Shown here piece by piece: positions 1 to 52,339 of a DNA stretch of 52,339 nt. Positions within the stretch are counted from its first letter, which is position 1, and each line of letters begins with the position of its first letter. The stretch covers positions 1-52,339 of the forward strand of contig JAFWIU010000002.1 in NCBI GenBank assembly GCA_017514765.1. The letters run 5' to 3'. The notes below the pieces were generated by a model. That model was not told the DNA's origin, made no database searches, and saw only the letters and a program-made list of their open reading frames with translations. The stretch comes from Candidatus Saccharimonadota bacterium. GTDB lineage: Bacteria > Patescibacteriota > Saccharimonadia > Saccharimonadales > Saccharimonadaceae. A program made the translations under genes and the position numbers.

Positions 1-858
1 AGACCAACCAGCAAAGCCATAACCGGTTCTACTGAAGTTAGAGGCAAGTAAAGTTGCACTGGTAGCTGAGCTAGTGATAGATTGTTGTCCCATGGTACCT
101 TCTATATCATTAGCTACTGGTGAATAGCAGATTTTATTAGCTGGACAGTTAGCTATAGGGCCATCATGTGGTTCATTATTGTATGGATGCACCATAGTAT
201 ACTTAACTTGTCCTATATAAGTATCGGCGGCTTGGTTTGAAGCGATGTAGGCTGCATAGGTGGTTTCTAGTTTAACGCCCAGTGTAGTATCAGTGGTTGA
301 GGAACCAGTATTAGCATGGTATTCAGCTACTTTGGTATAAGTATCTGGTACAGCATGCCAGTCATTAAAGCTATTAGTGATAGTTAAGTTCTCAGGATTA
401 TAAGTGACTGATGTGTCTGTAACTTTAATGAGTTTCATGGACCAGTTTGAGGTAGTATCACCACTAGCATAGGCTTTAGTAGAGATAGTACCATTTGTAT
501 TACTACCTACTAGTTTAGTATGGTTCTCACTATCATATGAATTACCAGTAAAGCCTATGGCATAAATAGCAAAGCCGTTATCATCATTACAAATAGCAGT
601 TAGAGTAGTCTTACCGATACCGTTTTCATATTCACTACCACTAGCACCTGAGTAAGTACCTGGATTTAGTGTAGCTGTATGAGTAGTGCCAGTACCGTTC
701 ATAGTACAAGCTACTGGAACAGTTAATTGTACTGTATCTATAACTTCGTCATTATCAGCAGAAACAGTAGAGGAAGATAAAGCTATACCAGAAAGAAGTG
801 TGATACTAATGATAATATATACTAGAGATGCAGAAGAATTAGTCATGAGCTTGTTCAT
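1..858 (-). CDS. FISUMP-type surface protein, N-terminal half (cut by window edge)
   Basis: The reading frame runs 286 codons from an ATG at 858-856 to the window edge with no stop, so the C-terminus lies outside. It starts with a short positive segment and a hydrophobic stretch (IIISITLLSGIAL) ending near VSA, a signal peptide. The rest is Thr/Ser/Asn-rich and aligns along its length with the N-terminal third of the protein at 32422-34353: both have ACTMxGTGTTH, GIGKTTLTAICNDDNGF, TSNWSMKL, TYIGQVKYTMVHPYN and SRTGYGFAGWS. By that likeness the missing part should hold an InlB-type repeat and a FISUMP domain. On the minus strand a TATACT box (plus-strand 865-870) lies six bases before the ATG, so the mRNA is probably leaderless. 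The phased repeat array at 881-1080 lies directly upstream. Role is unknown; a secreted or cell-surface protein is the safe reading. Confidence 0.75.
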   Translation of the reverse strand, partial: MNKLMTNSSASLVYIIISITLLSGIALSSSTVSADNDEVIDTVQLTVPVACTMNGTGTTHTATLNPGTYSGASGSEYENGIGKTTLTAICNDDNGFAIYAIGFTGNSYDSENHTKLVGSNTNGTISTKAYASGDTTSNWSMKLIKVTDTSVTYNPENLTITNSFNDWHAVPDTYTKVAEYHANTGSSTTDTTLGVKLETTYAAYIASNQAADTYIGQVKYTMVHPYNNEPHDGPIANCPANKICYSPVANDIEGTMGQQSITSSATSATLLASNFSRTGYGFAGWS

Positions 859-864
859 GGTATT

Positions 865-870
865 AGTATA
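865..870 (-). promoter_or_regulatory. -10 box of the minus-strand surface-protein gene
   Basis: Read on the minus strand this is TATACT preceded by TGC (extended -10), six bases from the ATG. The -35 position, about 17 bp further upstream, has no TTGACA-like hexamer and falls on the first copy of the repeat array, which would fit an activator-dependent promoter (inference). Confidence 0.5.
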
Positions 871-880
871 GCATAGTTCT

Positions 881-1080
881 TGTGGTTTGAATAGTTGTTG
901 TTATGGTTTCAGAGTAAAGTATTTATGGTTTGATTTAGGACTGTTATGGTTTCTGGTTAAAGAATCTATGGTTTAATCCAAGATTGTTATGGTTTAACTG
1001 GATATGTTTATGGTTTAAATGAAAATCGGTTATGGTTTTAATGAAGATGATTATGGTCCAAATGAAAGTTGTTGTGGTTT
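881..1080. repeat. Ten-copy TTATGGTTT array in helical phase (21-22 bp period)
   Basis: The core TGGTTT (one copy is TGGTCC) starts at 883, 904, 926, 947, 969, 990, 1011, 1033, 1054 and 1075, i.e. steps of 21 or 22 bp, averaging 21.3 bp or two DNA turns. The consensus on the plus strand is TTATGGTTT (AAACCATAA on the minus strand). The 12-13 bp between cores differ between most copies, so this is not a fresh tandem duplication; the phase and core look selected. It begins 23 bp upstream of the start codon of the minus-strand surface-protein gene. An operator or activator array on one face of the helix is the best guess; plasmid-like iterons are an alternative. Confidence 0.85.
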
Positions 1081-1268
1081 GAAGTAAGATTAATTGGCGT
1101 CTAACTAATCTGTTATTGTTTTATTATAGCAATAGAAGAATTCTATTTTTCTAAGGGGTGATATTTGTTTTGCTTTCGAGAAAACTCTTATGCTGTAGAT
1201 AAGGGTTGTAATTAGTGTGTGGTGTGCTTAGATGGTGGTGGGTTGGAGAAGATTAGTTTACGAGTCAT

Positions 1269-1333
1269 ATAAATTCCCCTCTGTGTGGGCGAACTTCCGT
1301 GCGGTGAGTTCGCCCCGGAAAGGGGGGATTTAT
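1269..1333. other. Strong two-tier hairpin, possible structured RNA
   Basis: Outer arms 1269-1280 (ATAAATTCCCCT) and 1322-1333 pair over 12 positions with two G-T wobbles. Inside, GGGCGAACT (1287-1295) pairs perfectly with AGTTCGCCC (1307-1315) around an 11-base loop. TTCCG at 1295-1299 can also pair with CGGAA at 1316-1320, a possible pseudoknot. It is much more GC-rich than its surroundings. No RNA family was recognised. Confidence 0.55.
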
Positions 1334-1409
1334 ACGTGACAATTCTAGATAGTCTAGGCAAACCTCCCCGAAGTCAAGTTAACCAAAACAAACACTTACA
1401 GGAGGAAGT

Positions 1410-1481
1410 ATGGAGATAGAGATCGAATTTAGATTTAAGCTCATACGTAAACCTAAAACTAAAACTAAAAAATTACCCTAG
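1410..1481 (+). CDS. Possible 23-residue basic peptide
   Basis: A short frame starts with ATG at 1410 directly after a consensus-like Shine-Dalgarno (AGGAGGAAGT), one of the best ribosome sites in the window, and ends at TAG 1479-1481. The peptide begins MEIEIEFRFKLIRK and ends in a lysine/threonine-rich tail. It sits between two strong hairpins upstream of the giant adhesin. It could be a leader peptide, a small basic protein or chance. No homology is claimed. Confidence 0.35.
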   Translation: MEIEIEFRFKLIRKPKTKTKKLP

Positions 1482-1536
1482 CTGTAGAAAGCGAAGGGTA
1501 ACCATTCCAAACCCGGTAGGGTTCTAGGTTCCTACC

Positions 1537-1568
1537 ACCTGCTACCATTATATATGATGGTAGCAGGT
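1537..1568. other. Perfect 12-bp hairpin before the adhesin promoter
   Basis: ACCTGCTACCAT (1537-1548) is the exact reverse complement of ATGGTAGCAGGT (1557-1568), with an 8-base AT loop. A second small stem, GTAGG/CCTAC, lies just upstream (about 1516-1535). A loose T-run (TTTTTGA) appears 15 bases downstream rather than immediately after, so it is a poor classical terminator. It may end the mini-ORF transcript or be a regulator site. Confidence 0.5.
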
Positions 1569-1634
1569 TCCGCAAGTGGTTTTTGATGGATACTTCTGAA
1601 GGCGCTTATCGTTGCCTCTGTTTGACACGCGTGA

Positions 1635-1663
1635 TATAATGGCGGCAATATTAAGCGAAGGAG
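1635..1663 (+). promoter_or_regulatory. Promoter and ribosome site that set the adhesin start
   Basis: TATAAT at 1635-1640 is followed by GAAGGAG at 1657-1663, then TTG at 1669. The in-frame ATGs further upstream (1612, and 1639 inside the -10 box) would lie upstream of the transcript start, so TTG 1669 is the better start. Confidence 0.6.
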
Positions 1664-1668
1664 TTATC

Positions 1669-4600
1669 TTGAAAACACTAAAAAACTTTTTAAAACGGGT
1701 AATGAGTGTATTATTAATACCTTTACTCGTAATTGGCGGTCTTCCGCTAGAAATAAACAACGTATTTGCAGCTGAGGGAGATGATGTTCCTCCTACCGTC
1801 GTACCCGAAGATGCGCCGGTACACAGTAAAACGCTTACGCCTAACGGTGATGGGACCTATACTATTGCTCTTAGTGTAACTGGTTCTAGGAAGAGTAGTG
1901 AGACTACGAGTGCTTCGAAGGCTAACGTTATTCTCGTCGTTGATACTTCTAACTCGATGAATGGTAGTAGCGGTGAAACTTCTGCATCTGGTCAGCCTAT
2001 TTCAAGGATTGCTGCAGAAAAAGATGCTCTAACTAAAGACGATGGTATCATTGATAAACTCCTTGCTCAAAATGTTCCTGGAGATTCTGTGAGGTCTGAT
2101 ATTATCGAAGTTGCCGTAGTAAACTTTGGTACTGAAGGGCATACTGCTCAAACATGGACTACGAATGGAACTACTTTGAAAAATACTATTAATGGTTTGA
2201 CGACTTCGACTGGTACTAACTGGGAGGGTGCTCTGCAGATAGCGAAAAATCTTGCCGATGCAAAAAAGCAAGCACAGCCAAATGAGGATATTTATGTTAT
2301 TTTTCTAACTGACGGTGAGCCAACGACCGACGAAACTCGTGCTCGGAATAACCATAATGTCAACATGAGTTATGGTGAAGAATGGGGATATGCCAGCGAT
2401 GATGCGAGAGCCATTGTTTCGGCTGGGTATACTTTCTACGGTCTCTTTACTTGGGGTAGTTCAAGCAACAGCTCGGGTTATTCGCAGACTCCTTCCGCTT
2501 TTCTCAAAAGTTTAGTCCAATATGCATACACTGGAACTGGAACTTATAGCAGTTCTCTAAGCTCTGATTATGCTGAATACTATACCGACGCAAGTAGTAC
2601 TACTGCCCTTATTAATGCGCTAAACCAGATTGTACATAACATTACTACTGGTGTGGGCTATACAGACGTTGAATTGGAAGATGGAATCACGGCAATGACG
2701 GCTTCTAGTGTTAAAGCTTCAGCTAGCGGTAAAGTAACTGGCCTTAAGTATTATCGCTCTGGTGGCCCTTATAGTACAACTGCCAATAATGGTCTTGGTG
2801 AAGAATGGGCTGATGCCCCTGAGGCAACTATCAACGCGAACAATGAAGTAGATTGGGACCTCGGTGATTTGATTCTCGAAAATGGCATAACTTATACTGT
2901 AACGTTTGTGGTCTGGCCAAAGCAATCCTCACTTGATTTGGTTGCAGATTTAAATAATGGCATCATATCTTATGATAGTCTCACTGCTTCTCAGAAATCA
3001 CAGATTAAGCATATTGGTGATAAATATGCACTTAAGACCAATACCGACTTTCCTACTCTGTCTTATTCAACGATTACTACTACTACCGTAGACGGTGTTC
3101 CTACTTCTGTTACCTCTGAACCGACTACTGTCGAAATTGGCAATCCTGACCCTGTTGATCTTTCCGAAGCTAAATTGGCCCTTGAAAAGAAATGGGAAGA
3201 TTCTCTTGATCCAACTCAACGCGAAGAAGTTGGCGGTGAAGTAACGCTTAATCTTCTAATGGATGGTGAACCATATGAAATAAAAATTGGCGATACTTTG
3301 ACGGATGAGATCTTGCTTACTGAAACTAATGATTGGAAGATTAACCCTGGCATTAGTGTGGCTCCCGGTCTTATGGTCACAGAGGACAGTGTTGCCTACG
3401 ATCCTAATGCACCTCAGGTGTCCTATGGTGGCGTAACGTATGCTATTCTTGAGGCTGGTCATGAGTATACCTTTGAGGAAAAAGGTATTAATAATCATTT
3501 CGAACTTACTTCCTACATCCACCATCCAATGAAAATCGGTAATGCGGTTAAAGATGTCTTTTTCAGTCGAGATGCTGATGGTAATATTACCGGCATTGAA
3601 AAGATTGAAAACCTTGATACGCTTTCTGCTACGAATACGTTGAAAGGTGGGATTAATATCGAAAAGAAAGTAGTCGACCAAAATAATAAAGCGATTGACA
3701 TCAGCGATTCATTTGAGATCACTGCACATCTCCTTGATGCCGAAGGGAATCCTTATAGTTACGATTATCGTATTTACTATGGCAAAAAGAACCCAGAATA
3801 CGAATCACACAAAGTGTATGATGCGGAAGGTAATTTAAGATTCAGCCGTAGTGATCATATTTACGGTGAAGGCACATTAACCGAAACTCTCTATATTGGT
3901 GATACTATCCGAATCGTTAACGTGGATGCTGGCGTGCAATATTATGTTGAGGAAACCGAGAAGAACGGCTACGCATCGAAGCCTACCATTACTTACGAAG
4001 AGGTATATGGTACCGAAGAGCCAGGCGATGCTACTGAGGCGGAAGAGGAAGGCTACTATGTGGTTTCTGGTAACACGGCTTCGTCTGTCACTGTGACAAA
4101 TAAATTCCTTGATGAAAAAACTAAGGTTGATTTTGAAAAAACTTGGTATGGCGCGGATGGCAAGGTATTGAATGGGAAGACACTCCCTGGTAGCATTACG
4201 GTTGAACTATTTAAGAAGGGTGCTGATGGTAAAGTAGTCTCAACTGGTAAAACTAAAAAGATTACCGCTGAAAATAGTTGGAAAGCCTCGTTTACTGAGT
4301 TGCCGAAATATGATAATGGAGTTGAGATTGTTTACTCGGTCAAGGAAAGTGCAATTGAGGGCGCTACATATAACGATCAGCAAGACGCTTTCTTCGAATA
4401 TGATACTGAAGAGAATAATGGTCAGCATGCTGTTGTAGGCAGATGGAAGGTGATGACGCTTGAGGATTACATTTTGCAAAACACCTGGACACCAGCCACT
4501 GAGAGCGTTACTGGTCGTACTAGCTTCAATATCAAGAAGGTTGATAAGTCAACTGGTAAGCCGCTTGAGGGCGTAACCTTTGAGTTGAAGATTAAGGACG

Positions 4601-7600
4601 GTGCTACTTTTACGGCGATCACTAATGATAAGGGTGAGGCAACCTTTGATGATTTGGGTGCCGGTGAATATACTCTTAAAGAAACTGATGCGTTAGAAGG
4701 GTACAAGCTAATTACCACTGAGCCTAATATTAATATTACAAGCGTCAAAAAACTTAACACTGTCGATCTCGCTAATTTGAAGAACTTCTATGAATACGTC
4801 TTCTCGTTTAGTACTTCGCAAGTGAATGGGTACACATTTGACACTCAGAATCGTACATTTACGGTCGAAAACGAACCAATCCCCTACATTGATATTACGG
4901 CTGCTAAGGTTTGGAACGATGGTGAAAACCGTGATGGCCTACGAAAGAATTATGCGAATTATTATATAGCGGTGAAGAATAATAGTGGCAAGTACGTAGC
5001 ATATGAAAAGTTAGTGCTTGTAGATAAGAATGATTATGAGTTTAAGCATTTACCAACAAAGACCGCGAATAATGAAGACATTACCTATGAGATTGTGGAA
5101 GCTTCGACTTGTAGTGGTAGTGGTAATTCGATTAGATGTACTGAGTTTACTGGTGATGATGATTACACCGTAACGGTTGCGGAAGGCGTAATTACCAACT
5201 TCCATGAGCCAGCGCTATATGACGAAACTGGTGAATTGACTGTACAAAAGATTTGGAACGGTGAAGGTAATGAATTGGTTAGACCAACCACGATTACGAT
5301 TGAGCTTTATGCTAACGGTTCGAGATTGGGAGAGCCAGTTACGATTTCAGCAGCGAATGAATGGAAACACACTTTCAGAGAGTTGTATCTAAACGAAGGT
5401 GGTAAGCCAATTGTGTATTCGGTGCAAGAATCTAAACTTGGTGAAACTGCATTTGGCGAAGATGAGAGTGTAATAGTTATACTATCAAATGACGGTGCAG
5501 TTGCGGGCAGCTGGACTAAGAGTGTAGATAATAATAAACATGAAGTGACGAATACTTGGACAAAGCCAACTGAGGAGATTGAATATGATGGTGAAGATGA
5601 GTTTTTGATTAAGAAGTACGATGGTGACGGAAAGGCATTACAGGGTGTAGTGTTTACGGTCGGTGACAAGGACTATACGACGGATAAGAATGGTGAGATT
5701 AAGATTGCGGTGCCGTTAACTAAGAATAAAAAGGAAGAAAGTTTTGAATACGAGATTACCGAGAAGGAGACTTTGGAAGGATATGATATCGTATCGGGTT
5801 CGGCGACGGTGGCGGTAAGCTGTACTAGTGTGCTTGCTAGTGCAAATACGGAGACTCTAGTGAATACTTATACAAAGACGTGTGAGTTTACTAAGAGTGG
5901 CAGTAGTGCATATGAGTGGAGTGGCGATAGTTATACATTAAAGGTGATGAATAAAAGAAGCTTGGCAAAATCATTGACGATCAAAAAGACAGTAGTGGGG
6001 TTATCGGCGAAGGTGCTAAGTAATTTGGAGTTTACGATTACTGGCCCAGAAGACTTTGGTGAAAACGGTCAGATGACTTTGAGGGTAAGTGAAGATTGTA
6101 CGACTGCGGGTGAAGTAATTACTTGTAAAGTTGATGGTAAAGTGCCGACCGGTCAGTATACGGTGAAAGAAAGCAATGCTGAGGTGGAGAACTTTACTTT
6201 GACGATAACTGGTGATGATAACGCAACGAAGAAGGTGACGAAGGATGCTGAGGTGGAATTTGCGATTACGAACAGTTATGAAAAGATTCGCGATGTATCG
6301 TATTCAGTGAAGAAGATTTGGGAAGATGATGGGGATCGTGATGGACTCAGGCCAGAAAAATTAACAGTAACTTTGCAAAGAAATGGTTCGGCTTATGGCG
6401 ATCCGGTGGAATTAACTGGTAATGATTGGGCTTATACATGGAAGAACTTACCGAGAGCGGATGAGGATGCGACTTTGTATGAGTATAGTGTGGTGGAGGA
6501 AGAAATAGGCGATTATGATTCGGATAATGGAAAGATGGAGGATGGAATATTTACCTTTACTAACACACATGAGCCGTATATGTATGATGATTCTGGTGAG
6601 TTAACAGTAGAAAAAGTGTGGACAGGTGAAGGTAACGAATTGGTCCGAGAGCCGGTTACGGTGATGCTTTATGGACAAATTACAAATGATGAGGGGGTCA
6701 CGGAGACTTGGGAGGAAGCTGGACCAGTCACTTTGTCGGAAGTGACTGAGTGGAAATGGACTTTCGAAGGGTTGTATAAGAACAAGAGTGGCCATGAAAT
6801 TACTTACATTGTAGAGGAGACGGCGATTGGTGAAAATGCGTTTAGCGAGAGCAGTAGTACGCTTGTGATATATGACGGTGAGAGGATTAAGGGTTCGTGG
6901 ACGAAGAACGAAGCGTTAGATCATACGGTGACGAATGAGTGGAAAGAATCTACGGATGAGGTTGTATATGAAGGTGCTAAGAAGTTTAACATTAAGAAAG
7001 TGGACGAAAATTACAAGGCGATGGAAGGTGTAGTGTTTGAGGTGAACGGAAAAGAAAAGACTACCGAAGAGAATGGTATGGCTTCCAAGAGCGTGCCGGT
7101 AACGGCTGATAAAAAAGAAGAGAGCTTTGAGTTCGTAATTCGCGAAAAGGAAACTTTGGAAGGTTATGATCTTGCGAATGGCTCGGCGACGATTACGGTG
7201 ATTTGTACCAGTGCACTGTCTGGCGTAGATACAGATACATTGGTGAATACTTACACTAAGACTTGTACATTTAGTGACGAGGTGGGTGAGGCGTTTACGT
7301 GGGATGGTGATAGTTTAACTCTCACAGTCTTGAATAAGCGGAGCTTGGCTAAGTCGTTTAAGATTGAGAAGACGGTGACGGGGGTATCGGCAAAGATTTT
7401 GAAAGATTTGGAGTTCGTGGTGAGGGGTCCAGAAGACTTTGCGGAAGTGACTTTGAAGGTAAGTGAGGATTGCGCGGTTTCTGGCGATGTGATTACCTGC
7501 GAGCTAGAAGGTAGGGTCCCGACGGGTAAATATACGGTTGAGGAAAAGAATGCGGAGATTGAGAACTTTACTTTGAATGCGACGAGTGATGAGGAAATTA

Positions 7601-8487
7601 CGGTGACGAAGGGGCAGGACGCAGTATTTAAGATAACAAATGAATATGAAGTGGATAAAACCGTGTATACTGTAGTGAAGCTTTGGGATGATGAATACAA
7701 TAATGATGGTAAGAGGCCGGGTACTTTGACGGTAAAGTTGCTGGCTGGTGGTGAGACCGTAGGAAGTAAAGATTTGTCGGATGATTATTCGGTGGCTGAA
7801 GAAGATTTGCCGGAGGACATGGCGGGTTATGATGTATGGATGTATGAGTTTACGGATTTGCCAGTAGCGGACGAGAACGCTGAGGTGATTGAGTATATAG
7901 CGGAAGAGGTTCTAGAGTCTGATGATTATGAGCAGGTATGGGTTGGTGGTGATCAATATTCGATGACATTTGTGAACTACCATGAGCCGGAATTGATTAA
8001 GAACGATGATGACGATCCAGATAATGATGGTCAGTTGGTGGTGACGAAGGTATGGGACGATGAGGATAACTTTGGTAATACACGCCCGGCTAGTATTACG
8101 GTAGAGCTATTGGCGGACGGTGAAGTGATTGACACGGTTGAAATTGAGCCAGATGAAGACGGCAATTGGGAGTATATATTTGAAGGATTGCGTAAGTATA
8201 GAGATGGTGAGGAAATTGAGTACACGATCAATGAGATAGTGGTGGAGAACTATGATACTTCGTATGAGCACAATGGCTATGACTATGTGATTAATAATAT
8301 GATTACGGATGTGTGCTTGATTGGTGGTTGTGGTGGTGACATCATTCCAATCATTACACCTGAGACTGGTCGGTTGACGAACGTAGGTAGTGGTGTAAGC
8401 ATGGATAATACTTTTGTAATGATTGCCTTTACGCTGACTGGTGCAATATTGATGGTGGGTGGTGTGATGTTTGCGAAGCGGAAGTAG
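1669..8487 (+). CDS. Giant VWA/CnaB-repeat sortase-anchored adhesin
   Basis: A 2272-residue surface protein, starting at TTG 1669. Residues 1-35 are a signal peptide (basic, then VMSVLLIPLLVIGGL, ending VFAAE). Residues about 84-335 form a von Willebrand A domain with MIDAS motif DTSNS and the later TDGEP segment. From about residue 500 there are some dozen Ig-like CnaB and SpaA-like modules, recognisable by repeated KxWxDDxxxDGxRP, GELTVxKxWxGEGNELVR, FNIKKVDxxxxxxxGVxFE and TxTHEP segments, families that often form Lys-Asn isopeptide bonds. A 455-codon block starting at the HEP codons at 5203 recurs from 6568. Paired cysteines (SEDCxxxGxVITC, CTSxLxxxxTxTLVNTYTKTC) suggest disulfides. The C-terminus has TPETG (about 2230), a helix and a KRK tail, a sortase-like anchor; a sortase lies at 51115. 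The layout resembles tip adhesins of Gram-positive sortase pili. Strand composition changes part way through (C-rich early, G-rich late). Confidence 0.88.
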   Translation: MKTLKNFLKRVMSVLLIPLLVIGGLPLEINNVFAAEGDDVPPTVVPEDAPVHSKTLTPNGDGTYTIALSVTGSRKSSETTSASKANVILVVDTSNSMNGSSGETSASGQPISRIAAEKDALTKDDGIIDKLLAQNVPGDSVRSDIIEVAVVNFGTEGHTAQTWTTNGTTLKNTINGLTTSTGTNWEGALQIAKNLADAKKQAQPNEDIYVIFLTDGEPTTDETRARNNHNVNMSYGEEWGYASDDARAIVSAGYTFYGLFTWGSSSNSSGYSQTPSAFLKSLVQYAYTGTGTYSSSLSSDYAEYYTDASSTTALINALNQIVHNITTGVGYTDVELEDGITAMTASSVKASASGKVTGLKYYRSGGPYSTTANNGLGEEWADAPEATINANNEVDWDLGDLILENGITYTVTFVVWPKQSSLDLVADLNNGIISYDSLTASQKSQIKHIGDKYALKTNTDFPTLSYSTITTTTVDGVPTSVTSEPTTVEIGNPDPVDLSEAKLALEKKWEDSLDPTQREEVGGEVTLNLLMDGEPYEIKIGDTLTDEILLTETNDWKINPGISVAPGLMVTEDSVAYDPNAPQVSYGGVTYAILEAGHEYTFEEKGINNHFELTSYIHHPMKIGNAVKDVFFSRDADGNITGIEKIENLDTLSATNTLKGGINIEKKVVDQNNKAIDISDSFEITAHLLDAEGNPYSYDYRIYYGKKNPEYESHKVYDAEGNLRFSRSDHIYGEGTLTETLYIGDTIRIVNVDAGVQYYVEETEKNGYASKPTITYEEVYGTEEPGDATEAEEEGYYVVSGNTASSVTVTNKFLDEKTKVDFEKTWYGADGKVLNGKTLPGSITVELFKKGADGKVVSTGKTKKITAENSWKASFTELPKYDNGVEIVYSVKESAIEGATYNDQQDAFFEYDTEENNGQHAVVGRWKVMTLEDYILQNTWTPATESVTGRTSFNIKKVDKSTGKPLEGVTFELKIKDGATFTAITNDKGEATFDDLGAGEYTLKETDALEGYKLITTEPNINITSVKKLNTVDLANLKNFYEYVFSFSTSQVNGYTFDTQNRTFTVENEPIPYIDITAAKVWNDGENRDGLRKNYANYYIAVKNNSGKYVAYEKLVLVDKNDYEFKHLPTKTANNEDITYEIVEASTCSGSGNSIRCTEFTGDDDYTVTVAEGVITNFHEPALYDETGELTVQKIWNGEGNELVRPTTITIELYANGSRLGEPVTISAANEWKHTFRELYLNEGGKPIVYSVQESKLGETAFGEDESVIVILSNDGAVAGSWTKSVDNNKHEVTNTWTKPTEEIEYDGEDEFLIKKYDGDGKALQGVVFTVGDKDYTTDKNGEIKIAVPLTKNKKEESFEYEITEKETLEGYDIVSGSATVAVSCTSVLASANTETLVNTYTKTCEFTKSGSSAYEWSGDSYTLKVMNKRSLAKSLTIKKTVVGLSAKVLSNLEFTITGPEDFGENGQMTLRVSEDCTTAGEVITCKVDGKVPTGQYTVKESNAEVENFTLTITGDDNATKKVTKDAEVEFAITNSYEKIRDVSYSVKKIWEDDGDRDGLRPEKLTVTLQRNGSAYGDPVELTGNDWAYTWKNLPRADEDATLYEYSVVEEEIGDYDSDNGKMEDGIFTFTNTHEPYMYDDSGELTVEKVWTGEGNELVREPVTVMLYGQITNDEGVTETWEEAGPVTLSEVTEWKWTFEGLYKNKSGHEITYIVEETAIGENAFSESSSTLVIYDGERIKGSWTKNEALDHTVTNEWKESTDEVVYEGAKKFNIKKVDENYKAMEGVVFEVNGKEKTTEENGMASKSVPVTADKKEESFEFVIREKETLEGYDLANGSATITVICTSALSGVDTDTLVNTYTKTCTFSDEVGEAFTWDGDSLTLTVLNKRSLAKSFKIEKTVTGVSAKILKDLEFVVRGPEDFAEVTLKVSEDCAVSGDVITCELEGRVPTGKYTVEEKNAEIENFTLNATSDEEITVTKGQDAVFKITNEYEVDKTVYTVVKLWDDEYNNDGKRPGTLTVKLLAGGETVGSKDLSDDYSVAEEDLPEDMAGYDVWMYEFTDLPVADENAEVIEYIAEEVLESDDYEQVWVGGDQYSMTFVNYHEPELIKNDDDDPDNDGQLVVTKVWDDEDNFGNTRPASITVELLADGEVIDTVEIEPDEDGNWEYIFEGLRKYRDGEEIEYTINEIVVENYDTSYEHNGYDYVINNMITDVCLIGGCGGDIIPIITPETGRLTNVGSGVSMDNTFVMIAFTLTGAILMVGGVMFAKRK

Positions 8488-8496
8488 GTGTATTGT

Positions 8497-8530
8497 GGTC
8501 GGTGGCGGTTTGTCGCCGGCCAGCGTTTTC
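8497..8530 (+). terminator. Possible weak terminator after the adhesin gene
   Basis: GGTGGCG (8501-8507) partly pairs with CGCCGGCC (8514-8521), followed by GCGTTTTC. The stem has an internal mismatch and the T-run is short, so confidence is low. Confidence 0.3.
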
Positions 8531-8533
8531 TGG

Positions 8534-8562
8534 TTGCATCTCTGGTGAATATGTGGTATAAT
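8534..8562 (+). promoter_or_regulatory. Promoter of the rplF-rplR-rpsE-rplO operon
   Basis: TTGCAT (8534-8539), 17 bp, then TGTGG-TATAAT (8552-8562). The TGTGGTATAAT extended -10 recurs at several other promoters in the window. Transcription would start near 8569, leaving a leader of about 25 bases with AAGGGAAG before the rplF ATG. Confidence 0.75.
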
Positions 8563-8593
8563 GGTGGGGATATTAATTTAAAAAAGGGAAGAT

Positions 8594-9130
8594 ATGAGTC
8601 GTATCGGAAAACAACCTATCGAAATTCCGGCAGGAGTGACAATTACGGTCGGCGACAGCGAAATTACTGTTGCGGGCCCGAAGGGTCAACTCATTGTGCC
8701 GGTGCAACCGAAGACTAAGACTACGGTTGAAGGAACTGAGGTTCGTGTCACCCGCGAGGATGACGAACCGAAATCTCGAGCTTGGCATGGTCTCCAGCGT
8801 GCGTTGATTAACAACGCAGTAGTTGGGGTAACCAAGGGTTACGAGAAGAAACTAGAAATTAACGGGGTCGGTTACCGTCTGAGCGGTGGCGGACAAGAGA
8901 TTGAGATGGCCCTTGGGTTTTCTCATCCAGTCAAATATCGCGCACCAGAAGGCGTACAATTGACTACTAATAAGATGGAAATTACGGTATCTGGCATTGA
9001 CAAGCAGAAAGTCGGTCAGGTAGCGGCAGAAATCCGCGCACTCAAAAAGCCTGAACCTTACAAGGGTAAAGGTATTAAATATGTCGACGAAGTAATTATT
9101 CGGAAGGCAGGAAAGGCGGGTAAGAAATAA
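8594..9130 (+). CDS. rplF: 50S ribosomal protein L6
   Basis: 178 residues, full length for L6, a two-domain 23S rRNA-binding protein near the factor-binding site. It opens MSRIGKQPIEIPAGV and carries the C-terminal L6 signature around KGKGIKYVDE with the basic end KKAGKAGKK-like tail. The start follows an AAGGGAAG ribosome site. It heads a four-gene ribosomal block; in most bacteria rpsH would come just before it, but here the giant adhesin gene does. Its stop overlaps the rplR start by one base (TAATG), indicating translational coupling. Confidence 0.97.
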   Translation: MSRIGKQPIEIPAGVTITVGDSEITVAGPKGQLIVPVQPKTKTTVEGTEVRVTREDDEPKSRAWHGLQRALINNAVVGVTKGYEKKLEINGVGYRLSGGGQEIEMALGFSHPVKYRAPEGVQLTTNKMEITVSGIDKQKVGQVAAEIRALKKPEPYKGKGIKYVDEVIIRKAGKAGKK

Positions 9131-9459
9131 TGAAAGCGTTGTATAGAGCAAAGCGAACTCGCGCTAAGATTCATGGAACTAGCGAGCGCCCGCGTTTAAC
9201 TGTGCATTTTTCGAATGCGCATATCACTGCTCAGATTATTGATGATGATAAGAAAACTACGTTAGCTTACGCTACAACAGTTGGTACCAAGATTACTGGT
9301 ACCATGACTGAAAAAGCCGAGAAAATTGGTACGGAAATTGCCAAGAAAGCGAAATCTGCTAAAGTCTCGAAGGTAGTGTTTGATCGTGGTGCTAAATTAT
9401 ATGCAGGTCGGATGAGCGCTCTCGCTGAAGCGGCCCGCAAAGAAGGATTGGAGTTCTAA
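9130..9459 (+). CDS. rplR: 50S ribosomal protein L18
   Basis: 109 residues. L18 binds 5S rRNA and joins it to the large subunit. The core is clear: RAKRTRAKIHGTSERPRL, SNAHITAQIIDD, and the end FDRGAKLYAGRMSALAEAAR with a final GLEF. It is about ten residues shorter than the usual protein because the basic N-terminal tail is reduced. It overlaps rplF by one base and lies 1 bp before rpsE, so it is co-transcribed. Confidence 0.96.
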   Translation: MKALYRAKRTRAKIHGTSERPRLTVHFSNAHITAQIIDDDKKTTLAYATTVGTKITGTMTEKAEKIGTEIAKKAKSAKVSKVVFDRGAKLYAGRMSALAEAARKEGLEF

Positions 9460-9460
9460 G

Positions 9461-10417
9461 ATGGCTGAAGAGAATAATACGAACAAGGCTCCGAGAGTAA
9501 TCAATAAATCTGGTACTCTCAAAATGGACGACAAGGTCGCGGAAAGTAAGCAGATTCGTGATATTTCAGGTAAGAAAATGAATCGTCGCAATCGTCGTGA
9601 TCGTGTACGCGCTGATGCTGGTCCAAAGGAGTATGATGAAATCACAATTGCGGTTGACCGCGTGTCGCGTACAGTGGCTGGTGGTCGTAGAATGCGTTTT
9701 AAAGCATTAGTTGCGATTGGTAACCACAAGAATAAGGTTGGTATTGGTGTTGCAAAGGGTAACGATGTAACGACTGCTGTAAATAAGGCAACTCGTAAGG
9801 CGAAGAAGTCGATGATTACGTTCAATATGGACGGTGAGACGATTTGTCATGAGACTCGCAACAAGATTACTGGCGCAGATGTGTTGATGAAGCCGGCTGC
9901 ACCTGGTACTGGTATTATTGCTGGTGGTACGGTGCGTTCGATTGTGGGTTTGACTGGTGTGAAGAATTTGATTTCGAAATCACTTGGTTCGACCAACAAA
10001 GTCAACATTGCTTATGCAGTGATTGAAGGTTTGAAGGCACAAGTGCCTCGAAAAGATTGGGTGGCTTATGAAGGTAAACCAATGCCAGTAAAGAAGGTAG
10101 TTGAGGCTAAAAAAGCTGAAGTAAAGAAGGCTGTTGAAGCAAAGAAGGCTGAGATAAAGAAGACGGTTGAAGCTAAAAAGTCTGAAGTCGAAGCCAAGAA
10201 ACCCGAGGTGAAGAAGACAGTTGCTGAGAAGAGGACTGAAGTAAAAAAGGCAGTTGCTAAGAAAAAGGCTGAGGTGAAGGAAACTGTTGAAACTAAGAAA
10301 GCCGAAGTAAAGGAAGCTGTTGAAGCGAAGAAGGTCGAAATAAAACAGGCTGTCGAGGCTAAGAAAGCGACCAAACCAGCTACGAAGAAATCCACCGCTA
10401 AGAAGGAGGATAAGTAA
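9461..10417 (+). CDS. rpsE: 30S ribosomal protein S5 with long hendecad-repeat tail
   Basis: 318 residues, about twice the usual 165. S5 takes part in decoding accuracy and 30S assembly. Residues about 58-205 are the S5 core (EYDEITIAVDRVSRTVAGGRR, the GxGVAKGxDV loop, PAAPGTGIIAGGTVRSIVG). Residues 1-57 are a charged extension. Residues about 217-302 form eight near-repeats of an 11-residue unit such as KKAEVKKAVEA (one copy cut to seven residues), predicted helical and amphipathic, followed by a Lys/Ala/Thr end. Such a tail is not part of normal S5 and resembles LEA-type 11-mers or histone-H1-like tails; it may bind RNA or a neighbour. rplO starts at the last base of the stop codon. The gene for L30, normally between S5 and L15, is absent, as expected in CPR bacteria. 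Confidence 0.95.
   Translation: MAEENNTNKAPRVINKSGTLKMDDKVAESKQIRDISGKKMNRRNRRDRVRADAGPKEYDEITIAVDRVSRTVAGGRRMRFKALVAIGNHKNKVGIGVAKGNDVTTAVNKATRKAKKSMITFNMDGETICHETRNKITGADVLMKPAAPGTGIIAGGTVRSIVGLTGVKNLISKSLGSTNKVNIAYAVIEGLKAQVPRKDWVAYEGKPMPVKKVVEAKKAEVKKAVEAKKAEIKKTVEAKKSEVEAKKPEVKKTVAEKRTEVKKAVAKKKAEVKETVETKKAEVKEAVEAKKVEIKQAVEAKKATKPATKKSTAKKEDK
10109..10366 (+). repeat. 33-bp coding repeats of the S5 tail
   Basis: Eight imperfect copies of a 33-bp unit encoding KK-A-E-V/I-KK/KE-A/T-V-E-A/T; the third copy is 21 bp (KKSEVEA). Copies differ at many third positions, so the array is not newly expanded. It also gives rise to long, non-genic frames on the other strand. Confidence 0.8.
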
Positions 10418-10881
10418 TGAAATACAATGATTTAATAGTAGAGAAAAACGTACGTCCGAGTCGTAAAGGTCGTGGTATTGCTGCTGGCCAGGGTAAAACC
10501 GCTGGTCGTGGTACCAAGGGGCAGAAGTCTCGTACTGGCCATCGCAAGATGCCAACTGGCTTTATGGGCGGTCAGCGTGCAATTATGCAAGCAGTGCCGA
10601 AGCTGAAAGGTTTTAAGTCTTTTCACACTAAGGCTGAGGTGGTTTACACGGATCGCTTAAATGAGCTTTCTGGTAAGGTTGACAATGTGAAGTTGGCCGA
10701 GGCGGCGTTGATTTCATCGCCTTACGTGAAGGTGAAGGTAATCACGCGTGGTGAGTTGAAATCGAAGATTGAACTCGAGACGCAGTTTGCTTCAAAGACA
10801 GCGATTGAAGCGATTAAGAAAGCTGGTGGGTCATTTAAGAAGGTTGCAATCTTAAAGAAACCTGAGAAAAAAGCTGAATAA
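10417..10881 (+). CDS. rplO: 50S ribosomal protein L15
   Basis: 154 residues, normal length. L15 is a late-assembly protein that contacts 23S rRNA. The N-terminal Gly/Arg-rich segment (RPSRKGRGIAAGQGKTAGRG) and the MGGQ-containing segment before the globular part are diagnostic. It overlaps the rpsE stop by one base and ends the operon; a strong terminator follows within a few bases. secY, the usual next gene, is 39 kb away at 49716. Confidence 0.96.
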   Translation: MKYNDLIVEKNVRPSRKGRGIAAGQGKTAGRGTKGQKSRTGHRKMPTGFMGGQRAIMQAVPKLKGFKSFHTKAEVVYTDRLNELSGKVDNVKLAEAALISSPYVKVKVITRGELKSKIELETQFASKTAIEAIKKAGGSFKKVAILKKPEKKAE

Positions 10882-10886
10882 TCTGA

Positions 10887-10912
10887 AAATAACCCCTTCG
10901 GGGGTTATTTTT
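10887..10912 (+). terminator. rplO terminator with UUCG tetraloop
   Basis: AAATAACCCC (10887-10896), loop TTCG, GGGGTTATTT (10901-10910), then TT. A C(UUCG)G tetraloop makes this a very stable 10-bp stem. The T-run flows directly into the next promoter. Confidence 0.9.
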
Positions 10913-10922
10913 GTGGTATAAT
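10912..10922 (+). promoter_or_regulatory. Extended -10 promoter of the FKBP gene, fused to the preceding terminator
   Basis: TGTGGTATAAT begins in the last T of the rplO terminator tract; TATAAT is 10917-10922. An in-frame ATG at 10921 overlaps the box, so the gene must start further down at 10954. Confidence 0.7.
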
Positions 10923-10953
10923 GTATCTAATAGTATTAAGTGGAGATTCAGAA

Positions 10954-11682
10954 ATGGAAGAGAAAGAGTTAAAGACTAGCCCGAAACAGAGGTTTTTCAT
11001 TATCCTAATTGCGGTGATTATGCTGGGTTCGATGATTGCAAGCTATGCGGCGATTGTTCTAAACGGTAGTTCGGGGAGCAGTTCGGATGAAGATTCATCG
11101 AAAATTAGCGAAGAGAAGACGGCGGAGTACGAGGAGGCTTATGAAAAGAAAGTGGCAGAGTTTGCCGAGAAGACCAAAGATGACTACAAGAAGTTCGTTG
11201 CATATAAGTCTGAGGTGAAGGCCTACAATGAAACGTCGGCAAATGAGGGGGGGTTGAAAACGAAAGACTTATTGGAAGGTTCTGGTGAAGAAGTGAAGGA
11301 AGACGGGTCGAATTATATGGCATATTATGTGGGATGGTGTGCGGATGAATCGGTATTTGATTCGTCGTTTGATGATAATGATAACCCGACGGGGTTTTCG
11401 AGGGCACTCGATCCGTCAATGGGGTTAATTGAAGGGTGGACTCAAGGAATGAAGGGGGTGAAGATTGGTGGGATACGTAAGATTACAATACCTGGTGAGC
11501 TTGCTTATGGTGATTCGAAGGAAATATGTGGTGGTACCAATAAGCCACTCAAGTTTATCGTGATGGCAGTAGAAAAAACGGATTCTTTGACGAAGCTGTC
11601 AGATGAGCTAGAAGAGGCGTATATGAAGTATCAATATGCGCAATATGGTATAGATTACGAACAGATGCAGGCGGGGGAATAG
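10954..11682 (+). CDS. Membrane-anchored FKBP-type peptidyl-prolyl isomerase
   Basis: 242 residues from ATG 10954, preceded by a TGGAGA ribosome site; a longer frame from 10921 would begin inside the -10 box. A basic N-terminus is followed by one membrane helix (FFIILIAVIMLGSMIASYAA) and a charged coiled segment. The C-terminal half is an FKBP domain: an acidic YYVGWCADESVFDSSF strand and GWTQGMKGVKIGGIRKITIP then ELAYG, matching the classic FKBP GWxxGxxxMxxGxxxxxxIPxxLAYG pattern. It probably helps fold secreted proteins outside the membrane. A tail of about 25 residues follows the domain. It occupies the place after rplO where secY usually lies and has its own promoter. Confidence 0.85.
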   Translation: MEEKELKTSPKQRFFIILIAVIMLGSMIASYAAIVLNGSSGSSSDEDSSKISEEKTAEYEEAYEKKVAEFAEKTKDDYKKFVAYKSEVKAYNETSANEGGLKTKDLLEGSGEEVKEDGSNYMAYYVGWCADESVFDSSFDDNDNPTGFSRALDPSMGLIEGWTQGMKGVKIGGIRKITIPGELAYGDSKEICGGTNKPLKFIVMAVEKTDSLTKLSDELEEAYMKYQYAQYGIDYEQMQAGE

Positions 11683-11720
11683 TAAGTAATTGGTTTTAGA
11701 GGTGGAAAGCACAACCGGCA

Positions 11721-11749
11721 TTGACAAATATTGTGATGTGTGGTATAAT
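11721..11749 (+). promoter_or_regulatory. Consensus promoter with structured leader
   Basis: TTGACA (11721-11726), 17 bp, TATAAT (11744-11749): a perfect sigma-70-type promoter with the TGTGG extension. The transcript leader of about 60 bases includes GGCC-rich pairing (TGGCCAGAGGGCCGGC) and ends with AAGGGGGAAAAG before the ATG at 11815. Confidence 0.85.
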
Positions 11750-11814
11750 TAGGGTGTAAGCGTTGGGGAGTGGCCAGAGGGCCGGCTTAGTAGTCTTAAT
11801 ATAAGGGGGAAAAG

Positions 11815-12270
11815 ATGTATTACTATTCTTTTGCAATCAGTTGTAAGTGGTGGATGCTGTTTGTAGTACTAACAGCGGTGGTGATGGCTGTGTTAGGATG
11901 GCGATCTGCAAGTTTAAAGAAGATCAAAAAGGGCAAGAATAAGGGGAAGTATAGTGTCGTGCCAACGATTAGTTCTAGTACATTCCTGCTTGTGATTACG
12001 ATCTTTACGATAATTTTTGCAATCCTGTTCTTCACGGAGACTATTGTTGTTTTGGTGCAAGTGCTATATGATATGCCCATGAGGAACTCATCGGTGTGGT
12101 CAGTGGTATTAATTGTATCTGTGATTGCGATTGCGGTCATCGTCTATATTTGTCTATTATCTTTTTTTTATACAGTATTTTATGATATAAAGAGCGACTT
12201 ACTGCGTAAAAGAGAAAAGACGATGATTTCAAGAGAAAGGAAAGTGATAAAAAAGGATCCCTGGCTGTGA
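11815..12270 (+). CDS. Three-helix membrane protein of unknown function
   Basis: 151 residues with hydrophobic segments near residues 11-29, 54-83 and 95-123, joined by a lysine-rich loop (SLKKIKKGKNKGKYS), and a basic C-terminal tail (LLRKREKTMISRERK). By the positive-inside rule the loop and tail face the cytoplasm. No family is recognised. It has a perfect consensus promoter, an AAGGGGG ribosome site and its own terminator, so it is a single-gene unit and probably well expressed. The terminator stem starts inside the coding sequence and the stop codon lies in its loop. Confidence 0.7.
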   Translation: MYYYSFAISCKWWMLFVVLTAVVMAVLGWRSASLKKIKKGKNKGKYSVVPTISSSTFLLVITIFTIIFAILFFTETIVVLVQVLYDMPMRNSSVWSVVLIVSVIAIAVIVYICLLSFFYTVFYDIKSDLLRKREKTMISRERKVIKKDPWL

Positions 12271-12284
12271 AGCTGGGGATTTTT
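12257..12284 (+). terminator. Terminator overlapping the end of the coding frame
   Basis: ATCCCTGGCT (12257-12266), GTGA loop, AGCTGGGGAT (12271-12280): a 10-bp stem with two wobbles, then TTTT. The TGA stop codon is the last three bases of the loop. Confidence 0.8.
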
Positions 12285-12341
12285 CTATGATCAAAGTGTG
12301 GCGGGGTTGTGTGAGACCTGGGAGTATGATATATAAATAGC

Positions 12342-13667
12342 ATGGTTCAAAAGACATTTTTCTTTTATGATTTGGAAACGTCTGGTCTGACGCCGCGAGA
12401 GGACAGAATTATGCAGTTTGCCGGGCAACGGACTTCGATGGAGTTAGAGCCGATAGGGGAGCCGGTGAATATTCTGGTGAAGATGACGGATGATGCTTTG
12501 CCGAGTCCGGGAGCAATTAATGTGACGGGGATTACGCCTCAGCAGACTTTGATGGACGGAATGACGGAAGCGGAGTTTTGCCGGTATGTGACGGAAGAGG
12601 TGTTTGTGCCGGAAACGGTGGCAGTGGGATACAACACGGTGCGGTTTGATGATGAGTTTATGCGGGCGGTATTGTGGCGAAACTTTTACGATCCATATGA
12701 GTGGCAGTGGAAGGATGGACGATCGCGCTGGGATATATTGGATGTGGTGAGGTTGACACGGGCTTTGCGCCCGGAGGGGATTGAGTGGCCGTTTCGGGAA
12801 GATGGAGCGCCGACGAATCGTCTAGAGTTAATTACGAAGCTTAATGGGGTGTCACACGAACATGCGCATGATGCGCTGAGTGATGTATATGCGACAATTG
12901 CAGTGGCGAAGTTGATTCGGGATAAACAGCCGAAACTATTTGATTATTTATATAAGATGCGGGACAAAAAGGAAGTGCGGAGGTTGGTGAATCTCGAGAA
13001 TCCGCAGATGTTCGTATATGCTTCGGGGAGATATGCAAATGAGTTTAATAAAACGACGGTTGTGTTTCCAATTGCGCCAGGGCGAAACGGAAATGTGTTA
13101 GTGTACGATTTGCGATATGCTTTAGATGAGCTGAAGGAAAACTGCTATCCGGTCGTGAAGGAATTGTGTTATAACAAATGTCCGGCGGTGGCGCCTTTAT
13201 CGGTGTTGGATCAGAGTGATGGTTGGGAGAAGATCGGACTAACGCATGAAATAGTTGAAGAGAACTTGAAGACATTATTGGAACATCCGGAATTTGTGGA
13301 ACAAATGCGAGAACAGTATGAGAATAGACCGGAATTTCCGCCAGCGGTGGAACCGGAAGCGGCATTATATGACGGGTTCTTGAACGACCGAGATCGAATC
13401 AAAGTCTCGGCGGTGCGGAATGCGGAGTCCTGCAAATTGGCGGATTTTCATCCAGAATTTGATGATGAAAGATTGCCGGAACTGCTATTACATTACAAGG
13501 GTAGGAATTTCCCGGAAATCCTATCGGAATCGGAGACAGAAGCTTATGAGGCGTACCGTAGAGCAAGACTTGAGCGGCAGGCGCCGAAGTTTATGGCAGA
13601 GCTTGAAAAAGTGACGGATGATTTTGTGAAGGAAGAATTATTATTATATATGCAATCTCTGCAATAG
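12342..13667 (+). CDS. sbcB: Exonuclease I (3'-5' single-strand DNA exonuclease)
   Basis: 441 residues, against about 475 in E. coli. Exonuclease I degrades single-stranded DNA from the 3' end in recombination and repair. The DEDDh nuclease fold is clear: FYDLETSGL (first acidic pair), GYNTVRFDDEF, and AHDALSDVYAT near residue 170 (catalytic His and Asp). The SH3-like and C-terminal parts follow, with RYANEFNKTTVVFPIAP typical of the family. The start at 12342 follows TATAAA by four bases, consistent with a leaderless or very short-leader mRNA. It converges with ldh, whose stop codon is two bases away. No other recombination genes are nearby. Confidence 0.92.
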   Translation: MVQKTFFFYDLETSGLTPREDRIMQFAGQRTSMELEPIGEPVNILVKMTDDALPSPGAINVTGITPQQTLMDGMTEAEFCRYVTEEVFVPETVAVGYNTVRFDDEFMRAVLWRNFYDPYEWQWKDGRSRWDILDVVRLTRALRPEGIEWPFREDGAPTNRLELITKLNGVSHEHAHDALSDVYATIAVAKLIRDKQPKLFDYLYKMRDKKEVRRLVNLENPQMFVYASGRYANEFNKTTVVFPIAPGRNGNVLVYDLRYALDELKENCYPVVKELCYNKCPAVAPLSVLDQSDGWEKIGLTHEIVEENLKTLLEHPEFVEQMREQYENRPEFPPAVEPEAALYDGFLNDRDRIKVSAVRNAESCKLADFHPEFDDERLPELLLHYKGRNFPEILSESETEAYEAYRRARLERQAPKFMAELEKVTDDFVKEELLLYMQSLQ

Positions 13668-13668
13668 T

Positions 13669-14583
13669 TTAGAGCTTGACTGAACTAATGGCTTTTTTTA
13701 GGACATTGATGGATTTTTGCAGATCGATACCTTCGCGCTCGGAGAGCTTAAGGTCAAGGCGACGGATGATGCCGGTACGACCGATAATGGTGGGCCAGCC
13801 GAAGGAGGTGTCAGAGAAGTGATCGTAGGATGAGACCGGTAAGACGCGGAGTTCATCGTTGAAGATACAGTTAAGAATATCAACGATGCAGGTGGCGATA
13901 CCGTAATAGGTAGCACCTTTTTTCTCGATGATGTCGTAGGCTTCGTTTTTGACGAAATCGGAGATGTCAGTGCGGATGGTTTTATCGAGAAGCTTGGTGA
14001 TGGGTTGGCCGCCGAGATCAGCTAGTGACCAGAGGGTAAGTTCGGAATTGCCATGTTCGCCGATTTGGTAGGCATGAATGGATTTGGGGTTAACGTTGAG
14101 ATAGCCAGCGATGCGGGTACGGAGGCGGGCGGAGTCTAGTACGGTGCCGGAACCAATGATTTTTTCGGCGGGAAGGCCGGAAAACTTATAGGTGTAGTAG
14201 GTCAATACGTCCATTGGGTTGGTGACTACGAGGAAAATACCACTGAAGCCAGAGGCCATGATTTGTTCAATCATGCCTTGGAGGATATTGGCATTTTTCT
14301 TGAGAAGTTCCATGCGGGTTTCGCCGGGTTTCTGGGCGGCGCCAGCAGTAATAACAACTACGTCGCAATCGTGGGCGTCTTTGTAGGTACCGTTATGGAT
14401 TTTGACGTAACTAGGTGCGACTGCGAGCGCGTCCCGCAAATCCATAGCTTCGCCTTCGGCGTCTTTCGCGATGATATCGGTTAAGATAATTTCATTGATC
14501 GTGGTGCGCTGATTCATGATAGCGTAAGCGATACTCGCGCCCACATTTCCAGTACCGACGATCATGACTTTGTTATTATCCAT
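13669..14583 (-). CDS. ldh: L-lactate dehydrogenase
   Basis: 304 residues. Reduces pyruvate to lactate with NADH, the expected route to recycle NADH in a fermenting, respiration-free CPR cell. Visible features: Rossmann motif GTGNVGASIAY, the loop AGAAQKPGETR, in which the Gln at the specificity position marks lactate rather than malate dehydrogenase, VTNPMDVLTY, and the catalytic IGEHGNSE. On the minus strand TATAAT (plus-strand 14590-14595) lies exactly six bases from the ATG, so the mRNA is probably leaderless. It is divergent from the DUF2207 gene. An allosteric bacterial LDH is possible, but the FBP site was not checked. Confidence 0.93.
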   Translation of the reverse strand: MDNNKVMIVGTGNVGASIAYAIMNQRTTINEIILTDIIAKDAEGEAMDLRDALAVAPSYVKIHNGTYKDAHDCDVVVITAGAAQKPGETRMELLKKNANILQGMIEQIMASGFSGIFLVVTNPMDVLTYYTYKFSGLPAEKIIGSGTVLDSARLRTRIAGYLNVNPKSIHAYQIGEHGNSELTLWSLADLGGQPITKLLDKTIRTDISDFVKNEAYDIIEKKGATYYGIATCIVDILNCIFNDELRVLPVSSYDHFSDTSFGWPTIIGRTGIIRRLDLKLSEREGIDLQKSINVLKKAISSVKL

Positions 14584-14654
14584 ACTATCATTATAGCATA
14601 AACATTATGAATCGGCATTATGAATTTTATAAGTTCTTAGTGTATAATGGAATT

Positions 14655-16529
14655 ATGAAGAGAATAATCGTTTTTTTGATAGTAGTGATAGCAACTTACG
14701 TGACGGTGCCGGCATATGCGGGAGTGAACGATTTTTATTTTAGCGATTTTACGGGAGATTATTATTTGACGAAAGATGTGAGCGGGGTGTCGCATCTTAG
14801 GGTGGTGGAGAGTGTGACGGCGGAGTTTCCGACTTTTAACCAGAACAAGGGGATTTGTCGATATATTCCGTTTACGAATCAGAACGATACCAATATTACT
14901 TTGCCACATTTGGCACGTTCGGATATTAAAGTGACACGAAATGGTGTGGAGGAACCGATTTATAGTATTGAAAAAGAAGTAGGTAAAACTACGAATTATT
15001 ATAGTGTGTGTACTGGTACAGATGATTATGTATTAGGAAGCCAAACTTATACTTTCGAATACGAATTTGAAAAAGTGGTGACGGGGTTTACTGAGAACGG
15101 TAGAACATTCCAGGAGTTGTATTGGGACACTAATGGAAATGGGGCGACGCAGAGATTTGATAAGGTGACGGCGAGGTTGCACTTTGCAGATGAAAGTGAG
15201 TGGACGGGTGAGAGTTGGTGCTATGTCGGAATGTTTAAACAGAGCGGTCAGGATAGATGTACTACAACTAAGCTGGATGATGGAGTGCAATTTGAAGCGG
15301 TAAATTTGAAGGGTGGGGAGAACTTGACTTTTGATGTGGAACTTAGGCCCGGTTCGTTTGTAGTGCCAGAACCGGAGGACAATTATGTTTATGTGTGGTT
15401 AACGGTAGGATTGGGGGTGATCTGTGCGTTATGGATTGGATGGGGATTAAAGAAGTATTTGTCGACCCGGGAAAAAGAGCAGTACTATAAGGGGATTTTT
15501 GTAAAGCCAGAGTATCAGCCGAATAAGGATTATAGTTTGCCAGAGATGGCGGAGCTATATATTGGGAAGAAGAAGGATGCTAAGGTGGCGATGTTACTGG
15601 AGCTAGTGGTGAAACATAAAATTGAGTTTCAGAAAGGCGAAAAGAGAAAATGGAATATTATAGTAAAACAATTGGATGGGGCGGGGGAAGAATACATTGA
15701 CTTGTTATCGATTCTAAATAATGGGACGAGACCGAAGGATGGTGATACGATTAAAGTTGAGACTCATACGGCGAGCAATAGATTGATTACTCTGAAAAGT
15801 TCCATGGAGAGCAAAGTGGTAGGTGATTTGAAACGTGACAAGTTAGTGGAAAACAAATATCATTTCGGTAGTAGTAATGGGAGAGGAATTGGTAATGTGA
15901 TTGCGTTGTCGATTGTAGTGATACCGGTGGCGTTGATGTTGGGGATTTTTGTACTGGGATTTCTTGAGGACGTTCTGAATCTGGATGGTGCTTATGGTGG
16001 GAAGATGGTATTTGAAGAACACTTTTATCTGACGACGTTTCTGATGGTGACAGTGACAACGATAATAACGGTGTGGCTAACGGACAGGGCGCAAAGATAT
16101 GTTGGACATACTATGAAGGGGTTGGAAATGTCGCGATACATGGATGGGTCAAAACTATATATTGAGATGGCTGAGGCGGAGCGGATGAAAATGCTGCAAA
16201 GTGTGGAGGGTGCGGATACTTCGGCGGAAGGTATTGTGAAACTATATGAGAAATTGCTACCATATGCAGCAGTGTTTGGTTTGGAAGAAAGTTGGATGAA
16301 CGAGATGAAGGAATATTGTCAAGTTGAGGAAATTGAGGAGCCGGATTATTTGATGACAGGATTTGCGGTTTCGGAAATTTCGCGTAGTTTAAGGAATGCG
16401 GCTTCGGTGGCGACGGCATCGACGATAATGGCGAGTTCGGGTGGTGGTTCGTCGTCTGGATTCTCTGGCGGCGGAGGGGGTGGATTCTCTGGCGGTGGTG
16501 GCGGTGGAGGGGGATTTGGTGGAAGATAA
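14655..16529 (+). CDS. DUF2207 membrane protein with glycine-rich end
   Basis: 624 residues from ATG 14655; an upstream in-frame ATG at 14607 would precede the promoter. TATAAT at 14643-14648 is six bases before the start, so translation is probably leaderless. There is a signal peptide (IIVFLIVVIATYVTVPAYAG), then an extracytoplasmic DUF2207-type domain opening with FYFSDFTGDYYLTKD and VESVTAEFP, a membrane helix near residues 248-265, a long cytoplasmic part, two further helices near 415-437 and 457-475, and an end rich in GGGG and FSGGGG. This domain order and Gly-rich tail are usual for the DUF2207 family, whose function is unknown. Ribosome pairing is not needed if the message is leaderless. 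Confidence 0.82.
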   Translation: MKRIIVFLIVVIATYVTVPAYAGVNDFYFSDFTGDYYLTKDVSGVSHLRVVESVTAEFPTFNQNKGICRYIPFTNQNDTNITLPHLARSDIKVTRNGVEEPIYSIEKEVGKTTNYYSVCTGTDDYVLGSQTYTFEYEFEKVVTGFTENGRTFQELYWDTNGNGATQRFDKVTARLHFADESEWTGESWCYVGMFKQSGQDRCTTTKLDDGVQFEAVNLKGGENLTFDVELRPGSFVVPEPEDNYVYVWLTVGLGVICALWIGWGLKKYLSTREKEQYYKGIFVKPEYQPNKDYSLPEMAELYIGKKKDAKVAMLLELVVKHKIEFQKGEKRKWNIIVKQLDGAGEEYIDLLSILNNGTRPKDGDTIKVETHTASNRLITLKSSMESKVVGDLKRDKLVENKYHFGSSNGRGIGNVIALSIVVIPVALMLGIFVLGFLEDVLNLDGAYGGKMVFEEHFYLTTFLMVTVTTIITVWLTDRAQRYVGHTMKGLEMSRYMDGSKLYIEMAEAERMKMLQSVEGADTSAEGIVKLYEKLLPYAAVFGLEESWMNEMKEYCQVEEIEEPDYLMTGFAVSEISRSLRNAASVATASTIMASSGGGSSSGFSGGGGGGFSGGGGGGGGFGGR

Positions 16530-16611
16530 AAAGTCTTACCGGTTTTTAAAAAATGTGATATTATGTATACATAAGTATTTATAAAATATTAATTTTGAAG
16601 GAAATGACAAA

Positions 16612-17433
16612 ATGGACCCAACTAGTAACCCAACACCAACGCCAACACCAACTCCGACGCCGGGTGTGACACCATCACCTAGTGTTACGCCAGAGCCAAT
16701 AACGCCAGATCCGATGTTGGCGGGTGGTTTTGAAAGTCCCGCATCGGTAGCGCCAGCTGCTCCGGTTGCTCCGGTGACTCCTGAGCCGAGTCCGGCTCCA
16801 GTGGCTCCCGAGCCGAGTCCGGCTCCAGTGGCTCCGTCTGCTCCAGTATCTCCAGAGCCGAGTTCCGCTCCTGTGGTTCCGCCTGCGCCGGCCGTAGCGC
16901 CAGAATCGGGTCCTGCAGCTCCTGTGGCTCCAGTCGCTCCGGTTATGTCAGAATCGGGTTCTGTGGCTCCAGCTGCGCCGAACCCAATTGCAGCACCTGT
17001 GAATCCAGTGGTGCAGCCAACTGGCGCGCCAGTACAGCCACCTGTTAATCCAATAGTGAAGCCGACTGGTCTTGGTGTAACGGATCCGGTATTGATGCCA
17101 GAGAAACCGGCAGAACCAGATCCGATAGAAGAAGAATTAAAAGCTCCAATGAAGGCGGCAGAACCTGCACTTGGTTCGATTGGTTCGGCGGTGTCGGGTC
17201 CGGTCGGTAATCCTGGTGAAATGATGGAACCAACTGACAATCCTTTTGCTGGTGATAATTCGAAGCTGACTCCGAGCGTGTCTTTTAATGATCCAGCAAC
17301 AGAACAGGATGCTACGGCGAAGCCTAAAGCTAAGAAGACCAATAAAAACACAATGATTGCTTTGATTATTGTAGCTGTGATGGTAGTGATTGCTTTGGCG
17401 GCAGTGTTGTTCTTACAACTAAGTGGTAGCTAG
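16612..17433 (+). CDS. Proline/alanine-rich tail-anchored membrane protein
   Basis: 273 residues. The first two thirds are low-complexity Pro/Ala/Val/Thr, including TPTPTPTP and imperfect PSPAPVAPE repeats. A more ordered acidic part follows (near residues 165-225), then a basic KPKAKKTNKNT segment and a C-terminal membrane helix (MIALIIVAVMVVIALAAVLF). The basic side suggests the proline-rich part is cytoplasmic, unlike a wall-spanning adhesin. A GAAGGAAA ribosome site lies before the ATG and a TATTAT box about 50 bp upstream. Proline-rich coding also produces a long non-genic frame on the opposite strand. Function unknown. Confidence 0.7.
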   Translation: MDPTSNPTPTPTPTPTPGVTPSPSVTPEPITPDPMLAGGFESPASVAPAAPVAPVTPEPSPAPVAPEPSPAPVAPSAPVSPEPSSAPVVPPAPAVAPESGPAAPVAPVAPVMSESGSVAPAAPNPIAAPVNPVVQPTGAPVQPPVNPIVKPTGLGVTDPVLMPEKPAEPDPIEEELKAPMKAAEPALGSIGSAVSGPVGNPGEMMEPTDNPFAGDNSKLTPSVSFNDPATEQDATAKPKAKKTNKNTMIALIIVAVMVVIALAAVLFLQLSGS

Positions 17434-17460
17434 TGGTGGTAGTTTGATTAGCTTTGACGG

Positions 17461-17502
17461 ATAGCCGGTCTACTTGACTGGCTATTTGTTTTATCGTAAA
17501 AT
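17461..17502 (+). promoter_or_regulatory. Terminator stem merged with the metG promoter
   Basis: ATAGCCGGTC (17461-17470) pairs with GACTGGCTAT (17476-17485) and is followed by TTGTTTT, an intrinsic terminator for the upstream gene. The -35 TTGACT (17474-17479) lies inside its loop and right arm; after 17 bp comes TAAAAT (17497-17502). Confidence 0.75.
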
Positions 17503-17508
17503 ATGTTT

Positions 17509-18930
17509 ATGAAGAAGACATATATTACAACTGCGATACCTTATGTAAATGGGGTGCCTCATATTGGGCACGCGATGGATTATTGTTTGGCGGATGTGTG
17601 TGCTAGATATTATCGGGCGCGTGGGGATGAGGTGCGATTCCAGGTTGGTACTGATGAGCATGGCAATAAGATTTTCCAGAAAGCTAGGGAATTGAATGTT
17701 CCAGTGCAGGAATATGTGGATACTAATGCAGAAAAATTCAAGAAGTTTATCGCGAAACTTGATATTTCTTATACTGATTTTGTGAGAACCACTAGCGAAG
17801 ATCATAAGAAGCGTGTACGAGAGATTTGGCAAAAGCTTTCTGAACATATATATATGGCTGAGTATGAGGGGTGGTATTGTACTGGTTGCGAAAGATATAT
17901 TACGGAAAAGGAATGTAAAGAGAATAATGGCGTATGTCCGGATCATCAGAAACCATATGAGAAGCTGAAGGAAGAGAACTATTATTATAGAGTAGCGGAT
18001 TTTAAGAAACAGATTCGTGAAGCAATTGAATCAGATGAAATCTTGATATTACCGGATTTTCGTAAAAAAGAGATGTTGAGATTGTTGGAAGAAACGCCGG
18101 ATGTTTCGATATCGAGACCTACTTCGCAGTTGAGTTGGGGTGTGCCAGTGCCTGGTGACGAGTCACAGGTCATGTATGTCTGGATGGATGCTTTGTCGAA
18201 TTATATTACAGTGCTAGGATATCCTGAGCAGGCGATTAATGATTGGTGGCCAGCGATGGCGCAGTTTGTGGGGAAGGATATTCTAAGATTTCACGCAATT
18301 CTGTGGCCGGCGATGCTACTAGGATTAGGCTTGCCTTTACCGAAGGTGTTGGTGTCGCACGGGATGGTGCTGTCAAATGGGCAGAAGATGTCGAAGTCGA
18401 TTGGAAATGTAGTTGAGCCGATGGAGGTGATTGATAAATATGGATTGGAGGCGTTTAGATATTATTTCCTGCGCCATGTGGACACTTTTGCGGATTCGGA
18501 TTTCACTTGGGAAAAATACAGTGATGCATACAATAATGAGTTGGCTAATGATCTTGGCAATTTGGTGCAGAGATTGGCGACGTTAGCGAAGAAGAATAGT
18601 ATTGTGGTTGAACAGCCGCTAGAGGGTTTGACTCCTTCGAAAGAATATTGTGATTTAATGAATGAGTTCAAGTTTGCGAGGGCTTTCGATGTGGTATGGG
18701 AGAAAATCCAGAGCTTAAATAAAAGGATTGATGATGAGAAGCCTTGGAGCTTAGCAAAAAATGGCGAAACGGAACTCCTAGATAAATGTATGACTGAGTT
18801 GATTAAGGATTTGTTGCAAGCAAACTACGAATTAATACCGTTTTTGCCAAATACAGCCGAAAGGATAGTTGGGATTTTTGCGAATGGTGAGATTCGACCA
18901 CCAGAATCTCCTTTGTTCCCGAAGGGATAA
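17509..18930 (+). CDS. metG: Methionyl-tRNA synthetase
   Basis: 473 residues. Charges tRNA-Met for initiation and elongation. The HIGH motif appears as PHIGHAMD, the KMSKS loop as NGQKMSKSIGN, and the connective peptide carries Cys residues (CTGCER, KEC, GVCPDH) consistent with a zinc knuckle. There is no C-terminal tRNA-binding/dimerisation domain, so this is the short form. ATG 17509 is chosen because it lies six bases after the TAAAAT box, matching other leaderless starts here; ATG 17503 two codons earlier abuts the box. It is convergent with the aquaporin-like gene and shares a terminator with it. Confidence 0.95.
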   Translation: MKKTYITTAIPYVNGVPHIGHAMDYCLADVCARYYRARGDEVRFQVGTDEHGNKIFQKARELNVPVQEYVDTNAEKFKKFIAKLDISYTDFVRTTSEDHKKRVREIWQKLSEHIYMAEYEGWYCTGCERYITEKECKENNGVCPDHQKPYEKLKEENYYYRVADFKKQIREAIESDEILILPDFRKKEMLRLLEETPDVSISRPTSQLSWGVPVPGDESQVMYVWMDALSNYITVLGYPEQAINDWWPAMAQFVGKDILRFHAILWPAMLLGLGLPLPKVLVSHGMVLSNGQKMSKSIGNVVEPMEVIDKYGLEAFRYYFLRHVDTFADSDFTWEKYSDAYNNELANDLGNLVQRLATLAKKNSIVVEQPLEGLTPSKEYCDLMNEFKFARAFDVVWEKIQSLNKRIDDEKPWSLAKNGETELLDKCMTELIKDLLQANYELIPFLPNTAERIVGIFANGEIRPPESPLFPKG

Positions 18931-18938
18931 GCAGATAA

Positions 18939-18970
18939 AAAATAACCCCCTCGCGAGAAGGGGTTATTTT
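18939..18970. terminator. Shared terminator between metG and the aquaporin-like gene
   Basis: AAAATAACCCC (18939-18949) pairs with GGGGTTATTTT (18960-18970). A-runs on one side and T-runs on the other let it work in both directions between convergent genes. Confidence 0.88.
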
Positions 18971-18980
18971 GAGTATGGGT

Positions 18981-19931
18981 TTACTCTTCACCTGATAGTT
19001 TTGCGGTGAAGTCCGACAAGTAGAAACCGATAACACCACCAATCATAGGAATGAGCGCATAGGCTGATAAGGCTTGGCAGATGCCACCGAGTATTTCACC
19101 GAAGTTTTCGCCTGCGGTGGGGAAGATTTGCAGCATCATCGCGAGTGCTGGATTGTAGATGAAATTGTTGCTGAGGCCTAGGAAGGCGGCAGAAACAACG
19201 TAACCGACTAAGACGGCAAGTACAATACCACCAGCGACGGTAGCAGCAAAGGTAAAGACACTGCGTTTGTATTTCAAGGCGCGAGCGAAGAAGAAGGCAA
19301 TAATGATGCCACCCATTAGCTCGACTAAAGCAGTAATCCAGAATTTACCTTCGTCGATTGCTGACATAGTGGAAAGCTCATAGGCTGTTTCACCACCAGC
19401 TAGATGGAAGGCATTGAAGACTAGCCAACCAAGCCAGGCGCCAGCGATTTCAGCAATGATATACATGATGCCACGAATGACAGACATGCGACGAGACGCC
19501 ATCATACCGACTGCGACGAGTGGGTTGAGGCAAGCGCCTGAAAACGCATAGACTGCAATCAGGACTGCTATGACAGCTATAACGTAGGTAGCGGTGCTAG
19601 CGATACCCATTAGTAGAACGGAGAAGAATAGGAATGCTAGAAGCATCGTGCCTAGTAATTCGCCGAGCAAAGCGCCATAGAATTTATGATCTTTAAACAC
19701 GGTAAGAATACTTTCTTTACCTTCGTACTTCTTGGCAAAGAAACCTGAAAGACAGGATTTGCTGTGTTTCGTAGAAGGGGTACTGGAAGTATCTTCGTGT
19801 TTAGTGGTATGTTCGTCTACCGTGTTGGTCTTCTCTACGGACTTGGCGGTAGATTTAGCAGCAGTTGCTGCAGGTTTGGTCGATTTAGTCTTACTGGACT
19901 TGTTCGACGATTTCGACTTTTTGGTCGCCAT
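18981..19931 (-). CDS. Aquaporin/glycerol-facilitator-like channel with basic N-terminal tail
   Basis: 316 residues. After a tail of about 80 residues rich in Lys, Ser and Thr, six hydrophobic segments follow the MIP fold (GELLGTMLLAFLFF, MYIIAEIAGAWLGWL). The two half-helix motifs are SGACLNPLVAVG and IYNPALAM: the first NPA is changed to NPL, and the Arg that normally follows the second NPA in the selectivity filter is Leu. The usual His of SGAHINPA is Cys. The pore should therefore be wider or differently selective than a water channel. On the minus strand a TATAAT box, a leader and AAGGAGGAATA precede the ATG, a normal Shine-Dalgarno start. Confidence 0.75.
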   Translation of the reverse strand: MATKKSKSSNKSSKTKSTKPAATAAKSTAKSVEKTNTVDEHTTKHEDTSSTPSTKHSKSCLSGFFAKKYEGKESILTVFKDHKFYGALLGELLGTMLLAFLFFSVLLMGIASTATYVIAVIAVLIAVYAFSGACLNPLVAVGMMASRRMSVIRGIMYIIAEIAGAWLGWLVFNAFHLAGGETAYELSTMSAIDEGKFWITALVELMGGIIIAFFFARALKYKRSVFTFAATVAGGIVLAVLVGYVVSAAFLGLSNNFIYNPALAMMLQIFPTAGENFGEILGGICQALSAYALIPMIGGVIGFYLSDFTAKLSGEE

Positions 19932-20024
19932 TATTCCTCCTTAAAATAATATTTGTACTATTATATCACGAAAAATGTGTGTTATAATAAAAAAGTTAAT
20001 AATTTATTTAGGTGAAGGGAGACA

Positions 20025-20249
20025 ATGGGCGTAATTGTAAACAAAGAAAACCAACAAGATGATGAATTATCGCGGAGGATTACTGCAGATCTTCGAGCGA
20101 GGGCTGTGCAAGAAGAAAGTGATGACGTGGATATGGTAGAGGATGCAAGATATCTTAAAGATTTACGAAAGACCAGTAAATTTGGATGGGTTTGGATTGT
20201 GTTAATTGTGTTAGCGGTTTTGTCGTTAGTTTCAATGATTTTTCTATAA
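20025..20249 (+). CDS. Small tail-anchored membrane protein, unknown
   Basis: 74 residues: a charged N-terminal part (ELSRRITADLRARAVQEE) and a C-terminal helix (WVWIVLIVLAVLSLVSMIFL). TATAAT is about 40 bp upstream and GAAGGGAGACA precedes the ATG. It ends 29 bp before the 1018-residue membrane protein gene, which has its own -10 box but may also be read through. No family recognised; it could be a partner of the next protein. Confidence 0.6.
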   Translation: MGVIVNKENQQDDELSRRITADLRARAVQEESDDVDMVEDARYLKDLRKTSKFGWVWIVLIVLAVLSLVSMIFL

Positions 20250-20278
20250 AAGGGTAAGTTTGTTATATAATATATAGT

Positions 20279-23200
20279 ATGGATAATGAATATGACAATG
20301 AGTTAGACACTAATGATCCATATAACAAAATGGAGAGAGCCCAGGATAATATTGAGCCTGGTTTCTTGAAGAATACGAAAGATAAAAAAGCAACTGTTAA
20401 AGAGAGAGCTTCGAAAGCAGCTTTGAAGGCAGCAGAGGTAGCAGCAGCGGCTAATGGTGTGCCACTTGGTGCAGCGGAAAAAGGTGGTGGCGGATTGTAT
20501 TCTGCGGCTAAGAAGGCGGGGGATGCGAGTGAGGCAAAAGAAGCTGAAGAGTCACCAAGTTATTTGTTTACCGGAAAAGGAAAGAAGTTGTTGGGTGGCA
20601 AGGGATCTAAATTCAAGATGGCTAAGATTTCACTGGCTGTGACGATTGTGTTTGGATTAGTAATTGCTGTTGCGGCGGTTGTGATGATAGGCACGCCGAT
20701 TTTTATGATTGGAAATATTGATTTTAATCTGCAGGATGTGTTGGGATTTACGTCAACGTCAGGGATTTTACAGAAACAGGCGACACGAATTATCCAAAAG
20801 AAGTTGCAAACTGGTAGGATGCCATCGGCACTGGCGGGGGATTTTGCGGAACATGGTCTGGCGGTAGGACAGGTAACGGTGGCGGGTGATTTTGTGAGAA
20901 CAAATGAATACGTGGCTGATATTGAGGGCTTGAAGGATTTGGCGGTGCTCGGGCATGTGGAAGTGGCGCCGAGTGAGGGCGAACTAGCGATATTGTATGA
21001 CGGCGAAGTAGTGAAAGCAGGAGATTTTGTGGCGACTGTCGAATCAAACATGAAGATGTTGGCGGATTATACTGAGGCGCTGGATATTACTGCGAGATAC
21101 TACTATAGTAGCGATGTGGATAGTATCTATAGTGCTATGGGTCTTTCGCGAGGTAATTTCGGTGGATGGGTGAGTACTGGTATTGCAAAGGTAGATCAGG
21201 AAAACTTTGAGAGTATTCTGGAGGGGATGCTAAATAGTAAGCCGAGTGTGGCGATGGATGCGTTTGATCCAAGCACGGAAGTGGAAGGTGCGACTGGAAC
21301 GGCAGGTTCGAGTGACTCGGGTGAAGCGACTGAGTCGGGCACGTCGGATGATGTGACTGAGGAGCCGGCTGATACGGTTGAGGAACCGACGAGTAGGGTG
21401 CGTAGAAGAGAGTATGGAACGTTGATAGCAAGGCCAGCGGATTTGCCTATTCCTGATAAGAATCCATCAAATCGTAACGAAATGACACCACAAACTGACA
21501 CGTGGGGGAATGGTAACCCTACGAGTAAAGGAAAAAATAATATTACTGATGTGACTGGTGATACGGCTACTCAGGATGATCCAACGGCGAGATGGGGTGA
21601 TGATGGTGTGGTGACTGGCACAACTGCACTTGAGTATATTAAGGTGGCAGCCGAGAAGGCAGAAGATGGAAATGGGGTCATAAAAGCGAACGATCGAGCT
21701 ACGCAATTACTAAATGCGGCGATTTCAGCTAGTGAACCGTACTATGCGGCGAATGCTTTTATGGCAATTGAGGAGCCAATTCAACGAGCTAGGATTAATG
21801 GAGATGGTCCAGTGAACGAATTAATGAATGTATTAAACAAGGAGACAGAGATTACTTATATGGATGTGTACACGCACGAGTTGGTAACTACGAAGAAATC
21901 GATTTTGACAACTGGTAATTTCGTGTCAGCGGTATCGGCTGGCAAGTTTTCGAATAACGAGGCGGCTAACTTCGGTAGGGATCGGGCAAATTTAGTGATT
22001 AATATGACAGATTCGGATATTGTTACTAAGACTTCTGTAGCTACGAAGGGCAAAAGTAACTCTAAGGTTTTCATGCCAAATACTCGGGGTGAGCATGGTG
22101 ATCCGGAATTGTTGGCGGATTTGGAAGATAGTGTGGATATAGCAATGGTGAAAAAGAATTCCGAATTGATGACGAGCCAGGTAGGTGGTAATAGGATAGT
22201 AGAGGGCGGGTCCTTCATCTCAAACACAATCAATATGCATGTGATTGCGGCGATGCCGTCTGATAGTAGTACGGTGCTAGCGTATAATCGCGAAGCGAGG
22301 ACCGAGGTGGATAGAATAGCAGCGGCGCAGAGAGCTACTAAGAGTCCGTTTGACATTTCGACGCCATATACTTTTATGGGGAGTATTGCGTATAGCATTG
22401 CCGGTGCTATGATACAAAGTGGTAGTAATAAAGGATTAATCTCTAGCTCGATGGGGACTTTAGCGAGTTTGACTGGTAATTCAGCGAAGGAATTGGTGGG
22501 TTCGGTAGTGGCAGATGCTGAAGAAGGAAAAAACTATGAGACGACATTTGGTAGTTATTGCGATACGGTGAGTTATGCAGCTAGCGTGGTGGGAGATATC
22601 TATTGCAGTTCACATAATACACCCAGTACTGGTTATATGGACTATGGAGAGGAAGACTGGAGAGACTTATTGGGTGAAAACCTCGATGAAAACGGGAACA
22701 TTGCTTCGAAGGAAGGATCGCCGACTGCTTTAAATGATTTTGTGAAGTTGGGTATGGATCGGTGGGCTACTGTCGGACTAGAGAGCGCTGATGTGTGTGA
22801 GCAATATTGGAATCTGCATAAAGATGACCTTTCATTTAATGCATTGATACATAATATTACTGGTTGGTTTGGGATAGCTAAGGTGTGTGATCATACACCT
22901 GATGGTTTACGTGATGGAGCTAAGTATACAAGAAGTAGTGATAATAATGATGTCGAGCAGGTTAATCAGTTTGCTGGTTTCATGTTGTATGATAAAGTAG
23001 ATAGTCTATTGGAACAGCAACCAAGTAGAGTATCGGTTTATAGGGAAGAATACTATAAGGAGCATCCATTAGACAACTCTGAGGCTGGGATTATTGCGAG
23101 GAGGACTGGTATGACTAAAGAGGAGGCGGAAATTGCGCTGGCATATGCGGAGTATTTGACCTTTATTGCAAGATATAATCCGGCGGAAAGATACGCTTTT

Positions 23201-23335
23201 GGCGTGGATTTGACGATAGAGGTGCCGCGAGAGCCATTAGTTGATTATGCCAATAAAGTGGCGGTGGACTTATATGTAATGTGGCATGGGAAGACTGAAT
23301 ACGAAGATTTGCGAAGTCGAACGCAGATTGTGTAA
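20279..23335 (+). CDS. 1018-residue single-pass membrane protein, unknown
   Basis: The N-terminal 115 residues are charged and Ala/Lys-rich, then a membrane helix (ISLAVTIVFGLVIAVAAVVMIG) at about 118-146. The remaining 870 residues would lie outside: a linker rich in Ser/Gly/Glu/Asp/Thr near 325-375, a segment with RVRRREYGTL, and a folded C-terminal part with several cysteines (SYCDTV, DIYCSS, DVCEQY, KVCDHT). Another hydrophobic stretch (YTFMGSIAYSIAGAMIQSG) near residue 700 is weaker. TATAAT (20266-20271) lies seven bases before the ATG, a leaderless start. No family recognised. The architecture fits a large surface or secretion-associated protein. The DNA is uniformly G-rich like its neighbours, so no sign of recent transfer. 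Confidence 0.75.
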   Translation: MDNEYDNELDTNDPYNKMERAQDNIEPGFLKNTKDKKATVKERASKAALKAAEVAAAANGVPLGAAEKGGGGLYSAAKKAGDASEAKEAEESPSYLFTGKGKKLLGGKGSKFKMAKISLAVTIVFGLVIAVAAVVMIGTPIFMIGNIDFNLQDVLGFTSTSGILQKQATRIIQKKLQTGRMPSALAGDFAEHGLAVGQVTVAGDFVRTNEYVADIEGLKDLAVLGHVEVAPSEGELAILYDGEVVKAGDFVATVESNMKMLADYTEALDITARYYYSSDVDSIYSAMGLSRGNFGGWVSTGIAKVDQENFESILEGMLNSKPSVAMDAFDPSTEVEGATGTAGSSDSGEATESGTSDDVTEEPADTVEEPTSRVRRREYGTLIARPADLPIPDKNPSNRNEMTPQTDTWGNGNPTSKGKNNITDVTGDTATQDDPTARWGDDGVVTGTTALEYIKVAAEKAEDGNGVIKANDRATQLLNAAISASEPYYAANAFMAIEEPIQRARINGDGPVNELMNVLNKETEITYMDVYTHELVTTKKSILTTGNFVSAVSAGKFSNNEAANFGRDRANLVINMTDSDIVTKTSVATKGKSNSKVFMPNTRGEHGDPELLADLEDSVDIAMVKKNSELMTSQVGGNRIVEGGSFISNTINMHVIAAMPSDSSTVLAYNREARTEVDRIAAAQRATKSPFDISTPYTFMGSIAYSIAGAMIQSGSNKGLISSSMGTLASLTGNSAKELVGSVVADAEEGKNYETTFGSYCDTVSYAASVVGDIYCSSHNTPSTGYMDYGEEDWRDLLGENLDENGNIASKEGSPTALNDFVKLGMDRWATVGLESADVCEQYWNLHKDDLSFNALIHNITGWFGIAKVCDHTPDGLRDGAKYTRSSDNNDVEQVNQFAGFMLYDKVDSLLEQQPSRVSVYREEYYKEHPLDNSEAGIIARRTGMTKEEAEIALAYAEYLTFIARYNPAERYAFGVDLTIEVPREPLVDYANKVAVDLYVMWHGKTEYEDLRSRTQIV

Positions 23336-23411
23336 GTAAGCGTGAGGATTTGGATTGAGGGTGGGGTGGATTTTTGAGAAATTGCTGATTTAGGAGTATA
23401 ATATATATAAT

Positions 23412-24368
23412 ATGGTAGAGATAGAGCAACTAAAACAAGAATTGAAAAGAATCAACGCGGAGGCGGCGAGGATTCGGGAGCTGGCGGTAGAGAAGCGAGC
23501 GGAGTTTGGTCGTCAGATTAATGCGAAGCGGCAGGAGGTTCTGAAGAATATCGCACTGGCAGAGAAAGCTTTGCTGGATGTAGAAGTAGAACCAATAGAT
23601 GTGACGGCGTGGTCTGGTATTAATGAAAAGATGCCAGAATTTTATCCGACAGAGATGGGTTCTTCGCATCCTTTGATGGCGGAAATGGAACGAGTGTGTG
23701 ACATTTATCAGAGGATGGGATTTGACGTGGTGGAAGCTAGACAATTAGATGATGAGTTTCATATGTTTGACGCGTTAAACTTTCCGAAGGAGCATCCAGC
23801 ACGAGATGGTTATGATACGTTTAGGACGGAGGAAGGGCTAATCCCGCCGGCGCATACTTCAACGATGCAACATCGGGTATTGAAGCAGTATCAGAAGCAA
23901 TTGGACGAGACTGGCCGATTGGCGGTGGTAGTGCCGGGTCGGGTATACAGAAATGAGGATGTGGATGCAACGCACGAGCATACTTTTTATCAGTGCGAAG
24001 GCGTTTACGTATCAAAAGATTGTAACATGGGACAAATGTTGGGGATTTTGCGGGAATTTTTCGAAAAATACTACGAACAGAAGTTGAATATACGGACACA
24101 GCCGGGATATTTCCCGTTTACGGAGCCAAGTTTGGAGTTTTTGATTGAGAAACCCAAATCGTTAGGTGGTAAGAAGGGGGACTATTTGGAAATGCTGGGT
24201 TGCGGGATGATTCATCCGAATGTATTAAAAATGGCGGGGATTGACCCAAATGAATATCATGGTTTTGCTTGGGGTGGGGGAATTGATCGGTTGGTGATGT
24301 TGCGTTTTGGTTTATCGGATGTGCGGTATTTTGAAAGCGGCAATCTTAATTTCTTGAGGGAGTTTTAA
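23412..24368 (+). CDS. pheS: Phenylalanyl-tRNA synthetase alpha subunit
   Basis: 318 residues. Catalytic subunit of the alpha2-beta2 enzyme. It has an N-terminal coiled coil (shorter than usual), then class II motifs: SSHPL, FDALNFPKEHPARD, RTHTS-like PPAHTSTMQHRVL, VYRNEDVDATHEHTFYQCEG, and the final AWGGGIDRLVMLRFG. It is slightly shorter than typical (about 340) because the N-terminal arm is reduced. The start lies nine bases after TATAAT (23397-23402) with no Shine-Dalgarno. pheT starts one base after its stop. Confidence 0.95.
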   Translation: MVEIEQLKQELKRINAEAARIRELAVEKRAEFGRQINAKRQEVLKNIALAEKALLDVEVEPIDVTAWSGINEKMPEFYPTEMGSSHPLMAEMERVCDIYQRMGFDVVEARQLDDEFHMFDALNFPKEHPARDGYDTFRTEEGLIPPAHTSTMQHRVLKQYQKQLDETGRLAVVVPGRVYRNEDVDATHEHTFYQCEGVYVSKDCNMGQMLGILREFFEKYYEQKLNIRTQPGYFPFTEPSLEFLIEKPKSLGGKKGDYLEMLGCGMIHPNVLKMAGIDPNEYHGFAWGGGIDRLVMLRFGLSDVRYFESGNLNFLREF

Positions 24369-24369
24369 T

Positions 24370-26766
24370 ATGAAAATAGTATTGAATTGGTTGAAAAAGT
24401 ATGTAGCAGTGCCGGAATCGGTGTCGGATGAAGAATTGATTCGACTAATTGGTGCACGCTTGGTGGAAGTGGAGGGGGTGATTGATGAGACGCATAAATA
24501 TGACAATATTTATATAGTGCGAGTAGAGAAAGCCGAGAAGATACCGGAAACTCATTTGACATTGTGTCAGATTAATAGTGGTGGTGATGACTTGATGCAG
24601 GTGGTGTGCGGAGCGCCAAATGTGCGTGAGGGGATGTTGGCAGTATGGATTGCACCAGGAGCGATTGTGCCGGCATCAGTGCATGAGGATGCGCCGTTTG
24701 TGATTGGTAAGCGTAAAATGCAAGGATATGAATCAAATGGGATGCTAGCGGGTGCAGATGAATTGGATTTTGGTGATGATCATAGTGGAATTGTGGAGAT
24801 TGATCCGGAGGCGGCTCAGCCAGGGGATTTGTTGGCGGAGGTGTTTGATTTGAAGGATTTGGTGCTCGAAATTGAAAACAAGTCTCTCACACATCGACCA
24901 GATTGTTTTGGGATGATTGGATTTGCTAGAGAGGTGGCGGGAATACTCGGTGAACGTATGGTTGATGATGAAATGATGGGTCCTGTTGCCCATAGTCTTT
25001 CTGGGGCTGCGTCGCCTCGGCCTGTCGTCACGAGCGAGGCGCGCTCATCCTCGCCTTGCCAGGCTCCGGAGGCCATTCGAAAGAATAATGAGTTCCATCC
25101 ATCAATCATCATTTCCGATTCGGGCATCTGTTCCCGGTATTCGGTGGTGGTATTGGAAAAGCATGGGGAGATGGAGAAGAAGTATTTGACGTGGATGGAT
25201 ACAGTGCTGTCTAAGTCGGGGATGAAACCGATTAGTCCGGTGGTGGATGCCACGAATTATTTGATGCTTTTGACTGGGCAGCCATTGCATGCGTTTGATT
25301 ATGATAAATTCATAGAAGTCGGGAAGACGGAGCGACCGGAAATTGTGGTGAGATTGGCGCGTAAGGGTGAGAAGCTAGTTCTATTAGATGATAAAGAAAT
25401 TGAATTAAACGAGAACGATATTGTGATTTGTAGTGGCGACGTGCCGGTGGCGCTAGCGGGTGCGATGGGTGGAAAGACGACTGGTATTGATGAGAATACT
25501 CGGAATATTATTTTGGAGTCAGCGACTTTCAGTTTATTTAATCTGCGTAAGACTCAGATGGCGCACGGGATTTTCACAGAAGCAATTACGAGGTTTACGA
25601 AAGGTCAGCCTCCGTATCAGACTATGATGGTAGCGAAGGATTGCGCGGAAATGCTAAGTGGCGGATTCAAGGTGATTGGCGGAGCAGACGAATACCCGAA
25701 TCCAGAACAACCAATTGTTGTAAAAGTTACAACAGACGAGATAAACCAGTTGCTCGGAACTGATTATGACGATACGAAGATTGGCCAGACTCTGGAAAAT
25801 GTGGGTTTTCAGGTGAAAGAGAAAGGCGGTCAGCTAGAGGTTCATGTGCCAGAATGGCGGACGGATATCCATATAAAGGAAGATATCATTGAAGAGGTTG
25901 GGCGTTTGCTTGGTTATGATAATATTGAGCCGACTTTGCCACTACATGGTACAGCTGAGAAGAATCGGTTGTTGGAGCTGAAGAAGCAGATTCGGAGGAC
26001 GTTGGCGAGATATGGTGCCAATGAAGTATTGACCTATTCATTTGTGAGCGGTAGATTGCTCGAGAAAGCTGGGCAGGATGTAAAGAAATCCTACAAGATT
26101 ATTAATTCGATTTCACCGGATTTGCAATATGTGAGGCAGTCGATTGTGCCGAGCTTGTTGGATAAGGCGTACGTTAATCAGAAAATGCCAGTTGATAAGT
26201 TTGCGATGTTTGAAATAAATGAGGTCTATAGCAAGACTTGGGGGATGAACGATGAAAATGTACCGGTTGCTAAGGTTTCGCTGGGATTTGTGCTGGCGGA
26301 GCGGAAGAATAATGAGACGGCCTTCTATAAAGCGAAGAAATATGCGGCAAAATTATTGCAAGAGTTAAATATCCCAGTGGAGTTTGTGCCGAAACAGAGT
26401 AAACTGGAAGCGGGCGAACCTTTTGAGCCAGTGCGGACGGCCGACATTATGGTGGGTGGGCAATGTATTGGCGTAGTGGGGGAATTCAAGAATTCAGTGC
26501 GAAACGAGTTCAAGTTAGCGCCGTATCTAGCTGGATTTGAAATTGTGGATATTGATACGCTTCTTACGAATATGAGTGACGTGAGGAAAATTAAGTTTGG
26601 CTCGTATAAGACGGAAGATTTGACGGTGACAACTGAGAAGTCTTATGCAGAGACTTTGAAGGAAGTACAGGCAAAGTATCCGGAAGCTGAAATAATGCCG
26701 CTTTCGATTTATCAGGCTTTGGGTCAGAAGACGAAGAATTTGTCTTTTCGTATAAAAACTTGGTAA
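24370..26766 (+). CDS. pheT: Phenylalanyl-tRNA synthetase beta subunit, with GC-rich in-frame insertion
   Basis: 798 residues. Residues 1-150 hold the EMAP/tRNA-binding domain (GKRKMQGYESNGMLAG), followed by the segment NKSLTHRPDCFGMIGFAREVA, the B3/B4 editing domain (SPVVDATNYLMLLTGQPLHAFD), B5 (GTDYDDTKIGQTLENVGF), the catalytic-like core, and a C-terminal anticodon-binding FDX-ACB domain (YKTEDLTVTTEKSYAETL). Residues about 208-240, just before the B3/B4 domain, are a Ser/Ala/Pro/Arg-rich insertion with no counterpart in the family, encoded by the palindromic GC-rich element at 24991-25090. The frame stays open, so the enzyme is probably functional. It is co-transcribed with pheS. Confidence 0.95.
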   Translation: MKIVLNWLKKYVAVPESVSDEELIRLIGARLVEVEGVIDETHKYDNIYIVRVEKAEKIPETHLTLCQINSGGDDLMQVVCGAPNVREGMLAVWIAPGAIVPASVHEDAPFVIGKRKMQGYESNGMLAGADELDFGDDHSGIVEIDPEAAQPGDLLAEVFDLKDLVLEIENKSLTHRPDCFGMIGFAREVAGILGERMVDDEMMGPVAHSLSGAASPRPVVTSEARSSSPCQAPEAIRKNNEFHPSIIISDSGICSRYSVVVLEKHGEMEKKYLTWMDTVLSKSGMKPISPVVDATNYLMLLTGQPLHAFDYDKFIEVGKTERPEIVVRLARKGEKLVLLDDKEIELNENDIVICSGDVPVALAGAMGGKTTGIDENTRNIILESATFSLFNLRKTQMAHGIFTEAITRFTKGQPPYQTMMVAKDCAEMLSGGFKVIGGADEYPNPEQPIVVKVTTDEINQLLGTDYDDTKIGQTLENVGFQVKEKGGQLEVHVPEWRTDIHIKEDIIEEVGRLLGYDNIEPTLPLHGTAEKNRLLELKKQIRRTLARYGANEVLTYSFVSGRLLEKAGQDVKKSYKIINSISPDLQYVRQSIVPSLLDKAYVNQKMPVDKFAMFEINEVYSKTWGMNDENVPVAKVSLGFVLAERKNNETAFYKAKKYAAKLLQELNIPVEFVPKQSKLEAGEPFEPVRTADIMVGGQCIGVVGEFKNSVRNEFKLAPYLAGFEIVDIDTLLTNMSDVRKIKFGSYKTEDLTVTTEKSYAETLKEVQAKYPEAEIMPLSIYQALGQKTKNLSFRIKTW
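24991..25090. repeat. GC-rich palindromic element inserted in pheT
   Basis: About 100 bp of clearly higher GC than the flanks. The ends are imperfect inverted repeats: CATAGTCTTTC at 24991-25001 and GAAAGAATAATG at 25079-25090. The inside holds further pairing (CGCCTCG with CGAGGCG; GAGCG with CGCTC). Its minus strand aligns without gaps to the coding strand of the element in leuS, about 46 of 64 bases matching by hand count over the core. Shared features include AGCGCGCC and GGCGACGC. Confidence 0.7.
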
Positions 26767-26808
26767 TAGTATTTGCCAATTTGTTGTGGTTATGCTAATA
26801 TAATAAAT

Positions 26809-27576
26809 ATGATATTGCTCGATTCAGTAACCAAACAATATCCGGGCGATGCAGAGCCGGCACTGGACCATGTGTCACTTCATATTGCACCGAACGAATT
26901 TGTGTTTTTGGTAGGTAAATCGGGTGCTGGTAAATCCTCGTTGATTAAAATGATTACGAAGGAGGAAATACCAGATTCTGGTAAGATTATTGTGGGTGGG
27001 ATTGATTTGGATTATGTGAAAAAGCGACATATTCCGGGTTACCGGAGGCGACTAGGGGTAGTATTTCAGGACTTTAAGTTGTTGCCGAGACGAACGGTGT
27101 ATGAAAATGTGGCATTTGCGCTTGAGATTGCGGGGATGAGTGGTCGGGATATCCGTAAAACGGTGCCTAAAGTGCTAGAATTAGTGGATTTATTGGATCA
27201 GGCGAAGAAGTTTCCGAGTCAGTTGTCCGGTGGTCAGCAGCAGCGGGTATCGATTGCACGTAGTGTGGCAAGACAACCGAAGATTTTGATTGCTGACGAG
27301 CCGACGGCGAATTTGGATAAGTTGACGACAGCAGAGATTATTGCGTTACTCAAAAAGATTAATGATTTCGGGACGACGATTTTGGTTTCGACACACGATG
27401 AGAGTGTGGTGAATACTTTGCAGAAACGGGTGATTACACTTAAAGATGGTAAGGTAGTGAATGATCAGAAGGATAACGGTGTTTATAAGCTTGACGCGAC
27501 GCCGGTACCGAAAGCGCCGGTGAGAAGAATGCAGGTACCAGGTCATGCATTGCGTCCTAAGAGGAAGGTGATTTAA
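26809..27576 (+). CDS. ftsE: Cell-division ABC transporter ATPase FtsE
   Basis: 255 residues from ATG 26809; an upstream in-frame ATG at 26773 would precede the promoter TATAAT at 26799-26804. FtsE drives the FtsX membrane partner to activate wall hydrolases at division. Walker A is VGKSGAGKSS, the Q-loop lies in VFQDFKLLP, the signature is LSGGQQQR, Walker B is ILIADEPT and the H-loop is STHDE. The C-terminus has a basic tail of about 30 residues beyond the usual 222-residue protein. The start is leaderless (four bases from the box). ftsX follows two bases after the stop. Confidence 0.93.
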   Translation: MILLDSVTKQYPGDAEPALDHVSLHIAPNEFVFLVGKSGAGKSSLIKMITKEEIPDSGKIIVGGIDLDYVKKRHIPGYRRRLGVVFQDFKLLPRRTVYENVAFALEIAGMSGRDIRKTVPKVLELVDLLDQAKKFPSQLSGGQQQRVSIARSVARQPKILIADEPTANLDKLTTAEIIALLKKINDFGTTILVSTHDESVVNTLQKRVITLKDGKVVNDQKDNGVYKLDATPVPKAPVRRMQVPGHALRPKRKVI

Positions 27577-27578
27577 CG

Positions 27579-28613
27579 GTGGGAACTATGAAAACAGAAG
27601 AAAAACAGAAGAAACTCAAGAAAGTATCGAAGAAAAGTTTGCATTCGATGCGTAAGAATCAGAAGCGGCATGTACTGAGGAATAGTGCAAGGATTGTAAA
27701 ATATGGTACGAAGGGATTTTCGCGAAATATTTGGTTATCGACGGCAGCGACGGTGGTGATGGCGTTTACTTTGATTATTTTATTCGTGACGGTGGTGGCA
27801 AGTGTGATTCTGACTAACACGGCAGAAATGATGAAGGATAAGATTGATATTACGATTTACTTTAAGCCAAATACAAGTGAGGAAATGTTGTCTGAATTGA
27901 CGACTATTATTGAAAAAGATGAGAATATTAAGAGCGTGGAAACGTCTTCTTCGGTCAAAGAGTACAAGAAGTTTTTGGAAGAGAATAAAACTAGTGACGA
28001 GATTCTGGACATTATAGATGACGATATGGAAAGGATGATGATCGATAAGATGCAGGCGACGATGCGGATTAAGGTATATGATATAGATAATCTTGATAGT
28101 ATCAAGAAAATTGTGGAAGAAGATAAGTTATTCGTGCAGCAGACGGATAAAGAGAAAATGCCGACTTATGACGTGAACCGTGCGGAAATTGCGGCGATTA
28201 CATCGTGGGCGCGAATTGCCAGGATGGGCGGTATTGTGCTAGGCGTGGTGTTTCTGATTATTTCGGTGCTGATTATCTTTTCGACCATTCGGATGGCGAT
28301 TTTCTCGAGGCGGGAAGAGATTTATATGATGAAATTAGTGGGTGCAGAAAAGAGATTTATCCGTGGACCGTTCCTGGTCGAGGCGGAAATCTGTGGTATC
28401 ATTGCGGGGATTGTGGCAGGGATTGTGTCGTACTGTGGCTTCAGGTTCTTGGCGCCCAAGTTGGAAGGATACGGCATTAGCGTAGCCCAAATTGAAAATG
28501 TTTTGGAATCCAATCAGCTGATATTAGTGTTCTTGGCGTTTATTGTGATTGGTATATTGATTGGGCGGACTTCGGCTAGGTTGGCGGTTTCGAAGTACTT
28601 AAACAAAGCTTAG
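27579..28613 (+). CDS. ftsX: Cell-division membrane protein FtsX
   Basis: 344 residues with the FtsX layout: a basic cytoplasmic N-terminus, a first helix (AATVVMAFTLIILFVTVVASVIL), an extracytoplasmic domain of about 130 residues (starting IDITIYFKPNTSEE), and three further helices with RREEIYMMKLVGAEKRFIRGPFLVEA between them. The start used is GTG 27579, with AGGAAGG about ten bases upstream; ATG 27588 is an alternative. Paired with ftsE and followed by a secreted CHAP hydrolase, the usual FtsEX-PcsB arrangement of Gram-positive bacteria. Confidence 0.93.
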   Translation: MGTMKTEEKQKKLKKVSKKSLHSMRKNQKRHVLRNSARIVKYGTKGFSRNIWLSTAATVVMAFTLIILFVTVVASVILTNTAEMMKDKIDITIYFKPNTSEEMLSELTTIIEKDENIKSVETSSSVKEYKKFLEENKTSDEILDIIDDDMERMMIDKMQATMRIKVYDIDNLDSIKKIVEEDKLFVQQTDKEKMPTYDVNRAEIAAITSWARIARMGGIVLGVVFLIISVLIIFSTIRMAIFSRREEIYMMKLVGAEKRFIRGPFLVEAEICGIIAGIVAGIVSYCGFRFLAPKLEGYGISVAQIENVLESNQLILVFLAFIVIGILIGRTSARLAVSKYLNKA

Positions 28614-28666
28614 AGATTTGATTCTAGAATAGTGGTTGACTTTTAAAAATGTGGTATAATATAGTT

Positions 28667-29836
28667 ATGGTTAAAATAAAAATCAAAAGATTAATGATCG
28701 GTGTCTTGGTGGGGGGGCTTGTAATGTCGGTTTTTGCAGGTGCTGTAATGAGTACGGCTAATGTAAGTGCGATTTCGAAAGCTTGTCAGAATTCGCCAGA
28801 ATGTCTGGCGGCTATAGAGAAGGAAAAGGAAGCCAATAAGAACGCGGCGGAAGCAGCGAGTTCGGCGAACTTGTATCAGGCGAAGGTAAGTGAGATGTCG
28901 GCAGAGATTGCGCGTAAGGAGACAGAAATTGTGCAAACGGCAGCCGAGATTAAGGAACTCAAAATTGAAATTGCAGAAACGGAAGCCAAATTGCTCGAAG
29001 AACAGGAGGCTTTGGCTGAACTGCTAGTAAATATGCATTTTGAGCCGGATGCTGAGCCGATTAAAATACTAGCCGGTGCGACTTCGATTTCGGATTTAGC
29101 GGAAAAAGCGGCGCGTGAAGAAGTAGTAAAGGAACAGATCAGTGCCTCGGCTACGGCTGTTAAAAATGCGAAAGAGCAGCTTGAAACTGAAAAACAGAAG
29201 GTGGAAGATTTGTTAGCTCAACAGGAAGAAGCTAAGGAAGCAATGACTGAGAAAAGGTCTGAACAGCAGAAGTTGGTGGAAAAATTCGAGCATGATGCGG
29301 AAGCTTACGAGGCGGAAGCGAAAGCAGCACAGGAAGCGCAGCGAGCGGCTGAAAAGGCAGAGCAGGATGCGCACCCAGAACGCTATCGTGGTACGGCGTA
29401 TTCGGGCGCAGATACTTATCCGTGGCAGGGCGATTGTCCGGATAAACAAGATTACTACATGACATATCAAGATGGTTATGCGTTGGGTGGTTATGTGTGT
29501 GAGTGTGTGAGCTATGCTGGCTGGAAGGCATATGAGTTCTATGGCGTGTATCTATCGTGGGGAAATGCGTATTCTTGGGATGATGGCGCGCGTGCGGCTG
29601 GTTATACTGTAGATCATACGCCGGCACCGAATACGATTGGTCAGATTGATGGTTATCCTTATGGACATGTATTCTGGGTGGAAAGTGTTAATGCAGATGG
29701 ATCGATTAGCGTGACAGAATATAACAATGCTTATGCGACATATCTGTATTCGGGTGATATGCACTATGGGGATTTCGGAGCTAGGACGATTGATGCGGGG
29801 GATTTGTGGCAGTATAACTTTATACATCTGCAGTAG
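28667..29836 (+). CDS. Secreted coiled-coil CHAP-domain wall hydrolase (PcsB-like)
   Basis: 389 residues. The start is ATG 28667, six bases after TATAAT (28655-28660); an in-frame ATG at 28649 lies upstream of the box. The signal peptide (LMIGVLVGGLVMSVFAGAVM, ending VSAIS) is followed by a long coiled coil rich in Ala/Glu/Lys (about 45-235), then a CHAP amidase/endopeptidase domain (about 245-389) with Cys in YVCECVSYAGWK and His in YGHVFWVESV. This is the layout of PcsB and EnvC-like hydrolases activated by FtsEX. It lies right after ftsEX but has its own promoter. It would cleave peptidoglycan during daughter-cell separation. Confidence 0.88.
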   Translation: MVKIKIKRLMIGVLVGGLVMSVFAGAVMSTANVSAISKACQNSPECLAAIEKEKEANKNAAEAASSANLYQAKVSEMSAEIARKETEIVQTAAEIKELKIEIAETEAKLLEEQEALAELLVNMHFEPDAEPIKILAGATSISDLAEKAAREEVVKEQISASATAVKNAKEQLETEKQKVEDLLAQQEEAKEAMTEKRSEQQKLVEKFEHDAEAYEAEAKAAQEAQRAAEKAEQDAHPERYRGTAYSGADTYPWQGDCPDKQDYYMTYQDGYALGGYVCECVSYAGWKAYEFYGVYLSWGNAYSWDDGARAAGYTVDHTPAPNTIGQIDGYPYGHVFWVESVNADGSISVTEYNNAYATYLYSGDMHYGDFGARTIDAGDLWQYNFIHLQ

Positions 29837-29932
29837 ATTTTTCGGTGTCTGTACTTTGTGTTTAGTAAGCCTGTAAGGGTTTGGGCGAAAAACTGTGTTT
29901 TTTGCGTAGAAAAGTGTGCTATAATGGAAAGC

Positions 29933-31126
29933 ATGAGTGAAACAGTAGAGTGGAAAGAAAAAAAGGTTAGTCTGGGAAACGCGATTATTATCGGAGCGGT
30001 GCTAGCGGTGATTGGTGTGATAGTGGGTGCGAATTGGAATAGTTTGTTTGGTGGGTTTGCGCCTTATTTGGGATTTGGTGGCAGTACCGAACAGAAGAAT
30101 TGGGCGGTGCTTGATGAAGTTTATGACAAATTGAACAATGCGTTTAATGGTGAAGTAAGTTTCGAACAATTGGCTGAGGGTGCGAAGAAAGGCATGACGG
30201 AAGCGCTTGAGGATAAATATACGGTATATATGACAGCGAAAGAAAGTTCGGAGTTTTATGATGATTTGCATGGCAATGTGGGATCAGGGATTGGTATCGA
30301 GATGGGGGAACGGGATGGTTATGTGAGGGTGCTCCGGACTTTGCCGGATAATCCAGCGAGGAAGGCGGGGATATTGGCTGGTGATATTTTGTATAAAGTC
30401 GATGGTGAGGAAGTATATGATTTGTCGACAGATGAGATTTCGAAGAGAGTGCGGGGTGAGACTGGTACGGAGGTGACGGTGACGGTAGTGCGAGATGGTA
30501 AAGAGAAATCTTTCACGATGAAGCGAGAGGTGATTAACAACGTGTCGGCTTACGTGGATTATGATGGGTCGACGGCGATTGTGACGGTGACGCGGTTCGA
30601 TAATGATACAGGGACGAAGGTGCAGGGATTTGCGAAAGAGTTTGCCGACAAGGGCGTAAAGAAGGTGATATTGGATTTGCGTAGTAATGGTGGAGGCTAT
30701 GTGTCGGCGGCAGAGGATATGTTGAGCTTGTGGATTGACAATGATGTGTATTTGGTGCAGAAGTCGAAACACTACGGTGATTCTAAGAGTACGACAGTGG
30801 CTGGTAAAGCGGTGCTTAAGGATATGAAAACGATAGTCTTGGTAAATGGTTCGACTGCTTCGGCTTCGGAAATCGTGGCGGGTGCGTTGCAAGATTATGA
30901 GAAAGCGACAATTGTGGGTGAGACGACTTATGGTAAAGGCGTGGTACAGAATTTGTTTGATTTGTCGAAGGGGTCTTCACTGAAGGTGACGACAGCGGAG
31001 TGGTTTACGCCGAAAGAGCGTTCGATTAATCAGACTGGAATCAAGCCAGATGTGGAAGTGGAGCGAACTTACGAAGACATCAACGCGATGCGTGATCCGC
31101 AAATGGATAAAGCAAAGAAGTTGTAA
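29933..31126 (+). CDS. C-terminal processing protease (S41 family)
   Basis: 397 residues from ATG 29933, seven bases after TATAAT (29920-29925); the longer frame from 29858 runs through the promoter. An N-terminal membrane anchor (AIIIGAVLAVIGVIVGANW) is followed by a PDZ domain (about 115-200, GSGIGIEMGERDGYVRV) and the S41 catalytic domain with DLRSNGGGYV, the nucleophile in NGSTASASEIVAGAL and the catalytic Lys in TTYGKGVVQ. CtpA/Prc enzymes trim exported proteins and can control wall hydrolases, which fits the neighbouring CHAP protein. Its stop overlaps the glycosyltransferase start by one base. Confidence 0.92.
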   Translation: MSETVEWKEKKVSLGNAIIIGAVLAVIGVIVGANWNSLFGGFAPYLGFGGSTEQKNWAVLDEVYDKLNNAFNGEVSFEQLAEGAKKGMTEALEDKYTVYMTAKESSEFYDDLHGNVGSGIGIEMGERDGYVRVLRTLPDNPARKAGILAGDILYKVDGEEVYDLSTDEISKRVRGETGTEVTVTVVRDGKEKSFTMKREVINNVSAYVDYDGSTAIVTVTRFDNDTGTKVQGFAKEFADKGVKKVILDLRSNGGGYVSAAEDMLSLWIDNDVYLVQKSKHYGDSKSTTVAGKAVLKDMKTIVLVNGSTASASEIVAGALQDYEKATIVGETTYGKGVVQNLFDLSKGSSLKVTTAEWFTPKERSINQTGIKPDVEVERTYEDINAMRDPQMDKAKKL

Positions 31127-32397
31127 TGAAAATCGTAATTGCCACAGCAGTGTACTATCCTCAGATAAATGGGGTGGCGGTATTTTCACATAATTTGGCA
31201 GTGGGGTTGGCGGAACGCGGTCATGAGGTGATGGTGATTTGTCCGTCGCAGACCGGGAAATCGTATACGCGGATGATAGATGGAGTTAAAACGGTGTATC
31301 TGAGGTCGGTGGATGCGAAAGTTTATCCTGATCAGATTCATGCGGTGCCAGAAAAACGCAAAGTGTTGGGAGTAAAGTGGCCGAGACTGGTTTATCGGCA
31401 CGGTTTTAGAGTGTCGGTGTTTCCGCAACTGGAAATCAAGAAGGTGCTGGATGAGTTTCGGCCTGATGTGGTGCATGTGCAGGTGTCGGATCCGATTGGT
31501 TTTTCGGTGGTGGCATATGCGAGGCATCATCATATTTCGGTCGTGACGACGGAACATAATCAACCGGAGGTGTTAACTGAGCCTTTGAAAGTGCCTGGTG
31601 TGATGAAGAAGGGGGTGAATTACGTGCTATCGGCGTATTTTCGGAATCGGCAGAGTAAGAGTGATTTCGTGACGATGCCGACGGAGCTGGCGATTCGCGA
31701 GTTGATTGGTGATGGTGAGAAGTTTCCGGTGCCGGTGGCGGCGGTGTCAAACGGGGTGGATTTGTCGCATTTTAAGCCAGGTAAAGTGGCGAACGAAGTG
31801 TATGAGGAATATGGAGTACCGAGTGATAAGCCGATAGTATTATATATAGGGAGAGTGGATCCAGAGAAACAGGTTGGGTTGCTGGTGCGAGCTTTCAAGG
31901 AAGCGCGTAGGCAGGTGCCGGAGGCGCATTTAGTGGTAGTGGGGGACGGTGTAGATAGGGTGAAACTGGAAACTGCGGAAAAAAATGATTCACAGGTGCA
32001 TTTCTTGGGACGAATTTTGCCGCCAGAGCTGTATGATTTGTATCGGATGGGGAGTGTGTTTGCGACGGCGTCAGAGATTGAGACGCAGGGAATTGTGTTG
32101 ATTGAGGCGGCGGCTTCGGGGTTGCCTTTGATTGCAGTAAATAAGGGTGCGGTGGCGGAAGTGTGCCGTGACGGTGAAAATGGGTATTTGTGCCAGCCGG
32201 GGTCGGTGGCGGAACTGAGCGCGGCGATAGTGAAGATACTCAGCGATAATCAGTTGCGAAAGCAGTTTGCGACGGAATCGGTGAAAATTGCGCATGAGCA
32301 TGATTTTGAGCGGACGTTGGATAAGTTTATTAATATTTATCAGCGAGTGGTGAAATTAAAAGACAAAGAAAAGAATAGTGATTTCGAACAACAATAA
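31126..32397 (+). CDS. Glycosyltransferase, GT4 family
   Basis: 423 residues of GT-B fold. The N-terminal half starts MKIVIATAVYYPQINGVAVF, the usual GT4 opening; the C-terminal half has VLYIGRVDPEKQVGLLVRAF and the E-x7-E motif in SEIETQGIVLIEA. The sequence is closest in style to diacylglycerol or phosphatidyl-inositol glycosyltransferases (PNGV-like start, NGVDLSHFKPG), so a membrane glycolipid product is likely, but the substrate cannot be told from sequence. One base of overlap with the protease gene implies translational coupling. Confidence 0.85.
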   Translation: MKIVIATAVYYPQINGVAVFSHNLAVGLAERGHEVMVICPSQTGKSYTRMIDGVKTVYLRSVDAKVYPDQIHAVPEKRKVLGVKWPRLVYRHGFRVSVFPQLEIKKVLDEFRPDVVHVQVSDPIGFSVVAYARHHHISVVTTEHNQPEVLTEPLKVPGVMKKGVNYVLSAYFRNRQSKSDFVTMPTELAIRELIGDGEKFPVPVAAVSNGVDLSHFKPGKVANEVYEEYGVPSDKPIVLYIGRVDPEKQVGLLVRAFKEARRQVPEAHLVVVGDGVDRVKLETAEKNDSQVHFLGRILPPELYDLYRMGSVFATASEIETQGIVLIEAAASGLPLIAVNKGAVAEVCRDGENGYLCQPGSVAELSAAIVKILSDNQLRKQFATESVKIAHEHDFERTLDKFINIYQRVVKLKDKEKNSDFEQQ

Positions 32398-32421
32398 ACA
32401 GAAGCGTGTTATAATAGTGAT

Positions 32422-34353
32422 ATGAAAAGAACCGTACTTGTTTTGGTGGCTATGACTTTTATGAGCGGGGTTGTATTGTTGTCCTGTAATACTATGGCTG
32501 ATGAATCAGTGGTAACTACGACGTCTATTACGGTACCGATTGCCTGTACAATGCAGGGAACTGGTACGACACATGCAGCGACTCTGTCACCGAATACTTA
32601 TTCAGGTGCATCTGGCTCTACATATGAGAACGGTATTGGTAAAACTACTCTAACTGCCATATGTAATGACGATAATGGCTTCTCCATTTATGCGATAGGA
32701 TATACTGGTAATTCATATGACTCAGAGAACCATACTAAACTAGTTGGTACTAATACAGGCGGTACTATCTCTACTAAAGCCTATGCATCAGGAGACACTA
32801 CCTCAAACTGGTCCATGAAGTTGACTAAAGTCACCGATACATCAGAATCTTACAACCCACAAAACTTAACTATCTCAACTGGTTATGATGATTGGATAGC
32901 GGTACCAGCATCCTTTACTAAGGTAGCGCAATATAAAGCCAATACCGGTTCTTCTACTACGGATATGACATTAGGTGTTAAACTAGAAACTACCTATGCA
33001 GCTTATGTATCCGCTAATCAACCAGCCGATACTTACATAGGACAAGTGAAGTATACAATGGTGCATCCGTATAATGAAGAACCAGCACAACCACGGCAAG
33101 CTACAGCTGGTTGCATTAACTATTTTGCTAATGCAAGTAGTGCAGTGGGTAGTATGGGATGTCAACCTGCATCAGATGGCCAAACAAAAACCCTTCTCGC
33201 ATCTAACTATAGTAGAACCGGCTATGGTTTTGCGGGATGGTCTGATAAGTTTGATTATGCTACCAACAACGAGGCTCACTTCTATGGTCCACAGGAAGAC
33301 ATTACAGTACCAACTGGTACTACCGCTAATGGTCTAAGTCTCTATGCTGTGTGGGTAAAGTCTGAAGGTAACTTACAAGATACTAGTAAAGTCTCATCTA
33401 TCTGTTCTGGGCTTACTACTGCTCCAACTGACGGCACCGCTAACCTCGCCAGTGTCTCCGCTCTCACTGATCAACGCGACAATGAAACTTACGCCATCGC
33501 CAAACTCGCTGACGGTAAGTGCTGGATGATTGAGAACCTAAGACTAGAAAGCATCAATAGTGACAACTCCACTGGTGCTCTGGCTCAAGGTTACGGCACT
33601 TCTACTACCTATGGTAATTTTTCGGGCTTAGCTGACTCGGAAACTTCAGATAAGTTTGATTCAACTTATGTTGCCAATAGCTTGTATAGTAATGACGGCA
33701 GTAATGATACCATTAATATAGGTACATCAAATTACCCAGCCTACCGAATGCCACGTTATAATAACACTAACACTTCCGTTCGTGCTTCTTCTCCTACCGC
33801 GAATAGTGGAGCGATGTATAGTTATGGTAACTACTACACTTGGCACGCAGCTATTGCAGACCTCACCTATAATGGTACTAATAATAGTAGCGTAACAAAT
33901 ACATCTCTTTGCCCATCCGGCTGGCATTTGCCAACAGGTGGCGGAGCATACGCATCGGACGACACTACTGGAGTGAATATTACTGGAAATATCAGCACTT
34001 ATCGTGAATTCTATAATCTAGGTTACAAGATTATGGACGAAGTGACGACTGCCTATGAAGATACCCCGAATGATCACAAATCATATTATAGTAGTAATAC
34101 CGTCAATACGGTAGGTGATTCTGCTGATAAAGCTTTCCGTAAGTATCCTAATAATTTCGTTTATTCTGGTTCCGTCTATGGTGGTTCTTCAGTAGCTTAT
34201 CGTGGCTCGTATGGCTATTATTGGTCTTCTACAGCTCAATCGTTCGGCTACGCCTACTTTTTGTATTTGTATTCGTCCCATGTTAGTCCAGGTACAAGTA
34301 CCACTTTTAAAACTTATGGAAGATCTATTCGTTGCCTTGTACCTAGTATTTAG
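32422..34353 (+). CDS. Secreted FISUMP-domain surface protein
   Basis: 643 residues. TATAAT (32410-32415) is six bases from the ATG, a leaderless start. The signal peptide ends VVLLSCNTMA, where LLSC could be a lipobox, making it a possible lipoprotein. Residues about 30-220 match the partial protein at 1-858. Residues about 225-315 hold an InlB/Listeria-Bacteroides type repeat (SRTGYGFAGWS ... GLSLYAVWV). The rest is a FISUMP domain (Fibrobacter major paralogous domain): ADGKCWMIENLRLES, CPSGWHLPT, and YYWSST with a final IRCLV. Function is unknown; such proteins are secreted and often occur in paralogous sets. Codons are C- and A-rich, unlike the G-rich neighbours. The 120 bp after the stop holds only a weak TAGTTT/AAACTA stem with a T-run near 34386. 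Confidence 0.82.
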   Translation: MKRTVLVLVAMTFMSGVVLLSCNTMADESVVTTTSITVPIACTMQGTGTTHAATLSPNTYSGASGSTYENGIGKTTLTAICNDDNGFSIYAIGYTGNSYDSENHTKLVGTNTGGTISTKAYASGDTTSNWSMKLTKVTDTSESYNPQNLTISTGYDDWIAVPASFTKVAQYKANTGSSTTDMTLGVKLETTYAAYVSANQPADTYIGQVKYTMVHPYNEEPAQPRQATAGCINYFANASSAVGSMGCQPASDGQTKTLLASNYSRTGYGFAGWSDKFDYATNNEAHFYGPQEDITVPTGTTANGLSLYAVWVKSEGNLQDTSKVSSICSGLTTAPTDGTANLASVSALTDQRDNETYAIAKLADGKCWMIENLRLESINSDNSTGALAQGYGTSTTYGNFSGLADSETSDKFDSTYVANSLYSNDGSNDTINIGTSNYPAYRMPRYNNTNTSVRASSPTANSGAMYSYGNYYTWHAAIADLTYNGTNNSSVTNTSLCPSGWHLPTGGGAYASDDTTGVNITGNISTYREFYNLGYKIMDEVTTAYEDTPNDHKSYYSSNTVNTVGDSADKAFRKYPNNFVYSGSVYGGSSVAYRGSYGYYWSSTAQSFGYAYFLYLYSSHVSPGTSTTFKTYGRSIRCLVPSI

Positions 34354-34474
34354 CTTTTAGTTTGCACTATTTTTAAAACTAGAAGGTCTTTTTTGTGTTG
34401 ATGAAACTTCTAAGAGTATAGACTATTGGGTAATTTATCTGAATTGTTGCAAATTGTTCAGTGAGCTAAGTGAA

Positions 34475-36844
34475 TTAAACGACGAGATTTAAGAGTTTGG
34501 CTTTCTTGATGAAGATGGTCTTCTTGATGCCGGAGGTGGTGTACTTCTGGATTTTGGGTTCGGCGAGGGCGAGGTCGATGATTTTTTGTTCGTCGTCAAG
34601 GGCAGCGGCGTCTACTGTGAGGGTAGCGCGGAGTTTGCCGTTGACTTGGACTACGACAGTGACGGTGTCAGAAGTAAGATATTGATTATCCCAGGTGGGC
34701 CATGCGTCGTTTGCATCTAAGTGTTCGAGCATTTCAGAGGCGAGGTGGGGAGCGAAAGGCTTTAAGAGTTTCGCTAAAGTAATTAAATCATCCTGAGTGG
34801 CGCCGGATTTATAAAGCTCGTTGACGTATTCCATGAGGGCGGCGACGGCAGTGTTGAATTGATACTTGTGAATATCGGTCGTAACTTTCTTGATAGTCTG
34901 ATGACGAATAGTACTGTTCTCTTCTCGACCCGCGTCGCCGTCGCCCGTCGCCACGGGGACGGCGCGCTTACTCTCGCGCTGCCGCGCTGCGGATGACCTC
35001 GAGGAGACATTACTATTCGTTTTAGATTCACAAAAATCATTACATAAGGTCCAGCAGCGATTGAGGAAGCGGTAGACGCCACCGACGGAGCGGGGATCCC
35101 AGACGGCATCCATTTCATATGGGCCGATAAACATTTCGTAGGTGCGGAGCGTGTCGGCGCCATAACCATCGTTGATGACGTCGAGCGGGTCGATGACATT
35201 GCCTTTGCTTTTGCTCATTTTTTTGCCGTCGGGTGCGTTAATGTAGCCGTTATAGAGCAAGCGTTTGACGGGCTCACGGAAGGGTAGGTAGCCTTCATCG
35301 GCGAAGAATTTGCACCAGAAACGGACATACAATAGATGGGCTACGGCGTGGTCGCCGCCGATGTAGTAGTCTAGGGGTTCCCAGTACTTGATAGCCTCAG
35401 GGTCCCAGGCGGCTTGGCGGTCGTGTGGGGAAGCGTAGCGCCAGAGGTACCAAGATGAACAAGCATAGCCGTCCAAAGTATCGGTCTCGCGGGTCATTTC
35501 TTCCATTTCGCCGGTGTCTTCGTTGAATAACTTAACTTTGAGCCAATCAGTGGCTTTGGCGAGAGCACTGCGTCCGGATTGGTCGGGTTGGTAATCTTTG
35601 ATTTCCGGTAGGGTGACGGGAAGCTGGTCTTCAGGGATAGGATGAGGGTTGCCGGCTTTGTCGTAAGCGATTGGAATAGGGCATCCCCAGTAGCGTTGGC
35701 GGGAAATGAGCCAGTCGCGCATGCGGTAGGTGGTCTTGGGTGTGCCATAGAGGTCGCGGTCGACGAGTTCAGTTTCGACTATGGGTAGGTTGAACCTTTC
35801 GGCAAATTCGCGGTCGCGGTCGTCCATAGCGGGTACTGCCATAATCGCACCGGTACCGTAGCTAGCCAATACGTAATCGGCTACCCAGATAGGGATTTCG
35901 GTTTTGGTGGCGGGGTTGATGGCATATGAACCAGTGAAGACGCCGGTCTTGTCTTTGTTTTCTTGGCGTTCGATTTCGGACTTCTTTAATGCGGTTTGTT
36001 TGTACTTTAAAACGGCGTCGCGAGTATCATCAGTGAGCAAAGCATCAAGACCTGAATATTCGGGAGCGACTACCATAAATGTAGCGCCCTTGATGGTGTC
36101 TGGGCGGGTAGTGAAGACGGTGATTTTGCGACCGTTTTTGACTTTAAAATCTATCTCAGCGCCGACGGAACGGCCGATCCAGTTTTTCTGCATGGTTTTG
36201 ATGCGCTCAGGCCATTCGAGGGAATCAATATTGTCGAGTAGCTCGTCAGCGTATTCGGTGATGCAGAAGAACCACTGTTTCATTTTCTTTTTTTCGACTT
36301 CGTGACCGCAACGCCAGCATTTGCCGTTTTCGACTTGCTCGTTGGCGAGAACGGTTTGGTCGACTGGGCACCACCATTGGTAGGATTCTTTTTGGTAGGC
36401 GAGGCCTTTCTTATAGAGTTGCAAGAAGCACCACTGGGTCCATTTGTAGTATTCGGGGTCGGAAGTATTGATTTCACGAGACCAGTCGATGTAGTAGCCG
36501 AGTCGCTTGGCTTGCTTGCGGAAGTTGTCGGTGTTGGTCTTGGTGACTGCTTGGGGAGCGGTGCCAGTCTTGATGGCGTAGTTCTCGGCAGGGAGGCCGA
36601 AAGTATCGTAACCGAAGGGCCTCAAGACGTTAAGACCTTGTTGAGCGTAAAAACGAGTTAGAATATCTACGATGGTAAAATTACGGACGTGACCGACGTG
36701 AAGACCGGCGCCAGAGGGATATGGAAACATTTCGGCGAGGAACATTTTCGGTTTGTTGTCTATTTCGGTAGCCTTGAAAGCTTTGTCGGCTTCCCATTTG
36801 GCTTGCCATTTTTGTTCAATTTTGAGTGGATCGTATCTATTCAT
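34475..36844 (-). CDS. leuS: Leucyl-tRNA synthetase with GC-rich in-frame insertion
   Basis: 789 residues. HIGH is HVGH (in AGLHVGHVRNF), KMSKS is KKMSKSKGN near residue 540, and the zinc-type segment WWCPVDQT with CWRCGHE is intact. The CP1 editing domain is present (TTRPDTIKG, VPAMDDRDREFAERF) but its C-terminal part, before TTYRMRDWLISRQRYWG, is some 60 residues shorter than in E. coli. Residues about 609-647, between the catalytic core and the anticodon-binding helices, are an Arg/Ser/Gly/Asp-rich insertion encoded by the element at 34904-35020. The ATG lies nine bases from a TATAAT box within the palindromic divergent promoter. Confidence 0.95.
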   Translation of the reverse strand: MNRYDPLKIEQKWQAKWEADKAFKATEIDNKPKMFLAEMFPYPSGAGLHVGHVRNFTIVDILTRFYAQQGLNVLRPFGYDTFGLPAENYAIKTGTAPQAVTKTNTDNFRKQAKRLGYYIDWSREINTSDPEYYKWTQWCFLQLYKKGLAYQKESYQWWCPVDQTVLANEQVENGKCWRCGHEVEKKKMKQWFFCITEYADELLDNIDSLEWPERIKTMQKNWIGRSVGAEIDFKVKNGRKITVFTTRPDTIKGATFMVVAPEYSGLDALLTDDTRDAVLKYKQTALKKSEIERQENKDKTGVFTGSYAINPATKTEIPIWVADYVLASYGTGAIMAVPAMDDRDREFAERFNLPIVETELVDRDLYGTPKTTYRMRDWLISRQRYWGCPIPIAYDKAGNPHPIPEDQLPVTLPEIKDYQPDQSGRSALAKATDWLKVKLFNEDTGEMEEMTRETDTLDGYACSSWYLWRYASPHDRQAAWDPEAIKYWEPLDYYIGGDHAVAHLLYVRFWCKFFADEGYLPFREPVKRLLYNGYINAPDGKKMSKSKGNVIDPLDVINDGYGADTLRTYEMFIGPYEMDAVWDPRSVGGVYRFLNRCWTLCNDFCESKTNSNVSSRSSAARQRESKRAVPVATGDGDAGREENSTIRHQTIKKVTTDIHKYQFNTAVAALMEYVNELYKSGATQDDLITLAKLLKPFAPHLASEMLEHLDANDAWPTWDNQYLTSDTVTVVVQVNGKLRATLTVDAAALDDEQKIIDLALAEPKIQKYTTSGIKKTIFIKKAKLLNLVV
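34904..35020. repeat. GC-rich palindromic element inserted in leuS
   Basis: 117 bp (39 codons), bounded by perfect 10-bp inverted repeats: ACGAATAGTA (34904-34913) and TACTATTCGT (35011-35020). Complementarity continues inward imperfectly (TGTTCTCTTCTCGACC with GACCTCGAGGAGACA). The core is far more GC-rich than the flanking gene. It is related to the element in pheT and maintains the open frame. Confidence 0.75.
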
Positions 36845-36853
36845 ATGTTAGTT

Positions 36854-36876
36854 ATTATATCATATTATGATATAAT
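36854..36876. promoter_or_regulatory. Palindromic divergent promoter, leuS and the Erm/KsgA-like gene
   Basis: ATTATATCATA-T-TATGATATAAT is a perfect 23-bp palindrome centred at 36865. Each outer end is a TATAAT box, one facing leuS and one facing the methylase gene, nine and ten bases from the two start codons. The two promoters are thus mirror images and overlap fully. Confidence 0.75.
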
Positions 36877-36886
36877 TACGGGGAAC

Positions 36887-37456
36887 ATGGCAAGAAATCA
36901 TCTCCTGAGTCAACATTTTTTGCGGAATCCGCGTTTGGCTTTGATTCTGATTGGACATTCGAATCTCAAAAAACGGGATTTGGTCGTGGAAATCGGAGCG
37001 GGGTCGGGGGTGATTACGAGTGCTTTGTCGCGGCGGGTGGCGAAAGTGATAGCGGTAGAGCCGGATGGCGAAGCGGTGGCGAAACTGAGAAAACACCTGG
37101 AAAAGCAAAGGCGCGAAAATGTGGAGGTGGTGGAACAGGATTTTATGGATTATGAACTACCGAAGGAGCCCTATAAAGTGTTTGCGAATCCGCCATTTCA
37201 TTTGAGTTCGGCGATTTTACATAAACTGATTGAGAGTGAGAATCCGCCAGAGGCGATTTATTTGATTTTGCAGAAGCAGTTTGCTTTGAAACTGTTGAAT
37301 AACGAGCGGCATTATACGTCGCAATTAGGGTTGTTGCTGACACGCGATTACCAGACACGGATTCGGCTACCTTTGAAGCCAACGGATTTCACGCCACCAC
37401 CGGCGGTGCCGACGGTGTTATTTGAGGCGAAGAGAATCAATCGCAATGCCATCTAA
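36887..37456 (+). CDS. Erm/KsgA-family rRNA adenine methyltransferase, short form
   Basis: 189 residues from ATG 36887 (a longer in-frame start at 36689 lies inside leuS on the other strand and upstream of the promoter). SQHFLRNP, the SAM motif VVEIGAGSGVITSAL, AVEPDGEAV, and the catalytic ANPPFHLSSAILHKL identify the family. The NPPF catalytic motif and HLSSAILHKL look more like Erm (A2058 methylases) than KsgA, which has NLPY. The C-terminal helical domain of about 70 residues common to both is missing. So it could be a reduced KsgA (16S A1518/A1519) or an Erm-like enzyme. The family call is firm, the target is not. Confidence 0.82.
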   Translation: MARNHLLSQHFLRNPRLALILIGHSNLKKRDLVVEIGAGSGVITSALSRRVAKVIAVEPDGEAVAKLRKHLEKQRRENVEVVEQDFMDYELPKEPYKVFANPPFHLSSAILHKLIESENPPEAIYLILQKQFALKLLNNERHYTSQLGLLLTRDYQTRIRLPLKPTDFTPPPAVPTVLFEAKRINRNAI

Positions 37457-37507
37457 GGGTGTAATGGTGATTTGATTTATGTTGAGGATTATTGTATGAT
37501 ATTGGAC

Positions 37508-38014
37508 ATGAAGATGATATTGGTGATACATAATATACGGTCGTGTTATAACGTGGGCGCTATTCTGCGGACGGCGGAGGGATTTGGGGTGGAACGGGTG
37601 ATACTGTCGGGGTATACGCCGAGAGTACATGATGCTAATTTGTTGCCACATTTGCGTGAGAAACTGGATCACGAGATTCACAAGACGGCGTTGGGTGCGG
37701 AAGATATGCTAGATATATATGCGTGTGATGATATAATTGTTGAACTAAATCAGCTGAAGGAACAGGGTTGGCAGGTGGTGGGATTGGAAAACAATATCGA
37801 TTCGGATAAGTTGGTGCGACTGAATAATAAGGGTTTAAGTGAGCGATTGACAGATAGAACCGTGTTAGTGTTAGGCGAGGAGGTTCACGGTATAGATTAT
37901 TCACTCCATGATATAATTGACCTGTTTGTAGAGATACCGATGTGCGGACAGAAGGAATCTTTTAATGTGTCGGTGGCTGCTGGTATCGCGATGTATGGTA
38001 TAATGAATACATGA
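37508..38014 (+). CDS. SpoU/TrmH-family RNA 2'-O-methyltransferase
   Basis: 168 residues from ATG 37508, seven bases after TATGAT (37495-37500). The SPOUT knot motifs are clear: HNIRSCYNVGAILRTAEGFGV, VLGEEVHGID and IPMCGQKESFNVSVAAGIAMY. It methylates ribose of tRNA or rRNA; the target is unknown. There is no N-terminal RNA-binding domain. Its last bases overlap the glutaredoxin start (ATGA), and the promoter of that gene lies within its 3' end. Confidence 0.88.
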   Translation: MKMILVIHNIRSCYNVGAILRTAEGFGVERVILSGYTPRVHDANLLPHLREKLDHEIHKTALGAEDMLDIYACDDIIVELNQLKEQGWQVVGLENNIDSDKLVRLNNKGLSERLTDRTVLVLGEEVHGIDYSLHDIIDLFVEIPMCGQKESFNVSVAAGIAMYGIMNT

Positions 38015-38217
38015 TAAAAGTATATACGACGCCAACTTGTGCATATTGCCATGCATTGATGGATTGGCTAGATAAAATGGGGATAGAATATCAGGAAATG
38101 GATGCGACGAAGGAGCCAGATATCAGTGCGGTGCCGGTTACCGTAATAGGTGACCAGCGCATTGTGGGTTTTGATCGTCCGGCCATTAAGAAGGCGCTCA
38201 GAGCGCTCGAAGTGTAA
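38011..38217 (+). CDS. Glutaredoxin-like protein
   Basis: 68 residues, a minimal thioredoxin fold of the NrdH/glutaredoxin type. CAYC is the redox pair near residue 11, VPVTVIG the cis-Pro loop and GFDRPAIKKAL the C-terminal helix. A TATAAT box at 37999-38004, inside the upstream coding region, lies six bases before the ATG, so it can be expressed alone as a leaderless mRNA. Likely electron donor to ribonucleotide reductase or general thiol reductase. Confidence 0.88.
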   Translation: MIKVYTTPTCAYCHALMDWLDKMGIEYQEMDATKEPDISAVPVTVIGDQRIVGFDRPAIKKALRALEV

Positions 38218-38257
38218 TATTGCCCGATTATGCCACGATTTGATAAATAGTCAACTC

Positions 38258-38286
38258 TTGATTGTTTATCGAAAAGGTGGTAAAAT
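38258..38286 (+). promoter_or_regulatory. Promoter of rpmF-nusB-nudix-rnc
   Basis: TTGATT (38258-38263), 17 bp, TAAAAT (38281-38286), preceded by GTGG. The leader of about 25-30 bases carries AAGGAG before the rpmF ATG. Confidence 0.7.
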
Positions 38287-38318
38287 GGGTAAAATTAGAT
38301 ATTAAACTAAGGAGTACA

Positions 38319-38477
38319 ATGCCTGAACCGAAGAAACAAAGTAGCCCAAGAAAGACTGGGCTTCGTAGGAGTCATCTCAGGCTTAAACTTGCTCGGAGCG
38401 TAAACAGTAAGTCTCCGGTGAAAGCGTTTGAGACTAAGAAAAAGACACCGAATTTAAAAGTTAAAACTACTAAGTAA
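38319..38477 (+). CDS. rpmF: 50S ribosomal protein L32, zinc-free form
   Basis: 52 residues from ATG 38319 after AAGGAGTACA; the longer in-frame start at 38262 lies within the promoter. MPEPKKQSSPRKTGLRRSHLRL is the L32 N-terminus in a divergent form. The CxxC pairs that bind zinc in many L32 proteins are absent, so this is a C-minus type. It heads a run with nusB, a Nudix gene and rnc. Confidence 0.8.
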   Translation: MPEPKKQSSPRKTGLRRSHLRLKLARSVNSKSPVKAFETKKKTPNLKVKTTK

Positions 38478-38497
38478 GGAAGAAAGAAATTTAAAAA

Positions 38498-39004
38498 ATG
38501 GCTAGTAATCGACATTTAGGAAGAGTAATTGTTCTACAGAGTTTGTACGAGTACGAACTGAGGACGCTTGCGCATGACCCCGAAGTCGATTTGGATACCA
38601 TTATTGCTAAGAATATCGAGCCATATGAGAAAACTCTGGGTGACACGGAGTTTGTTTATAATTTGGCACATAATGTGGCTAAAGAATTTACGACTCTGGA
38701 TGCGGCGTTGCAGCCGATGGCGCCAGAGTGGCCGATTGATTCGATTGCAGCAATTGATCGGAATATCCTGCGGATGGGGCTATATGAACTTTCGGAGTGT
38801 GGTGACAGCATCCCGCCGAGAGTAGCTATTAATGAAGCTGTAGAGCTGGCGAAATCTTTTGGGAGTGAGAATTCCTCGAAGTTTATCAATGGCGTGCTTG
38901 GCACAGCCTATAAGCAGCTCGGAATTGTTGAAGAGAATAATCATGACTCAAAGGATAAACCCGCTGACGAGGCAAAGGCCGAGACAGGTAGCGGAGATAA
39001 GTAA
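38498..39004 (+). CDS. nusB: Transcription antitermination factor NusB
   Basis: 168 residues. NusB binds boxA RNA with S10 and promotes rRNA antitermination. The helical fold is recognisable: NRHLGRVIVLQSLYEYE at the start, WPIDSIAAIDRNILRMGLYEL and PPRVAINEAVELAKSFG then SSKFINGVLG, which are the family's conserved parts. The last 25 residues are an extra hydrophilic tail. It follows rpmF with an AAGGAAGAAAG site, and the Nudix gene starts 62 bases before its end. Confidence 0.93.
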   Translation: MASNRHLGRVIVLQSLYEYELRTLAHDPEVDLDTIIAKNIEPYEKTLGDTEFVYNLAHNVAKEFTTLDAALQPMAPEWPIDSIAAIDRNILRMGLYELSECGDSIPPRVAINEAVELAKSFGSENSSKFINGVLGTAYKQLGIVEENNHDSKDKPADEAKAETGSGDK

Positions 39005-39587
39005 GGAACCGCCAAACACGGAACTCATCAATAGAGAGCCGTTGGCGCGGAGAAGACTGAAAGTTCCGGATGCCTTGCCAATTGATGAGACTAAGAAGTC
39101 GCCGTTCAAGAAGATTACTTCGGCGATGTTTCGGAAAAAGGTGGCGATTCAAGAAGTGGTGCGAGAACCAACTTCGGGTGGGATTGTGTTTCGTTTGACG
39201 CGAGACCAGAAAGATATTGAGATTTTGCTGATTCAGGATTCCAAAGGTCGTTGGACGATTCCGAAGGGTCATATTGAGCCGGGTGAAACGGCCAAGATGA
39301 CGGCGCGACGCGAGATTGAGGAAGAGACAGGACTTCGGAACGTATCGATTTTGACGTGGTTAGGTAAGATTCACTTTAAGTATCGCCGAGCGGATAAGTT
39401 GGTGTTGATGACTACGCAGATTTATCTGGTGCAGGCGCTGGATACACACGAAATGCCAGTGGGCGAGAAATGGATGAAGGGGATTAAGTGGTTTTCGTTT
39501 ACAGATGCTTTGGACACGATTGAGTACGATGATATTGGAAAGCTAATGCTGATTGCTAAGAAAAAAGTACGAACTGGCGATTATTAG
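38943..39587 (+). CDS. Nudix hydrolase
   Basis: 214 residues from ATG 38943, overlapping the nusB end in another frame. The Nudix box GHIEPGETAKMTARREIEEETGL matches Gx5Ex7REUxEExGU completely, so metal binding should be intact. An N-terminal basic stretch of about 75 residues precedes the domain. The domain (GGIVFRLTRDQKD, GRWTIPKGHIEPGE) is like diadenosine-polyphosphate or mRNA-cap-type hydrolases; the substrate is uncertain. A frame from 38859 also exists but would overlap nusB more deeply. Confidence 0.85.
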   Translation: MTQRINPLTRQRPRQVAEISKEPPNTELINREPLARRRLKVPDALPIDETKKSPFKKITSAMFRKKVAIQEVVREPTSGGIVFRLTRDQKDIEILLIQDSKGRWTIPKGHIEPGETAKMTARREIEEETGLRNVSILTWLGKIHFKYRRADKLVLMTTQIYLVQALDTHEMPVGEKWMKGIKWFSFTDALDTIEYDDIGKLMLIAKKKVRTGDY

Positions 39588-39609
39588 AACTTTTATAGAA
39601 AGGAGTGGA

Positions 39610-40305
39610 ATGGACTATAAACCTTATGAAGAGTTTGCAAAGGAGAAATTGGGCTTTGCGTTTAATGATATTAACCTGTTGGTCGTTGCGCTTACACACC
39701 GGAGTTATGTAAACGAGCATAAGTCGGCGCATGAGCACAATGAGCGGTTGGAATTTTTGGGTGATGCGGTGCTAGAGCTGGTATCATCGGATTACCTATA
39801 CCGAAATTACGACTATCCTGAGGGGGTAATGACGGCGATTCGGGCGGCTTTGGTGCGAACGGAGTCGATTGGGGATGCTGGTAAGGAACTCGGCTATGAG
39901 CCTTTGGTGCGATTGTCTAGGGGTGAAGCGCATGGTTCGGAAAGGGCGCATGATGTGATTTTGGCGGATTGTTTTGAGGCAGTGATTGGAGCGATTTACC
40001 TAGATCAGGGATATGAGGCGGCGAGAGAGTTTATTGCTAAGCATATACTGTCGAAAACCGATACGGTGATTGAGGAAGGATTGTGGCGCGATCCAAAATC
40101 TTATGTGCAGGAATTAGCGCAGAAGGAGGATGGGATTACGCCGGTGTATAAGACTTTGAAGGAAGAGGGCCCGGATCACGATAAAACGTTTACGGTCGGG
40201 CTATATGTAGGAGGTTCGCTGAAGGGGGTGGGAACTGGTCACTCGAAGCAAGAAGCTCAGACGGCGGCGGCACGTGAAGGGGTGAAGAAATACCGTTCGA
40301 AATAG
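39610..40305 (+). CDS. rnc: Ribonuclease III
   Basis: 231 residues from ATG 39610 after AAAGGAGTGGA; earlier in-frame ATG 39553 lies within the Nudix gene. Cleaves double-stranded RNA, including rRNA precursors. The signature NERLEFLGDAVLEL, the second acidic cluster (ADCFEAVIGAIYLDQG) and a C-terminal double-stranded RNA-binding domain (SYVQELAQKE ... GSLKGVGTGHSKQEAQTAAA) are all intact. Last gene of the rpmF-nusB run. Confidence 0.95.
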   Translation: MDYKPYEEFAKEKLGFAFNDINLLVVALTHRSYVNEHKSAHEHNERLEFLGDAVLELVSSDYLYRNYDYPEGVMTAIRAALVRTESIGDAGKELGYEPLVRLSRGEAHGSERAHDVILADCFEAVIGAIYLDQGYEAAREFIAKHILSKTDTVIEEGLWRDPKSYVQELAQKEDGITPVYKTLKEEGPDHDKTFTVGLYVGGSLKGVGTGHSKQEAQTAAAREGVKKYRSK

Positions 40306-40336
40306 TCGCGGTTTTTAATATATGATGGTGTTATAG

Positions 40337-40365
40337 TTGATTATTTATACTTTTTGTGGTATAAT
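40337..40365 (+). promoter_or_regulatory. Promoter of the 162-residue unknown gene
   Basis: TTGATT (40337-40342), 17 bp ending TTTTTGTGG, TATAAT (40360-40365). The same TTTTTGTGGTATAAT string follows the rplO terminator. Confidence 0.8.
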
Positions 40366-40408
40366 GGTAGGAGTACCTTAAAAAACGTCTGCAAAGGGGG
40401 ATAAGACA

Positions 40409-40897
40409 ATGAGAGACGATTATAACATTGAGGAAAAAGATGACGAGAGAACATTTAATAATGAGTTGACTCCAGATTGCGAAAACAGGATTTTGCCGGT
40501 TGTTGAGTACCTGGGTGAATTTAAAGCTTTGATTGATGCATGCGGACAGGTTTCGTATCACTTTAATATGAAGAAATTTGTTTCAGCTGATATTAATAAG
40601 GCAAAAAAGATTGCCTCCGCTTATCATCATGATGCTCAGTATTACACTCAACAGCTAAATGAATGGAGAGTGAAGGCAAGGCGTTCGTATGCGATTGTCG
40701 GCTTTCATGCGGCTAGACTTGGTTTTCAGATGCCAAATGAAAATGATTTTTTGAATAGTTTGGTGATCTCGAAAGATAGGCGAGCAGCTTATAAAGGCTA
40801 TCTTGATACTTGTTTGAAAAAGGAGGAACCACTTTCACCTTGTGAACTGGAAACTAAGTTTCAATGTCGTCTAAAGAAGCGCCTGAATAAGGCGTAG
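40409..40897 (+). CDS. Unknown soluble protein
   Basis: 162 residues, no signal peptide or membrane segment. An acidic start (MRDDYNIEEKDDERTF) leads into a mainly helical, mixed-charge protein with four cysteines (PDCEN, IDACGQ, DTCLKK, SPCELET with a further QCRLKK) and several His/Tyr. No family recognised. It has a consensus-like promoter, an AAGGGGG ribosome site and a strong terminator, so it is a monocistronic gene between rnc and rpsP. Confidence 0.65.
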   Translation: MRDDYNIEEKDDERTFNNELTPDCENRILPVVEYLGEFKALIDACGQVSYHFNMKKFVSADINKAKKIASAYHHDAQYYTQQLNEWRVKARRSYAIVGFHAARLGFQMPNENDFLNSLVISKDRRAAYKGYLDTCLKKEEPLSPCELETKFQCRLKKRLNKA

Positions 40898-40905
40898 TGA
40901 TTGTT

Positions 40906-40938
40906 ACCCCCAGACACTAAGTTCTGGGGGTTGATTTT
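40906..40938 (+). terminator. Terminator of the unknown gene
   Basis: ACCCCCAGA (40906-40914) pairs with TCTGGGGGT (40923-40931), then TGATTTTTTT. Confidence 0.9.
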
Positions 40939-40987
40939 TTTGTGAATATAGTTTAAAATATAGTGAGTAATTAATTTAAGGAGAAAT

Positions 40988-41359
40988 ATGCTAGCGATTC
41001 GCATGCAACGTAATGGCCGGACGCATTACCCTACGTACCGGATAGTCGTCCAAGAATCACAGCGTCATCCGCTTTCGGGACGCGTGGTTGCAGAGGTCGG
41101 CAACTATAATCCCGCAACTAAGGCTCTTACCTTGGACAAGGAAGCGGTGAAGAAATATTTAGATAACGGCGCACAGCCGTCTTCGAGAGTAGCTTTTATC
41201 TTGAAGAAGAACGGTGTGAAGTTGCCAAAGTGGTACAAAGAGCCTAAGCCTCAGAAGGCTGCGGCGAAACACGCAGATAAGCTGCGCAAGAATCAGCCAA
41301 AGGAGGAGGCTCCAGCTGAGACTCCGGCTGAAGAAGCTGCCGCTGAGAGCGAAGCATAA
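40988..41359 (+). CDS. rpsP: 30S ribosomal protein S16
   Basis: 123 residues against about 80-90 usually. MLAIRMQRNGRTHYPTYRIVV and GRVVAEVGNYNP are diagnostic. S16 stabilises the 5' domain of 16S rRNA. The extra 40 residues are a Lys/Ala/Pro/Glu tail (PKEEAPAETPAEEAAAESEA). The ribosome site is AAGGAGAAAT. The KH protein gene follows behind a terminator and promoter; rpsP and the KH gene form a conserved pair in many bacteria. Confidence 0.95.
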   Translation: MLAIRMQRNGRTHYPTYRIVVQESQRHPLSGRVVAEVGNYNPATKALTLDKEAVKKYLDNGAQPSSRVAFILKKNGVKLPKWYKEPKPQKAAAKHADKLRKNQPKEEAPAETPAEEAAAESEA

Positions 41360-41373
41360 AAATAATGTTTCTG

Positions 41374-41399
41374 AAAATAGTCCCGTGTGGGACTATTTT
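41374..41399 (+). terminator. rpsP terminator leading straight into the KH-protein promoter
   Basis: AAAATAGTCCC (41374-41384), loop GTGT, GGGACTATTTT (41389-41399). Directly after comes TGTGCTATAAT (-10 at 41405-41410). Confidence 0.88.
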
Positions 41400-41404
41400 T
41401 GTGC

Positions 41405-41410
41405 TATAAT
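41405..41410 (+). promoter_or_regulatory. -10 box of the KH-protein gene
   Basis: TATAAT with TGTGC extension, starting six bases after the rpsP terminator stem, so the terminator T-run doubles as promoter spacer. Confidence 0.7.
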
Positions 41411-41443
41411 AATAAGTATAAAGCAACTTAAAAGGAGAAAAAT

Positions 41444-41902
41444 ATGGCTACTATTGACCAACAATTCGTAGAATATATCGTAAAAACTTTAGTCAACAAT
41501 CCTGAGAAGGTAGCAATCGAGCGTACAATTGATGAAAAAGGTGTATTGCTTTCTTTAACGGTGGATCCAGATGATGTGGGACGAGTAATTGGCAAGCGTG
41601 GGGTGACGGCACAGGCGATTCGTGTGCTTTTGCGGGCGCTTGGGACGAAGCAAGATGCAAGATATAATCTGAAGATTGTGAATACCGATAGTGAAGGTAA
41701 TGAGTTGCGTGCGGAAAAGCACGAGGCGCCAGCGAAGGAAGAAAAAGATGAGCCGGTTGAGGAAGAGAATGCGGAAGTTGAAGAAGTAGAAGAAGTTGAC
41801 GAGGAAGAGCCAGAGGACGAAGATGAGTCAGAAGAGGAGACTTCAGAGTTAGCTGAGAAGACACGTGCAGAGTTGGCGGATTTGGACGATCTTGATATAT
41901 AA
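41444..41902 (+). CDS. khpA: KH-domain RNA-binding protein with acidic tail (KhpA-like)
   Basis: 152 residues; the normal family length is about 75-80. Residues 1-85 are the KH domain: FVEYIVKTLVNNPEKV and DDVGRVIGKRGVTAQAIRVLLRA, with the GKRG loop that grips RNA. The rest is a long Glu/Asp-rich tail (EEVEEVDEEEPEDEDESEEE) ending AELADLDDLDI. KhpA with KhpB binds many RNAs and affects cell division in Firmicutes. The acidic tail is unusual and might mimic nucleic acid or bind a basic partner. The ribosome site is AAAAGGAGAAAA. Confidence 0.88.
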   Translation: MATIDQQFVEYIVKTLVNNPEKVAIERTIDEKGVLLSLTVDPDDVGRVIGKRGVTAQAIRVLLRALGTKQDARYNLKIVNTDSEGNELRAEKHEAPAKEEKDEPVEEENAEVEEVEEVDEEEPEDEDESEEETSELAEKTRAELADLDDLDI

Positions 41903-41911
41903 ATGCCTATT

Positions 41912-41996
41912 AAAATCCGCCATCTCGGCGTTTTTCCTTGCTCACTCGTCCAATAGACGCGTTTCGCTCGGGCAAAACACTAATCTGGCGGATTTT
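41912..41996. other. Large hairpin element between the KH gene and rpoB
   Basis: AAAATCCGCCA (41912-41922) pairs with TGGCGGATTTTT (41986-41997). The 63-base interior is GC-richer than its surroundings and has small stems (CGTC-CAATA-GACG). It may terminate the KH transcript, since TTTTT follows the right arm, but the loop is far longer than usual. No clear sequence match to the pheT/leuS elements. Confidence 0.55.
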
Positions 41997-42023
41997 TCTA
42001 GGAATTTATGGTAAAAATTGTGC

Positions 42024-42051
42024 TTGACAATTAAACACGAGCGTGTATAAT
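42024..42051 (+). promoter_or_regulatory. Consensus promoter upstream of rpoB
   Basis: TTGACA (42024-42029), 16 bp, TATAAT (42046-42051). The transcript would begin near 42058 and meet a strong terminator about 100 bases on. Confidence 0.8.
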
Positions 42052-42057
42052 TAGAGG

Positions 42058-42157
42058 TAAGCTAACTAACTGCGAGTTTGCTTAAACAAAAACAAATTGG
42101 GTTGAGAGCTTATATATGTCTGAAAAATCCTCTTTAAGTTGAGAAAGAGGATTTTTT
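42058..42157 (+). ncRNA. Candidate 100-nt leader or small RNA with mini-ORF and terminator
   Basis: Between a consensus promoter and a perfect 13-bp terminator (AAAAATCCTCTTT 42123-42135 with AAAGAGGATTTTT 42144-42156). A 5' stem pairs TAAGC (42058-42062) with GCTTA (42080-42084), with AACT/AGTT inside. A mini-ORF, MSEKSSLS (42116-42142), with four serines in eight codons, runs across the left arm of the terminator. It could be a free small RNA, or an attenuator controlling rpoBC. Confidence 0.5.
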
Positions 42158-42239
42158 GGTGGTAGATGGTTAAAATACAATAGTAAAATAGTCTTGTGTT
42201 TTGGGCGGAAGTGTGATAGCATTAGATATAAGAAGTAGT

Positions 42240-42396
42240 GTGCCCTATTTTTGTAACTTGTGGGACTTGGCGAGTCCCAGGGGGAGATAGGACAGTAATC
42301 TTCGGCGCTGAGATATTTGATGAGAATACCCTTTGGAGTTAGGTATGCTCAGGAAGTATCAAAAAAGATTAATAACACTAATATAAAAGAGGTAAA
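42240..42396 (+). promoter_or_regulatory. Structured 5' leader of rpoB
   Basis: About 155 bases without an ORF. GGGACT-TGGCG-AGTCCC is a perfect hairpin near 42263-42279, enclosed by CCTAT/ATAGG. TACC/GGTA pairing follows near 42327-42345. A weak promoter (TTGTGT, 17 bp, TAGCAT) lies just upstream near 42193-42221. The rpoB ribosome site is AAAGAGG. An autogenous or ribosomal-protein-type control site is possible; no known family recognised. Confidence 0.4.
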
Positions 42397-45300
42397 ATGG
42401 CTACAAAACCAAAGCAAGGTGAGAGAGTATTCTTCACCGAAGGTGACCAATCGCTCCCAATCCCTGATTTGACGCAGCATCAGAAGGATTCTTGGGAAGA
42501 TTTTGTCAAAAATGGCCTCAGGGAAGTTTTTGCGGAGTTAAATCCGATTGATGACTATACCGGTCAGAAACTTTCACTTAGGTTCAAAGATTATTATTTT
42601 AAAGATCCGAAGGAGACGGAGCAGGAAGCAAAGTACAATTTGGCGACCTATGAGGCTCCCCTACACGTCTTGGTGGAACTAGAAAACAAAACTACCGGCG
42701 AGAAGAAGGAACAGGATATTTACTTCGGTGATTATCCGTGGATGACTGAGCGGGCGACGTTTATCATTAATGGTACGGAGCGTGTGATTGTGTCACAGTT
42801 GATTCGTTCGGCTGGGGTATTTTTCAGTGCGGAAATGATTGGCACTCGCAATTACTACGGTGCTAAGGTGATTCCTGGTCGTGGTGCTTGGCTTGAGTTC
42901 GAGACGGCGGCGAATAACGCAATTTATGTCAAGATTGATCGACGACGCAAGATTCCGGTCACAACTTTCCTAAGAGCTCTAGGACTGAGCAAATCTGAAA
43001 TAAAGGATAAGTTTAAAGATGTTGACAATGGCGAGAAGAGATATATCGATGTAACCCTCGAGAAGGATACTACTTCAAATCAGGGTGAAGCATTACTTGA
43101 GGTTTATCGCCGGATTCGTCCAGGTGACCTAGCTACGGTAGAGAATGCGAAATCGATGATTGAGCGCATGTTCTTCGATGCAAAGCGCTATGACTATTCC
43201 AATGTAGGTCGTTTTAAGATTAATCGTCGACTTGGCTTTGACACGCCAAATGATCCAGCACATCGTACTTTGCAGATGGAAGATGTGGTGGCGATTATTT
43301 CGGAAATTATTCGTTTGAACAATACGCAGGAGCCGGCAGATGATATCGACTCGCTGTCGAATCGTCGTGTGAAACTAGTAGGCGAATTGGTACAGCGCCA
43401 GTTCCGACTAGGTATGCTTAGATTACAGCGTAATATTCTTGATAGAATGTCAATGGCTAGCGCAGAGGAAGTTACGCCTTCTCAGTTGCTGAACTCGCGT
43501 CCAGTGGTAGCAGCGGTGAAGGAGTTTTTCGCTACCTCACAGCTTTCACAGTTGATGGATGAGGTAAATCCGTTTTCGGAGTTGGCGCACAAGAGGCGTC
43601 TAAGCTCGATGGGTCCTGGTGGCTTGACTCGGGAACGGGCTGGATTCGATGTGCGTGATGCTCACCCGACACACTATGGTCGTATCTGTACGGTAGAGAC
43701 GCCAGAAGGTGGTAACGTGGGTCTCGTGCTTAACTTTGCGACTTACGCCAGAGTCAATGAGTATGGTTTCATTGAAGCGCCTTACCGAGTAGTGAAAAAT
43801 GGTAAAGTGACCGATGAAGTAGTCTATATGGATGCCGAGACGGAGCAAGATCAGATTATCGCTGATGCTTCAGTGAAGTTAGATAAAAACGGTAAGTTTA
43901 CGGAAGACTGGGTGTCCGCTCGGGTGCATGGTACGCCAGCTCAAGTAGAAGCCAGCAGGGTGACCCATATTGATGCGGCACATAAAGAGATTCTTGGTGT
44001 ATCTGCGTCCTTGATTCCGTTCGTAGAGAAAAACCGTGTCGACCGTTCGTTGATGGCTTGCGCAATGCAGAAGCAAGCAGTACCGCTATTACGTCAAGAC
44101 AATCCGATCGTGGGTACTGGTATAGAGCGTGAAGTTGCTAAGAATACTTCACAGCTAATCATGGCCTCTGGTAACGGTGTAGTGAAGAAGGCCGACGGAG
44201 AATCGGTGATAGTGACTTACGACAAGGGTGGCGATCGAGAATACAAATTGCAACACTTTGAGAAAACCAATGACGACCGTTGCTACAATCAGCGCTGTGT
44301 AGTAGCGAGAGGTCAGAAGGTAAAGAAAGGTGATACTTTGATTGAGGGTGCTTCAATTCATGACGGTGAGTTGGCGCTTGGTCGTGATCTCTTGGTGGCG
44401 TTTATGCCATGGCGAGGTTACAACATGGATGACGCGATTGTAATTTCGAACCGCTTGGTAGAAGATGATACTTTGACCTCAATTAATATTAAAGATTTTG
44501 ATGTAGAGGTGCGTGAGACTAAGCTAGGTCCTGAGCAGGTAACGCGGGACATTCCGAACGTATCTGAACATGCACTCAGACATTTGGGTGAAGATGGTAT
44601 CGTAACAGTAGGCTCTGAGGTGTCCAATGGTGATATCTTGGTAGGTAAAATTACACCTAAGGGTGAGCAAGAATTAAGTTCAGAGGAACGGTTGCTACGC
44701 GCAATCTTCGGTGAGAAAGCTAAAGATGTACGCGATACTTCTGTACGGATGAACGGTTCATCAACTGGCAAGGTAGTCGACGTACGCATATACACACGCG
44801 AACAAGGACACGAATTGAAAGCCGGTGTGATTATGCAGATTAAGATCTTCGTAGCAGAGATGCGTAAGATTGGCGTGGGTGATAAGCTAGCCGGTCGTCA
44901 CGGTAATAAGGGTGTGGTATCGAGAGTGTTACCAGTAGAAGATATGCCATTTATGGAAGACGGTACGCCAATCGATATCGTGCTTTCACCGATGGGTGTG
45001 CCTTCACGTATGAATCTCGGTCAGCTGTTCGAGACGCACTTAGGTATGGCAGCTAGAGCGCTTGGCTATACAGTAGCGACACCATCATTTAACGGTGTGC
45101 CAGATGAAAAGATTTCTTCGGAGCTTGAGAAGGCTGGTTTTGCCGGTGACGGTAGGGTACAACTTTATGATGGTTTGACTGGTGAGCCATTTGAAGAGAG
45201 AACATCGGTAGGTGTGATGCATATGTTGAAGCTTCATCACATGGTGGAAGACAAGATTCACGCTCGTTCGACTGGTCCTTACACGATGGTGACACAGCAG

Positions 45301-45777
45301 CCGCTCGGTGGTAAAGCGCAAAATGGTGGTCAGCGTTTCGGGGAAATGGAGGTGTGGGCACTCGAAGCTTATGGTGCAGCCACTACTTTGCAAGAAATGC
45401 TTACCATTAAGTCAGACGATGTTTATGGACGTGCGAAGGCTTACGAAGCGATTATTAAGCATGAACCGATTGAAGGACCGAAGTTGCCAGAAGGTTTCAA
45501 TGTGTTAGTAAAAGAGCTACAAGGCTTAGGTCTTAAAGTAGACTTGTTGGATCACGGCGAATCGGCCGATGCAGGCGACGTAATCGAAAAGACGTCAAGA
45601 GAAATTGAGAAAAACAAAGATGATCAATCCATCTATGATCAGCATAAAAAGGAAACCGAACCGCAAATCTTAGACCTCGATGATTCAGAGGCGGAAGCAA
45701 TGATGGCGGAAGAAGGTGTAGAAATAACAGAGGTAGACGAGACGGATGGTACAGTCGACCTCGGAGAGGAGTTCTAA
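42397..45777 (+). CDS. rpoB: DNA-directed RNA polymerase beta subunit
   Basis: 1126 residues, a compact beta lacking some lineage-specific insertions. It forms one half of the active-site cleft. Conserved parts include the rifampicin-pocket segment SQLSQLMDEVNP, HKRRLSSMGPGGLTRERAGF, and later KIGVGDKLAGRHGNKGVVS and the C-terminal EMEVWALEAYGA. In the rifampicin region the usual Asp, His and Ser positions are kept, but the Pro in VCPIETPEG is Thr (ICTVETPEG). The C-terminal 60 residues are acidic. rpoC starts one base after its stop. rplJ/rplL are not upstream as they often are. Confidence 0.97.
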   Translation: MATKPKQGERVFFTEGDQSLPIPDLTQHQKDSWEDFVKNGLREVFAELNPIDDYTGQKLSLRFKDYYFKDPKETEQEAKYNLATYEAPLHVLVELENKTTGEKKEQDIYFGDYPWMTERATFIINGTERVIVSQLIRSAGVFFSAEMIGTRNYYGAKVIPGRGAWLEFETAANNAIYVKIDRRRKIPVTTFLRALGLSKSEIKDKFKDVDNGEKRYIDVTLEKDTTSNQGEALLEVYRRIRPGDLATVENAKSMIERMFFDAKRYDYSNVGRFKINRRLGFDTPNDPAHRTLQMEDVVAIISEIIRLNNTQEPADDIDSLSNRRVKLVGELVQRQFRLGMLRLQRNILDRMSMASAEEVTPSQLLNSRPVVAAVKEFFATSQLSQLMDEVNPFSELAHKRRLSSMGPGGLTRERAGFDVRDAHPTHYGRICTVETPEGGNVGLVLNFATYARVNEYGFIEAPYRVVKNGKVTDEVVYMDAETEQDQIIADASVKLDKNGKFTEDWVSARVHGTPAQVEASRVTHIDAAHKEILGVSASLIPFVEKNRVDRSLMACAMQKQAVPLLRQDNPIVGTGIEREVAKNTSQLIMASGNGVVKKADGESVIVTYDKGGDREYKLQHFEKTNDDRCYNQRCVVARGQKVKKGDTLIEGASIHDGELALGRDLLVAFMPWRGYNMDDAIVISNRLVEDDTLTSINIKDFDVEVRETKLGPEQVTRDIPNVSEHALRHLGEDGIVTVGSEVSNGDILVGKITPKGEQELSSEERLLRAIFGEKAKDVRDTSVRMNGSSTGKVVDVRIYTREQGHELKAGVIMQIKIFVAEMRKIGVGDKLAGRHGNKGVVSRVLPVEDMPFMEDGTPIDIVLSPMGVPSRMNLGQLFETHLGMAARALGYTVATPSFNGVPDEKISSELEKAGFAGDGRVQLYDGLTGEPFEERTSVGVMHMLKLHHMVEDKIHARSTGPYTMVTQQPLGGKAQNGGQRFGEMEVWALEAYGAATTLQEMLTIKSDDVYGRAKAYEAIIKHEPIEGPKLPEGFNVLVKELQGLGLKVDLLDHGESADAGDVIEKTSREIEKNKDDQSIYDQHKKETEPQILDLDDSEAEAMMAEEGVEITEVDETDGTVDLGEEF

Positions 45778-45778
45778 T

Positions 45779-48700
45779 ATGGCGTGGATGGACAATTTTA
45801 TCAGCGCTTCGGATTTCGATTCGATTAGACTGACGGTGGCTAGTCGTGACGATATCTTGAACTGGAGCTATGGTGAAGTAACCAAGCCCGAGACGATTAA
45901 TTATCGTACTCAGAAGCCAGAACGCGATGGTCTATTCTGTGAAAGGATTTTCGGACCAACTAAAGATATTAACCCGCACGACTCAAAGCTGAAAGGTGTA
46001 AGGTCGCGTGAAGCTGCAGTAGATAAGGAAGGTAATCTTGTTACTAAATCTATTACACGTAGGGAACGGATGGGCCATATTGCGTTAGCAGCGCCAGTGG
46101 CGCATATCTGGTTTATGCGTGGTGTACCTTCGGCTTTGTCGCTACTTCTGGATATTACAGTCAAGAATATTGAGAAAGTAGTGTACTTTGCAACTTATCT
46201 TATTATCGATGCTAAGACTGATGAGATACAAAAAGCGCTCGAGAGTTTGGAAAGCCAGACGATGGCAGCGCGTGAGGCGATTAAATTGCGCTACGAAAAG
46301 GATGCAAAGGCAGAAGGTGCCAATGTCAAAGCTTTGGCTGAGGCGCAAGCTAATGAGCTAGAAGAGTTAGAAGCGGATTATATCGCTAGGAAGACCAGTC
46401 TTGAATCGTTTAAGAAGGGTAATACAATTACAGAGGTGGAATACCGCAATTTGCCGGAGGAATATGAAGATTACATTACGGTAGAAATGGGTGCTTCGGC
46501 GATTAAGCGATTGCTTGATGAGATCGATCTCGATAAATTGATTGAAGATCTGAGAGCAGAAGAAGCGGAAGCTAAAGGCCAAAAAGAGAAGAAAATCCAG
46601 AAGAGGTTGAAGACTCTTGAGGGGATGCAAGCAGCTGGAATTAAACCTGAGGATTTGATTCTGACGGTAATTCCGGTGATTCCTCCGGATTTACGTCCGA
46701 TGATTGCATTGCCTGGTGGTCGTTTTGCTACTTCCGATTTGAACGATTTGTATCGTCGAGTGATTAACCGTAATAATCGGTTAAAGAAATTACTTGATTT
46801 GAACGCACCAGAGGTGATTTGCCGTAATGAGATGAGGATGCTACAAGAGGCGGTGGATGCGTTGATTGATAATTCGGCGGCGCATGGCTCACGTGGTGTC
46901 AATTCGACTAATGGGCGACGTAAATTGAAATCTTTGTCAGACCTCTTAAAGGGTAAGCAGGGACGTTTCCGTCAGAATTTGCTGGGTAAGCGTGTGGATT
47001 ATTCTGGTCGTTCGGTGATCGTGGTAGGTCCAGAATTGAAGTTGAACGAGTGTGGTCTTCCGAAACAAATGGCGCTTGAACTCTTTAAGCCGTTTGTGAT
47101 TTCGTGGTTGATTGGTAATGAATATGCTAATAACATCCGTTCAGCATCGCGTTTGATCGAATCGAAGGAAACGGTAGTGTGGGATGCGCTTGACGAGGTA
47201 ATTAAGGGTAAATATGTACTCTTGAACCGTGCGCCGTCGCTACACCGTTTGTCGGTACAGGCTTTCCAGCCGAGATTGATTGAAGGTAAAGCGATTAAGC
47301 TGCATCCGCTCGTAGCGTCTGGGTTTAACGCGGACTACGATGGTGACCAGATGGCGGTACATCTACCTTTGTCTGATGCTGCACAAGCTGAGGCGAAGGA
47401 ATTGATGTCGGCTTCGAAGAATCTATTGAAGCCTGCTGATGGTTCGCCGGTGCTAGCGATTTATCAAGACGTGGTGCTCGGTGCCTATTATTTGACCTAT
47501 GACAAGCCTGGTACTGATACGGGTGAGCCAAAAGCGTTTTCGAGTGTATATGAAGCGGAAATGGCTTACGATCAGGGTATTATCGCGCTTCAGACGCCAA
47601 TTCGAGTATTTGCGAAGAAGGAAATTCGTGACACTACTCTCGGTCGGGTGATCTTCAATGAGATTTTGCCAGCTGACTATCCATATGATAACTCAGTACA
47701 GACCAAGAAGCATTTGTCGAAAGTGATGGCGGATATCTTTGATTTGTACGGATCAGAAGTGATGGTGAAGACAGCTGATGATTTGAAGGATTTGGCATTT
47801 GAGTATGAAACGATTGCGTCGATCTCAACTGCTAAGGACGATTATCCGACTTATGATGAGATTGATGACTTCATCGCGGAAGGTGATGCTAAGACTGCTA
47901 TGATTCAGCAAGACTTTAATGATGGTTTGACGACTGAGGAAGAGCGACATAAGTTAACCGTAGCAAACTGGCGTGATATTGATAAGAAGATCTCGGAGTT
48001 CTTGCAGAGCAAATTGTCTGAAATGGATACTGATATCGCGGTAATGGTGAACTCAGGTGCTCGTGGTAATATTTCCAATATCAAGCTTGCTTCGGCAGAG
48101 ATTGGTATCATGGTGGATATCAACAACAACGAGATTGAGCTTCCGGTGAAGTCGTCGTACAAGAAGGGTCTTAATACTCTGGAATCCTTTATCGCGACAC
48201 GAGGTGCGCGTCAAGGTCAGGTGTCAACGGCACTTCGTACGGCTGACTCTGGTTATCTCACGCGTCGCTTGGTGGATGTGTCGCAAGACGTCTTTACGAC
48301 AGATGAAGAAGCCCCTGATCCAGGATTTGAGGTTTATCGCAATGAAAGTGAGCTGTCGGGAATTGGTTTTGCAGCAAGATTAGCTGGTCGCTATACGGCG
48401 GAACCAGTACCTGGCTATCTTGAAGCGGATGAACTAATCACGAAGGAAATGGCTGAGCAGCTTGAGGCGGATGAAAAGGTTGAATCGGTGAAGATTCAGT
48501 CGATTCTATCAACAACAGCAGTGGAAGGTGTACCGCGCAAGGCTTATGGTGTCGATATGTCGACTCGTGCGCTCGTAGCGGCTAATGAACCAGTTGGTGT
48601 GATTGCAGCGCAATCACTCGGTGAGCCTGGTACGCAGCTAACACTTGATACCAAGCACGGTTCTGGTGTGGCGGGTTCTGGTGCAATCGCTCGAGGTCTT

Positions 48701-49612
48701 CCTCGCGTTGAGGAGCTTCTCGAAGCACGTACGCCGAAAGGTCAAGCGTTTGTATCGCCTGTTGATGGCACAGTGGAAGTTTGGGAAGATGGTAATCACT
48801 ATGTGGTTCAGATTTCCCCGCAATCTGGTGAAGTGGAAAGATTTGAAATTGGTGCTCGCAAGCCTCTCGTGAAAGATGGCGAAAGCGTGAAAGCTGGAAC
48901 TACGTTAGTGCGAAAGTCCGGCGATAGCCCTGCGATTAAAGCACCACGTGATGGTATTGTTGAATTAGTGAAGGAAGCTATCATCTTGGTTGCGGCAGCC
49001 GGTGCTCCGGTACGTATTGAGATTCCTGGTGATGCGGAATTAGTAGTGAAGTCTAATGATACAGTAAAAGCTGGCGATAGATTAACAACTGGTTCTTTGA
49101 ACTTGCAAGATTTGTTGAAGTACAAGGGGATTGAAGCAACTGAACGATATATTATGAATGATGTGCTTAACGTGTATGCGGCGCAGGGTCACGAGATTTC
49201 ACCGAAGCACTTGGAAATCTTAGTGCGTCAAATGTTCTCTCGTGTACAAATTAATGAGCCGGGTGATTCAGATTTTGTATCTGGCGATATTACTTCGAGA
49301 GCAGCGGTGACGATTCAAAATCGTGAGCTTGAGAAAGAAGGCAAGGAACCAGCAACTTATACTAATTTGCTACTTGGTATCACGAAGGTCTCTATATTCT
49401 CAGATTCGTTCTTGTCGGCAGCATCGTTCCAGGATACTACGCGTGTACTAATTAATGCGGCGATTAACGGTCGGGTTGATCATTTGCGTGGTCTCAAGGA
49501 AAATGTGATTATTGGTCGCAAGATTCCGGTGGGAACAGGGGTAGCGCCACTATCGGATTTTGAAACTCCAGATTCGAAAGTGCCCACAGAAGCAGATCTC
49601 GAAAACCTTTAA
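45779..49612 (+). CDS. rpoC: DNA-directed RNA polymerase beta-prime subunit, zinc-free and with altered trigger loop
   Basis: 1277 residues from ATG 45779 after GGAGAGGAG; an earlier in-frame start lies in rpoB. The catalytic Mg loop is FNADYDGDQMAVH (NADYDGD for the usual NADFDGD). The N-terminal zinc ribbon is gone: between DGLFCERIFGP and RRERMGHI there is no Cys (about residues 60-90). The second zinc site is also gone: TEEDCGT is DEEAPDP near residue 845 and the GVCAKCYG segment is GVPRKAYG near 917. The trigger loop reads GTQLTLDTKH against E. coli GTQLTMRTFH, so Met, Arg and Phe are replaced and His kept. A helical insertion of Glu/Lys/Ala character lies near 170-230. A terminator follows. 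Confidence 0.96.
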   Translation: MAWMDNFISASDFDSIRLTVASRDDILNWSYGEVTKPETINYRTQKPERDGLFCERIFGPTKDINPHDSKLKGVRSREAAVDKEGNLVTKSITRRERMGHIALAAPVAHIWFMRGVPSALSLLLDITVKNIEKVVYFATYLIIDAKTDEIQKALESLESQTMAAREAIKLRYEKDAKAEGANVKALAEAQANELEELEADYIARKTSLESFKKGNTITEVEYRNLPEEYEDYITVEMGASAIKRLLDEIDLDKLIEDLRAEEAEAKGQKEKKIQKRLKTLEGMQAAGIKPEDLILTVIPVIPPDLRPMIALPGGRFATSDLNDLYRRVINRNNRLKKLLDLNAPEVICRNEMRMLQEAVDALIDNSAAHGSRGVNSTNGRRKLKSLSDLLKGKQGRFRQNLLGKRVDYSGRSVIVVGPELKLNECGLPKQMALELFKPFVISWLIGNEYANNIRSASRLIESKETVVWDALDEVIKGKYVLLNRAPSLHRLSVQAFQPRLIEGKAIKLHPLVASGFNADYDGDQMAVHLPLSDAAQAEAKELMSASKNLLKPADGSPVLAIYQDVVLGAYYLTYDKPGTDTGEPKAFSSVYEAEMAYDQGIIALQTPIRVFAKKEIRDTTLGRVIFNEILPADYPYDNSVQTKKHLSKVMADIFDLYGSEVMVKTADDLKDLAFEYETIASISTAKDDYPTYDEIDDFIAEGDAKTAMIQQDFNDGLTTEEERHKLTVANWRDIDKKISEFLQSKLSEMDTDIAVMVNSGARGNISNIKLASAEIGIMVDINNNEIELPVKSSYKKGLNTLESFIATRGARQGQVSTALRTADSGYLTRRLVDVSQDVFTTDEEAPDPGFEVYRNESELSGIGFAARLAGRYTAEPVPGYLEADELITKEMAEQLEADEKVESVKIQSILSTTAVEGVPRKAYGVDMSTRALVAANEPVGVIAAQSLGEPGTQLTLDTKHGSGVAGSGAIARGLPRVEELLEARTPKGQAFVSPVDGTVEVWEDGNHYVVQISPQSGEVERFEIGARKPLVKDGESVKAGTTLVRKSGDSPAIKAPRDGIVELVKEAIILVAAAGAPVRIEIPGDAELVVKSNDTVKAGDRLTTGSLNLQDLLKYKGIEATERYIMNDVLNVYAAQGHEISPKHLEILVRQMFSRVQINEPGDSDFVSGDITSRAAVTIQNRELEKEGKEPATYTNLLLGITKVSIFSDSFLSAASFQDTTRVLINAAINGRVDHLRGLKENVIIGRKIPVGTGVAPLSDFETPDSKVPTEADLENL

Positions 49613-49619
49613 AGCATAG

Positions 49620-49651
49620 AAAAGGCTTCTGTTCTAGCAGAAGCCTTTTTT
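49620..49651 (+). terminator. rpoBC terminator
   Basis: AAAAGGCTTCTG (49620-49631), loop TTCTAG, CAGAAGCCTTTT (49638-49649), then more T: a perfect 12-bp stem. Confidence 0.95.
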
Positions 49652-49715
49652 ATTTTTAGGGTTCCAAAATCTGATAAAGTGTGCTAATATAATATGTAGT
49701 TACTAAAGAGGTTTT

Positions 49716-51140
49716 ATGCATTTCAAGACTATTTTCAAATCACTGAAGAACAAAGACATGTTGAAACGAATATTGATTATATTCGGAATTATTGTGGCGT
49801 ATCGGTTGTTGGCGCAAATTCCGGTGCCGATGGGTGATGCGGCGACTTTCAAGGAAGCAGTGTCTAACTTGATGGAGAAATCGGACTTTTCGAGCTTTCT
49901 GAATTTGATTTCTGGTGGTGGTTTGGCCTCATTTAGTATTATTCTGGTGGGTCTTTCACCATATATTACTGGCTCGATTATTATTCAGCTTTTGACTAAG
50001 GCTGTGCCGCGACTCGAGGAGTTATCGAATGATGGTGAAACTGGTAGGCGGAAGATTAATCAATGGACACGTATATTAACAGTACCCCTAGCGGTGGTGC
50101 AGTCAATTGCTTACATTTTTATCTTGTATCAGTCAACTGTAGCGGCGAACGTGGCGACAGATTTTGTGCCAACAATGAGAGATTGGGCTTTGTCGGTTAC
50201 AGCGATGACGGCTGGTTCGGTGATTCTGATGTGGTTGGGTGAGTTGATTACTGAGCAGGGTGTAGGAAATGGTATTTCAACTTTGATTTTTGCTTCTATT
50301 ATCTCGCAATTGCCGACGACTATGGCTTCACTGGGCGCGGCATTGTTTAATACTAGCAACGGTATGTTGAATCTGTTTGGATTAGAGATACCAGTGGATC
50401 CAACTACTTTTTGGATTATTTTGGGTTTTGCGGTAGCTATGCTGGTGGTAATTTATATTTTGGTAAAGCTAAACGAAGCGCAACGGATTATTACGATAAA
50501 CTACGCAAAGCGAGTGCACGGTAATTCGTCTTATGGTGGGATTAAATCAATTTTGCCGATTAAGCTAATTGCAGCTGGCGTGATTCCGGTGATTTTTGCG
50601 ACAGCTTTCTTGTCGTTGCCAGCACTGGTAGGTCAAGTGATTACTTCGATTAATCCTGGTAATGAGATAGGTGAAAATCTAGTTTCGATATTCTCGGCGC
50701 CTTCGGCAAATAATTTTGCTACGATGTACCCAGATGGTTTGACTGCGAAATGGTTTATCTATCCAGCGGTTTATTTCGTGTTAGTGTTTGCATTTACCTA
50801 TTTCTACACTTCAATTATCTTTAATACGAAGGAAATCGCGGATAATTTGCAGAAACAAGGTGGTTTTATTGAGGGGGTGAGGCCAGGGATTGCGACGGCG
50901 AATTATCTGTCGAAGGTGGTTAATCATCTAGATCTATTCGGTGCTTTGTCGCTTGGTTTGATTGCAATGTTGCCATTTGCGACTGATTTTATCTTTATTA
51001 TGACGACTGGCGCTCCAATTGGATTATCAATTTCGGGTACTGGACTTCTCATTGTAGTGACGGTGGCACTAGAGAATCTAAGGTCGGTGGATTCTAGGGC
51101 ATTAATGATAACATATGACGATTTTAGCAATGAGTCTTAG
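49716..51140 (+). CDS. secY: Preprotein translocase subunit SecY
   Basis: 474 residues with about ten membrane helices. SecY forms the export channel. Diagnostic parts: RILIIFGIIVAYRLLAQIPVP, SIILVGLSPYITGSIIIQLL, EQGVGNGISTLIF, the cytoplasmic loop NEAQRIITINYAKRVHG, and FNTKEIADNLQKQGGFIEGVRPG. It has its own TATAAT (near 49690) and AGAGG ribosome site. In most bacteria it follows rplO; here rplO is 39 kb away. A sortase gene overlaps its 3' end. Confidence 0.96.
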   Translation: MHFKTIFKSLKNKDMLKRILIIFGIIVAYRLLAQIPVPMGDAATFKEAVSNLMEKSDFSSFLNLISGGGLASFSIILVGLSPYITGSIIIQLLTKAVPRLEELSNDGETGRRKINQWTRILTVPLAVVQSIAYIFILYQSTVAANVATDFVPTMRDWALSVTAMTAGSVILMWLGELITEQGVGNGISTLIFASIISQLPTTMASLGAALFNTSNGMLNLFGLEIPVDPTTFWIILGFAVAMLVVIYILVKLNEAQRIITINYAKRVHGNSSYGGIKSILPIKLIAAGVIPVIFATAFLSLPALVGQVITSINPGNEIGENLVSIFSAPSANNFATMYPDGLTAKWFIYPAVYFVLVFAFTYFYTSIIFNTKEIADNLQKQGGFIEGVRPGIATANYLSKVVNHLDLFGALSLGLIAMLPFATDFIFIMTTGAPIGLSISGTGLLIVVTVALENLRSVDSRALMITYDDFSNES

Positions 51141-51825
51141 GCTGGGTAATCGCCGAGATATCATTCGGTGGGCAATTTGGTCAGTTTTAGCAATACTATT
51201 CTTGATATTTTTGTTACGTGTGGTGACTTTTGAAAATACTTATTATGCGGAAAAGGAGGGATCTGAGCGTGCGGTGGTGGAAAAGCAAGAAGAAGAGGAA
51301 GTGGAAGAAGAAGAGCTGATTGAAGAACCACCGACGGAAACAGAAGTTTATGAGTATATCGTAGCACCAGACCATCCGAGATATCTAACGATAGAACGAT
51401 TGGGGATACGAAACGCAAGGATTTTAACTATGGGTGTTAATAATAAAGGAGAGCTTGACACGCCACGCAATATATTTGACGTGGGATGGTATGAAGGTTC
51501 CGATAAGCCTGGTCAGGGTGGAACGATGGTGATTGATGGTCATAATGGTGGGCCGCACGTGCATGGTGTCTTTAAGGATCTGCCGGCGTTGGTGGTTGGC
51601 GATGTGATTAAAGTGGAACGTGGGGATGGTGTAGTGTTTAACTATAAAGTGATAGAGAACAAAGCAGTTTTGTTATCTGATTCAAATGCTTATATGTCGG
51701 AAGCGATGGATACGCCTGAAAAAGGAAAAGAGTCCGTGACATTAATTACGTGTACGGGTGAGTGGTCGGATCGGCAGCAGACTTATTTATCGCGCCAATT
51801 TACAAGGGCAATTCTTGTTGACTAA
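51115..51825 (+). CDS. Sortase (cysteine transpeptidase)
   Basis: 236 residues, overlapping secY by 26 bases. An N-terminal helix (WAIWSVLAILFLIFLLRVV) anchors it, an acidic linker (EEEEVEEEELIEE) follows, then the sortase barrel: LTIERLGIRNARILTMG, the catalytic His in VIDGHNGGPH, the nucleophile in VTLITCTG near residue 213 and the Arg in LSRQFTRAIL. It joins surface proteins to the envelope after cleaving an LPxTG-type signal. Likely substrate in this window: the giant adhesin with TPETG. Class is uncertain (not the usual A or B form). It sits between secY and infA, where adk and map usually lie. Confidence 0.9.
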   Translation: MTILAMSLRLGNRRDIIRWAIWSVLAILFLIFLLRVVTFENTYYAEKEGSERAVVEKQEEEEVEEEELIEEPPTETEVYEYIVAPDHPRYLTIERLGIRNARILTMGVNNKGELDTPRNIFDVGWYEGSDKPGQGGTMVIDGHNGGPHVHGVFKDLPALVVGDVIKVERGDGVVFNYKVIENKAVLLSDSNAYMSEAMDTPEKGKESVTLITCTGEWSDRQQTYLSRQFTRAILVD

Positions 51826-51859
51826 TGCTTATTTGTGTGCTACAATTGAAGGGTAATTT

Positions 51860-52084
51860 ATGGCTAGTCAGAAGGAAGTGATTAAACTCACTGGTAGTGT
51901 TGTGGAAGCATTGCCGAATACCCAGTTTCGGGTTGAACTCGAGAATGGTCATGTTATTGTTGCCCATATGAGTGGAAAGATGCGAAAAAACTATATTCGC
52001 CTCGTTCCGGGTGACAGAGTTGAGGTTGAGTTAACCCCTTATGATCTTACAAAGGGTAGAATCAGCTTTCGACTCAAAGATTAA
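51860..52084 (+). CDS. infA: Translation initiation factor IF-1
   Basis: 74 residues, full length. OB-fold sequence with [24 protein letters not shown] and [21 protein letters not shown], typical of IF-1, which binds the 30S A site. GAAGGG precedes the ATG and a TACAAT box lies about 20 bp upstream. It precedes rpmJ as in many bacteria. Confidence 0.95.
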
Positions 52085-52091
52085 TATTAAC

Positions 52092-52110
52092 TGTTGTAAT
52101 TTTTACAACA
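52092..52110. other. Short hairpin between infA and rpmJ
   Basis: TGTTGTAA-TTT-TTACAACA is a perfect 8-bp stem just after infA. A second pairing AGTGT/ACACT lies at about 52171-52191. They may be processing or regulatory sites in the ribosomal message. Confidence 0.45.
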
Positions 52111-52215
52111 CTTAATGGAGGATTATTGTTAAATACTAGTTGCAAAAGTATTTAGCGGTGGGACCTCTATAAGTGTTGATTATTACGACACTAACAAAGA
52201 AAGGGTTTTAACACA

Positions 52216-52332
52216 ATGAAAGTACGTGCAAGTGTTAAAAAAATTTCGCCTGATGACATCATCGTACGCCGGAAGGGTGTGCTTCGTGTTATCAACAAGA
52301 AAAAACCTAAGAATAAGCAAAGGCAGGGTTAA
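52216..52332 (+). CDS. rpmJ: 50S ribosomal protein L36, zinc-free form
   Basis: 38 residues, full length. [11 protein letters not shown] and the end NKQRQG are diagnostic. The zinc ligands of the usual protein (Cys 11, 14, 27 and His 33) are Ser, Asp, Asn and Asn, so zinc cannot bind at that site. An AAGAAAGGG site lies upstream. It ends seven bases before the window edge; rpsM and rpsK would be expected next. Confidence 0.92.
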
Positions 52333-52339
52333 AATATAT

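Follow-up and report, generated by a model that had tools for sequence, protein, structure and literature searches.

What might a run of ten short, evenly stepped repeats do in front of a surface-protein gene in a bacterium with a minimal genome? The run lies near the start of the window, the whole 52,339-nucleotide stretch analyzed here, from a Candidatus Saccharimonadota bacterium that is probably host-attached or host-dependent; the window is contig C11 from its first base, in a genome of 697 kb and 12 contigs. The answer that we favor, and hold to be moderately probable, is that the repeats are tandem operators for one sequence-specific DNA-binding protein, most likely an activator, with the promoter-proximal copy replacing the −35 element.

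The family to which the surface-protein gene belongs has 15 matches in its own genome and at least one match in 124 of 174 genomes of the genus. The full-length paralogue at 32422 carries a C-terminal FISUMP domain (TIGR02145, above cut-off) and starts 24 bp after the preceding ORF. Four contigs (C11 at 1–858, C3, C5, and C8) begin or end within family genes, whose copies are therefore hard to assemble. Over 286 aa the copy on C5 matches that of the window at 95% identity, and over 103 aa the copy on C3 does so at 97%, near-identities that suggest recombination between family members. The literature searched gave nothing relevant on FISUMP proteins or on Saccharibacteria promoters. The array occupies a chromosomal promoter with ribosomal-protein genes nearby. 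In several relatives, ribosomal protein S8 lies directly 5′ of the VWA/Cna gene; here and in genomes G314 and G294 the family gene takes its position, together with an RNA module here and in G314.

Table 1. Features of the array locus and of the paralogue, in window coordinates
Feature	Position	Strand	Remarks
Surface protein, N-terminal 286 aa	1–858	−	Signal-peptide-like start; cut by contig end; FISUMP-containing paralogous family
Extended −10, TATGCTATACT	865–875	−	No recognizable −35; from sequence, two-hexamer scan negative
Box 1, AAACCACAA on gene strand	880–888	−	Promoter-proximal; exactly 4 bp 5′ of extended −10
Box 2, AAACCATAA	901–909	−	
Box 3, AAACCATAA	923–931	−	
Box 4, AAACCATAA	944–952	−	
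Box 5, AAACCATAG	966–974	−	
Box 6, AAACCATAA	987–995	−	
Box 7, AAACCATAA	1008–1016	−	
Box 8, AAACCATAA	1030–1038	−	
Box 9, GGACCATAA	1051–1059	−	Decayed
Box 10, AAACCACAA	1072–1080	−	Aligns with distal box (AAACCACAA) of two-box G314 promoter
Structured RNA module, ~370 nt	1203–1575	+	Between array and divergent gene; conserved independently of boxes
Small ORF in RNA module	1410–1481	+	23 aa here, ~26 aa in relatives; conserved AGGAGG before it
VWA/Cna_B/SpaA repeat surface protein	1669–8487	+	Divergent; also divergent from family gene in G314 and G294
Full-length paralogue, 643 aa, FISUMP domain	32422–34353	+	Without array

Phased boxes at an extended −10 promoter

Ten 9-bp boxes, TTATGGTTT on the + strand and AAACCATAA on the gene strand, occupy positions 880–1080 (table 1). 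Their starts follow one another in steps of 21, 22, 21, 22, 21, 21, 22, 21, and 21 bp, with spacers of 12–13 bp throughout. Six of the ten match TTATGGTTT exactly, and the others read TTGTGGTTT (twice), CTATGGTTT, and TTATGGTCC. All lie on one face of the DNA: phase coherence peaks at 0.985 at 10.7 bp per turn, a value reached by none of 20,000 random-spacing arrays. The boxes depart from the column majority in 5 of 90 cells, the spacers in 47 of 120 (Fisher p = 5e-9). These measurements agree with the sequence-only reading, which had described ten cores in 21–22-bp steps (its span of 883–1075 being that of the TGG triplets within the boxes), held on the same DNA face while the spacer sequence drifted; its remark that the paralogue at 32422 is without such an array was likewise borne out. 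The spaced pair TATGGTTT-N10..14-TATGGTTT occurs in its own genome in the array only, and nowhere in 294 other genomes of the taxonomic family. Intrinsic curvature was rejected as a property of the array, the predicted net bend being no higher than in shuffles (41% of which were as high).

Along the gene strand the order is AAACCACAA-GAAC-TATGCTATACT, with the ATG 6 bp further on, so placed that transcription would start at or next to the ATG (near 858). A consensus scan found no sigma-70-type two-hexamer site at this promoter. Box 1 falls at about −30 to −22, at a fixed 4-bp distance from the extended −10. It had been proposed that the array starts at the position of a missing −35; the promoter does lack a −35, but box 1 lies just downstream of where that hexamer would be.

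The same geometry recurs in paralogues and in other species. In 170 genomes of the genus, box-N4-TATGNTA gave 32 matches against 2 for the reversed pattern, and when the gap was varied from 0 to 14 no length other than N4 gave more than 7. Family genes lie directly downstream of 10 of the 32 sites (in genomes G000, G314, G372, G228, and G328), and most family promoters with a box are missing the −35. The remaining sites, about 22, are upstream of other genes or of none recognized. The family therefore does not have the box to itself, and a general promoter element is conceivable. In one form of that idea, the housekeeping RNA polymerase itself reads the box as a lineage-specific upstream element and copies 2–10 are decoys or by-products. 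It would account for the strong preference for the N4 gap and for the occurrence of the arrangement in front of unrelated genes as well, among them homologues of der, ftsK, and ftsE (names read from sequence). We nevertheless regard it as decidedly unlikely: nine further copies away from any −10 still keep the box, and general extended −10 promoters in the DNA fetched are without it. A control set of genus DNA that had been fetched without use of the box (about 709 kb, both strands) contained 59 extended −10 sites; six of these had at least 7 box matches at the expected offset, and all six are at family genes.

Copy number and age of the array

The number of boxes differs among related promoters: ten here, one at the near-identical C5 paralogue, which has the same promoter, two in G314, and two in G294; as one genome per species was compared, these are differences between species and paralogues. 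At the syntenic locus of G314, which shares the divergent VWA/Cna gene and the RNA module, the distance between the two boxes is 21 bp. In G294 the boxes at the syntenic locus, AAAGCATAA and AAACCATAA, are 20 bp apart, and the first is again 4 bp from TATGATATTAT. The AAACCACAA variant is shared by the box at 880 with the C5 box and by the box at 1072 with the distal box of G314.

Within the array, box identity between copies is 89% and mean spacer identity 43%, compared with 34% in shuffles. Spacer similarity is highest, at 56%, between units two apart, which suggests that the array grew by 43-bp duplications; Tandem Repeats Finder reports a 43-bp period at 81–82%. The spacers could be read as the remains of a neutral tandem repeat, a unit of 21–22 or 43 bp that was duplicated and is now decaying, and the similarity of the spacers above shuffles, the two-unit peak, and the 43-bp period would then be its traces. 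Decay, however, should strike box and spacer alike, contrary to the 5 of 90 against 47 of 120 mismatches found, and the part of the unit that is conserved is the very box conserved at other promoters. We therefore consider a purely neutral origin highly improbable.

Between G000 and G314, identity at the fourfold-degenerate sites of the neighboring gene is 73%. Because the spacers of the array are only 43% identical to one another, the array looks old, as if copies had been pruned at other loci and selection had acted on its boxes. If the spacers are neutral, the copies would be older than the split between G000 and G314, and G314 and C5 would have lost copies. The sequence-only reading had proposed copy-number tuning or phase-varying expression. 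Copy number does differ between loci (10, 2, 2, and 1), a series that supports slow evolutionary change at related promoters; phase variation by slippage is not supported, the copies having diverged too far for ready slippage. That reading had also considered that relatives might lack the array or keep it out of phase: the ten copies are indeed lacking there, but one or two boxes are kept, the second 20–21 bp away.

How the boxes may act

Box 1, 4 bp 5′ of the extended −10, would stand in for the −35 element, and a protein bound to it would touch the RNA polymerase and activate transcription. Additional copies, each two turns of the helix from the last, would bring more of the protein to the same face, perhaps cooperatively, and this greater loading would raise or sharpen expression. 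We infer that the sites bind a protein, that its effect is activation and not repression, and that expression is tuned by the number of copies. The distance between box and −10, strict to a single base pair, together with the missing −35, argues for an activator touching the polymerase.

The same sites might instead bind a repressor that fills −30 to −22, spreads along the face of the array, and silences the gene until released. A protein on box 1, in the interval from −35 to −10, would get in the way of the polymerase; phased sites in tandem are well suited to spreading by cooperative binding; and an extended −10 could function without an activator. Yet a repressor site would tolerate positions other than N4, the exact 4-bp spacing across genes and species is stricter than repression requires, and most box-bearing family promoters are without a −35. 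Repression is thus, to our mind, unlikely.

The array also lies next to a second conserved unit. A query containing the RNA module between it and the divergent gene gave blastn matches in 52 of 170 genus genomes, often in several places, some of them covering only the VWA-gene promoter. Among 12 aligned copies, 56 consensus pairs were found, 20 of which are changed on both sides; no Rfam family was found in the window. At 1110–1155, beside the array, the window has in degraded form what in G314 is a terminator-like hairpin (AAGATTCTATTGCTT/AAGCAATAGAATCTT followed by a run of T). Since the array sits between the surface gene and the RNA module, it might serve the latter (+ strand, 1203–1575) or recombination among family genes, which the contig breaks inside them make conceivable, rather than the surface-gene promoter. 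We give this hardly any credence: many genomes keep the RNA module without boxes, and box 1 is locked to the −10 of the surface gene.

Operators for an activator are favored by the boxes at the syntenic promoters of G314 and G294, which were kept while the spacers drifted. Against them we count that ten copies occur at this locus only, that one or two boxes suffice in two species and at a close paralogue, and that searches of the genome for three regulator domains were negative. Repeats spaced by about 21 bp are usually bound by LytTR, AraC-type, or OmpR-type proteins. The LytTR domain (PF04397) is absent from the bacterium's own genome and above cut-off in none of 147 genus genomes, and neither the AraC-type HTH (PF12833) nor the OmpR/PhoB Trans_reg_C domain (PF00486) was found in its own genome. 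LytTR, AraC/XylS, and OmpR/PhoB regulons were rejected on these grounds. The sequence-only idea of an activator or repressor array accordingly survives in part: the array is phased and probably protein-binding, and its boxes are conserved beyond the spacers and kept at syntenic promoters; the phase variation attached to it is not supported.

In the literature searched, we found no promoter-level regulator of Saccharibacteria surface proteins. A wider proposal, which we advance tentatively and consider rather doubtful, is that an undescribed DNA-binding protein reads AAACCAYAA 4 bp from an extended −10 and controls part of the surface family, the number of phased operators, differing by locus and species, setting the expression of each member in a lineage without LytTR, AraC, or OmpR-type domains. 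Because bait (the box) and target promoters are both defined, the question of a surface-gene regulator in these minimal genomes is directly testable, and related promoters with 1, 2, and 10 copies offer a dose series ready-made by nature.

Comparison with other repeat arrays

A three-box scan covered 84,980 genomes; among the matches listed from it, many elsewhere are coding repeats or have a 7-bp unit. L022, the one record from Saccharibacteria among the matches listed, was set aside: its 20–21-bp repeat has conserved spacers and is not at a family promoter. It is not counted as support because the box itself was the search query. This goat Saccharibacteria record (L022:1–1480) has the same sequence as locus L207 of G303, a genome of the window's genus. 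In it, an ORF resembling a reverse transcriptase (YYGRYVDDF) is followed by a 20–21-bp TTATGGTTT array and then by an opposite-strand, asparagine-rich frame that looks like the template of a diversity-generating retroelement. No reverse transcriptase, and so no such retroelement, was found in the window's own genome. In three genus species (L206, L210, and L211), a TTWTCCACA-like word is flanked by a pair of boxes with a 21-bp step, 5′ of a conserved block and, in L206 and L211, with a FemAB-like gene downstream; considered as DnaA boxes, these loci were judged a different locus. Rumen and oral Prevotella-type genomes (L013, L016, L030, L048, L078, L086, L098, L101, L108, and others) contain exact 22-bp-period arrays, several per genome, with drifting spacers and a core like AAARCCTATGGTTT that is near-palindromic, unlike the present box.

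Plasmid-origin iterons are direct repeats of about 21–22 bp whose conserved cores keep helical phase. The array resembles them in each of these respects but stands at a chromosomal promoter beside ribosomal-protein genes, and no replication-initiator gene was recognized among the window proteins scanned. A CRISPR array was rejected, since 9-bp cores with 12–13-bp spacers are not near-identical repeats with longer unique spacers. In Pho boxes, an activator (PhoB) box replaces the −35 about 10 bp 5′ of the −10, and tandem copies follow in phase every 11 bp. The array likewise has a box in the place of the −35 and tandem copies in helical phase. No second half-site was found one turn from the box (similarity at offsets 10 and 11 of 1.89 and 2.89, against 3.32 expected); the array thus differs in lacking a 10–11-bp half-site, and the genome in lacking an OmpR/PhoB DNA-binding domain.

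LytTR regulators bind two 9-bp direct repeats with a sequence near ACCRCTTAN, separated by spacers of 11–13 bp (12), which makes a step of some two turns of the helix; the promoter is of a weak or extended −10 type, and the pair lies a few to about 10 bp, most often 10 bp, 5′ of the −35 (PMC6193735). The array shares the 9-bp direct repeats, the spacers of 12–13 bp, and the extended −10 promoter (PMC6193735). It differs in having ten copies, the first of them within the −35/−10 interval (−30 to −22), and in the lack of a LytTR domain. The vlhA promoters of Mycoplasma gallisepticum carry a perfect GAA array that varies between strains and is considered active only at 12 repeats (PMC6258824). 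Common to both systems are a large surface-protein family, a minimal genome, and a repeat array just 5′ of the promoter (PMC6258824), but the units here are 21–22 bp long and diverged around conserved 9-bp cores, rather than near-identical and able to slip. Features that define the LytTR and vlhA systems fail at this locus, and the array is best filed among multi-copy operator arrays, as a new variant.
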